Below, piece after piece: positions 1 through 44,811 of a stretch of DNA of 44,811 nucleotides. The DNA is from Clostridia bacterium. Its GTDB lineage: Bacteria; Bacillota; Clostridia; Christensenellales; Aristaeellaceae. The position numbers and the translations under genes are program-made. The DNA is taken from positions 1-44,811 of the forward strand of contig JAFWXL010000113.1 in the NCBI GenBank assembly GCA_017545905.1. The letters are read 5' to 3'. Within the stretch, counting starts at the first letter, position 1. The number at the start of each line of letters is the position of its first letter. Under the pieces are notes generated by a model that was not told the DNA's origin, made no database searches, and saw only the letters and a list, made by a program, of their open reading frames with translations.

Positions 1-124
1 GCAGGAAGTCGATCGCCTTGTCCATATCGCCGTCGTTCGCCATGAGGGCCTTCTTGCAGTCCATCATGCCGGCGCCGGTGCGCTCACGCAGCTCCTTAAC
101 CAGAGCGGAAGTAATGGTAGCCAT
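1..124 (-). CDS. tsf: Elongation factor Ts, N-terminal fragment (cut by window edge)
   Basis: The first 41 codons of EF-Ts, the guanine nucleotide exchange factor that regenerates EF-Tu-GTP. The protein begins [20 protein letters not shown] and continues with MDCKKAL, the N-terminal UBA-like signature of the family. The ATG is at 124-122 with a GGAGGAA ribosome binding site just upstream. It lies 43 nt downstream of rpsB on the same strand, the usual rpsB-tsf operon. The rest of the gene is outside the window. Confidence 0.97.
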
Positions 125-167
125 AACGGATTCCTCCAGATTCTGTCAATTTGTCAGAAGTTGACGA

Positions 168-872
168 TTAGGCCTGAACCTCAGCCTGCTCGCCCTGCTT
201 GCCTTCCAGCACAGCATCGGCCATCTTGCCGGCGATGAGCTTGACAGCGCGGATAGCGTCGTCGTTGCCCGGGATGACGTAGTCAATCTCGTCCGGATCG
301 CAGTTGGTGTCGACGATGGCGACGACCGGAATGCCCAGCGCACGCGCCTCGGTGACAGCGATATGCTCCTTGCGCGGGTCAACCACGAACAGGCAGCCCG
401 GCAGGTTCTTCATTTCGCGGATGCCGCCCAGGTTGGCGACCAGCTTTTCGCGCTCAGCCATCAGCTTGATGACTTCCTTCTTCGGGAGAACCTCGAAGTC
501 GCCGCGCTCTTCCATCGCGTCGATCGCGTTCAGGCGCGCGATACGGGTCTTGATGGTGCGGAAGTTGGTCATCATGCCGCCCAGCCAGCGGTTGTTGACA
601 AAGAACATGTTGCAGCGCTTGGCCTCGGACTCAATGGACTCCTGAGCCTGCTTCTTGGTGCCGACGAACAGGACGCTCTTGCCCTCCATCGCAACCTGAC
701 GGACGAAAGCATAGGCCTCGTCGATCTTGCGGACGGTCTTCGCCAGGTCGATGATGTAGATGCCGTTGCGCTCGGTGAAGATGTACGGCGCCATCTTGGG
801 GTTCCAGCGGCGGGTCTGGTGGCCAAAGTGCACACCGGCCTCGAGCAGCTGCTTCATAGAGATAACTGCCAT
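168..872 (-). CDS. rpsB: 30S ribosomal protein S2
   Basis: Structural protein of the small ribosomal subunit, 234 aa, a normal length. It starts [20 protein letters not shown] and carries the S2 hallmarks [31 protein letters not shown] and the late block [13 protein letters not shown]. The ATG at 872-870 follows a good AAAGGAGGAAT site. It is first in an operon with tsf and is preceded by a leader of about 100 nt and a sigma-A type promoter. Leader-mediated autoregulation is common for S2 genes but I did not identify a specific motif. Confidence 0.99.
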
Positions 873-984
873 GGGGATATTCCTCCTTTTTATTAAACCC
901 TCCCTGCATCCTCATTGCATGCGGACCGCGGACTTGATTCCCCGGCAAGGCGCACGAAACAGACGCAGGTGCGTTTTCCGTAAA

Positions 985-1013
985 ATGATATCACGTTGCA
1001 GAGAAAAAAGCAA
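985..1013 (-). promoter_or_regulatory. Promoter of rpsB-tsf
   Basis: On the minus strand TTGCTT (1013-1008) and TATCAT (990-985) are separated by 17 nt, a good sigma-A match. Start of transcription would be near 978, giving a leader of about 105 nt before rpsB. It lies back to back with the promoter of the histidine phosphatase gene. Confidence 0.6.
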
Positions 1014-1084
1014 GAGAAAAAGTATGAATTTCCTGCTGTTTTTGTTAATAATTGCGTGAAAAACCGGCGCTTTGGCAAAAAGAT

Positions 1085-1114
1085 TTGCATTCCCTGCGCG
1101 GCGCATGGTATCAT
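1085..1114 (+). promoter_or_regulatory. Promoter of the histidine phosphatase gene
   Basis: TTGCAT (1085-1090) and TATCAT (1109-1114) with an 18-nt spacer, plus a TG one base before the -10 (extended -10). Transcription would start near 1121, about 25 nt before the ATG. Confidence 0.6.
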
Positions 1115-1145
1115 GTTGCAAGCATACATGCAGGGAGGCGCGCAC

Positions 1146-1742
1146 ATGAGCGTCAAAACAATTTATCTGATCCGGCACGCGCATCCGGATTATCCGGGCG
1201 GCGTGAAGATGTGCCTCGGACAGAAAAACGATCTGCCGCTGAGCAGCCGCGGCTTTGAGCAGGCGCAGGCGCTGGGACGCCGCTTTGCCTGCATTCCGCT
1301 TGAGGCCGTATACGCCAGCCCTCTGCTGCGCGCGCGCCAGACGGCGCAGGCCATCGCCGGCGATCAAAGACCGCTGCGCATCCTCGATGATCTCATTGAG
1401 CTGGACGGCGGCGAGTGGGATGGGCTGACGTATGATCAGCTGCACGAGCGCTTTCCGGCGCATTTCGGCCCCGGCGCAAAGGGCGGCTGTCCACCCGGCG
1501 GCGAAAGCGACGAGGCAGGTCTTGCACGCATGCTGTCGGCGCTGTCCCATGTCGAATCACAGACGGTATCCTGCGCCGCAGTGGTCGCGCATTCCGGCGT
1601 GAACAGGCTTGCACTGTGCAGAATACTCGGCCTGCCGCTGAGCGAAAAGAAGAAAACCGGCCAGGACTATGCCGCCGTAGCCGTGCTCACCTGCACGGAA
1701 GGCGTGTGGGCTGTGCAGGAATATGCTGCCCGTCATCTGTAA
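1146..1742 (+). CDS. Histidine phosphatase superfamily protein (phosphoglycerate-mutase-like)
   Basis: A 198-aa protein of the branch-1 histidine phosphatase fold. The phospho-accepting histidine sits in LIRHAHPD (the family RHG is RHA here), followed by the usual PLSSRGFEQAQALG, VYASPLLRARQTAQ and LIELDGGEWDGLTY blocks and the second catalytic histidine in AVVAHSGVNR. The ATG at 1146 follows GGAGGCGCGCAC; an upstream in-frame extension is possible but lacks a site. Substrate cannot be told: alpha-ribazole phosphatases, phosphoglycerate mutases and broad phosphatases share this core. The gene stands alone and ends 12 nt from the convergent mannosidase gene. Confidence 0.9.
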   Translation: MSVKTIYLIRHAHPDYPGGVKMCLGQKNDLPLSSRGFEQAQALGRRFACIPLEAVYASPLLRARQTAQAIAGDQRPLRILDDLIELDGGEWDGLTYDQLHERFPAHFGPGAKGGCPPGGESDEAGLARMLSALSHVESQTVSCAAVVAHSGVNRLALCRILGLPLSEKKKTGQDYAAVAVLTCTEGVWAVQEYAARHL

Positions 1743-1754
1743 TACAGAGCCGCT

Positions 1755-4190
1755 TCAGCGGATATCATACACACTGCGCACAGCAATATCTTCCGGAACG
1801 CCGCGCAGCACCTTCACCCGGCGCTCACCGGCATTCATATCAAAGAAATTATCCGCCAGCAGCACGTCCGCGCCGCACCGGATTTCCACGCTGCGGGCAT
1901 ACGCTTTCGCGCCGACCACAATCTCATCGCCGTCCAGATATGCCTGCAGCTGCGGATCGGCGAACTCAAAATGCTTCGGCGCGCAGAACAGCACGCTGCC
2001 GCTGCTGACGACGCTTCCGCCCTCATCCTCCAGCGCATAGGCATAGTAGCAGTCATAGAAGCCATAGTCCGAGAAATCCTGCGCGTCGCTGAGCCATACG
2101 GACGAGAGCGCCGGCACATGCACAGCAAAGCTTCCATCGCAGATCACCGAGGCGTCCGGCCTGCGCAGCGACCAGCGCGCTATGCCTGTGAATGCCTGCA
2201 TCGTTTCATTGGCCACATTCAGCCTTGCAGACATCTTCTGCGGGAAATGCTCAGTATTGATGTTCGTATCCTGAGACAGGATGCCCTCCTCATGGCAGGA
2301 GATCATCACCGGCGCGAAAAACCGCTTTTCATAGTAATGCAGCGCCTTCCAGCGGCCGAAATAATCCACGCTTGCCCAGCTGACAACAGGCCAGCAGTCA
2401 TTGAGCTGCCAGACAATCGCACCCATACAGCATCCGCGATGGCGGCGCCAGTGCTCCACGCCATACTGAATCGCCTGCGCCTGAAGAAGCTGCGAGGCAT
2501 AGACAAAGCTGTCAAAGCTGTGCGGATACAGATAGGTCTGGGAAAGATACTCGGCAATTCTTCCGTTTGCCGAAGCATTGCGCTGATGCTTTTCCATGAC
2601 ACGGGAGAACGGATTGAGATCCCCCTCTCCGGCAAAGGCGCGGATGGTTTCCATGCAAGGGAAGGACTGAAAGCCAAACTCGGATACGTAGCGGAAGAGG
2701 TATTTCCGGTAATCCGTAAACGGCTTGAGCCCATGCCAGACGTCCCAGTAGTGCACATCGCCGCGGTCCGGGTCCTGCGGGCCGTCAAACGAGCCGCCGC
2801 TGGAGGGGCTGGACGGCCAGTAGAACGTCTGCGGATCCTCCTGTCTGAGCACCTGCGGGATGATGTACTCATACATCTTGACGTAGTCCGTCACCTCGCG
2901 CTTGCTGCTCACCCACTGTCCCTTCGCGACAAAGTCTTCCATCTCATTGTTTCCGCACCAGAGCGCCAGCGACGGATGATGACGCAGGCGGCGGATGTTA
3001 TCTACGAATTCCGCACGGATATTCTCTTCAAACGCATCGGAAAGATGATACACCGCGCAGGCAAACATGAAATCCTGCCAGACAAGCAGACCCAGCTCGT
3101 CACAGATATCGTAGAAATAATCCTCCGGATAATGACCGCCGCCCCAGATGCGGACGGTATTCATGTGAGCAGCCTTTGCATCCTCAAGCAGGCGGCGCGT
3201 GCGCGCCGGACTTCTGCGGGGAAGCAGGCTGTCCTCCGGAATGTAATCCGCGCCCATGGCAAAAACCGATACCCCGTTGACCTCGTGGCAGAAGCTCTCG
3301 CCCCACGCGTCCTTCTCCCGCCTCACGCGCAGCGTGCGCAGGCCGATCCGCCTTTCCCATGTATCCAGCACGGCGTCGCCGCTCAAAAGCTGCACGCTGA
3401 CACGATAGAGCGGCTGAGCGCCGTAGCCGCTCGGCCACCAGAGCTGCGGATGATCGATCGTGATCCGGGCATGCTCGCCCGCCGCCTCAAACTCCGTGCC
3501 ATCCGGCGCGGTCACCTTGATCGCAGCGCGTACATCCCCCTGCGCATACAAAAGGAGATTCACGTCAACATCAAGGGTCACCCGGCCTTCTTCATGGCGC
3601 TGACGCACATACACATCCCGTATCCGCGCCGTATCCACGCCGATGAGCGAAATATCCCGCCAGATTCCTGCATCAGGCAGCCTCGGACCCCAGTCCCAGC
3701 CGAACATGCAGTGCGTCTTGCGCAGGTGCACAAAGCCCTGCATGGCATCCTCGCAGCCGTTCGTCTGCCGCCGGGCATAAGCCTCCCGGACAAACTTCGT
3801 CGGAGATGCAAAGACCACCTCGATGGTGTTTTCTCCCGGTCTGAGCAGCCGCTTCACATCGAATTCCCATATGCGGTGCATATTGTCCGCGCTGCCGGCA
3901 TGCACGCCGTTGATGCTGACGTTTGCCAGCGTATCCAGGCCCTGCGCGCAAAGCAGCACGGCGTCGGATTCAAGAAGCGCATCCGTCACCGTAAACGCTC
4001 TGCTGTAGCGGAAATCATGCTCCATCAGCCTGAGCGCCTCAGTTTCGTTATCCCGGTAATAGGGATCGGGAATCATGCCTGCCGTCAGCAGGTCGTGGTA
4101 AACCGAACCTGGCACGTTCGCCGGCACCACACCAAAGCTGCCGCCGAGCACCTCCAGAGACCACGCGCCATTCAAGGAGAGCACCTTCAT
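1755..4190 (-). CDS. Beta-mannosidase, glycoside hydrolase family 2
   Basis: An 811-aa GH2 enzyme that would remove terminal beta-mannose from manno-oligosaccharides or N-glycan cores. The N-terminal sugar-binding domain starts LNGAWSLEV and contains the FGWDWGPRLPDAG block typical of beta-mannosidases. The acid/base glutamate is E416 in LWCGNNEMEDF and the nucleophile is E504 in VSEFGFQSFP. There is no signal peptide, so it should be cytoplasmic and act on imported oligosaccharides. The start at 4190 follows GGGAGG at 8 nt; a longer reading (to 4253) has no such site. No transporter or other glycosidase is adjacent, so it is a solitary catabolic gene. Confidence 0.93.
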   Translation of the reverse strand: MKVLSLNGAWSLEVLGGSFGVVPANVPGSVYHDLLTAGMIPDPYYRDNETEALRLMEHDFRYSRAFTVTDALLESDAVLLCAQGLDTLANVSINGVHAGSADNMHRIWEFDVKRLLRPGENTIEVVFASPTKFVREAYARRQTNGCEDAMQGFVHLRKTHCMFGWDWGPRLPDAGIWRDISLIGVDTARIRDVYVRQRHEEGRVTLDVDVNLLLYAQGDVRAAIKVTAPDGTEFEAAGEHARITIDHPQLWWPSGYGAQPLYRVSVQLLSGDAVLDTWERRIGLRTLRVRREKDAWGESFCHEVNGVSVFAMGADYIPEDSLLPRRSPARTRRLLEDAKAAHMNTVRIWGGGHYPEDYFYDICDELGLLVWQDFMFACAVYHLSDAFEENIRAEFVDNIRRLRHHPSLALWCGNNEMEDFVAKGQWVSSKREVTDYVKMYEYIIPQVLRQEDPQTFYWPSSPSSGGSFDGPQDPDRGDVHYWDVWHGLKPFTDYRKYLFRYVSEFGFQSFPCMETIRAFAGEGDLNPFSRVMEKHQRNASANGRIAEYLSQTYLYPHSFDSFVYASQLLQAQAIQYGVEHWRRHRGCCMGAIVWQLNDCWPVVSWASVDYFGRWKALHYYEKRFFAPVMISCHEEGILSQDTNINTEHFPQKMSARLNVANETMQAFTGIARWSLRRPDASVICDGSFAVHVPALSSVWLSDAQDFSDYGFYDCYYAYALEDEGGSVVSSGSVLFCAPKHFEFADPQLQAYLDGDEIVVGAKAYARSVEIRCGADVLLADNFFDMNAGERRVKVLRGVPEDIAVRSVYDIR

Positions 4191-4267
4191 CAAGCCGACC
4201 TCCCAGCTTATACTCTTTCGCACACAATCGCCGCAGCATCTTCCCTGCAGCATCTCTTCCTGATTGT

Positions 4268-4296
4268 ATTATCCTGCAATTCCGGCAAAAAGTAAA
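4268..4296 (-). promoter_or_regulatory. Possible promoter of the beta-mannosidase gene
   Basis: Minus strand TTTACT (4296-4291) and GATAAT (4273-4268), 17-nt spacing. It would place transcription start about 70 nt before the ATG. The match is moderate and no operator was seen. Confidence 0.45.
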
Positions 4297-4345
4297 CTCC
4301 TTTTGCCGCAATGACAAAGGTTTATCCGCTCCTTTTCTGTTCATG

Positions 4346-4391
4346 CAAAAAGCCCTTCTCTGCCGGAGGAAGACCTCATGCAGAGAAGGGC
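4346..4391 (-). terminator. Intrinsic terminator of the molybdoenzyme operon
   Basis: Perfect 12-bp stem: GCCCTTCTCTGC (plus 4352-4363) with GCAGAGAAGGGC (4380-4391), followed on the minus strand by TTTTT. It lies about 30 nt past the mobA stop codon and closes the operon. Confidence 0.9.
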
Positions 4392-4419
4392 CAATCTTTC
4401 ATTCAAGGCGGATACCGCA

Positions 4420-5001
4420 TCATGCTTGATGCCTTTCCCGAAAAGCGCGCGCATCGTCGGGCGTGTTCAGGTTCCTAAAGACGTCATTCTTCAGATGCGC
4501 AGGGAGCTCAGTCTTTCTGAGCTTCATGCTCTCGAGCATCCACATCATCTTGAGCTTTCCTGTTCTGAGATGCTCGTCAAGTACCGCTATGCAGCTTCTG
4601 CTGTATACGCCGATAAGCGGCTGCGACCTGCCTTCGTCATCCACCAGCACGAGCGCATCCAGCTGCGGATCATACTGTTCCTTCAGATAGCGCGCAAGCT
4701 CGGCGCTGTAATACGGCGCATCACACGGCGCCGTCACCAGCGCGTCGCAATCCGTCTTGCACAGCGCCGCATGAATCCCCGCCATCGGGCCGCAGTCGGG
4801 ATAGACATCTGCACAGCGCGCATAGCCTTCAGGTGCAGGAATAGACGGATCATTCACCGACAGAATCCGCACATCGAATTCTTTTCCGGCGTCGGCAACG
4901 GTATCCAGCAGCGTGCGACCATTCACCTCAAGCAGCGCCTTGTGCGTTCCCATGCGCGTGGATTTGCCGCCACTGAGCAGCAGAAAACCGATTTTTGCCA
5001 T
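4420..5001 (-). CDS. mobA: Molybdenum cofactor guanylyltransferase
   Basis: A 193-aa MobA: it attaches GMP to molybdopterin, giving the bis-MGD cofactor needed by DMSO-reductase-family enzymes. The nucleotide-binding signature is LLLSGGKSTRMGTHKALLEV at the N-terminus, followed by VYPDCGPMAGIHAAL and the APCDAPYYS metal-binding block. The start at 5001 is chosen because it gives MAKIGFLLLSGG, with GAGG upstream. It begins 11 nt after the polyferredoxin stop. As last gene of the molybdoenzyme operon it would supply the cofactor under the same control as its client. No other cofactor genes (moaA, moeA) are in the window. Confidence 0.93.
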   Translation of the reverse strand: MAKIGFLLLSGGKSTRMGTHKALLEVNGRTLLDTVADAGKEFDVRILSVNDPSIPAPEGYARCADVYPDCGPMAGIHAALCKTDCDALVTAPCDAPYYSAELARYLKEQYDPQLDALVLVDDEGRSQPLIGVYSRSCIAVLDEHLRTGKLKMMWMLESMKLRKTELPAHLKNDVFRNLNTPDDARAFRERHQA

Positions 5002-5012
5002 TTCTGCATTCC

Positions 5013-6053
5013 TCACTTCCGTCTCTTCTGCCTGCAGGCAATGCACAGCGTTTCTTCTTTTCCCGGAGAAATCGCTCTGCCGCAGCGTTCACAGGATCGG
5101 GATTCCACCTGTCTGAGCAATACGCGATCCATATGCGGCAGCTTCATCATGCAGATTTCGCCCACGCAGCCGTCACGGCAGACCGCTTTGCATACGCCGC
5201 AGCCGGTGCATTTATGCGGCGTGATGAAAACAGGCCGTTTTCCAGCCTGCTCCTCACCGATTTCCAGCGCGCCGCCCGGGCACAGCAGCGCGCAGATGCC
5301 GCAGCCAAAGCATTCGTCCGTCATCCATGGCAATGTCATCGTGCAGGAGAATTCCGTCCGGTTCTTGGCCAGTTCGCGAACCCTCGACGCGAGCATCCGC
5401 CGGTAGATCATGGCGTCCACCCTGCTGCCGGCAACATCATTGATCACAAGCGCCGTCGCCTTTTGACCGCCATGCGCCATCGCGCGGAAGAAATCCCTGC
5501 GGCTGACGCCCTCTTCCTTTACATTCGGCAAATCATCAAAGCACACCTGCACATGAGCAGCGTATCCTTCCTCGCCCAGAAAGCATTTGAGCTTATACAG
5601 CTGATCTTCGAGCAGTTCAAGGCAGTCCTCATGCGGACAGTCCTTGCACGGTTTCAGATTGAGAATCAGCTTCCCGCCCAGCGCCAGATACGCCAGAAAC
5701 TCCCATGGCAGCAGTGCAAGGCATTCCTCAACATGACCCGCCTGTTTTTCTCCTCGCCTGCAGGAGAGCACAATCTCGCCCGTTCTCTCCGCCAGCAGCA
5801 GATGGCGCTTGCTATTAGCCGGAGAGGGCGCAATGCAGCGCGACGGGCATGCCGCCACGCACAGGCCGCAGCTTTGGCATTCATTCCATTTGGGCGGCGT
5901 TTTCTGCTCCCGGTCATAGACGCCTTTGGGACAAACGTCCATGCAGGCGCTGCAAGTCACGTGCTTCTGATTGCGGTTGATGCAATGCGAAAGGGACGGA
6001 AACGGATGGTCATCCACTGCATTGGTTTTGATCACATCCAGCAAAAGGCTCAT
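5013..6053 (-). CDS. Multi-cluster 4Fe-4S protein of the molybdoenzyme operon
   Basis: A 346-aa iron-sulfur protein, probably an electron carrier or redox partner. Two 4Fe-4S motifs lie near the N-terminus (CSACMDVCP, CQSCGLCVAACP), a third cysteine group (CKDCPHEDC) in the middle, and two more ferredoxin motifs near residue 270-310 (CFGCGICALLCP, CTGCGVCKAVC). The C-terminus adds a small zinc-ribbon-like pair (CERCG...CIAC) ending in basic KRRK. SRRDFF in the middle resembles a twin-arginine motif but is internal. Start at 6053 follows GGGAG at 9 nt; the ATG 9 nt earlier overlaps that site. Similar proteins occur beside DMSO-reductase-like genes, but I know of no defined role. Confidence 0.8.
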   Translation of the reverse strand: MSLLLDVIKTNAVDDHPFPSLSHCINRNQKHVTCSACMDVCPKGVYDREQKTPPKWNECQSCGLCVAACPSRCIAPSPANSKRHLLLAERTGEIVLSCRRGEKQAGHVEECLALLPWEFLAYLALGGKLILNLKPCKDCPHEDCLELLEDQLYKLKCFLGEEGYAAHVQVCFDDLPNVKEEGVSRRDFFRAMAHGGQKATALVINDVAGSRVDAMIYRRMLASRVRELAKNRTEFSCTMTLPWMTDECFGCGICALLCPGGALEIGEEQAGKRPVFITPHKCTGCGVCKAVCRDGCVGEICMMKLPHMDRVLLRQVESRSCERCGRAISPGKEETLCIACRQKRRK

Positions 6054-6079
6054 CCGTTTCATCTCCCTTCATCCTCAGG

Positions 6080-6112
6080 AAAAGGCCCGCAGCACCACAT
6101 GGCACTGCGGGC
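6080..6112 (-). terminator. Hairpin between dmsB and the polyferredoxin gene
   Basis: An 8-bp GC-only-but-one stem, GCCCGCAG (plus 6085-6092) with CTGCGGGC (6105-6112), is followed on the minus strand by CTTTT. It looks like a weak intrinsic terminator or an RNA-stabilising hairpin that would lower expression of the last two genes relative to dmsA and dmsB. Confidence 0.55.
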
Positions 6113-6205
6113 TCTTTATATTTGAATCTTTTCACTTCCGGCCTCGTGAGCCAAATCCGTTTTCTTTGACAAACTTCGTCGGAAGCGGGTGCGGGCACAG
6201 CCCGC

Positions 6206-6793
6206 TTAAGTATTCTTTTCTTCGAACTCCGGATTGAACGCACACTCGCGCGCATTGATGAGGAAGTTCGGTGCGGTGCCGTTATCCGCGAAGCAGTGCA
6301 GCGCAGTCACGACGTTATCACCATACTTCGCCCTCAGCTCGTCAACCGGACCGAACTTGAGCGCGCGCATCATGCAGCTGGCCACGCAGGCCGGCTCGCC
6401 GCCGGCGGCCACGATATCCTTGCACATGTCGCACTTGACGACCTTCTTCGCCTCCGCCTTGTACACCGGATGATGATACGGGCAGGCGTCCACGCAGCGC
6501 AGGCATGCCTCGCCGGCGCACATCGCATTCGGATCATGATAGACCACGCCGGTCTCGGGATCCTTCACCGTGCGCCCCGTCGGGCAGGCGTCCACGCAGG
6601 CCGGATAGGTACAGTGCGCGCAGCTCTCGGCCATGTGATAGATGCCAACATTCGGGAACTCGCCGGTTTCATAGGTGCGAACCTTGCGCAGCAGCTCGCC
6701 GACCTCGAGGCGGTTCTTGTCCTTGCAGGCGATCTGACAGGTGTGGCAGCCAGCGCACGCCTTCTGATCAAAATAGAATCCATACTGTGCCAT
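6206..6793 (-). CDS. dmsB: DMSO-reductase-type electron transfer subunit (four 4Fe-4S clusters)
   Basis: A 195-aa DmsB/NrfC-type subunit that passes electrons to the catalytic subunit. Sixteen cysteines fall in four motifs: C13-C16-C19-C23, CAHCTYPACVDACP, CAGEACLRCVDACP, and CDMCKDIVAAGGEPACVASC. It has no signal peptide, as expected for a partner that travels with the Tat-exported catalytic subunit. The ATG at 6793 follows TAAGGAGG, 14 nt after the dmsA stop. No DmsC-like membrane anchor follows; the next gene is a soluble polyferredoxin. Confidence 0.93.
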   Translation of the reverse strand: MAQYGFYFDQKACAGCHTCQIACKDKNRLEVGELLRKVRTYETGEFPNVGIYHMAESCAHCTYPACVDACPTGRTVKDPETGVVYHDPNAMCAGEACLRCVDACPYHHPVYKAEAKKVVKCDMCKDIVAAGGEPACVASCMMRALKFGPVDELRAKYGDNVVTALHCFADNGTAPNFLINARECAFNPEFEEKNT

Positions 6794-6807
6794 GGTTGTC
6801 TGCCTCC

Positions 6808-9501
6808 TTACTCAAAAAGAATCGTCTGCGGAACGTCGCAGTCCGCCGGGAGAGGCTCCTCGGTCCACTTGCTGATCTGAACGTTCAGCGAGTTATAGCC
6901 GTCGATGCCCAGGCCGGTGGCGACATTGCCGGTGATGTAGTTCTCGGAGCCGCTCTTGTCGACACCATTCTTCTCATCGACATTCACCCACGGGCCGTGC
7001 GGCAGCGCCACAACGCCCGGATACAGGCGCGCAGTCACGGTGGCATGGCGCAGGGTCTCGCCGTACTTGGAGGAGACCTTCACAGTGTCGCCATCGACGA
7101 TGCCGCGCTCGGCAGCATCGGCCTTGGAGATGAACACCGGGTTGGTGCATGCCTCGCGCAGCCACGGGATGTTGTCGAAGATGGAGTGCGCACGGCGCTG
7201 ATAGTGCGGGTTGTAGCACTGGAGCGGATACTCGCTCTTGGCGCCCTTGATATCGCCATCCACGAAGGTCGCTTCGTAGCCCTGGGCGATCGGCTGATAC
7301 TTCGGCAGGCCATGATACTCCGCCTCGGAGAAGCCGTGGCTGTTGATCATGTCGGCATAGGTCTGGCAGTAGAACTCGATCTTGCCGCTGGTGGTCGCGA
7401 TCGGGTTCGCTTCCGGATCCTCACGGAAGGCCTGCTTGTCGATGTAGCCCAGCTTATCGCCCGGCTTGCGGTCGACACGGTACATGCCGTCCTCAAAGTA
7501 CTTCTTGATGGAGATGCGGCCCTCCTGCGGCTGACCCTCCACGCCCCACTCCCTGATGTCATCCTCGGTGATGGAGACGAGGTTTTCCCAGGTCTCGCCG
7601 TCTTCCTTGATGACGGTGGAAGTCGCGACGGAATTGAACAGCTGCTGGGTCGCGCTCATGGTGCCCCACATATCGGCAGAAAGGCCCAGCTTCTCGCCGA
7701 TCTTGATGCTCGCCTCGGTATCGGAGACGGACTCAAAGTACGGATCGAGCACCTGACGGTTGATGAGCAGGATGTCGCGGTTGTAGTAGCCGTCCCAGAT
7801 GTACGCGCCCTCGCGCTCCCAGTTGGTGGAGATCGGCAGGACGATATCGCAGTACTTGTTGGTCGCCGTCAGGAAGTGGCCCTGGCCCACGACGAAGTCC
7901 ATCGCGCGGAAGACCTCGATACCCTTCTTGACGCCCTCGCAGCAGGTCAGCTTGGCAGATGCGCCGTTCCAGATCATCTTGACCGGAGCGGTGATGTTCT
8001 CAATGCGCTTGGACAGGTCGTAGCCTTCCATGCCGCCCTTCCAGCCCAGGCCCCAGCCGTTGATCATCGTCCACAGGGTGGTCGGGTTGAACGGCTTGCC
8101 CATGCAGGCGTCCCACAGCTGGGTCTCGGAAACGGAGGTTGCAGAGCCCGTGCCGCCGGCGCCGCCGACGTCGCCAGCGCTGCCCACGCGGATCAGGCGC
8201 GGACCGAAGTTATTGGTGTGGTTCCATGCAGTCGGGCCGGTGCAGTGGCCGCTCTTGCCGATATGGCCGCCCATCGCGCCCAGGCAGATGGCCAGCTGCG
8301 GCAGCTGCTCGGTGTTGTAGTTGCGGGCGGTGGCCCAGCTGGAGAGCAGCGCAACCTTGTTGTCCTTGCCCAGCACGCGGGCGACCTGACGCAGGGTTTC
8401 GGCCTTCACGCCGGTGATTTCCTCGGCCCATTCCGGGGTCTTGGCAACGCCGTCGTATTCGCCCTTGAGGTAGCCGAAGAAGTTCTCATCGGTCTTCGCG
8501 TCGGCGGGCATATGCTCCGCGTCGAAGCCCACGCAGCAGCGATTCAGGAAGTCCCAATCGATCAGGCTGCCGTCCTTATCCTCCTCCAGCATGACATAGG
8601 CCATCGCCAGCATGGCGGCCATATCCGTGCCCGGGCGGATCGGCACCCACTGCGCGTCAAGAATGGACGCGGTATCGGTGTAGATCGGGTCAAAAAGGAT
8701 AAACTTGGTGCCCGCTTCCTTCCATGCCTTGGCGTAGTTGGTCGCGTTGCCTAGGGAAGACCAGGCCGGGTTATAACCGAAGGCCACGACATATTCGCAG
8801 TTGAACATGTCCATACGGTCGTTGTTGCAGTTGTAATCGTAGCAGGCGTCGCCCCAGCCGAGCACGCCCGGCGCGAACCAGCCGCCCCAGGAGCCCGTGC
8901 GCCAGGCGCTGAGGTAGTTGATGTTCATCTTGTTGAGGACGTCGGTGCCCGCGCCGTTGCACAGGATGGCATTGTCGCCGTAGGTTTCATTGACGCGCTT
9001 GATCTCGTCGGCGATATACTGGGCGGCCTCGTCCCAGGAGATGCGCTCCCATTCGTCGATGCCGCGCAGCTGGCCGTTCGGATTGCCCGGAGTCCAGTTC
9101 TTGCGCTTCATCGGATACTTGAGGCGGTCCAGACCGCGCGCCTGATACTGCTGGGAGAAACCACGCAAGCAGGAACGCTGCTGACGGTTGTACTGATCGT
9201 CCGTGTTGTAGTCGTCAGTCTTCTGACGAAGGATGACGCCGTCCTTCACATAGGCCTTCACCAGACACTTGCCGCCGCAGTTGTGCCAGCAGGGAGCCGC
9301 GACCCACTTGCCGCCGTCTTCGCCCACTGCGGGTTCAGCGGCAGCCGGGATGGTCTCCTCGCCGGTCGCCTTGAGGGTGTTGCTCTCGGCAATGGCGGTC
9401 GCATTCAGCGCGAAGCTGGCGGTACCGATCGCAGCGGCAGAACCCTTCAGAAAGGTGCGGCGGCTGACCATGGTATCGAGCACGTTTTGAATCAGTGCCA
9501 T
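6808..9501 (-). CDS. Molybdopterin oxidoreductase, DmsA-like catalytic subunit with Tat signal
   Basis: An 897-aa member of the DMSO reductase family. The N-terminus has a twin-arginine signal (SRRTFLKG at 13-20, hydrophobic run, then ATAIAES), so it should be exported folded. C71, C75, C79 and C111 would hold the FS0 4Fe-4S cluster, and the C-terminal cofactor domain has the DmsA-like RRAHSIFDNIPWLREAC and GDTVKVSSKYGE blocks. GDAC at 217-220 sits where E. coli DmsA has GDYS, so the molybdenum ligand may differ (alignment by eye). Substrate is unknown: sulfoxide, N-oxide and other oxyanion reductases share this architecture. Start at 9501 follows GAGAGGAAAG. Confidence 0.9.
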   Translation of the reverse strand: MALIQNVLDTMVSRRTFLKGSAAAIGTASFALNATAIAESNTLKATGEETIPAAAEPAVGEDGGKWVAAPCWHNCGGKCLVKAYVKDGVILRQKTDDYNTDDQYNRQQRSCLRGFSQQYQARGLDRLKYPMKRKNWTPGNPNGQLRGIDEWERISWDEAAQYIADEIKRVNETYGDNAILCNGAGTDVLNKMNINYLSAWRTGSWGGWFAPGVLGWGDACYDYNCNNDRMDMFNCEYVVAFGYNPAWSSLGNATNYAKAWKEAGTKFILFDPIYTDTASILDAQWVPIRPGTDMAAMLAMAYVMLEEDKDGSLIDWDFLNRCCVGFDAEHMPADAKTDENFFGYLKGEYDGVAKTPEWAEEITGVKAETLRQVARVLGKDNKVALLSSWATARNYNTEQLPQLAICLGAMGGHIGKSGHCTGPTAWNHTNNFGPRLIRVGSAGDVGGAGGTGSATSVSETQLWDACMGKPFNPTTLWTMINGWGLGWKGGMEGYDLSKRIENITAPVKMIWNGASAKLTCCEGVKKGIEVFRAMDFVVGQGHFLTATNKYCDIVLPISTNWEREGAYIWDGYYNRDILLINRQVLDPYFESVSDTEASIKIGEKLGLSADMWGTMSATQQLFNSVATSTVIKEDGETWENLVSITEDDIREWGVEGQPQEGRISIKKYFEDGMYRVDRKPGDKLGYIDKQAFREDPEANPIATTSGKIEFYCQTYADMINSHGFSEAEYHGLPKYQPIAQGYEATFVDGDIKGAKSEYPLQCYNPHYQRRAHSIFDNIPWLREACTNPVFISKADAAERGIVDGDTVKVSSKYGETLRHATVTARLYPGVVALPHGPWVNVDEKNGVDKSGSENYITGNVATGLGIDGYNSLNVQISKWTEEPLPADCDVPQTILFE

Positions 9502-9539
9502 GTTCTTTCCTCTCACTTTCTCTCTTTGATGATTTATAC

Positions 9540-9569
9540 AATATACGATCCGTATATGGTATCCGCAAA
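9540..9569 (-). promoter_or_regulatory. Possible internal promoter and dyad operator before the DmsA-like gene
   Basis: The plus strand at 9541-9557 is a perfect inverted repeat, ATATACG-ATC-CGTATAT. On the minus strand it lies between TTTGCG (9569-9564) and TATATT (9545-9540), spaced 18 nt, and overlaps that -10. This is the layout of a regulator-controlled promoter in the 140-nt gap between the chaperone and catalytic genes. The -35 match is poor (3 of 6); the dyad is certain as sequence, the function is inferred. Confidence 0.4.
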
Positions 9570-9641
9570 CACATGCATCTTACAAAGCCAAATAAAACAC
9601 ACTTAAAACAAACTCTCAGTTATACAAAACGCCTCAAAAAA

Positions 9642-10310
9642 TCACTCGACCGCCAGCAGCTCTTCAATCGCCTGCTGATCGTAGGCGATGAAATCTGCCA
9701 TTGCTCGCACCAGCTGCGGATAAAGCAGCTTTGTTTCGCTCTTATCCATATCCGCGCAGTAAGCGTCCATCCAGTTCAGGATGTGATTCTTCTCAAAGAG
9801 CTTCTGTCCTTCCAGCAGGCTCTTGTAACCGCACAGGAGTCCCTGTTCAAAGCAGGCCTTCGCGCGCTCAGTCGTCAGCGCGAGGAAGTGCATCATCAGG
9901 CTGATGTGATCATCCGGATGGCTGGGATAGCCGGAAGGTACATAGCTGTACTGCTGATACCATGAACGCACATGCAGCGTCGATTCCTGAAAAAGCGCGC
10001 GCTCCTTGGCGGTATAGCAAGATTCCCACGGCGGCGCAATCAGCTTGTCCGGGCCGAGGAACAGGCGGGTATACTCGCTGCGCGCAGCATCCTCATCCAG
10101 TCCGCCGCAGGAGGCAATCACATTTTTGAGCTTTACGGCCGCCTCACTGTCCCCTTCAAACAAGGCAAGCGCCGCAAGGCTTTCCTCGCTGGACACGGCA
10201 TCCAGCAACTCCTTCGTCGGCTCGCTGCCCAGCAGCCTGTGAAACAGAGAAAACACATATGCTCTACCCGCCATCAGCGTGGCGATAACTTCTTTTATCT
10301 CGTTGTTCAC
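9642..10310 (-). CDS. TorD/DmsD-family redox enzyme maturation chaperone
   Basis: A 222-aa all-helical TorD-type chaperone that binds the Tat signal of its molybdoenzyme and delays export until the cofactor is inserted. The family signature is present as PSHPDDHISLMMHFLAL, and the ERALFQESTLHVRSWY region is typical. I chose the GTG at 10310-10308 because GAGGAG lies 9 nt upstream; an ATG at 10340 is in frame but has only a weak site. The frame stays open far upstream through the terminator and aptamer, which is non-coding leader. It is first in the operon and is directly controlled by the leader riboswitch. Confidence 0.87.
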   Translation of the reverse strand: MNNEIKEVIATLMAGRAYVFSLFHRLLGSEPTKELLDAVSSEESLAALALFEGDSEAAVKLKNVIASCGGLDEDAARSEYTRLFLGPDKLIAPPWESCYTAKERALFQESTLHVRSWYQQYSYVPSGYPSHPDDHISLMMHFLALTTERAKACFEQGLLCGYKSLLEGQKLFEKNHILNWMDAYCADMDKSETKLLYPQLVRAMADFIAYDQQAIEELLAVE

Positions 10311-10378
10311 CGCAATACTCTCCTCAAATCCGGTATTCATGGCAATACAGCCCGATTTTGCACAATTCCCGCTTATAC

Positions 10379-10413
10379 AAAAAAAGCACGTCAGGTGATT
10401 TCCCGTGACGTGC
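10379..10413 (-). terminator. Intrinsic terminator of the cobalamin riboswitch
   Basis: Perfect 8-bp stem, TGACGTGC (plus 10406-10413) with GCACGTCA (10386-10393), followed on the minus strand by seven T. It lies between the aptamer and the first gene, with about 77 nt of linker that could form an antiterminator. This is the standard expression platform for transcription-terminating riboswitches: ligand bound, transcription stops. Confidence 0.9.
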
Positions 10414-10490
10414 AGTGAAAGCGCAAACGACTCCCTGTCATCGCAAAACATAAAGGCTTCATTCTCCATCGCCCGAGAAAAGTCTTTCCA

Positions 10491-10672
10491 CCATACAGAG
10501 CAGGTCTCCTGACTGATTGAGCGAGGCATGTTCTCCCCGCTGGATGCGCCTTCTCAGGCTCTCGCCCAATGGCCGTACACCCTGATGACAAAACACAGTA
10601 ATGGCTGTTGCGCCGGATTCCGACCGGCTTCCCTTTTCATCCGGAGCTGCTTGATCCGGACACTCTGCATGG
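10491..10672 (-). ncRNA. Cobalamin (B12) riboswitch
   Basis: Read on the minus strand, the leader carries the conserved cobalamin aptamer parts in order: GGGAAgccGGT (from about 10633), GAATCC, ACTGT, the GGCCATTGGG...GAGAAGGC pair of segments, and the B12-box-like AGTCAGGAGACCTGC near the 3' end. A 10-bp P1 helix closes it: CCATGCAGAG (10672-10663) with CTCTGTATGG (10500-10491), one G-U pair. A consensus promoter stands just upstream and an intrinsic terminator downstream. It is in front of the TorD-DmsA-DmsB-ferredoxin-mobA operon, not a B12 synthesis or uptake gene. Established riboswitches of this kind repress when cobalamin is bound. Confidence 0.92.
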
Positions 10673-10694
10673 CTATTCGATTATTCACGGTTAT

Positions 10695-10723
10695 ATTATA
10701 AAGCCGATCTGTCCGTATGTCAA
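10695..10723 (-). promoter_or_regulatory. Consensus promoter of the riboswitch-molybdoenzyme operon
   Basis: Minus strand TTGACA (10723-10718) and TATAAT (10700-10695) with a 17-nt spacer: all twelve consensus bases. Transcription should start near 10688, about 16 nt before the aptamer P1 stem. Such strong basal transcription fits control by attenuation rather than by an activator. Confidence 0.9.
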
Positions 10724-10797
10724 CCAATTCACAAGCCTATCCATTTACATTGATAATAACCGATTTATCTCCATTTCAGCGTCGCTTTCCATGGGAT

Positions 10798-10831
10798 ACA
10801 AAAGCCGCCGCCTGAAGGCTTTTCAGACGGC
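10798..10831 (-). terminator. Terminator of rnpB
   Basis: Stem GCCGTCTGAA (plus 10831-10822) with TTCAGGCGGC (10816-10807), one G-U pair, then GGC and TTTT on the minus strand. It lies about 20 nt past the 3' end of the RNase P RNA. Confidence 0.7.
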
Positions 10832-10852
10832 AGACCCCGCTATTCAAAAGAT

Positions 10853-11197
10853 GTTTGTGAGAGAAGCCTGTAAGCCGAGTTCTGTAATCGGCGGTCATCT
10901 ATCTAGACCCATTGTTACCAATGGGTTCAAGCGAAATCCTGAGAGCTCGACGGGCCGTCTCAAACGCTCTTTCGTTTCTTGCTGCGGATGGGGTTTACAT
11001 CACGGACAAGTCGCCAGGCCGCGGGTGAGCTCTTACCTCACCTTTCCACCCTTACACGCGCCAAGGCGCATGCGGTATCTCTCTGTTGCACTTTCCCTGG
11101 GGTCGCCCCCGCCGGGTGTTACCCGGCATCCTGCCCTGTGCAGCTCGGACTTTCCTCACACCTTTCGGCGCGCGGCCGCCCGGCAGCCTCACAAACG
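10853..11197 (-). ncRNA. rnpB: RNase P RNA
   Basis: The catalytic RNA of ribonuclease P, which trims tRNA 5' ends. On the minus strand it has the universal blocks GAGGAAAGTCCGAGC near the 5' end, CAGGGCAGGATGCC, AACAGAGAGATACCGC, GGTGAGGTAAGAGCTCACC, and near the 3' end AGATGACCGCC and ACAGAACTCGGCTTA. The ends are set by a P1 helix pairing GTTTGTGAG (11196-11188) with CTCACAAAC (10861-10853). About 345 nt. The layout reads like the ancestral (A) type, though I did not fold it fully. Confidence 0.96.
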
Positions 11198-11202
11198 CAG
11201 GA

Positions 11203-11231
11203 ATTATAGCACAACTCTGCACATTTGTCAA
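11203..11231 (-). promoter_or_regulatory. Consensus promoter of rnpB
   Basis: Minus strand TTGACA (11231-11226) and TATAAT (11208-11203), 17-nt spacer, twelve of twelve consensus bases. The expected start near 11196 coincides with the first base of the P1 helix. A dispersed repeat begins 4 nt further upstream. Confidence 0.9.
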
Positions 11232-11235
11232 CGAA

Positions 11236-11375
11236 GGGAACGTCAGGGCTGCCGCCCTGAAACCTGCCCGAGGGATTTTATCCCTCGGACTCCCTGTTTC
11301 GCTTCGCGCAGCATGACGGGTGCAGGGAAATGTCCCTGCCAGGGGAATGGGGACAGCGTCCCCATACGTCTTCCC
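11236..11375. repeat. Composite palindromic repeat, copy A
   Basis: About 140 bp. It starts GGGAACGTCAGGGCTGCC and ends CCCCATACGTCTTCCC, a near inverted repeat. Inside are the hairpins GGGCTGCCGCCC, GAGGGA...TCCCTC, CAGGGA...TCCCTG and GGGGACAGCGTCCCC. Copies B and D share the same order. It fills the gap between the zinc-ribbon gene terminator and the rnpB promoter and contains no gene. Confidence 0.85.
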
Positions 11376-11392
11376 GCCTGCGATCTGAAATG

Positions 11393-11416
11393 AAAAAAGC
11401 AGGCCGAAGCCTGCTT
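11393..11416 (-). terminator. Terminator after the zinc-ribbon gene
   Basis: Stem AAGCAGGC / GCCTGCTT with a TTCG tetraloop, followed by a T tract on the minus strand. It lies about 12 nt past the stop codon and closes the sigA-side gene block. Confidence 0.88.
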
Positions 11417-11427
11417 CTTCATTTTGT

Positions 11428-12135
11428 TTACTTGACCAGAATGATGCGGCCGCAGTTCTCGCACTCGACATACGGCAGACCGCTGCGCACCTTGTCCTTA
11501 TCGGCAGCAGAGAGCTGCATGTTGCAGCCGCCGCAGCGATCATCATGCAGGCGCGTAATCGGCATCGCCGCATGGCGCTTGATCGCCTTGTATTTTTCAA
11601 GCAGAGCAGGATCAATACCCTTTGCCTCCGCCGCAACCTTCGCCTTGAGCTCCTCGAGCTTGCCGGAGGCCGCCTTGTATTCCTCATCGTAGATGACCTT
11701 GATGCGGTCAAACTCGGCGCGGGCCTTGGCTGCGCGCACGCGAACCTCGCGCTGCTGGCGATCACGCGCTTCGCTGTCCTTGCGCATCTTGGCAAGCTCC
11801 GCCTCATAGCGGGAGATGGTGGCAATCAGCTTCTGAATGGATGCGATCTGCTTCTTCGCCTCTTCGAGATCCTGCGGGCGGTTCGCCTCGAAATTCGCCG
11901 TCGCCTCGGCAACGGAGCCATTCAGGCGGGTGATCTCGTCGGCCAGCGCCTCCATACGGTCGCTCATGATCTCCACGTCCGTCTCAATTTTCTTGAGGAC
12001 GTTCTGCTGCTCCAGCAGGAAATCGCGATGCTTGAGCAGCTCCTTGCGGTTGGAGTTGTTACGCATCTCGCGTTCATACTGATCCAGCTCCATATCGACC
12101 TGCTGGTACTGCCACAAAAGTTCGTACTGCTGCAA
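11428..12135 (-). CDS. Coiled-coil protein with C-terminal zinc ribbon (COG1579 type)
   Basis: A 235-aa protein: a long charged coiled coil (about residues 10-170, heptads rich in E, K, L) followed by a four-cysteine zinc ribbon, CGGCNMQL ... CENCGRI, at the C-terminus. It is of the widespread zinc-ribbon/coiled-coil family, possibly nucleic-acid binding, without an agreed function. The start is the TTG at 12135 because AAGGAGG lies 8 nt upstream; another in-frame TTG at 12165 would overlap the previous gene and lacks a site. It follows nif3 by 19 nt, an arrangement seen in other Clostridia. Confidence 0.88.
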   Translation of the reverse strand: MQQYELLWQYQQVDMELDQYEREMRNNSNRKELLKHRDFLLEQQNVLKKIETDVEIMSDRMEALADEITRLNGSVAEATANFEANRPQDLEEAKKQIASIQKLIATISRYEAELAKMRKDSEARDRQQREVRVRAAKARAEFDRIKVIYDEEYKAASGKLEELKAKVAAEAKGIDPALLEKYKAIKRHAAMPITRLHDDRCGGCNMQLSAADKDKVRSGLPYVECENCGRIILVK

Positions 12136-12154
12136 AATAAGGCCCTCCTTATCA

Positions 12155-13618
12155 TCAACGCCCAAAGGGATTACCCTTGGAGCAAAAAACCGTTACATTA
12201 TATTTTAACTCATCGCAGGCATTTTGTAAAGCATTCGCCATCACTTCGCATGCAGGATTTTCCGTTTCAAAGTGTCCCGCTTCGATGACGCACATGCCCT
12301 GCGCCATCGCCTCCAGCGCAATGTGGTGCTTGATCTCGCCGGTGATGAAGCAGTCCGCGCCAAGCGCCTTCGCTTCCTCAAAGAATCCGCCGCCCGCGCC
12401 GGAGCAGCAGCCCAGCACAGTGACAGCTGTATCCGGCGCGCCATAAGCGCGAACGACGGTATGCAGCTTTTTTTCAGCAAGCGCACACAGCCTGTCAAGC
12501 GTCATGCCTGCTTCCAGATCGCCCACGCGCAGGCAGCCTTCTCCCCGTACATTCTGCGCGCCCATGCGCGCCATGAGCGTATCATTCACACCGCCCTGCG
12601 CGCTGTCAAAGTTCGTATGCGCGGCAATATGCGCAATGCCGCTTTCCGCAAGGCTGAGCATCAGCCTTCCCTCGCGGTCCGCATCGGTCATGCGTCTTCT
12701 TGCGTCCATCATGATCGGATGATGGGTCACGATCGCCTGAACACCCAGCGCCCTTGCCTCCTGTACCACACCGTCGGTCAGATCCAGCGCCGTGAGCACG
12801 CGCGTGACAGGATTGCCCGCACGGCCCAGCAGAAGCCCGACATTATCCCACTGCTCGGCCAGTTCATAGGGCGCGATCTCACCCACAAGCCTTTCAATAT
12901 CCTTTACCGTGCATGCATTCATGCCTATCGCCTCCGCAATCCATTTCAGCTCACGGCTGTTTTCTTTGGTGCGCTCAAAAGCCTTCCCCGGAGCAAGGCT
13001 TGCCACCTTTTCCATTTCGCGCACACGCACGCTGCGCTGCCATGCAAAGTAGTCCCTCTGCCCCTCGGTGCAAACGCCGTCTGCCGCCGTGCCCAGCAGC
13101 ACGCGGCGTGCATCCATGGCATCCGCCTCGCCCGTCCGGACAAGCATCGTCACATAGCGTCTGCCGGCAGCGCGGACAAATACCTCTTTTTCGATGACAA
13201 ATCCCTGTGCGGCAAGCTGCGCACGCAGCATCGGCAGATCAACATTCGCCTGTATGATCAGTCTGGCTCCGCCGATCTTCTCACGGCCTTCACCGATGAT
13301 TTTCAGGATTGTCTGCGCACCCATGCCCGCCATGACGATCGCATCCACGGGTCTGTTCAGCCCGGAAAGGCCGTCGGAGACAACCGTCGTCACGCGGTCG
13401 CCAAAGCCCTTGCCCGCAAACAGGCGCTTTGCCTTTTCCAGCGAAGGAGCGCTGATGTCGCCGGCGATCATGCTGAGCCGCTCACAGCGCTGCAGCAGAT
13501 GCGCCGTCAGCTGGCCGTGATCGCAGCCCACATCCGCCACGCAGGGCGCATTCTTATCCGAAATCACTTCCAGCACAAGCTGCGCAATTGCGCCCAAGCG
13601 CTCGTCAAGCTGAACCAT
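12155..13618 (-). CDS. Fusion of tRNA (adenine22-N1)-methyltransferase TrmK and NIF3-family protein
   Basis: One 487-aa frame holds two proteins that are usually separate neighbours. Residues 1-232 are TrmK, with the SAM motif VADVGCDHGQLTAHLL and VMAGMGAQTI; it methylates N1 of A22 in tRNA. Residues 233-487 are a NIF3/DUF34 protein with metal-site blocks VTHHPIMM, AAHTNFDS and EAGHFETEN; its activity is unsettled. At the junction an ATG (12922-12920) follows GGAGG at 8 nt, so NIF3 may also be made alone by internal initiation. The 13618 start follows AAAGGAGAGG. It sits downstream of sigA as trmK and nif3 do in many Firmicutes. Confidence 0.88.
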   Translation of the reverse strand: MVQLDERLGAIAQLVLEVISDKNAPCVADVGCDHGQLTAHLLQRCERLSMIAGDISAPSLEKAKRLFAGKGFGDRVTTVVSDGLSGLNRPVDAIVMAGMGAQTILKIIGEGREKIGGARLIIQANVDLPMLRAQLAAQGFVIEKEVFVRAAGRRYVTMLVRTGEADAMDARRVLLGTAADGVCTEGQRDYFAWQRSVRVREMEKVASLAPGKAFERTKENSRELKWIAEAIGMNACTVKDIERLVGEIAPYELAEQWDNVGLLLGRAGNPVTRVLTALDLTDGVVQEARALGVQAIVTHHPIMMDARRRMTDADREGRLMLSLAESGIAHIAAHTNFDSAQGGVNDTLMARMGAQNVRGEGCLRVGDLEAGMTLDRLCALAEKKLHTVVRAYGAPDTAVTVLGCCSGAGGGFFEEAKALGADCFITGEIKHHIALEAMAQGMCVIEAGHFETENPACEVMANALQNACDELKYNVTVFCSKGNPFGR

Positions 13619-13683
13619 GGCTTCCTCTCCTTTACAGAAAAACGAGGGACGAACGTCCCTCGGTGAAGGCACAGGGATACGCT

Positions 13684-13868
13684 GGGGAATACGTTAGGGC
13701 TGCCGCCCTAAAACCTGCCTGAGGGATTTCATCCCTCAGACTCCCTCCTTCGCTGCGCAATCGCGCAGCGATAGCTTATCCTTCTTAAAACCGCCGCGAA
13801 GCGGAAAAGGGGGCTGGGGACAATGTCCCCAGTCAGGGGATTGGGGATGAAATCCCCAAACGTTCCCC
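13684..13868. repeat. Composite palindromic repeat, copy B
   Basis: About 185 bp, ending 3 nt from the rpoD stop codon. Left end GGGGAATACGTTAGGG, right end CCCCAAACGTTCCCC. From the left it holds GGGCTGCCGCCC, GAGGGATTTCATCCCTC, CTGCGCAATCGCGCAG, CCGCGAAGCGG, CTGGGGA...TCCCCAG and GGGGATGAAATCCCC hairpins. It fills the sigA-trmK gap; no gene lies in it. Confidence 0.88.
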
Positions 13869-13871
13869 TTA

Positions 13872-14972
13872 TTACTCCAGATAATCTTTGAGCTTCTTGC
13901 TGCGGCTCGGATGGCGCAGCTTGCGCAGCGCCTTCGCCTCAATCTGACGGATGCGCTCGCGGGTGACGTTGAACTGCTGGCCAACCTCTTCCAGCGTCCT
14001 CTGGCGGCCGTCTTCAAGGCCAAAACGCAGAGAAAGAACCTTCTTCTCACGCGGGGTCAGCGTATCAAGCACGCCCATGAGCTGCTCTTTCATCAGCGTG
14101 AAGGAAGCAGCCTCAGCGGGCGGCGGCGCGTCGTCGTCCTGAATAAAGTCGCCCAGATGGGAATCCTCCTCCTCACCGATCGGCGTCTCCAGAGAAACCG
14201 GCTCCTGCGCGATCTTGATGATCTCGCGGACCTTCTCCACCGTGATGCCCATCGACTCGGCAATCTCCTCCGGCTGCGGCTCGCGGCCCTTCTCCTGCAG
14301 AAGCTGGCGGCTGACGCGGATAAGCTTGTTGATCGTCTCAACCATATGCACCGGGATGCGGATGGTGCGCGCCTGATCGGCAATCGCGCGGGTGATCGCC
14401 TGACGAATCCACCACGTCGCATAGGTAGAGAACTTGAAACCCTTGGTATAGTCGAACTTCTCAACCGCCTTGATCAGGCCCAGATTGCCCTCCTGAATCA
14501 GATCCAGGAACAGCATGCCGCGGCCGACATAGCGCTTTGCGATGGAAACAACCAGTCGCAGGTTCGCCTCGGCCAGCTTCTTCTTGGCCACCTCAGCGTC
14601 CGGGCCGCCCTCGAGCATCTTCTTGGCAATCTCAATCTCCTCGTCCGCAGTGAGCAGCGGAACCTTGCCGATCTCCTTGAGATACATGCGCACCGGATCA
14701 TCGATGCTGATGCCTTCGGGCACGGACAGATCCAGCTCCGGCTCCACAGCCTCCGCAGCCGCGGCGGCGGCAGCCTCATCCTCCGTGCTGCTCACCACGC
14801 TGATGCCCTCGGCCTCCAGCGTTTCAAAGACCGCGTCAATCGCGTCGGCGTCAATATCCAGCTCACTGAGCTTATTCATTACTTCCTGATAAGAGATCGT
14901 CTTTTTCTCGTTGCGCACGAGATCGAGAACCTCCTTTACCTTCTGCTGTGCCTGTTCACGTGTCAGTGCCAT
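13872..14972 (-). CDS. rpoD: Primary sigma factor RpoD/SigA
   Basis: A 366-aa primary sigma factor. Region 1.2 begins [17 protein letters not shown]; region 2 has [35 protein letters not shown] and the -10-binding [17 protein letters not shown]; region 4 ends with the -35-binding helix [20 protein letters not shown]. Region 1.1 is short and acidic with an alanine run. This length is normal for Firmicutes (B. subtilis SigA is similar). ATG at 14972, 6 nt after the dnaG stop with AAAGGAA upstream. The consensus promoters seen elsewhere in this window fit this factor. Confidence 0.98.
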
Positions 14973-14978
14973 GAGAAG

Positions 14979-16733
14979 TCATTCCTTTCTTCCGGCCGTC
15001 TGCCTTTCCTTCATCAGTTCCTGTATCTTCAAAAGCGTTTTGCGCTTATCTTCGCCCTTTTGGGTTGCGAGCTCTTTCTGAAGCGCAGCAATCTTGCCTT
15101 CGATGCGCTTTCTGTGCAGCACGCGCAGGCAATCACCTGCCATACGCAGCTGTCCGTCGGATCCAGCGCCGCTGTCTCGCTGCAGCACACTTGCCGCGCG
15201 CGCACGGGCATTTTCATCCGACATGCCCTCCAGAATTGCGCCGGGCGTCATGCCGGAGATGAGTTTTTCGGCAAGCGCTCTGCGCTCAGGAGAGATAAAA
15301 TCCTCCGCCGTTACAGCGCCTGCATCCAAACGCCCTTCGGCCAGCAGCAGAAGAAGCTGCTTTTCCGCCGCAGCCGTTTCCATATCGACGCCATCGTTAT
15401 TCTCTTCCAGCGGGCGCGCCACATGGCTGTATGCCGGGCGCTTTTCTTTTTCAATGAGTTCCGAGCGGCCGATCTGCGCAAGGAGCACCTCGCGGGAAAA
15501 CCCAGTGGCAAGCATCAGCTCGCGTACATGGTTCTCCAGTTCCACTGGCTCTTTGACCTTGGAAAGATGCCTGGCGCAAGCCATGGCATACGCCGTCCTG
15601 CCTTCCTGCGTGGACAGATCGTGCCCCCGCATCTCCTGCTTCATGCGATACGTCGCCGTATCCATCGGAGACAGGCTTTCCAGCCCGGCAAGGCCGTATT
15701 CCCGGATGTATTCATCGGGGTCCATGCCGCCAGGAAAATCAAGCACACGGGCCCGGATATTCTCCTGCTCAAAGATTTCCAGTGCACGCAGAATCGCCTT
15801 CTGGCCTGCGGCGTCGCCGTCGTAGGATACCCAGATCTCCGGCGCATAGCGCTTGAGCATCCTCGCCTGTTCGATGGTCAGCGCCGTGCCCAGCGTCGCA
15901 CATACGCCCGGCAGACCTGCCTGCGTCAGCGCAATCACATCCATATATCCCTCAACCAGAATCACGCGCTTGAGGCCGCGCTGCTTTTTGAGCAGATTGG
16001 CTGCAAACACGCCCAGCCTTTTATTGAATACCGGCGTATCGCCCGTATTGAGGTATTTCGGTTTAATATCGCCCAGCGCGCGCCCGCCGAAGCCAAGCAC
16101 ACGCCCCTGCGCGTCGATGATCGGAAAGATCGCGCGCTGGCGGAACATATCGTATACGCGGCCGTCGCGGCGCACGGAAATGCCCGCGCTGACCAGTTCG
16201 TCATCTGTAAAGCCGAGCGAGCGCATCGCCTGCGTGGCGCCGTCGCTCCTTGGCGGCGTGGAGCCCAGACCAAACATGCGGATCGTCTGGTCATCCAGAC
16301 CGCGGTTATACTGATAGGAAAGCACCTGCGCGTTTTCCGGCTTCCACAGCTGGCTGTGAAAAAAGCGCGCACACTGCCTGTTCGCCTCGTACAGACGCTC
16401 TTTCTGGGATTTGGTTGCCGCATCCTCGCGGCCGCCGACCAGCTGCGGTATCTCCATATGCGCCTGCTCAGCCAGCAGCTTCACCGCATCCTTGAACTCC
16501 AGATGCTCCATCTCCATCACAAAATTGATGGCGCTTCCGCCGGCATGACAACCGAAGCAGTAATACATCTGCCTCTGCGGATTGACAGAAAAGGACGCCG
16601 TCTTCTCGCCATGGAAGGGACACAGCCCCCAGTAGCGTCCACCCTTGGGGGTCAGATGCACATACCGGGAAACCACCTGCACGATGTCGGAGCGTTCGCG
16701 CAGCTCATCCAGCCACGCCTGGGGAAACCTCAA
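14979..16733 (-). CDS. dnaG: DNA primase
   Basis: A 584-aa primase that makes RNA primers at the replication fork. The N-terminal CHC2 zinc finger has C38, H41, C59 and C62 (GLCPFHGEKTASFSV ... YYCFGCHAGG). The core shows FGGRALGD and the TOPRIM block VILVEGYMDVIALTQAG with YDGDAAGQKA. The helicase-interaction C-terminus is less conserved. The start is a TTG at 16733; the frame has a TGA 3 codons upstream so no longer start is possible, and GGAGAGG lies about 13 nt upstream. It sits between dgt and rpoD, the usual macromolecular-synthesis order in Clostridia. Confidence 0.97.
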   Translation of the reverse strand: MRFPQAWLDELRERSDIVQVVSRYVHLTPKGGRYWGLCPFHGEKTASFSVNPQRQMYYCFGCHAGGSAINFVMEMEHLEFKDAVKLLAEQAHMEIPQLVGGREDAATKSQKERLYEANRQCARFFHSQLWKPENAQVLSYQYNRGLDDQTIRMFGLGSTPPRSDGATQAMRSLGFTDDELVSAGISVRRDGRVYDMFRQRAIFPIIDAQGRVLGFGGRALGDIKPKYLNTGDTPVFNKRLGVFAANLLKKQRGLKRVILVEGYMDVIALTQAGLPGVCATLGTALTIEQARMLKRYAPEIWVSYDGDAAGQKAILRALEIFEQENIRARVLDFPGGMDPDEYIREYGLAGLESLSPMDTATYRMKQEMRGHDLSTQEGRTAYAMACARHLSKVKEPVELENHVRELMLATGFSREVLLAQIGRSELIEKEKRPAYSHVARPLEENNDGVDMETAAAEKQLLLLLAEGRLDAGAVTAEDFISPERRALAEKLISGMTPGAILEGMSDENARARAASVLQRDSGAGSDGQLRMAGDCLRVLHRKRIEGKIAALQKELATQKGEDKRKTLLKIQELMKERQTAGRKE

Positions 16734-16858
16734 CGCCGATCACCGTCCTCTCCTTTCGCCATAGCCGAAAAGGCCAAAATACCGTCCTATTTCTTTCGCC
16801 GCCGAAAAGGACTTTCCTGCATACGGCATGCATTTTTTTCGGGAAAAAGTCTTTATTT

Positions 16859-17866
16859 TCACCCAATTCCGTCAAAAAACGGCGGAATAAACAGCTTCTG
16901 ATATGCTTTAACCGCATATGCATCGGTCATGCAGGCGACATAGTCGCACACGCCGCGCTGCGTGCCTTCTCTATAAACGATCTCCATGTATTCATTGGGC
17001 ATCTGCCAGGGATGCTCCATGTAGTATCTCACCAGTTCGTGCACGATGTGGTGTGTCTTGCGGCTCTCGTCGTTCGCCCAGTCGCGCGAATACACGCGGT
17101 CAAACATGAATTCACGCAGTTCCATGAGCGCATCCCATGTTTCCGGTTCCATGACCGCTTCATTCTTCCCCTCGCTGAAGCGCACAACGCTGGCAATCAT
17201 GCTGCCCACGCGTTCGCCATGTGTAAGGCCGACATGGCGAATCGCCCGTTTGGGCAGATGTTCCAGCCGGATCACACCAGCACGCAGCGCATCATCGATA
17301 TCATGGTTAATATAGGCGATGCGGTCTGCCAGATGCACGCAGCAGCCTTCCAGCGTCTGCGGCCTCACCTTGCCTGAATGATGTTCGATGCCGTCGCGAA
17401 CCTCCCATGTGAGATTGAGCCCGCGCCCGTCATTTTCCAGCACTTCCACCACGCGCCGGCTCTGCTCTCTGTGCTCAAAGCCGCCGTCGATAATCTGATC
17501 CAGCGCAGCCTCGCCCGCATGCCCGAAAGGCGTATGACCCAGGTCATGCCCCATGGCAATCGCCTCCGCCAGATCCTCATTCAGCCGAAGCGCCCTTGCA
17601 AGGGTACGCGCCACCTGCGTAACCTCCAGCGTATGCGTGAGACGCGTGCGGTAATGATCGCCCTGCGGAGAGAGAAAGACCTGTGTCTTGCCTTTGAGCC
17701 TTCTGAATGACTTGCAATGCAGGATACGGTCGCGGTCACGCTGATACTCCGTGCGCATATCATCAGAAGAAACCGGTTGCTCCCGTCCTCTGCTTTCGCA
17801 GGAAAGCGAAGCAAACGGGCTGAGCGTTTCCCGTTCCCGCTGTTCGAGCATCGCCTTGATCGTCAC
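16859..17866 (-). CDS. dgt: Deoxyguanosinetriphosphate triphosphohydrolase-like protein
   Basis: A 335-aa HD-domain dNTPase that splits dGTP (or other dNTPs) into nucleoside and triphosphate. The metal-binding HD signature is RTRLTHTLEVTQVART ... AIAMGHDLGHTPFGHAGE, followed by HHSGK and the VHLADRIAYINHDIDDAL segment. GTG start at 17866 with AAGGAGG 7 nt upstream. It is first in the dgt-dnaG-rpoD block. I could not settle its promoter; the 130 nt upstream contains AACGTTG twice, about 30 nt apart. Confidence 0.94.
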   Translation of the reverse strand: MTIKAMLEQRERETLSPFASLSCESRGREQPVSSDDMRTEYQRDRDRILHCKSFRRLKGKTQVFLSPQGDHYRTRLTHTLEVTQVARTLARALRLNEDLAEAIAMGHDLGHTPFGHAGEAALDQIIDGGFEHREQSRRVVEVLENDGRGLNLTWEVRDGIEHHSGKVRPQTLEGCCVHLADRIAYINHDIDDALRAGVIRLEHLPKRAIRHVGLTHGERVGSMIASVVRFSEGKNEAVMEPETWDALMELREFMFDRVYSRDWANDESRKTHHIVHELVRYYMEHPWQMPNEYMEIVYREGTQRGVCDYVACMTDAYAVKAYQKLFIPPFFDGIG

Positions 17867-17955
17867 GCCGGTGCCTCCTTCTCAACGTTGTGCCGATATA
17901 GATACATGCAACGTTATTTATTCGACACCAATGGACAAAAACCTATCTGCAAAGC

Positions 17956-17990
17956 AAAATTCCCGCTTTCAACTTTTGCTGAAAGCGGGG
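17956..17990 (-). terminator. Terminator of the def-thiN operon
   Basis: Perfect 10-bp stem, CCCGCTTTCA (plus strand 17962-17971; the same bases open the stem on the minus strand) with TGAAAGCGGG (17980-17989), then AATTTTGC on the minus strand. It lies about 16 nt past the thiN stop and also separates this operon from dgt. Confidence 0.78.
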
Positions 17991-18005
17991 AAAATATCCA
18001 TGTTT

Positions 18006-18641
18006 TCACATTTCTGCATAGTAGTGAAACAAAAGCAGGTCGCCGCCAAGAACCTCAACGCACGCCTCGTCCTGCGTGACGACATTGGAAATACCCAGCG
18101 GATACGCGCTGTCCAGATCGCGCCGCTCAAGCGGATAAAAAAAACCTTTGAGCGTCACGCCCTTCGCCTCGCCCAGCGGCAGCAGCGACACCGTATCGCC
18201 CTTTGCGCCGCGCAGCCGCATACTGCCGTCCACGCGCTCAATGCTCACGGTTTCGCTCAGGATCTGAGTGCGGACGCCTTTCCGACCAGCTCGCACCAGC
18301 AGCATCAGATTAGCCAGCGCATGATCCATCCTGCCGCCCAGCGCACCCAGCAGCGTGATATGCTTCGCGCCGCGCTTGACAGCCACGTCCAGCGCATGCA
18401 CGCCGTCTGTATCATCCTTAATGCAGGGCAGGCGATCGACTTGCGTATCCGCCTGCATGCCCAGAAGAACATCCTCACGAACCGAATCCATGTCTCCCAG
18501 CAGAATATCCGGCTTCAGCCCTGCAGCTGCAAATGCCTCAAGCCCCCGATCCGCCGCAATGCTCAGATCTGCGCAGCGCATGCAGCTTTCAAGCAGCGCT
18601 TTACCCGGCGCATCGCCGCCCAGCACAATCAATACGTGCAT
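18006..18641 (-). CDS. thiN: Thiamine pyrophosphokinase
   Basis: A 211-aa enzyme that makes thiamine pyrophosphate from thiamine and ATP. Typical blocks are IVLGGDAP, IAADRGLEAFAAAGLKPD, ILLGDMDSV, DDTDGVHALDVAVKRG and LLGALGGRMDHALANL, with a C-terminal all-beta thiamine-binding part. The ATG at 18641 overlaps the end of rpe by 13 nt, so translation is probably coupled. It is the last gene of the operon, as in Bacillus. Confidence 0.95.
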   Translation of the reverse strand: MHVLIVLGGDAPGKALLESCMRCADLSIAADRGLEAFAAAGLKPDILLGDMDSVREDVLLGMQADTQVDRLPCIKDDTDGVHALDVAVKRGAKHITLLGALGGRMDHALANLMLLVRAGRKGVRTQILSETVSIERVDGSMRLRGAKGDTVSLLPLGEAKGVTLKGFFYPLERRDLDSAYPLGISNVVTQDEACVEVLGGDLLLFHYYAEM

Positions 18642-19297
18642 CCGGCGTCCTCCGCACCACAGATCGAGCGGACCACTTCCTGCGGATCCGCAGCTGCAAA
18701 TACACCGGTGCCCATCACCAGAACGTCCGCGCCGGCTTCAACCACGCGATGCGCATTATCCACCTTGATGCCGCCATCCACCGCAATGAGAATATCGCGT
18801 CCGCATTTTTCAATCATATCGCGGATCACCGTCACCTTGCCCAGGCAGTACTCTCTGAGCTTCTGGCCGCCAAAACCCGGCTCAACAGTCATCACCAGCA
18901 CCATATCAACATACGGCAGAAGATGACGGATCCTCTCCGGCGCCGTATGCGGATTGAGACTGATGCCCACCTTCAGGCCGTTTTCTCTGATCTTGTCGAT
19001 CACATACCTCGGCTCGTCGTCTGCCTCCACATGGATGGTGATCATATCCGCGCCGGCTTTGGTGTAGGTGTCGATGTAGTCCATCGGATTGGTGAACATC
19101 AGGTGTACGTCCAGAAACAGATCGGTCTTTTTGCGGATTGCGCGCACAAAATCCGGACCAAAGCTGATATTCGGGGTAAAATGACCGTCCATGTTATCCA
19201 GATGCAGCCACTTGAGTCCAAGCCTTTCCACCAGCTCGATCTCTTCACCCAGCCGCAGCAGATCCGCGCCCAGCACGGAAGGAGAAATGATCGTCAT
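18629..19297 (-). CDS. rpe: Ribulose-phosphate 3-epimerase
   Basis: A 222-aa TIM-barrel enzyme interconverting ribulose 5-phosphate and xylulose 5-phosphate in the pentose phosphate pathway. It starts MTIISPSVLGADLLRLGEE and has the metal and acid residues in WLHLDNMDGHFTPNISFGP, LDVHLMF, MTVEPGFGGQ and IAVDGGI. The ATG overlaps the rsgA stop in ATGA, so the two are translationally coupled. A longer frame upstream lies inside rsgA and is not used. Confidence 0.97.
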   Translation of the reverse strand: MTIISPSVLGADLLRLGEEIELVERLGLKWLHLDNMDGHFTPNISFGPDFVRAIRKKTDLFLDVHLMFTNPMDYIDTYTKAGADMITIHVEADDEPRYVIDKIRENGLKVGISLNPHTAPERIRHLLPYVDMVLVMTVEPGFGGQKLREYCLGKVTVIRDMIEKCGRDILIAVDGGIKVDNAHRVVEAGADVLVMGTGVFAAADPQEVVRSICGAEDAGCTY

Positions 19298-20172
19298 ACG
19301 TAACGTCCTTTCCAGTTCTCTTTCACTTCGGCAAGCAGTTCGCGGTAGCGCGCCCAGCGCACGGCGCTGAGCTTTCCCGCATCCACCGCCGCGTGCACCG
19401 CACACCCTGGCTCTCTGTCATGCAGACAGGGCTGGAACCGGCAGTCGCCCGCAAGTTCGTTGTATTCCGGATACATCTGCGCAAAGTCCTGCGGCTCCAC
19501 GCCATCCTCTATTTCCAGCAGGCTGAAGCCCGGCGTATCGAGCACCAGCATGCCATCCACAGCCATCATTTCCGAGCGGCGCGTCGTATGCCTGCCGCGT
19601 TCTGTCTTGCGGCTCAGGCCGCCCGTTTCCAGTTCAAGGCCGAATATCGCATTGAGCAGCGAGCTCTTGCCCACAGCACTCTGCCCGGCAAGGCATGTTA
19701 CCTTTCCCCGCATCGCTTCGCGAAGGCTGTCCACGCCCTCGCCGGTCAGCGCGCTGGCGGAAAACACGCACAGCTGCGTACCTGCATATTCCTCGCGGAT
19801 CGATCTGACCAGTTCATCTCCCAGATCGATCTTATTGACGCAGATCGCAGGCGTCATATTCCCCTTCGCCGCACGCAGGATCAGCTTGTCAATGAGCAGC
19901 ATATCCGGATGCGGCACGCTGGCCACAACCAGCATGAGCATATCGCAGTTAGCCACGCTCGGACGGATCAGCACGCTCTTTCTGGGCAGTATCTCCTCCA
20001 GCCAGCCGTCATCCTCGCCCTCGCCGGGGGTAAACCGCACACGATCGCCAACCATGGGCGTGAGCTTTTGATGGCGCAGCTTTTTCTGCGCTCGCAGCGT
20101 ATACTCCTGTCCGTCTTCGTCACAGAGCACCGTGTAAAAACTGCCGATACCCCGCATAATGCTTCCTGTCAT
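19294..20172 (-). CDS. rsgA: Ribosome small subunit-dependent GTPase A
   Basis: A 292-aa circularly permuted GTPase that acts late in 30S assembly. An N-terminal OB fold (about 1-65) is followed by G4 NKID at 113-116, G5 SAS, G1 GQSAVGKSS at 163-171 and G3 DTPG. The C-terminal zinc site is GDCRFQPCLHDREPGC. The start at 20172 gives MTGSIMRGIGSFYTV, which matches the family; an ATG five codons later is also possible. It lies between prkC and rpe, as in B. subtilis. Confidence 0.95.
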   Translation of the reverse strand: MTGSIMRGIGSFYTVLCDEDGQEYTLRAQKKLRHQKLTPMVGDRVRFTPGEGEDDGWLEEILPRKSVLIRPSVANCDMLMLVVASVPHPDMLLIDKLILRAAKGNMTPAICVNKIDLGDELVRSIREEYAGTQLCVFSASALTGEGVDSLREAMRGKVTCLAGQSAVGKSSLLNAIFGLELETGGLSRKTERGRHTTRRSEMMAVDGMLVLDTPGFSLLEIEDGVEPQDFAQMYPEYNELAGDCRFQPCLHDREPGCAVHAAVDAGKLSAVRWARYRELLAEVKENWKGRYV

Positions 20173-20239
20173 TGTGTCTTTACTCCATCCCTGCAGAATT
20201 GCCGGCGCCTCGCGCGGACAGCCCTGTGCCTGAAGCCCC

Positions 20240-22075
20240 TTACTGCAGAATTGCTGTCGCTTCGCTCTTGAATCCGCCATCCAGATACACGCGCCATGTC
20301 TTCACGCCGCTCTGCTCACTGCGCAGCAGCACATCCACTGTCACCTCGCCGGGATCGGTATGCATAGCGGAATACATGTCGCTCTCCTTGCCGTCCTCGC
20401 CCACCAGCGTGACCCTCACGCCGACGCCTTCGGGCGGCACCTGCACGCTCACCTGCACAGACGCCGTGAACCTGCGCTTATCGTAATGGCCCACGCTCAT
20501 CTCCACCACACTACCGGGGAGCACCTGTTCAAACCGCTCCGGCATCTGGGAGAGCACCACGCCGTCCTGCCTGGGATCATTGACATTCTCATAGGTAATC
20601 ATGCCGCAGGCAAGGCCAAGCGACTGGATGCGCGCAAGCGCCTCCTCCTCGCGTTCTCCCGCCAATTCCGGCACGATCACGCATCCGCCGGATACAGTCA
20701 GATTGACCGGAGAACCGATTTTTGCACTCATGCCCGTTTCCGGCTGCTGCGCAACGACTGTTCCCGCCAGCTGATCGCTGGGCATCACCGTGATTTCGCC
20801 CATGGTAAAACCCTGCGCCAGCACCGCGGCCGCAGCATCGTCCTGCGAAAGACCGGTAAATCGCTGCACGGTCAGCATATCGCTGCCCAGAGACACCGTA
20901 ATATACACCGTGTCTCCCCGGCTGACGCGGTCGCCAGCCTTTGGAATCTGTTCGCTGACAAAGCCCTCCATCACGTCGGAGTAGGCGTAACTCACCTCGG
21001 GCACAAGTCCTGTGCCGGTGATCAGCCGCTGCGCCGCCGACTCATCCACACCGGCAAGATCCGGCATACGCGCGAGCACAAACATCGAGCGATAGAAGCT
21101 CGTGCCGGCAAATGCCAGCATCAGCAAAACGAGAACTGTCACAACGCTCAGCGCAATCCTGCCGGTCAGCCTGCTGTTTTTCTCCGTCCGCGCAGACTTT
21201 CTTTGCGGCTTTTCGGCCGCACGCCTGCTCTGCATAAACTCGCCGTCCGGATGGCGCAGCGCGCGCCTGAGATCGCGGATCATCGCCTCCGCACTCTGAT
21301 AGCGGTTGCGCGGTTCCTTTTCAAGCGCGCAGCCGACAATCAGCTCCACCGCCCGGCAGACCTCCGCCTCCTCGCCGATGGGGCCGGGCGTTTCCATCAG
21401 GTGTTTCATCGCCACAGAAACTGCTGTTTCCCCCTCAAAGGGAACGTGGCCTGTGAGCATCTCATAGAGAATGATACCCACAGAATACAGATCGCTTGCG
21501 CTGGTCGCGCGCATGCCCTTGGCCTGTTCTGGCGAGAAATAATGCACCGAACCCATAACGTTGCCGTCGGTGGTGAGCGTTTTGGTATCGGCCATTCCGG
21601 CGATACCGAAATCGCTGATCTTCACCTGGCCGTTTCTGGTGATCATGATGTTCTGGGATTTGACGTCCCTGTGAACGATGCCGCGTTGGTGCGCATGAGA
21701 AAGCGCTGCCAATATGCTCAGCGCGCAGTGCACCGCTTCCTCCTGGTCCATCTTTCCATATTCGGCAATATGATCCTTGAGCGTCTGGCCGTCGACATAT
21801 TCCAGCGCGATGAAGGAAACGCCGCTGACAAATCCCGAATCAATCGAATTGACGACATTGGGATGATTCAGCTTTCTGTTGACCTCTGCCTCACGCTTGA
21901 ATCTCGCCTTGTACTCCGGATCCTCTTCGTATTCCTCACGAAGCACCTTGAGCGCTACCGTCTGATGGGTTTTCAGGTCAAATGCACGGTACACGATCGC
22001 CATGCCGCCGCGTCCGATGACCTCTTCCACGCGGAACCGGCGGCTGACAACTCTGCCAATCAATCTCGATTCCAC
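20240..22075 (-). CDS. prkC: Membrane Ser/Thr protein kinase with PASTA domains
   Basis: A 611-aa PrkC/Stk1-type kinase that senses peptidoglycan fragments. Kinase domain 10-275: glycine loop GRGGMAIVYRAFD, K43, HRDVKSQN with D137, DFG at 155-157, and SPEQA. A basic linker leads to one transmembrane helix (about 306-326), then three PASTA domains (about 332-398, 399-463, 464-532) and a beta-rich tail to 611. The GTG at 22075 follows AGGAGG at 7 nt and lies 2 nt after the prpC stop. Kinase and phosphatase form the standard opposing pair. Confidence 0.96.
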   Translation of the reverse strand: MESRLIGRVVSRRFRVEEVIGRGGMAIVYRAFDLKTHQTVALKVLREEYEEDPEYKARFKREAEVNRKLNHPNVVNSIDSGFVSGVSFIALEYVDGQTLKDHIAEYGKMDQEEAVHCALSILAALSHAHQRGIVHRDVKSQNIMITRNGQVKISDFGIAGMADTKTLTTDGNVMGSVHYFSPEQAKGMRATSASDLYSVGIILYEMLTGHVPFEGETAVSVAMKHLMETPGPIGEEAEVCRAVELIVGCALEKEPRNRYQSAEAMIRDLRRALRHPDGEFMQSRRAAEKPQRKSARTEKNSRLTGRIALSVVTVLVLLMLAFAGTSFYRSMFVLARMPDLAGVDESAAQRLITGTGLVPEVSYAYSDVMEGFVSEQIPKAGDRVSRGDTVYITVSLGSDMLTVQRFTGLSQDDAAAAVLAQGFTMGEITVMPSDQLAGTVVAQQPETGMSAKIGSPVNLTVSGGCVIVPELAGEREEEALARIQSLGLACGMITYENVNDPRQDGVVLSQMPERFEQVLPGSVVEMSVGHYDKRRFTASVQVSVQVPPEGVGVRVTLVGEDGKESDMYSAMHTDPGEVTVDVLLRSEQSGVKTWRVYLDGGFKSEATAILQ

Positions 22076-22077
22076 GT

Positions 22078-22791
22078 TCAGACCTCCTCGCTGCGGCACA
22101 GAATCAGCGTTACATTGTCGCTGCCGCCGGCCTCCAGCGCCATTTCCAGCAGGCGGTCTGCCATCCTGTCAAGGCTCTCGCCGCTGCCGAGCACGCGCTC
22201 CATGTCTTCATCAGAGACCATGCCGCTCAGTCCGTCGCTGCACAGCAGCCACAGATCGCCCGGCTCCATATCAGCTGCCAGCAAATCGGGCGCATTCTTC
22301 CCCGGCGTGCCCAGCGCGCGGGTGATGATATTGCGCCTGGGATGCGTTTTGGCTTCCTCGCGCGTAATGATACCCGCACGCACAAGCTCCTGCACCAGCG
22401 AATGATCCTGCGTGATCTGCTCAAGACAGCCGCTGCGCATACGATAGATGCGGCTGTCGCCCACATGCGCAATATACATATAATGTCCGCCGCGCCACAT
22501 GGCAGAAATCGTCGTACCCATGCCCATACAGGTTGTATTCTCCCTGGCCCGGGCGCTGATGGCCGCATGTGCGGCAAGAACTGCTTCCTTCAGCACGGAA
22601 ATGCTGGCAACATCATATTTCTCGGCCATATTCCGGATCTCACCGATCGCCATTGCGCTGGCGACTTCGCCAGCGAGATGACCGCCCATGCCGTCAGCAA
22701 CGACATAGATTCCCTTCGATTCATCCATCCATGCGGCGTCTTCATTCTGCTTGCGCACCTTGCCGACGTCCGTTCTCAGCGCTGCGGCCAC
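22078..22791 (-). CDS. prpC: PP2C-family protein phosphatase
   Basis: A 237-aa metal-dependent Ser/Thr phosphatase (PrpC/Stp) that reverses PrkC phosphorylation. PP2C motifs are TDVGKVRKQNEDAAW, VVADGMGGHLAGEVAS, IAHVGDSRIYRM, TRALG, LLCSDGLSGMV and GGSDNVTLIL. The GTG at 22791 is chosen for its AAGGAG site at 8 nt; a TTG 36 nt earlier would start inside the repeat cluster. It is separated from rlmN by the triple repeat, an unusual gap in an otherwise tight operon. Confidence 0.95.
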   Translation of the reverse strand: MAAALRTDVGKVRKQNEDAAWMDESKGIYVVADGMGGHLAGEVASAMAIGEIRNMAEKYDVASISVLKEAVLAAHAAISARARENTTCMGMGTTISAMWRGGHYMYIAHVGDSRIYRMRSGCLEQITQDHSLVQELVRAGIITREEAKTHPRRNIITRALGTPGKNAPDLLAADMEPGDLWLLCSDGLSGMVSDEDMERVLGSGESLDRMADRLLEMALEAGGSDNVTLILCRSEEV

Positions 22792-22810
22792 AATTACAAC
22801 TCCTTCTTCT

Positions 22811-23071
22811 TGGGGCGGCTGCCCCAAACCCCGCCCGGGGATATCATCCCCGGACCCCTTCTTCGCTTCGCGGCGGTTTCAAGCCGCTTTGCAGTTTTCT
22901 CTTTGGGCTGCCGCCCAACCCCGCCCGGGGATATCATCCCCGGACCCCTTCTTCGCTTCGCGGCGGTTTTAAGCCGCTTTGCAGTTTTCTCTTTGGGCTG
23001 CCGCCCAAACCCGCCCGGGGATATCATCCCCGGACCCCCTCTTCGCTTCGCAGCGGTTTTAAGCCGCTTTA
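22811..23071. repeat. Triple 90-bp tandem of the repeat's first module, copy C
   Basis: Three units with an exact 90-bp period (the block CCGCCCGGGGATATCATCCC starts at 22831, 22921 and 23011). Each has hairpins GGGCNGCCGCCC-like and CCGGGGATATCATCCCCGG, then CTTCGCTTCGCGGCGG and TTAAGCCGC. It fills the rlmN-prpC gap inside the operon, and the TAA of rlmN (23071-23069) lies within the last unit. The hairpins are GC-rich and would form in the mRNA. Confidence 0.92.
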
Positions 23072-24130
23072 CGCATGATCCTTGAGATAACGACGGCGCA
23101 GCTGGCCGCATGCGCCCTCGATATCATCGCCCATCTCGCGCCTTCTGGTGACAGAGATATTCTTTTGCTCAAGCGCCTTTTTGAAAATATCCACTTCGCG
23201 TTCGGTTACGCCTGTGAGCCCGCGCTCGGGCACAGCGTTGAGCGGAATGAGATTGACATGGCACTGCATACCGCGCAGCCTGCCGGCAAGCTCTGCCGCC
23301 TGCTCGGGCGATGCATTCACGCCATGCACCAGCGCATATTCAAAGATTACGCGGCGGCCTGTCTTTTCAATATAATAGCGGCAGGCGTCGAGCACCTCGT
23401 CCATCGCGTACTTATTGGCAACAGGCATAGTCTGACGGCGAATCTCATCATTGGGCGCATGCAGCGAAAGCGACAGCGTCACCGGCAGATCCTCCTCAGC
23501 AAAGCGCCTCATCTGCGGCACAAGGCCGCAGGTGGACAGCGACACGGAGCGCATACCGATGCAAAGGCCGCCCTCCATGCGCAGAATCCGCAGGAACTTC
23601 ACGACATTGTCGTAATTATCAAACGGCTCGCCGCTGCCCATGAGCACGATATTGCCGACCTTCTGCCCTGCGCCCTGCGCAGCAAGGATGCCGTTGGCAC
23701 AGACAATCTGGCCGAGCATCTCTGCCGCAGTCAAGCTGCGCGCGCAGCCATCAAGCGTGGATGCACAGAACTTGCAGCCCATGCGGCAGCCCACCTGCGT
23801 GGACAGGCACAGCGTATTGCCGTACTTATAGCGCATGAGCACGCCCTCGATGACGTGATCATCCGGCAGGCGATACAGCAGCTTGATCGTGCCGTCGAGC
23901 TTCGATTCAATCGTCTCCAGCACGGACACGGGATTATCGATGCAGGTATTCTGAAGCGTTTCACGCAGCGCCTTGGGCAGGTTGCTCATCTTTTCAAACG
24001 GCACACCCTGATGCAGCCATGCGAACACCTGCCTGGCGCGGAAGGCCGGCTGGCCCTGCGCCTTGAAAAATGCGCCAAGCTCCTCGGGCGTCATGCCCAG
24101 AAGCTGGATCTTTTCGTTCATATTTTTCAT
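23069..24130 (-). CDS. rlmN: Dual-specificity RNA methyltransferase RlmN
   Basis: A 353-aa radical-SAM enzyme that makes C2-methyladenosine at 23S A2503 and tRNA A37. The cluster motif CRMGCKFCAST is in TQVGCRMGCKFC; MGSGEPFDNYDNV and the mechanistic cysteine in LSTCGLVPQM and near the C-terminal GDDIEGACGQLR are present. Start is uncertain between ATG at 24130 and 24121 because there is no clear ribosome site; coupling to the rsmB stop 7 nt upstream is likely. Its stop codon lies inside a repeat unit. Confidence 0.96.
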   Translation of the reverse strand: MKNMNEKIQLLGMTPEELGAFFKAQGQPAFRARQVFAWLHQGVPFEKMSNLPKALRETLQNTCIDNPVSVLETIESKLDGTIKLLYRLPDDHVIEGVLMRYKYGNTLCLSTQVGCRMGCKFCASTLDGCARSLTAAEMLGQIVCANGILAAQGAGQKVGNIVLMGSGEPFDNYDNVVKFLRILRMEGGLCIGMRSVSLSTCGLVPQMRRFAEEDLPVTLSLSLHAPNDEIRRQTMPVANKYAMDEVLDACRYYIEKTGRRVIFEYALVHGVNASPEQAAELAGRLRGMQCHVNLIPLNAVPERGLTGVTEREVDIFKKALEQKNISVTRRREMGDDIEGACGQLRRRYLKDHA

Positions 24131-24136
24131 GCTCAA

Positions 24137-25843
24137 TTATGCTTTGACTCTGCGCATACGGCACACGAAGAAACCGTCGGTGCCATCGCGATGGGCAAAC
24201 ATCTGCAGGCCGGCTGCCGTTTCATGCTGGGCGAGCGCCTCGGGCAGTTCAGCGGCCATCGGTACGGCTTCATACTCCGGATGGCGCGCAAGGAAAGCTT
24301 CAACCTGCCGGCCATTCTCCTGCGGGAGGACAGAGCAGGTGGAATACACCAGCGTGCCGCCGACTTTGATCATCGGAGCAATCGCATCAAGAATCTCCAT
24401 CTGCGTGCGGCAGAGTGATTCTACACCAGCGCGGGTCACGCGATACTTGACGTCCGGCTTCTCGAGCATGACGCCCGTGCCGGAGCAGGGCGCATCGATG
24501 AGCGCGGCGTCGAGGGTCATCGCCATATCCGGGCGCGGCGCAGAGGCGTCCTTGACCGCCGGACGGACGTTTTCGATCTTCAGGCGGTTTGCGGTACCAC
24601 GGATGAGCTCCACGCGGTGCGCGTGGGTATCCCATGCATAGACGCGGCCGGTATCATTCATCATCTCGCTGAGAATAGCCGTCTTGCCGCCCGGCGCAGC
24701 GCACGCGTCGAGCACCGTCTGGCCCGGCTTCGCGCCGACCATGCGGGCTGCAATCACAGAGCTTTCGCCCTGAATGGTGAACAGGCCGTTCTGGAATGCG
24801 CGCATGCGGGTCAGATCGCCCGCGCCGCGGACCTTATAGGTACCCGGCACGATGCCCGGATAGAACTCCAGCTCGTCATCGGCAAACAGGCTGCGCAGAC
24901 GCGTATCATCGCAGCGCAGATAGTTGACACGCACAGTGATGTCGCGGTCCTTCGGGCGGTAGCGCAGGATATTCAGCGCGCCGTTTTCGCCGTAGGCCTC
25001 GATGAGGATCTCGCAAAGCTCCACCGGCGCGGAGAACATGACGGACAGATACTTCGCCGGATCATCCGCCGGCTTTGGCCATACGACGTTCTCCTTGCCG
25101 CGGATCATATTGCGCAGCACAGCATTGACAAGGCCCGTAAAGCCCTCAAAGCCCATCGCGCGGGTCAGGCTGACGCTCTCGTCCACAGCGGCCATATCCG
25201 GCACGCGATCCAGATAGAACAGCTGATACGCGCCCATGCGCAGAATCTCGCGCACTGCGGGCTCGATTTCCTTCTCGCCCTCCAGAAACTGGTCGATGCG
25301 CCAGTCGAGGGTGATCTTGTTTTCCAGCGTGCCGTAGACCAGCTGCGTGGTAAACGCGCGGTCGCGGCGGCCGAACATCGCCGCCGCCAGGCGCTTGTCC
25401 AGCGCAAGGGACGCAAACGCATCGCTGCGGCTCACATCCAGCAGCGTCTCCAGCGCCACGCGGCGCGGCGCAAGATTCATGCGCTTTTCCACCGGCTTCT
25501 TATCGTAATGCGGCGCATGCAGCGTTTTTCTCTCGCCCACCGACGCATGATCATGACGCGGCGGGAACGGCTTTTTGCCGCCGTAAGCCGGACGGTCGCC
25601 GAAATTCTTCTTTTCGCCGAACGCAGGCCTGTCGCCGCGCGGACGGAACTCCTTCTTGCCATCAAAGCCAGGCTTATCGCCGAAGCTGCGCTTCTCACCG
25701 TAGCTCTTCTTTTCGCCATAAGACTTCTTTTCACCGAAGCTCTTGCGCTCGCCGCCGAAGCTCTTCTTCTCGCCAAATCCCTTTTTATCGTCAAACTTTC
25801 TGCCGCTGCGGAATCCGCCGTCACGGCCCCTGTTGTCAGCCAT
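24137..25843 (-). CDS. rsmB: 16S rRNA (cytosine967-C5)-methyltransferase RsmB with a repetitive basic N-terminal extension
   Basis: A 568-aa protein. From about residue 120 it is RsmB: a NusB-like RNA-binding helical domain (RRVALETLLDVSRSDAFASLAL onward) and a methyltransferase domain with DACAAPGGKTA, IDAPCSGTG and the catalytic YSTCSVLPQEN. Residues 1-120 are an extra low-complexity tail of FGEKK / YGEKK / FGDKP-type repeats rich in Lys, Gly, Phe, Arg and Asp, probably disordered and RNA-binding. The start at 25843 sits 3 nt after the fmt stop. The extension is in frame with normal codon use, so it is not an annotation error. Confidence 0.94.
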   Translation of the reverse strand: MADNRGRDGGFRSGRKFDDKKGFGEKKSFGGERKSFGEKKSYGEKKSYGEKRSFGDKPGFDGKKEFRPRGDRPAFGEKKNFGDRPAYGGKKPFPPRHDHASVGERKTLHAPHYDKKPVEKRMNLAPRRVALETLLDVSRSDAFASLALDKRLAAAMFGRRDRAFTTQLVYGTLENKITLDWRIDQFLEGEKEIEPAVREILRMGAYQLFYLDRVPDMAAVDESVSLTRAMGFEGFTGLVNAVLRNMIRGKENVVWPKPADDPAKYLSVMFSAPVELCEILIEAYGENGALNILRYRPKDRDITVRVNYLRCDDTRLRSLFADDELEFYPGIVPGTYKVRGAGDLTRMRAFQNGLFTIQGESSVIAARMVGAKPGQTVLDACAAPGGKTAILSEMMNDTGRVYAWDTHAHRVELIRGTANRLKIENVRPAVKDASAPRPDMAMTLDAALIDAPCSGTGVMLEKPDVKYRVTRAGVESLCRTQMEILDAIAPMIKVGGTLVYSTCSVLPQENGRQVEAFLARHPEYEAVPMAAELPEALAQHETAAGLQMFAHRDGTDGFFVCRMRRVKA

Positions 25844-25846
25844 TGC

Positions 25847-26785
25847 TTACGCCTTTCCCAGGCAAATGCCTGTATCCATCGTGTGTCCGCGCAAGTAATC
25901 TTTCGCGTTCATTCTCTTTGCGCCGGGCATCTGAATCTGTCTGAGTTCCACATCGTGATCGCCGCAGGAGACCACCAGTCCCCCCTTGGCGTCCGCAGAG
26001 ACGATCCTGCCCGGCTGCGCAGACGCTGCACCCTCGCGGACGTCCAGCTCGAAGACCTTGATCGTCTGATCGCCCATCGTGGTAAATGCGCCCGGCCACG
26101 GCGTCGTACCGCGCACAAGGCAGTCGATCTCGCGCGCGGTCTTCGTCCAGTCGATTCGGCCAAGCTCCTTATCCATCTTCGGCTCGTAGGTAGCCGCCTC
26201 GTGATCCTGCGGGATACGCCTGAGCGTGCCGGCCTCAAGCTCGCGGATGGTTTCCACAAGCAGCTGCGCACCCATGACGCTGAGCCTGTCGCTGAGCTCG
26301 CCTGCCGTTTCCTTTTCGCCGATGGGCGTTTCTTTCATCAGAAGAATATCGCCGGTATCCATGCCCTTATCGGTGAACATGGTGGTCACGCCGGTCACGG
26401 CATCGCCCTGAATGACGCTCCAGTTGATCGGCGCGCTGCCGCGGTGTCTGGGCAGCAGCGAGGAATGCACGTTAATCGTTCCCAGCGGCGGGATATCCAG
26501 AATCTCCTGCGAGAGCAGCTGGCCAAATGCCGCCGTGACGCACAGATCCGGCTGGCAGGACCTGAGCATATTCACGCCCTCCTCACGCTTGATGCGCTCG
26601 GGCTGGAATACGGGGATATCGTGCCGGAGCGCAACCTCCTTGACCGGGCAGGCGGCGAGCTTATGTCCGCGGCCCTTCGGACGGTCGGGCTGGCAGAAGA
26701 CGCCCACGACATGATAGCCGCTTTCAATGAGCGCCTCAAGAGACGGCACGGCAAAATCCGGCGTGCCCATAAATACGATTCTCAC
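25847..26785 (-). CDS. fmt: Methionyl-tRNA formyltransferase
   Basis: A 312-aa enzyme that formylates initiator Met-tRNA. It starts MRIVFMGTPDFAVPSLEAL; the formyl-folate site is in CQPDRPKGRGHKL, NVHSSLLPRHRGSAPINW and GITTMF-like VTTMFTDKGMDTGDILL. The start is a GTG at 26785, 2 nt past the def stop, with purine-rich sequence at the end of def as its site. Normal length. Confidence 0.97.
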   Translation of the reverse strand: MRIVFMGTPDFAVPSLEALIESGYHVVGVFCQPDRPKGRGHKLAACPVKEVALRHDIPVFQPERIKREEGVNMLRSCQPDLCVTAAFGQLLSQEILDIPPLGTINVHSSLLPRHRGSAPINWSVIQGDAVTGVTTMFTDKGMDTGDILLMKETPIGEKETAGELSDRLSVMGAQLLVETIRELEAGTLRRIPQDHEAATYEPKMDKELGRIDWTKTAREIDCLVRGTTPWPGAFTTMGDQTIKVFELDVREGAASAQPGRIVSADAKGGLVVSCGDHDVELRQIQMPGAKRMNAKDYLRGHTMDTGICLGKA

Positions 26786-26787
26786 GC

Positions 26788-27264
26788 TTATTCAGCCTCT
26801 TCTTCCTCTTCATCCGAGAAGATTTCGCGGTACATCTTGTCCACATACAGTTCGCCGTTGAGGTGATCCGTCTCGTGCATGATGCAGCGCGCAAGCAGCT
26901 CCTCTGCCTCGATCTCATACCATTCGCCGTTGCGGTCCTGGAAACGGGCGCGCACGATCATCGGGCGCTTGACCATACCACGGCGGCCGGGCACAGACAG
27001 GCAGCCTTCCGGACCGTCCTGTTCGCCCTCGGTTGAAATGATTTCCGGGTTAATCATCTCGATCAGCCCGTCGCCGCAGTCCATGACGACCACGCGGCGC
27101 AGCACCGCCACCTGCGGCGCGGCAAGACCCACACCGTGGGTGTGATACATGGTCTCGGCCATGTCATCCAGAAGCTTGTGCAGCTTCTCGTCAAACTTAT
27201 CCACAGGACGGCTCTTCTTGCGCAGAAGCTCGTCCTCAATATACACCATTTTGCGAAGCGCCAT
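26788..27264 (-). CDS. def: Peptide deformylase
   Basis: A 158-aa metalloenzyme removing the N-formyl group from new proteins. The three signatures are GVGLAAPQ (44-51), EGCLSVPG and the metal-binding HETDHLNG. The C-terminus is a run of acidic residues (EEEEEAE). ATG at 27264 with AAAGGAG upstream. It is first in the operon; in B. subtilis priA lies directly before def, but here an esterase and other genes intervene. Confidence 0.97.
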   Translation of the reverse strand: MALRKMVYIEDELLRKKSRPVDKFDEKLHKLLDDMAETMYHTHGVGLAAPQVAVLRRVVVMDCGDGLIEMINPEIISTEGEQDGPEGCLSVPGRRGMVKRPMIVRARFQDRNGEWYEIEAEELLARCIMHETDHLNGELYVDKMYREIFSDEEEEEAE

Positions 27265-27595
27265 ATTAGTTTTCTCCTTTTTTTCAGGACAGGTTTCAGC
27301 CCGGTCTGCGCCATCTGGACACAGTCAGGCACAATACTCCATAATCCATTACATTATAAGACATATCGCTGTAAAATGGAAGTGGCAAATAAACAGAAAT
27401 CGCACGGTGCAGTCTTGAGAATCTGCTCAATCATCCGCCTGCCACGCGGCTTGTCCGTTTTCCTGTTTTTGCCGATATATTCCCCTTTATTGTGGACGCT
27501 GTACAGAATCCATGTTAGAATAATGTTAAGACGGATTGCCGACCGGCTGCGCACGCGCCGGGCAATCCAAATCATGAAACGAGAAAGGAAAATGC
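27265..27595. promoter_or_regulatory. Divergent intergenic region between def and the esterase
   Basis: No gene seen in 331 nt. On the minus strand TATAAT at 27358-27353 is a perfect -10 about 90 nt before def, but no good -35 precedes it at 16-18 nt. The esterase promoter is annotated separately. The def leader includes a GACAGGTTTC / pyrimidine-rich stretch in which I recognise no known RNA element. Confidence 0.4.
27493..27521 (+). promoter_or_regulatory. Possible promoter of the secreted esterase gene
   Basis: TGGACG (27493-27498), 17-nt spacer, then TAGAAT (27516-27521) with TG one base upstream (extended -10). This gives a leader of about 65 nt. Confidence 0.5.
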
Positions 27596-28756
27596 ATGAT
27601 GAAGAAGATCCTGGCTCTGGCGCTGATCGCCCTGATCACCCTCTTTGCTGCCGCGGCTTTTGCCGAGGAATGCCCCTACACGCTTGAAGAGTTCAAGGCG
27701 CTCGTAGAAGAAGAGCTCACAGCCGCCCGCGACGTCGTGTATTATCCGCACGCATACGAAGGCGACTTCGAACAGCTCTATGTCAATTTCCACAAGCTCT
27801 CCCGTTCCCGCTATGAGACCGTCGCCCCCGCGAGCGAACCGGGCGTCGTGCTCGGTCACTATGACCTGTACAAGAACCTGAAGGAGCTGCGCGAATCCAT
27901 GGTTCAGACCGCCGAGCCCGCCTCCACCGTGTGGGATATCTGGGAAGACGACATGGCCGTCGAGGATCCGCTGCCGACCGAAGGCTGGGATATCTCCTAC
28001 GATAACCCCGGCTTCCGTCCGTTCCTCAATCCCTATCTGCTTGAGGATCAGTCTCAGGTCAAGGGCAATGTCGTGATCATCGCCGGCGGCGGCAGCACCC
28101 ACCGCAACAACGTCGTCGAAGGCTATCCGGTTGCCGAGTTCTTCAATGAGAACGGCTACAACGCCTACGTTCTGCAGCGCCGCGTGAATCCGTACGCCGC
28201 AGCCGATCAGGTGCTCGACCTGACCCGCGCAATCCGCTACATCCGCTACTATGCCGAAGAGAAGGGGATCGCCAAGACCGATATCATGATCACCTGCGGC
28301 TTCTCCGCCGGCGGTATGAACATCATGAACGCGATCGCTGCCGGCAACGCCACCCCGGACAGCGTGTATCCGCAGTATGTGTGCGATGAAATCGACGCCA
28401 TGAGCGCCGACATGACCGTCGCCCTGCCGATCTACGGCATGTTCTCCATGACGCCGCTTGATTTCTCTGCCAATGAAAACCTGCCGGCGATGTTTGGCGT
28501 CATTGGCCACAAGGACAGCCTGTACGCCTATGTGCTGCCCGGCCTTGACAACCTGTGCAAGACCTTCTCCGACTTCTCGTTCTATCTTGCGCCGGACGCC
28601 CCTCACGGCGTCGGTCTGGGTACCGGCACCCGCAATTACGTGAACGCCTTCACCCAGCTGGCCCAGTGGCCGCAGATGGCGATCAACTTCATTGAGAGCC
28701 GCATCGGCCTGCAGGAGAAGAGCTACGATCTGAACCAGACCATGAATTCCTGGTAA
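27596..28756 (+). CDS. Secreted alpha/beta hydrolase (esterase/lipase family)
   Basis: A 386-aa exported protein. A Sec signal peptide covers residues 1-23 (MMKK, hydrophobic run, AAAFA before EE). The hydrolase core has the oxyanion block IIAGGGSTHRN, EGYPVAEFFNENGYNAYVL, and the nucleophile elbow GFSAGG with S237; D307 and H337 are plausible triad partners. This resembles the acetyl-xylan/feruloyl esterase-like COG0657 group, but the substrate is not evident. There is no lipobox or anchor. Site AAAGGAAA before the ATG; the second Met is equally possible. It is monocistronic and divergent from def, with a terminator after it. Confidence 0.85.
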   Translation: MMKKILALALIALITLFAAAAFAEECPYTLEEFKALVEEELTAARDVVYYPHAYEGDFEQLYVNFHKLSRSRYETVAPASEPGVVLGHYDLYKNLKELRESMVQTAEPASTVWDIWEDDMAVEDPLPTEGWDISYDNPGFRPFLNPYLLEDQSQVKGNVVIIAGGGSTHRNNVVEGYPVAEFFNENGYNAYVLQRRVNPYAAADQVLDLTRAIRYIRYYAEEKGIAKTDIMITCGFSAGGMNIMNAIAAGNATPDSVYPQYVCDEIDAMSADMTVALPIYGMFSMTPLDFSANENLPAMFGVIGHKDSLYAYVLPGLDNLCKTFSDFSFYLAPDAPHGVGLGTGTRNYVNAFTQLAQWPQMAINFIESRIGLQEKSYDLNQTMNSW

Positions 28757-28806
28757 GCCCGTAAAAGCAGTCTTTTTTCCGATGAATCGCCAGAATATAC
28801 AAAACA

Positions 28807-28838
28807 TGCCGCAGCTGCGCAGAGCTGCGGCATATTTT
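28807..28838. terminator. Bidirectional terminator between the esterase and the priA operon
   Basis: Perfect 10-bp stem TGCCGCAGCT / AGCTGCGGCA with a 6-nt loop. On the plus strand TATTTTC follows, on the minus strand TGTTTTG, so it can serve both converging units. Confidence 0.85.
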
Positions 28839-28845
28839 CATTCAT

Positions 28846-29253
28846 TCAGAACACATAACGTTTTCCCTGTTTCATCAGCGTGCCGTCGGTCAGCGCGATC
28901 CGGAGCAGGATCGTATCCGGATCGGATTCATCCACATGTCCCAGCGAATACCACGAAGCAAACGCCGTGCGCAGGATCTCCATGATCGCGTGGTTTTCCT
29001 TGCGCAGCACATGGCCCAGACTTTCTCCCCTGCCATGTCCCGAAAACCACTCGCCGCAAATGCCGACGACGGGATTGATTTCAATCTGCCCCATTTTATT
29101 GGATTTTGCATGGGTCACGCAGTAAAACGCGCCGTCCATGTAAAAGGCGTTCACCGCGCGAACATGCGGCATATCGCCCGATACAGTTGCAAGGGCGATC
29201 AGGCTGTCCTTGCCAAAGCGCTCGGTCAGCAGTGCATGGATGTCAGGATTCAC
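28846..29253 (-). CDS. Pyridoxamine 5'-phosphate oxidase-fold protein
   Basis: A 135-aa split-barrel flavin-binding-fold protein: LIALATVSGDMPHVRAVNAFYMDG opens like PNPOx-family proteins, followed by CVTHAKSNKMGQIEINP. Function unknown; such proteins bind FMN, F420 or heme. The GTG at 29253 has GGGGGAG 5 nt upstream and is preferred to an earlier in-frame codon inside the GNAT gene. It is last in the priA-led unit. Confidence 0.82.
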   Translation of the reverse strand: MNPDIHALLTERFGKDSLIALATVSGDMPHVRAVNAFYMDGAFYCVTHAKSNKMGQIEINPVVGICGEWFSGHGRGESLGHVLRKENHAIMEILRTAFASWYSLGHVDESDPDTILLRIALTDGTLMKQGKRYVF

Positions 29254-29266
29254 AGTCTCTCCCCCT

Positions 29267-29788
29267 TCAAAGCGCTTTCTCCAGCAGCACAAGGTTCACG
29301 CCCTCAATGCCGTTGAACACCGTAGGAATGACGCCGATTTCGCTGTAGCCCAGCTTACTATACATCACTCTGGCGCGGCTATTGCGTGCGTTGGTATCCA
29401 TGCGAAGATACCGGCAGCCATGATTACGGGCATATTCCTCATAGAAGCTGACAAAGGCTTTTCCATAGCCGCGGCAGGCTGCACCGGGATGAATCACCAG
29501 CGTATGAAGCACCATGATCTCGCTGTCGTCAGCCGTATACTGCCAGCTTGCCGTTTCATAGCCGTCGCACTGGCGCTGATTGATGATTGCCGCGCCGACG
29601 ATTCTTCCTTCAGCTTCGAGTACAAACAGGTCGCCGCGCACAAGCGCAGCTTCTGCAGTCTTCTGTGTCGGATAGACGCCGCGCACCCAGCCGACGGTGG
29701 TCAGGCCTGCTTCTTCGGCGGTGTGGATGGCATCGTAAATCGCTGTAACCGCAGAAATATCGGCTTTTCCCGCTTTATGAATGATCAT
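29267..29788 (-). CDS. GNAT-family N-acetyltransferase
   Basis: A 173-aa acetyl-CoA-dependent acetyltransferase. The acetyl-CoA site is VLHTLVIHPGAACRGYGKAFVSF (the Q/RxxGxG/A loop is RGYG), followed by YLRMDTNARNSRARVMYSKLGYSEIG, a classic GNAT motif B. Substrate unknown. ATG at 29788 with GGAGGAAAGT. It lies 12 nt after the preceding GNAT gene and 13 nt before the flavin-fold gene. Confidence 0.88.
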   Translation of the reverse strand: MIIHKAGKADISAVTAIYDAIHTAEEAGLTTVGWVRGVYPTQKTAEAALVRGDLFVLEAEGRIVGAAIINQRQCDGYETASWQYTADDSEIMVLHTLVIHPGAACRGYGKAFVSFYEEYARNHGCRYLRMDTNARNSRARVMYSKLGYSEIGVIPTVFNGIEGVNLVLLEKAL

Positions 29789-29800
29789 ACTTTCCTCCGC

Positions 29801-30247
29801 TTACAGTTCGAATCGATATATCCGTACCTGCCGCTTGCCCTCCTGATACATCTCGTGATCAGCAGGAATGCATGCGGTTTCCAGATATCTGCCGCCAGCC
29901 AGTTCGCATGTGCGGGCCGAAGCAGCATTCTCCGGCACACAAGTGATGATCAGATAATCCAGATCGTGCTTTTTCGCCTGCTTGAACAGCAGTGAGCAAG
30001 CCTTTGCCGCATAGTGATGGCCTCTGTACGCCTCGTCGATTCCATAGCCAATATTGCCGCCGATATAGGTTTTGTCATTGTGACCGATGCGAAGATCGCA
30101 TTGGCCAATGCGTTCACCGCTGAGCAGAAAGATATCGAAATAATACGCAGGAAGCCAGCGTTTTTGCGGCTGCGCCTGAGCAGTCCTTATGAGCTGCAAA
30201 CAGATTTCCTGATCGTGTAAATCTTTTGTATCATAAAACATTTGCAT
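29801..30247 (-). CDS. GNAT-family N-acetyltransferase (RimJ/RimL-like)
   Basis: A protein of about 148 aa. The block NIGYGIDEAYRGHHYAAKACSLLF is the acetyl-CoA pocket of RimJ/L-type GNATs, and CVPENAASARTCELAGGRYLET is the partner block. It may acetylate a protein N-terminus or a small amine; not determinable. Start at 30247 (site AGAGG) or 30241. It begins 8 nt after the priA stop, so it is in that unit. Confidence 0.83.
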   Translation of the reverse strand: MQMFYDTKDLHDQEICLQLIRTAQAQPQKRWLPAYYFDIFLLSGERIGQCDLRIGHNDKTYIGGNIGYGIDEAYRGHHYAAKACSLLFKQAKKHDLDYLIITCVPENAASARTCELAGGRYLETACIPADHEMYQEGKRQVRIYRFEL

Positions 30248-30255
30248 CTTGCCTC

Positions 30256-32499
30256 TCACATCATGCTGCCCGGATTGACCTGACACACGCACGCACAGCC
30301 CTCCAGCGGAGCCAGTGCAATCTCGCTCATCTTGCCCACGGCCTCCTGACAGACAGGCCTGTCGACGATCTTGAGCGCAACCTGCCAGCGCGTCTTGCCC
30401 TTGATGCGCTTCACCGGGCAGGGCATCACGCGCAGGGAGACGACGTATTTTTTCAGGTATGCGCGCCGCTCAAAGAACGCTTCCATCTGGCGCATGGCGC
30501 TTTCGGCGCATCGCTGCGCGTCCTGTTCTTTGTCCGCTTCATAGAGCAGGCGCGCAAGCAGCGTATACGGCGGATAGAGCGCGCGCTTTCTGCGCAGCAT
30601 TTCAGCCTCGTAAAACGCGCGGTAATCCTGCCGGCTTGCGGTTTCAATCGCATAGCTTTCCGGATCATAGGTCTGAAGAAAGACCTCGCCCGGCGTGTCC
30701 GCGCGGCCTGCGCGGCCGGCCACCTGCGTGAGCAGCTGGAAGGTACGCTCGGCGGATCTGTAATCGGGCAGCTTGAGCATCGCATCGGCGGCGATGATGC
30801 CGACCATAGTCACATTGGGGAAGTCCAGTCCCTTGGCGATCATCTGCGTGCCTACCAGAATGCGCGCTTCGCCCCGGCGGAACTGCGCAATCAGATGCTC
30901 ATGCGCATCCTTCTGGCGCGTGGTGTCGTTATCCATGCGAAGCACCGGCACGCCCGGGAAGAACTTTTTCACTTCCTCCTCCACGCGCTGCGTGCCTGTG
31001 CCGAAATACTTGATATACCGGCTCTCACATTCGGGACAAACCACGGGAACCGCCTGTTCCTGTCCACAGTAGTGACAGCGGAGCACGTTTTCCGTGCTGT
31101 GATAGGTCATCGAAACGTCGCACTGGGAGCAGGTGACCGTATAGCCGCAGCTGCGGCAGGAAACAAAAGTCGAATAGCCCCGGCGATTGACAAAGAGAAT
31201 CGCCTGCTTGCCCGCATCCAGACAATGCTTGAGGCCGTCCAGCAGCGCGCCAGAGAAGACCGAGCGATTGCCCTGCGCCAGTTCCTGACGCATGTCAATC
31301 ACATGAACATCCGGCAGCGGCCTGTTTTTCACGCGGCGCGGCATTTCCAGCAGCGTCAGATCCCCGCGTCCGGCCAGCGCAAAGGAGCGCATGCTCGGCG
31401 TGGCGCTGGCCAAAAGAAGTGCCGCCCCCTCCCTTTCACAGCGCATACGCGCCAGCTCGCGCGCATCATAGCGCGGCGTATTATCGGCGATATAGCTGCC
31501 TTCATGCTCCTCATCGATGATGATCAGGCCCACGTTTTCCAGCGGCGCAAAGATCGCCGAACGCGCGCCGATCACCACGCGCACATCGCCCCGTCGGATG
31601 CGCCGCCACTCATCATAGCGTTCGCCCGGGGAAAGGCGCGAATGCAGCACCGCCGCGTCCTCGCCAAAGCGGGAGCGGAACCACATGACCATCTGCGGCG
31701 TGAGCGCAATTTCCGGCACGAGGACGATCGCCGTCCTGCCCAGCTGCGCCGCATGGCGCACGGCACGGATAAAGACCTCAGTCTTTCCGCTGCCGGTAAC
31801 GCCATAGAGCAAAAAGCTGCCCTTTCCCGCCTCCACAGCAGGCAGAAGCATATCAAGGACCTCTCTCTGCTGCGCCGTCAGCTGCGGATCCTCTGCCGCA
31901 AGGCGCTCCATCGCGCCATAAGGGCTGCGCAGCGATTCGCGCTTTTCAAGCCGGACAAAGCCCATCTTCACAAGGCTGTTCAGCGCCGGCCGGTAATCGG
32001 CAACTGCGGCGCGCAGCCGCTCGCAGGACATCTCGCCGGCTTCGCTTTCAATCAGCATTTTCAGCACGGCAGCACGCTTGGGCGCACGTCCCTGACCGGC
32101 AAGCACCTGCGCACGTACGGCAGGATCGACCGTGATTACGGCGTATTCCTTTGTTTTTTCGCCGATACGCTCTCCGCGCATCTGTGCCGGATACATGAGC
32201 CGCAGCGCCTGTGCCAGCGTACAGAAGGACGTCGCGCGGATCTCTTTGGCCAGATCAAGCAGCGCCGGCAGCACCGCCGGATAATCCTCCAGCGTATCCG
32301 TGACGTCCCTGACGCGCTCCGGCGGCAGGCCGCAATCCTCCACCAGCTCCACGACGACGCCCTCGATCTTCTTCTGACGGCCGAAGGGCACATGCACGCG
32401 CATACCGGGGCACAGATCCATCCCCTTTGGCACGCGATAGGTGAACACGCGATCCACGTCTTCGTGCGCGATATCCACGATAACCTGACAAAACGCCAT
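30256..32499 (-). CDS. priA: Primosomal protein N' (replication restart helicase)
   Basis: A 747-aa superfamily-2 helicase that reloads the replisome at stalled forks. The N-terminal DNA-binding domain begins VIVDIAHEDVDRVFTYRVP. Walker A is GVTGSGKT (K239), the DEAH-type box is DEEHEGSY, and the zinc-binding region has CRSCGYTVTCSQC and CHYCG ... CPECES. Motif V/VI: ILVGTQMIAKGLDFPNVT and QVAGRAGRADTPG. ATG at 32499 with GGAGG at 8 nt. Here priA leads two GNAT genes and a flavin-fold gene instead of def. Confidence 0.97.
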   Translation of the reverse strand: MAFCQVIVDIAHEDVDRVFTYRVPKGMDLCPGMRVHVPFGRQKKIEGVVVELVEDCGLPPERVRDVTDTLEDYPAVLPALLDLAKEIRATSFCTLAQALRLMYPAQMRGERIGEKTKEYAVITVDPAVRAQVLAGQGRAPKRAAVLKMLIESEAGEMSCERLRAAVADYRPALNSLVKMGFVRLEKRESLRSPYGAMERLAAEDPQLTAQQREVLDMLLPAVEAGKGSFLLYGVTGSGKTEVFIRAVRHAAQLGRTAIVLVPEIALTPQMVMWFRSRFGEDAAVLHSRLSPGERYDEWRRIRRGDVRVVIGARSAIFAPLENVGLIIIDEEHEGSYIADNTPRYDARELARMRCEREGAALLLASATPSMRSFALAGRGDLTLLEMPRRVKNRPLPDVHVIDMRQELAQGNRSVFSGALLDGLKHCLDAGKQAILFVNRRGYSTFVSCRSCGYTVTCSQCDVSMTYHSTENVLRCHYCGQEQAVPVVCPECESRYIKYFGTGTQRVEEEVKKFFPGVPVLRMDNDTTRQKDAHEHLIAQFRRGEARILVGTQMIAKGLDFPNVTMVGIIAADAMLKLPDYRSAERTFQLLTQVAGRAGRADTPGEVFLQTYDPESYAIETASRQDYRAFYEAEMLRRKRALYPPYTLLARLLYEADKEQDAQRCAESAMRQMEAFFERRAYLKKYVVSLRVMPCPVKRIKGKTRWQVALKIVDRPVCQEAVGKMSEIALAPLEGCACVCQVNPGSMM

Positions 32500-32531
32500 G
32501 CATGATTCCTCCAGCCGGTTTATTACCCTAT

Positions 32532-32560
32532 ATTATAGCGTGATCGCATGCACGTTTCAA
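32532..32560 (-). promoter_or_regulatory. Promoter of priA
   Basis: Minus strand TTGAAA (32560-32555) and TATAAT (32537-32532), 17-nt spacer, eleven or so of twelve consensus bases allowing for A at position 5. The start is about 30 nt before the ATG. Confidence 0.85.
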
Positions 32561-32612
32561 GATTGCAAAACGCGGCGCGCCTGCCGGTCGTTTTTTCGCA
32601 ATCCCCTATACG

Positions 32613-32641
32613 TCAAAAAAAGCCGGAGCATCTGCTCCGGC
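32613..32641 (-). terminator. Terminator of the small membrane protein gene
   Basis: Perfect 9-bp stem GCCGGAGCA / TGCTCCGGC, followed by seven T on the minus strand. It isolates the small gene from priA. Confidence 0.9.
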
Positions 32642-32683
32642 CTGATTCATATCATTGATATACTATATACTGATTTCCCGATA

Positions 32684-32851
32684 TCAATACATACCAACGG
32701 TATTCTGCTCGTTGGTGAGCTGATAGGTCTTCTTGTACTCGACGCGATAGTAATCGTCGATCTGTCGGGCGGTCTCAGCGCGCTGGCTGTCATAGATGGC
32801 GTACGCGACATTCACGGCGATCAGCGTACCAAAGACGATCATAGCAGTCAT
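32684..32851 (-). CDS. Small single-span membrane protein, unknown function
   Basis: A 55-aa protein (61 aa if the ATG at 32869 is used). The start at 32851 is favoured by AAGGAG 7 nt upstream. Residues 4-20 form one hydrophobic helix (MIVFGTLIAVNVAYAIY), followed by a charged tail with QRAETARQIDDYYRVEYKK. Normal GC-rich codon use. It is a transcription unit of its own: a -10 box and a hairpin-bearing leader before it, a strong terminator after it. I do not recognise a family; the helix could also be an uncleaved signal anchor. Confidence 0.62.
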   Translation of the reverse strand: MTAMIVFGTLIAVNVAYAIYDSQRAETARQIDDYYRVEYKKTYQLTNEQNTVGMY

Positions 32852-33197
32852 GGCCATTCTCCTTTTCATTCTCTTGACGTCGGGAATTGTGTTTAGGCTG
32901 TCGAGGCGGCCTCAGTCGTTTCAACCGCCTCTTGTTGGTTTTATTATATCACCGCCGCTCAAAAAACGCACACAATTTCTGTCCGCCAATCGATTTCAGG
33001 AAGCAGAATCCGCTCCTGCAAAGCGAACGCAGCGAAGGCTTGTCAAGCCAAATTTTCCAACTAAAATTGAATCGAACGCTTTAGAAATGTTCATTTTTGC
33101 ACCGTTTTCCTTCATTTTCTTCGGATTGACCAGAAAGAATTTTATCTGACCTTTCCTGACTTTTTCACTTTTCAAGAAATAGTATGCAAAGTATAAA
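32852..33197. promoter_or_regulatory. Divergent intergenic region between the small gene and uvrB
   Basis: About 350 nt without a gene. On the minus strand a perfect TATAAT (32948-32943) could serve the small gene, although no good -35 lies at 17 nt. Its leader would contain the hairpin GAGGCGG (32903-32909) with CCGCCTC (32925-32931). The part from about 33050 is strikingly AT-rich compared with the surroundings; I see nothing else in it. Confidence 0.45.
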
Positions 33198-33211
33198 GGA
33201 ACACTTGTTCC
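33198..33211. promoter_or_regulatory. LexA (SOS) box before uvrB
   Basis: GGAACACTTGTTCC is a perfect 14-nt palindrome apart from its centre and fits the Gram-positive LexA consensus GAAC-N4-GTTC. It overlaps the uvrB -35 region, where a bound repressor would block RNA polymerase. Damage-induced LexA cleavage would derepress uvrB and possibly uvrA. Confidence 0.85.
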
Positions 33212-33233
33212 CTTTTTTAATCTGTGCTATAAT
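33205..33233 (+). promoter_or_regulatory. Promoter of uvrB
   Basis: TTGTTC (33205-33210), 17-nt spacer, TATAAT (33228-33233) with an upstream TG (extended -10). Start near 33240, about 35 nt before the ATG. The -35 lies inside the LexA box. Confidence 0.8.
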
Positions 33234-33274
33234 GTTCATGCAATCGGGATATCATCCATCAAAAGGAGGCCGTC

Positions 33275-35344
<2,070 letters not shown>

Positions 35345-35534
35345 GGGAACGTTAGGGCTGCCGCCCTAAAACCTGCCTGAGGGACACTGTCCCTCAGACT
35401 CCCTTCTTCGCTTCGCGGCGGCTTAAGGCAATCAATTCTGGATTTTTCCCGCCGAGCACATGTGCGCGGCGATGAAGGGTCAAGGGATGAAATCCCTTGT
35501 CAGGGGTTTGGGGATGAAATCCCCATACGTTCTC
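35345..35534. repeat. Composite palindromic repeat, copy D
   Basis: About 190 bp, starting at the base after the uvrB stop codon. Left end GGGAACGTTAGGGCTGCC, right end CCCCATACGTTCTC. Hairpins: GGGCTGCCGCCC, GAGGGACACTGTCCCTC, CAAGGGATGAAATCCCTTG and GGGGATGAAATCCCC. It fills the uvrB-uvrA gap and ends 14 nt before the uvrA start, next to the AAAGGAG site. Confidence 0.88.
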
Positions 35535-35548
35535 ATAAAGGAGCCACT

Positions 35549-38401
<2,853 letters not shown>

Positions 38402-38403
38402 TC

Positions 38404-38436
38404 AAAGAGCGACGGAGACGTCGCTCTTTTCTTTTG
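38404..38436 (+). terminator. Terminator of uvrBA
   Basis: Eleven-bp stem AAAGAGCGACG / CGTCGCTCTTT with a GAGA loop, running into TTTTCTTTT. It starts 3 nt past the uvrA stop. Confidence 0.92.
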
Positions 38437-38458
38437 TGCGCTATTGTGATAAAATAAT

Positions 38459-38542
38459 GGGAACGTTGGGGATTTCATCCCCAATCCCCTGACAAGGGAC
38501 TTCGCCCCTTGACCCCATGTACGCTTCGCGCTTGCTTTAAGC
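38459..38542. repeat. Palindromic repeat, half element E
   Basis: About 84 bp: GGGAACGTTGGGGATTTCATCCCC, split as end GGGAACGTT and hairpin GGGGATTTCATCCCC, then CCCCTGAC, AAGGG...CCCTT and GCTTTAAGC. This is the second module of copies B and D in opposite orientation, without the first module. It lies between the uvrA terminator and the ribosome site of the aldo/keto reductase gene; no promoter was recognised there. Confidence 0.82.
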
Positions 38543-38567
38543 AGACAAGCGCTGACAAGGAGGCACT

Positions 38568-39569
38568 ATGATGACATATATTCCGGCAGGGAGTCGCTAT
38601 GATACGATGGAGTACCGCCGCTGCGGCAAGAGCGGTCTGAAGCTGCCTGCGCTGTCGCTGGGCCTGTGGCACAACTTCGGCGATATCACGCCCTTTGGCG
38701 TGCAGCAGCAGCTCCTGCGGACCGCGTTTGATCATGGCATCACGCATTTTGATCTGGCCAACAACTACGGTCCGCCTTACGGCGAAGCCGAGCGCAATTT
38801 CGGCGAGCACATGCGCCGCGACTGGAATCCGCACCGCGACGAGCTGATCATCTCCACCAAGGCCGGCTACGACATGTGGAAGGGCCCGTACGGCGATTTC
38901 GGCAGCAGAAAATACCTGATTGCCAGTCTCGATCAGAGTCTGAAACGCATGAACGTGGACTATGTGGATATCTTCTATCATCACCGTCCTGATCCCGAAA
39001 CGCCGATTGAGGAGACCATGGGCGCGCTGGATCACATCGTGCGCAGCGGCAAGGCGCTCTACGTCGGCATTTCCAACTACAATGCCGAGCAGACGGCGGT
39101 CGCCGTAAAGACGCTTCGCGCCATGGGCACGCCGATGCTCATCCACCAGCCGCGCTACAACATGCTCGACCGCTGGATCGAGAACGGCCTGACCGACGTC
39201 CTTCGCAGCGAGGGCGTGGGTTCGATCGTCTTCTCTCCCCTTGCAGGCGGCAGGCTCACAGGAAAATATCAGAACGGCATCCCTGCGGACAGCCGCGCAG
39301 GCCACGATCCCCGATACCTCAAGCCCGAGATGATCGACGACAAGCTGAACAAAACCACTGCCGCTCTCGGCGAAATTGCCCGCCAGCGCGGACAGACGCT
39401 CTCCCAGCTGGCCCTGCAGTGGACGCTGCGTGACAGCGTGGTCACCTCTACGCTGATCGGCGCAAGCAGGCCGCAGCAGATCATCGAGAATATCGGCTGC
39501 CTGAATGCGCCTGCGCTCACGGCAGAAGAGCTTGAGCGTATCGACGCAGCGCTTGAATTGAGCAAATAA
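38568..39569 (+). CDS. Aldo/keto reductase (YghZ/glyceraldehyde-3-phosphate reductase-like)
   Basis: A 333-aa NADPH-dependent TIM-barrel reductase. Catalytic residues are in FDLANNYGPPYGEAE (Asp, Tyr), ISTKAGYDMW (Lys) and DIFYHHRPDPETP (His). GPYGDFGSRKYL and SPLAGGRLTGKY match the YghZ/Gpr group that reduces L-glyceraldehyde 3-phosphate and methylglyoxal. The NADPH loop is IGASRPQQIIEN. ATG at 38568 with AAGGAGG. It is followed 34 nt later by an aminotransferase gene, probably co-transcribed. Confidence 0.94.
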   Translation: MMTYIPAGSRYDTMEYRRCGKSGLKLPALSLGLWHNFGDITPFGVQQQLLRTAFDHGITHFDLANNYGPPYGEAERNFGEHMRRDWNPHRDELIISTKAGYDMWKGPYGDFGSRKYLIASLDQSLKRMNVDYVDIFYHHRPDPETPIEETMGALDHIVRSGKALYVGISNYNAEQTAVAVKTLRAMGTPMLIHQPRYNMLDRWIENGLTDVLRSEGVGSIVFSPLAGGRLTGKYQNGIPADSRAGHDPRYLKPEMIDDKLNKTTAALGEIARQRGQTLSQLALQWTLRDSVVTSTLIGASRPQQIIENIGCLNAPALTAEELERIDAALELSK

Positions 39570-39603
39570 TCTTCATCATACGACATACATGGAGGAACCA
39601 CCC

Positions 39604-40788
39604 ATGATTTCTGAGCAGTACAAAGCCATGCTCTCCGGCAAATCCGTCATTCGCGAGCTGAGCGAATACGCCACCGCGCGCGGCAAAGAGATCGGCTATG
39701 AAAACGTATTCGACTACAGTCTGGGCAATCCCAGCGTTGCCGCGCCAAAGGCCTACAACGATGCGCTGGTGGATCTGATACAGCACGGCGATCCTATGCT
39801 CGTGCACGGCTACAGCCCGAGCCTGGGTATTCCCTCCGTGCGCGAGGCAATTGCCCAGTCTCTGAACCGCCGCTTTGGCATGGATTACAAGGGCGAGGAC
39901 ATCTTCATGACCAGCGGCGCTGCCGGCGCTCTGGCGCATGCCTTCCGTTTGGTGACTGCTCCGGGCGACGAGATTCTCACCTTCGCGCCGTTCTTTCCGG
40001 AATACAATCCGTATGTGAATCTGACCGGTGCAAAGCTGCGCGTCGTTCCGGCGAGCTTTGCCGATTTTCAGATCAATTTTGACGCGTTCGAAGAGATGCT
40101 CACCGAGAAGGTGCACGCCGTACTCGTCAACACGCCCAACAATCCTTCCGGCATCGCCTACACCGCCAGAACGCTGGAAACCCTCGCCTCCATCCTTACC
40201 GAAAAGGAAAAGCAATTCGGTCATGAAATCTGGCTGATCTCCGACGAACCCTACCGCGAAATCGTCTTCGGCAGCACAGAGATCCCCTACGTCTCCCGCT
40301 TCTATCCGCGCACGCTCTCGTGCTATTCCTTCTCCAAGTCTCTTTCTCTTCCGGGCGACCGCATCGGTTATGTCGCAATCAATCCCGCCAGCGGCGTGTC
40401 GAAGATGCTTGCCACGATGTGCGGCCAGATTTCCCGCGGCATTGGCCATAACTGTCCGACCGCGCTCATGCAGCTGGCCGTTGCCAAGTGCTGCGACATG
40501 ACGGCAGATCTGTCCGTATACGAGACGAACATGAATCTGCTCTACGATGAGCTGACAAGCCTCGGCTTCGAGATCGTCCGCCCGGGCGGCACATTCTACA
40601 TGTTCCCCAAGGCGCTGGAAACGGACTCTATAACCTTCAGCAAGAAGGCCATGGGACACGACCTGATCCTCGTTCCGGGCGACAGCTTCGGCGCGCCGGG
40701 CTATTTCCGCATCGCCTACTGCGTGGATACCGAAAAGGTGGAGCGCTCGCTGGAGGCTTTCCGCCGCTTTGTCAAAGCCGAGTACTGA
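39604..40788 (+). CDS. Pyridoxal phosphate-dependent aminotransferase (class I/II)
   Basis: A 394-aa fold-type I aminotransferase. Key residues: YSLGNPSV near the N-terminus, NTPNNPSGIAY, ISDEPYREIVF (Asp and Tyr for PLP) and the Schiff-base lysine K245 in SFSKSLSLPGDRIGY. The C-terminus has GYFRIAYC with the carboxylate-binding Arg. Substrate probably aspartate, alanine or aromatic amino acids; not resolvable. The start at 39604 uses GGAGG; the ATG at 39589 overlaps that site. Confidence 0.93.
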   Translation: MISEQYKAMLSGKSVIRELSEYATARGKEIGYENVFDYSLGNPSVAAPKAYNDALVDLIQHGDPMLVHGYSPSLGIPSVREAIAQSLNRRFGMDYKGEDIFMTSGAAGALAHAFRLVTAPGDEILTFAPFFPEYNPYVNLTGAKLRVVPASFADFQINFDAFEEMLTEKVHAVLVNTPNNPSGIAYTARTLETLASILTEKEKQFGHEIWLISDEPYREIVFGSTEIPYVSRFYPRTLSCYSFSKSLSLPGDRIGYVAINPASGVSKMLATMCGQISRGIGHNCPTALMQLAVAKCCDMTADLSVYETNMNLLYDELTSLGFEIVRPGGTFYMFPKALETDSITFSKKAMGHDLILVPGDSFGAPGYFRIAYCVDTEKVERSLEAFRRFVKAEY

Positions 40789-40816
40789 TCGCGCCCATTT
40801 TTGCACGGAATATCAC

Positions 40817-40855
40817 ACGGGAGTCTGCAGCATAGCAGGCTCCCGTCTTCTATTC
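40817..40855. terminator. Bidirectional terminator between the aminotransferase and DUF523 genes
   Basis: Twelve-bp stem ACGGGAGTCTGC (40817-40828) with GCAGGCTCCCGT (40835-40846), one G-T wobble, followed by a U-rich CTTCTATTCTG on the plus strand. It lies between two converging genes. Confidence 0.7.
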
Positions 40856-40857
40856 TG

Positions 40858-41274
40858 TTATATGTCCTCGCGATCCAGCACAGCAAAGCCATTTTTCATC
40901 AGCAGACCGGCGCATATTCCCTGTCCAGGAATCCTTGTCCCGGTAAACGTGCCATCGTAAATCTGCTTCACGCCGCAACTGGGGCTTCTGGACTGCAGAA
41001 TCGCCAGATCGATCTTTTCCCGCCTGGCGATTTCCAGCGCCTTCGCAGCGCCAAGGCGGTACTGACGATCCACGCTCACGCCCTCTTTGTTGATCACCTC
41101 GCCATGCACGATCTCGGCGGGCGGCCTGGGCGTGGGCAGTCCGCCCATCACCTCCGGACAGACGGGGATCACCTCATGCCCTGCCACAAATGCAAGCACG
41201 CGCTCATCCCGGTTATTGCCGCCGCTGTATTTGCAGTTTTCGCCCAGCAGGCAGGCGCTGACCATGATCTTCAA
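40858..41274 (-). CDS. DUF523 family protein
   Basis: A 138-aa DUF523 protein with conserved cysteines: VSACLLGENCKYSGGNN, VIPVCPEVMGGLPTPRPPAEI and LQSRSPSCGVKQIYDG. Function unknown; thought to bind a metal or be a thiol enzyme from its cysteines (inference). The start is the TTG at 41274 because GGGAGG lies 8 nt upstream, giving MKIMVSACLLG; the ATG 9 nt later lacks a site at proper distance. It follows the NimA-like gene. Confidence 0.9.
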   Translation of the reverse strand: MKIMVSACLLGENCKYSGGNNRDERVLAFVAGHEVIPVCPEVMGGLPTPRPPAEIVHGEVINKEGVSVDRQYRLGAAKALEIARREKIDLAILQSRSPSCGVKQIYDGTFTGTRIPGQGICAGLLMKNGFAVLDREDI

Positions 41275-41290
41275 GCTGCACGCCTCCCCG

Positions 41291-41767
41291 TCAGAATTCG
41301 CTGACCAGCTTACCGCAGATGTGCTCCGGCACGAGCTTCATCAGCAGTGTTCGATGGGCCGAACCGTCAATTTCCTTGCGGATGTGTTCTTCATCCTGGA
41401 TGAACTTGAGGCTGAGCTTTCTACAAATATCCACAATCATATCCATATCGTCGATGAGCTCCATGCGTCCGAAGATGATGACGCTCTTCACATTCAGCCA
41501 CCACTGTCCTTCATTGCGATAGCCATGATCATAAACGCAGAAGGAAACCTTATCGTTCTTTTGAAGTGCCTCAAGGCGATGGCCAACCTTTCCGCAGTGG
41601 AAATAGACGCAGCCGTCGTCCTCGTTGTAATAGTGATTCATCGGCATGCCGTAGGGATAGCCGCCGTCGCCCTGCACGGACAAAACGCCGCGCGTTTCAC
41701 TTTTCAGCACATGGACGCAGTCCTCCATGGAAAGCTGCTTATTCTTTCTGACCAGTTCTCTGAACAT
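41291..41767 (-). CDS. Pyridoxamine 5'-phosphate oxidase family protein (NimA-like)
   Basis: A 158-aa flavin-binding split barrel of the NimA type: RGVLSVQGDGGYPYGMPMNHYYN, VYFHCGKVGHRLEALQKNDKVSFCVYD and SVIIFGRMELIDD. Members in anaerobes include nitroimidazole reductases, but most are of unknown role, so resistance should not be assumed. ATG at 41767 with GGGAGG upstream. It lies between mutY and DUF523. Confidence 0.9.
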   Translation of the reverse strand: MFRELVRKNKQLSMEDCVHVLKSETRGVLSVQGDGGYPYGMPMNHYYNEDDGCVYFHCGKVGHRLEALQKNDKVSFCVYDHGYRNEGQWWLNVKSVIIFGRMELIDDMDMIVDICRKLSLKFIQDEEHIRKEIDGSAHRTLLMKLVPEHICGKLVSEF

Positions 41768-41791
41768 GTTTTCCTCCCTTTGTTTTCTTCC

Positions 41792-42835
41792 TTATTTCAG
41801 CCTCTCCATTGCCCAGCTCCTCGCCGCCTTGACCGCTGTGGGCAGCGGCAGCGCCTGCAGTTCATCGCGCGTGACCCACTGACCATCCGGCACATCCACC
41901 GTTTCATCTGCGACAAGCGCATGCACGTCCATCTCCCAGATGAGATGGGTGAACACATGCTTTGCATGGCCGATCTTCTCATCATACGCCGCACAGATGC
42001 CCATATTCTCCAGCGCCGCGCAGAGCTTTGCAGGATCGTTTTCCTCCAGCACATCCGGGAAGACAAACAGGCCGCCAAGCAGTTTTTCCTTTCGCTTGGT
42101 AATCAGCACGCGATCCCTGCACAAAACCAACAGAACGGCGCGGTTCTCCACGCGCTGCGCTTTCTTCTGGGGTTTATGCGGCAGCTGTGCAGCGATGCCC
42201 TTTGCAAAGCCCTGACAGGTTTCACGCACCGGACACAGCAGACAGGCAGGATTTCTGGGCGTACACATCGTCGCGCCCATCTCCATCATTGCATTGGCAA
42301 ACGCGCCCGGACGATCATGCGGCACCAGCGCCTGCGTTTTCTCTGTCACCATCCTGCGCGCAGCCGGCGTGCCGACGGTATCCTCGATCGCATAGTAGCG
42401 GCAGATGACACGCTCCACATTGCCGTCGACTGCTGCCGCCGGAATGCCGAAGGCGATCGACGCAATCGCGCCGGATGTATAATCGCCGATGCCCGGCAGG
42501 CTGCGCAGCCGCTTCACATCCGCCGGAAGCTGTCCGCCGAATTCGCTGACAATCATCTTCGCCGCCTTCTGCAGCGAGCGGGCCCGGGAATAATAGCCCA
42601 GCCCCTCCCACTGCTTGAGCAGCTCTTCCTCGGGCGCAGCAGCCAGATCCTGCACCGTGGGATACTTTGCCAGAAAGCGATCATAATAGGAAACGACGGT
42701 CTCCGCGCGTGTCTGCTGCAGCATGATTTCGCTTACCCAGATGCGATAGGCGTCCTTTGTATGCCTCCATGGCAGGTCGCGGTGACCGCTGTCATACCAC
42801 GCAAGCACGGCGCTCGTAAAATCCAATCCGTTCAT
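41792..42835 (-). CDS. mutY: A/G-specific adenine glycosylase
   Basis: A 347-aa base excision repair enzyme removing adenine mispaired with 8-oxoguanine. The helix-hairpin-helix is LPGIGDYTSGAIASIAF, the catalytic aspartate is in AVDGNVERV, and the 4Fe-4S site is C-x6-C-x2-C-x5-C in CTPRNPACLLCPVRETC. The C-terminal NUDIX-like domain recognises 8-oxoG. Start at 42835 follows GGAGG at 5 nt; the longer frame begins within the promoter region. Divergent from groES. Confidence 0.96.
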   Translation of the reverse strand: MNGLDFTSAVLAWYDSGHRDLPWRHTKDAYRIWVSEIMLQQTRAETVVSYYDRFLAKYPTVQDLAAAPEEELLKQWEGLGYYSRARSLQKAAKMIVSEFGGQLPADVKRLRSLPGIGDYTSGAIASIAFGIPAAAVDGNVERVICRYYAIEDTVGTPAARRMVTEKTQALVPHDRPGAFANAMMEMGATMCTPRNPACLLCPVRETCQGFAKGIAAQLPHKPQKKAQRVENRAVLLVLCRDRVLITKRKEKLLGGLFVFPDVLEENDPAKLCAALENMGICAAYDEKIGHAKHVFTHLIWEMDVHALVADETVDVPDGQWVTRDELQALPLPTAVKAARSWAMERLK

Positions 42836-42854
42836 AACGTCCTCCATAGGATGA

Positions 42855-42860
42855 ATTGTA
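42855..42860 (-). promoter_or_regulatory. Possible extended -10 promoter of mutY
   Basis: Minus strand TACAAT preceded by TGG (extended -10), about 20 nt before the start codon. The -35 at 17 nt (TGGCGT) is poor, and TTGACC further up is too far away (30 nt). Confidence 0.4.
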
Positions 42861-43004
42861 CCACGAAAGCGACGTTTACGCCACCGCAACGGTCAATTTG
42901 AGAGAAATTAAGAGAAAACGGGCGCGAGCCGCCGATTTGACGTATTATTTCTGAAATATCCGGGTATTCTGAATTCAGGTGGAAATTTCTGGTACTTTTA
43001 CATC

Positions 43005-43033
43005 TTGCCTGATTCCGATAAGTCAAGTATATT
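43005..43033 (+). promoter_or_regulatory. Promoter of groES-groEL
   Basis: TTGCCT (43005-43010), 17-nt spacer, TATATT (43028-43033). Start near 43040, just before the CIRCE element, the standard arrangement for HrcA control. Confidence 0.8.
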
Positions 43034-43043
43034 ATATCTTGTT

Positions 43044-43070
43044 TTAGCACTCCTCTTCATCGAGTGCTAA
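43044..43070. promoter_or_regulatory. CIRCE element (HrcA operator)
   Basis: TTAGCACTC (43044-43052), nine spacer bases, GAGTGCTAA (43062-43070): a perfect match to the CIRCE consensus. HrcA bound here represses chaperonin transcription until heat stress. hrcA itself is not in the window. Confidence 0.98.
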
Positions 43071-43116
43071 CAGGATACGCTACAGCATGTTGATAACCTT
43101 AAGGAGGTCAAATAAG

Positions 43117-43401
43117 ATGAGCCTGAAACCCCTGTTTGACCGCGTCGTCATCAAGGACGCGGAAATGGAAGAAACCACCAAGGGCGGCCTGATCCTCGCC
43201 TCTACCGCGAAGGAAAAGCCGCAGTATGCGCACGTCGTGGCCGTTGGCCCGGGCGGCGTTGTGGACGGCAAGGAAATCGTCATGCAGGTGGAGGTCGGCC
43301 AGAAGGTCGTCTATTCCAAGTATGCCGGCACCGAGATCAAGATCGACGGCGAGGAGCTGAAGATCGTCCGTCAGAGCGACATTCTGGCGATCGTCGAGTA
43401 A
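43117..43401 (+). CDS. groES: Co-chaperonin GroES
   Basis: A 94-aa co-chaperonin forming the lid of the GroEL chamber. It starts MSLKPLFDRVVIKDAEMEE, has the mobile loop ETTKGGLILASTAKEKP and VVAVGPGGVVDG, VEVGQKVVYSKYAGTEIKIDGEE. Start at 43117 with AAGGAGG; the track-style longer start overlaps the CIRCE leader. The stop codon touches repeat F. Confidence 0.98.
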   Translation: MSLKPLFDRVVIKDAEMEETTKGGLILASTAKEKPQYAHVVAVGPGGVVDGKEIVMQVEVGQKVVYSKYAGTEIKIDGEELKIVRQSDILAIVE

Positions 43402-43476
43402 GGGCTGCCGCCCTTAAACCCGCTTGAGGGACATTGTCCCTCAAACTCCCTTCTTTGCTTCGCGGCGGTTTTAAGC
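43401..43476. repeat. Palindromic repeat, half element F
   Basis: About 76 bp: AGGGCTGCCGCCCTT hairpin, GAGGGACATTGTCCCTC hairpin, then CTTCTTTGCTTCGCGGCGG and TTTTAAGC. It is the first module alone, beginning at the last base of the groES stop and ending about 40 nt before groEL. Transcribed with groESL, it would form two strong hairpins. Confidence 0.9.
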
Positions 43477-43514
43477 TGCAAGCAGATTGAAGACGAATTT
43501 ATTGGAGGAAATGA

Positions 43515-44811
<1,297 letters not shown>

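Follow-up and report, generated by a model that had tools for sequence, protein, structure and literature searches.

Why should a riboswitch for vitamin B12 stand in front of the genes of a molybdoenzyme? The question is raised by one part of the window, by which we mean the whole 44,811-nucleotide stretch analysed here (contig JAFWXL010000113.1 of a Clostridia bacterium), in which an initial annotation had placed such a switch before an operon of the DMSO reductase family. Our overall reading, to which we assign a probability of roughly 0.6, is that a B12 riboswitch of the host family's type precedes a sulfoxide-reductase-like operon, which it would repress in the presence of B12, in the service of methionine salvage. 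The parts of that reading do not carry equal weight. Judged from the sequence, B12-responsive control of the operon is very probable. We infer both the ligand response and its sign, and consider it likely that B12 turns the operon off. The connection with methionine, which assumes a substrate, is put forward only tentatively.

The leader

Transcription would start from a sigma-70-type promoter that matches the consensus at every position, as originally described (Table 1); TTGACA is likewise found upstream of the corresponding leader in the congener G177. The next element had been called a cobalamin aptamer, with a search of the minus strand against RF00174 proposed as the check. That search returned 93.9 bits (E 3.3e-22, model positions 1-189 of 189) with a gathering threshold of 31.5 bits. 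The aptamer has the conserved core AGGAGACC/GCCATTAC and is the host-family variant with CAACAGCCATTACTGTGT. Its P1 helix is indeed present, not with the 10 bp originally given but with 12 pairs in the Rfam alignment, one of them marked non-standard.

Table 1. Features of the leader and operon, in order of transcription
Feature	Position	Strand	Basis
Promoter TTGACA-17-TATAAT, sigma-70-type	10695..10723	-	12/12 consensus match
Cobalamin riboswitch aptamer, host-family variant	10482..10682	-	RF00174
P13-like hairpin, TTCTC-GGGCGATG-GAGAA	10462..10479	-	same block in window genome (G000) and G177
Intrinsic terminator between aptamer and torD	10379..10413	-	stem 10413-10386 and seven T to 10379
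TorD-type chaperone gene	9642..10310	-	PF02613, E 3.3e-26, over its cut-off
Tat-exported (probable) DmsA/YnfE-like molybdopterin catalytic subunit, 897 aa from ATG	6808..9501	-	TIGR02166, PF00384, PF01568, PF10518
DmsB-like Fe-S subunit, 195 aa	6206..6793	-	TIGR02951, 177.7 bits (below cut-off, 214.1); PF13247
Hairpin and T tail between DmsB-like and polyferredoxin genes	6085..6112	-	12-pair stem
Polyferredoxin-like protein, 349 aa, ferredoxin domain at each end	5013..6062	-	PF00037, PF12838, PF13187
MobA-like molybdenum cofactor guanylyltransferase	4420..5001	-	PF12804, 5.5e-31; TIGR02665, 102.8 bits (below cut-off, 151.85)
Operon-end inverted repeat, then T-rich tail	4352..4391	-	18-nt arms, 89% complementary

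Family leaders were aligned with one another (28 of the 42 signature matches introduced below; L122, L127, L154-L164 and L118, the last identical to L117, were omitted). In this alignment 27 of the 51 aptamer pairs have changed on both sides. Shuffles give 17.4 such pairs, with none of 500 reaching 27, and sliding the pairing partners gives 16-20. Pairing on this alignment is poor in the peripheral arm at helices 7 and 10-12 (0-33% of cells). Sequence comparison supports the view that the window contains a true B12 aptamer under structural constraint, of the type that the host family uses in its B12 regulon.

A TTTCTTGGGCAAGG element related to the P13-like hairpin of the window lies 3' of most host-family aptamers. 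The intrinsic terminator of the initial annotation is also there, its stem folding at -14.9 kcal/mol; it was read off the sequence, having been absent from the list produced by a consensus scan, probably because of a bulge in the stem. G177 has another terminator stem in its place (-17.5 kcal/mol), unlike that of the window in sequence, and both are strong. Antiterminators were sought without a significant result: a 7-bp complementarity between the 5' strand of P13 and the terminator was equalled in 12% and 44% of shuffles, and antitermination through this pairing was rejected as no better than chance. Kissing pairs between L5 and L13, inspected by eye, were dropped for insufficient length. 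The 3' parts of the window and G177 leaders have no unusual folding stability (z -1.29 and 0.14).

An aptamer, a P13-like hairpin and a strong terminator followed by genes is the usual arrangement of a B12-repressed (OFF) switch. The most likely mechanism is that corrinoid binding goes with formation of both aptamer and P13-like hairpin and with a stop of transcription at 10379, and that without corrinoid the polymerase continues into torD-dmsAB-polyferredoxin-mobA.

The operon and its catalytic subunit

The chaperone, catalytic, Fe-S, polyferredoxin and mobA genes were correctly recognized, each having its domain matches and all lying on one strand, although the chaperone scores under the cut-off of both the TorD and the DmsD models of NCBIfam. 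torD probably starts at GTG 10310, 3' of GAGGAGAG (ATG 10340 is in frame too), and mobA at ATG 5001 (GTG 5046 is in frame too). To call the operon complete was an overstatement: there is no gene for DmsC in it, and PF04976 finds none in any of nine genomes (0/9; the E. coli control was positive). The hairpin and T tail that follow the DmsB-like gene recur in G177 and G135, and may possibly constitute a leaky terminator, in which case the switch might govern the polyferredoxin and MobA genes only in part.

The catalytic protein is, by its sequence, a relative of DmsA/YnfE; it is not filed as a member of the family, its score of 445.2 bits with TIGR02166 falling below the cut-off of 777.7. It is 34% identical to E. 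coli DmsA. Residue S205 (in the numbering of the 898-residue translation of 9504-6811) is invariant in 37 sequences, and the residue of E. coli DmsA that aligns with it is the Ser in GDYSS; that Ser we take to be the molybdenum ligand, and hence S205 to occupy the presumed ligand position. A Cys ligand, C221, which had been considered because GDAC resembles by eye the GDYS of DmsA, was rejected, since C221 is neither invariant nor nearly so in the 37 sequences, whereas S205 is invariant and aligned with the DmsA Ser. At the N-terminus, the Tat motif SRRTFLKG is aligned with SRRGLVK of DmsA, and the Tat-signal model PF10518 gives 20.9 bits (E 3e-4), slightly below its cut-off of 22.7. On these comparisons the reductase is probably a Ser-ligated molybdenum enzyme exported by the Tat pathway. 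The AlphaFold model of the catalytic subunit is of good quality, with a pLDDT of 84.1, and the second-best sequence match of the subunit is PDB 7l5i, which we take to be MtsZ of Haemophilus influenzae. Selenocysteine at an in-frame TGA in G088 and G135 was rejected: the query had begun 26 codons before the ATG, and in both genomes the uninterrupted frame begins inside the matched stretch (L009, ORF 11491-8792, and L010, ORF from 11189), so that the TGA precedes the start codon.

Distribution of the aptamer and of its link to the operon

The signature of the aptamer variant (at most one mismatch) is present in 34 of 308 host-family genomes; a control with the reversed pattern yields 0. There are 42 matches at about 40 distinct sites, and 34 of them (33 of the approximately 40 sites) precede genes for B12 synthesis or uptake: BtuF-like, CbiK, CbiE/T-type, CobA or CobD. 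Only two, those of the window and of G177, precede TorD-DmsA. Approached from the operon, the link is found in two of 15 close operons, two others being cut short upstream, and the aptamer is found at none of 66 more distant DmsA loci. R1, a model made from 23 aptamers and run over 88 sources, recovered L095, an aptamer kept out of its construction, and placed operon-locus aptamers in just two sources, the window and G177 (= L008 = L013); an Rfam scan of 14 close loci agrees with R1. A whole-genome search with RF00174, under stricter filters, took in 47 genomes and covered 50 of 80 loci. The link is narrow, not widespread: the search for RF00174 hits before TorD-DmsA genes that had been suggested at the outset was rewarded in G177, but not at the other close operons or the 66 distant loci. 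G135, also a congener, has a reductase that is 94-98% identical and a background of MetH without MetE, and no switch.

The neighbours of the operon differ among the window genome (G000), G177 and G135, so the operon seems to move. Upstream of it lies the RNase P RNA in the window, as opposed to a gene for a HAD-like phosphatase, identified by eye, in G177.

The two linked leaders nevertheless retain all 55 columns that are invariant in the 26 other aligned family leaders, and four pairs have been altered on both sides and still pair. The sequence upstream of the promoter is 48% different between the two species, and fourfold-degenerate sites are 23-50% different in four operon genes (mobA left out). 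The aptamer as a whole is 24.7% different, which is not below the 22.7% of fourfold sites in the catalytic gene; eight of its 51 Rfam pairs are standard in the window and not in G177, and six are standard in neither (28-leader alignment).

What the switch might be for

MetH is the only protein with a B12-binding domain found in G000, G177 and G135. It is present in G177 and G135, while metH was not found in the window genome, which is 78% complete. MetE was not found in any of the three, nor were NrdJ, QueG, EutB or the corrinoid iron-sulfur protein (CFeSP); matches to CdhD in G177 and G135 were discarded as CFeSP because they lie within MetH. (The search covered CFeSP, EutB, NrdJ, QueG and B12-binding domains; that for diol dehydratase had a silent control.) With MetH alone having such a domain, the corrinoid function being replaced, if any, would be methionine supply, and with MetE undetected, methionine salvage is the most economical purpose. 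With MetH stalled, the exported reductase would act outside the membrane, producing the thioether from methionine sulfoxide or from some related sulfoxide. The specific form of the idea, in which a molybdenum sulfoxide reductase stands in for MetH by regenerating methionine from methionine sulfoxide when B12 is short and there is no MetE, is more doubtful. Were it true, the B12-independent backups would gain a new class that is not a synthase, and the metabolism of cobalamin would be tied by direct regulation to that of the molybdenum cofactor.

Alternatively, the leader may have been captured: the operon would have come to lie downstream of one of the family's B12 riboswitches, or have recombined with it, and have acquired control for which there is no metabolic reason and little or no selection. 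A link confined to two of 15 close operons, an apparently mobile operon with unlike neighbours in the three genomes, and an aptamer that has diverged by 24.7%, with eight pairs of the window non-standard in G177, count in favour of this reading. We nonetheless consider it unlikely: both species have kept every one of the 55 columns, there are the four compensated pairs, and the terminator has been retained despite replacement of its sequence. Riboswitches that turn genes on exist as well as those that turn them off, and the sequence results do not fix the sign, so the leader might be an ON switch, or the source of a separate small RNA, instead of a repressor of the operon; its architecture, being the usual OFF one, makes this highly improbable.

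Other purposes have also been considered. Proteins of the DmsA family are commonly respiratory, and genes for FMN_bind/FAD_binding_2 flavoproteins lie near the operon in two relatives (L017 and L032); both points would suit a reductase that lets the cell respire by another route once a pathway that consumes electrons and depends on corrinoids has stalled. The initial annotation had suggested replacement of such an electron sink. The suggestion found no support in the search just described, in which none of CFeSP, EutB, NrdJ and QueG was found and MetH alone had a B12-binding domain; the operon also has no DmsC anchor, and we regard this explanation as improbable. That the aptamer subclass elsewhere mostly governs B12 synthesis and uptake could mean that the reductase acts on a cobamide precursor or on the redox state of a corrinoid, and is a true B12-acquisition gene. 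This we rate as extremely improbable, since the catalytic protein is related to DmsA, keeps the conserved Ser and has no corrinoid role known to us, and since G000 has other riboswitch-controlled genes that resemble uptake functions (a DUF4430 protein).

If B12 control of the operon is confirmed, B12 shortage becomes a testable condition for this reductase of uncultured gut bacteria, with methionine salvage as the link, and the locus would exemplify the attachment of a riboswitch cassette to an operon whose location has changed within one genus.

Comparison with known systems

The window leader shares its aptamer core, long P6 region, P13-like hairpin after P1 and downstream terminator with the RF00174 (class I cobalamin) riboswitches found ahead of operons for making or importing B12; what differs is the set of genes that follows, here for a molybdoenzyme and not for B12 synthesis or uptake or for an isozyme independent of B12. 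A regulon survey of B12 riboswitches places their targets under synthesis, transport of B12, transport of cobalt, and isozymes of B12 enzymes (PMC3766115), and such an operon falls into none of these groups. As the initial annotation had supposed, no molybdoenzyme controlled in this way came to light in the full-text literature on B12 riboswitches, as far as its accessible portions go and most subscription journals excepted. Unexpected targets have a precedent in a fatty-acid desaturase from metagenomes (PMC2211319).

Another parallel is metE, which is under a B12 riboswitch as the backup of MetH in, for example, Priestia megaterium (PMC9600662). Like metE there, the window operon would turn on when MetH is without its cofactor, and would serve methionine supply. 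Unlike MetE, an enzyme undetected in the three genomes, the window enzyme is no methionine synthase, and the methionine link is hypothetical.

In its Tat signal, TorD-type chaperone, DmsB-like subunit and Ser at the presumed molybdenum-ligand position, the window system resembles DmsABC/YnfEFGH, from which it is set apart by having no DmsC anchor and an added polyferredoxin. Methionine sulfoxide and N-oxides are among the compounds that DmsABC of E. coli reduces (PMC12096835), and free methionine sulfoxide is reduced by BisC and TorZ/MtsZ (PMC8076862). These last belong, like the window enzyme, to the DMSO reductase family, if to a different subfamily, and by analogy might have their substrate in common with it.

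The leader and its operon

Scanned against Rfam, the whole window returns two matches, an RNase P RNA and a cobalamin riboswitch, both on the minus strand. The B12 riboswitch of the initial annotation is real: aptamer, promoter, terminator and operon are all present, and the series that it had read as chaperone, catalytic, Fe-S, polyferredoxin and mobA genes follows the leader in the order TorD, DmsA-like, DmsB-like, polyferredoxin, MobA. Aptamer, P13-like hairpin, terminator and gene make up the usual OFF arrangement, and the window leader has the same order of elements. B12 control, the regulatory part of that finding, is probably right; an OFF sign and a response to the ligand are predicted. 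An L5-L13 kissing loop is described in the available text of PMC9600662. A specific antiterminator was sought in the leader, the best complementarity being at chance level, nor is folding of the 3' portion unusually stable in either the window leader or that of its congener G177. The hairpin-plus-T element ahead of the polyferredoxin gene implies that the last two operon genes may have lower or separate transcription, and it may uncouple them from the riboswitch.

Features of the leader and operon in the window
Feature	Positions	Strand	Evidence or remark
Perfect promoter whose second hexamer is preceded by TG, a short distance 5' of the gene for RNase P RNA	11231-11203	-	
RNase P RNA	11191-10854	-	Rfam scan
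Promoter of the leader	10723-10695	-	12/12 positions agree with the sigma-70 consensus
Cobalamin riboswitch	10682-10482	-	RF00174, 93.9 bits (threshold 31.5)
P13-like hairpin, TTCTC-GGGCGATG-GAGAA	10479-10462	-	
Terminator, 3' of the hairpin	10413-10379	-	
GC-rich hairpin with T tail, between DmsB-like and polyferredoxin genes	6112-6085	-	recurs in the congeners G177 and G135
Inverted repeat, operon end	4391-4352	-	

Constraint on the aptamer

Covariation was examined in an alignment of 28 leaders, onto which the Rfam structure was transferred from the window. Both sides have changed in 27 of the 51 pairs, against a mean of 17.4 on shuffling (none of 500 shuffles was as high) and 16-20 when partners were slid. 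In P1 this holds for 10 of 12 pairs; peripheral helices 7 and 10-12 are unsupported on this alignment, with 0-33% of cells paired. The other 26 rows have 55 invariant columns, and the window and G177 retain every one of them. Between these two, four pairs have changed on both sides with pairing preserved; at eight of the 51 only the window has standard pairing, and at six neither has. Their sequences differ by 24.7% over the entire aptamer and by 48% immediately 5' of the promoter, and the operon genes, compared at fourfold-degenerate sites, by 50% (torD), 23% (catalytic), 37% (DmsB-like) and 41% (polyferredoxin); constraint is thus visible in the aptamer core and absent from its average. The two terminators are unlike in sequence and similar in strength (-14.9 and -17.5 kcal/mol, window and G177). 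Since the upstream neighbour is RNase P RNA in the window and a HAD-like phosphatase gene (recognised by eye) in G177, leader and operon have been kept together in two genomic settings.

The aptamer subclass and its targets

The window aptamer contains CAACAGCCATTACTGTGT, which in a first alignment of 23 aptamers is common only to the window, G177 and one aptamer from the assembly of G088, another genome compared. With at most one mismatch, this signature occurs at 42 places in 34 of 308 host-family genomes, or about 40 sites when probable double counts within one assembly (L122/L163, at contig ends, and L141/L164) are allowed for; the reversed pattern, as control, occurs at none in the genomes listed. 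Downstream genes were inspected for 41 hits and the window itself, representatives being identified individually and the remainder by similarity to these. The first recognised gene is a BtuF-like binding protein in 16 of the 42, CbiK in seven, CobD in six, CbiE/T-type in four (three of them ~2.2 kb downstream at 38-40% identity, beyond a stretch without assignment), CobA in one, YitT in two and TorD-DmsA in two, the window and G177. One target is of no recognised kind, and three hits have no target call (L122, L140 and L155, the first and last truncated by contig ends). B12 synthesis or uptake genes account for 34 of the 42 hits, or 33 of the ~40 sites, which argues by association for a cobamide as ligand of the window riboswitch. 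By its signature, the aptamer is of the host family's own B12 type.

YitT-like membrane protein genes lie behind this subclass in two genera (L136 in genome G068 and L143 in G088, aptamer near position 1500); PF02588 is shown for L143, to which L136 is 69% identical. This is another subclass target without an obvious B12 role. At L137 1243-284 (-), in genome G310, the aptamer is followed by a 320-codon open reading frame with no Pfam or NCBIfam match.

Distribution of the riboswitch-operon link

A catalytic-subunit search of the genome collection found 164 relatives, of which 80 loci were kept, 14 of them at >=68% identity. The link between riboswitch and TorD-DmsA genes has a second case in G177, a goat-rectum isolate (RGIG3027), and extends little further: the riboswitch lies 5' of the operon in two of 15 close operons (the window included; G177, G135 and G088, loci L013, L024 and L016, each counted once), two of which, L018 and L019, have a contig end not far upstream and leaders incompletely visible. 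The leader in G135, whose reductase is nearly identical, has no riboswitch, and the remaining 66 loci (39-51% identity) have no aptamer by R1, a model built from the 23 aptamers. A motif scan of a set of operon loci agrees with R1 except for two loose matches, L015 and L042, both without the AAAGGGAA element.

The host assembly (G000; 2.53 Mb, 115 contigs, 78% complete; the window is contig 13) has near relatives among metagenome-assembled Clostridia, most from ruminant gut. Its one further RF00174 match (L012 8535-9828, contig 86) lies 5' of two genes, one for a DUF4430 protein and the other for a protein of 176 aa that has no family match, and looks like a B12 uptake unit. G177 also has a second, weaker match (53.8 bits; L095 7211-6997 (-), contig 110). 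In two relatives FMN_bind plus FAD_binding_2 flavoprotein genes lie near the operon (L017 27-1793 and 2574-3893; L032 4617-2737), and in L017 a radical SAM gene lies upstream of torD; these neighbours suggest flavin-based reduction outside the cell.

What the operon may be for

The initial annotation had suggested that the reductase, made under B12 shortage, may stand in for a corrinoid-dependent reaction or electron sink. Searches of G000, G177 and G135 detected no MetE, NrdJ, QueG or EutB, and CdhD matches in G177 and G135 were rejected as separate proteins, their positions falling within MetH. MetH (~790-820 residues) is the sole protein with a B12-binding domain found in those two congeners; its domain make-up was checked in G177, along with that of an adjacent homocysteine methyltransferase-MTHFR fusion. 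It was not found in the 78% complete G000, which may be an assembly gap. No partner pathway is therefore visible for an electron sink, but one is for methionine supply. Among relatives that lack the switch the picture is different: there are EutB and a partial MetE-domain match in the genome of L014, a CFeSP in that of L021, and five B12-binding-domain matches in G088.

The catalytic protein scores 445 bits against TIGR02166 (cut-off 777.7) and is a DmsA relative not filed as a member; it is 34% identical to E. coli DmsA, and its best solved relatives by sequence are 1eu1 (DMSO reductase) and 7l5i. Methionine sulfoxide and N-oxides are given as substrates of E. coli DmsABC (PMC12096835), and free methionine sulfoxide is reduced by BisC and TorZ/MtsZ (PMC8076862). 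MetE under a B12 riboswitch is a known backup for MetH (PMC9600662). These activities and this logic together suggest that, when MetH stalls, a sulfoxide reductase would return methionine. Such a return, with methionine sulfoxide as candidate substrate, would be the most economical purpose, and methionine salvage ranks ahead of the electron sink.

Comparison with known systems

The full-text literature searched, which covers few subscription journals and includes that on MtsZ, holds in its available text no molybdoenzyme controlled by a B12 riboswitch. A Propionibacterium freudenreichii paper that mentions both places its riboswitches 5' of cbiL, cobD and cbiM (PMC11494915). Targets in the 2013 regulon survey, as far as its available text goes, are synthesis, B12 transport, cobalt transport and isozymes (PMC3766115), and a fatty-acid desaturase is precedent for an unexpected target (PMC2211319). 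The operon joins a known riboswitch class to a new kind of target, in two species. Its catalytic protein resembles that of DmsABC down to S205, invariant in 37 sequences and aligned to the GDYSS serine of DmsA, which we take to be the Mo ligand; DmsC is absent from all nine genomes searched, and in this the system differs from its E. coli relative.
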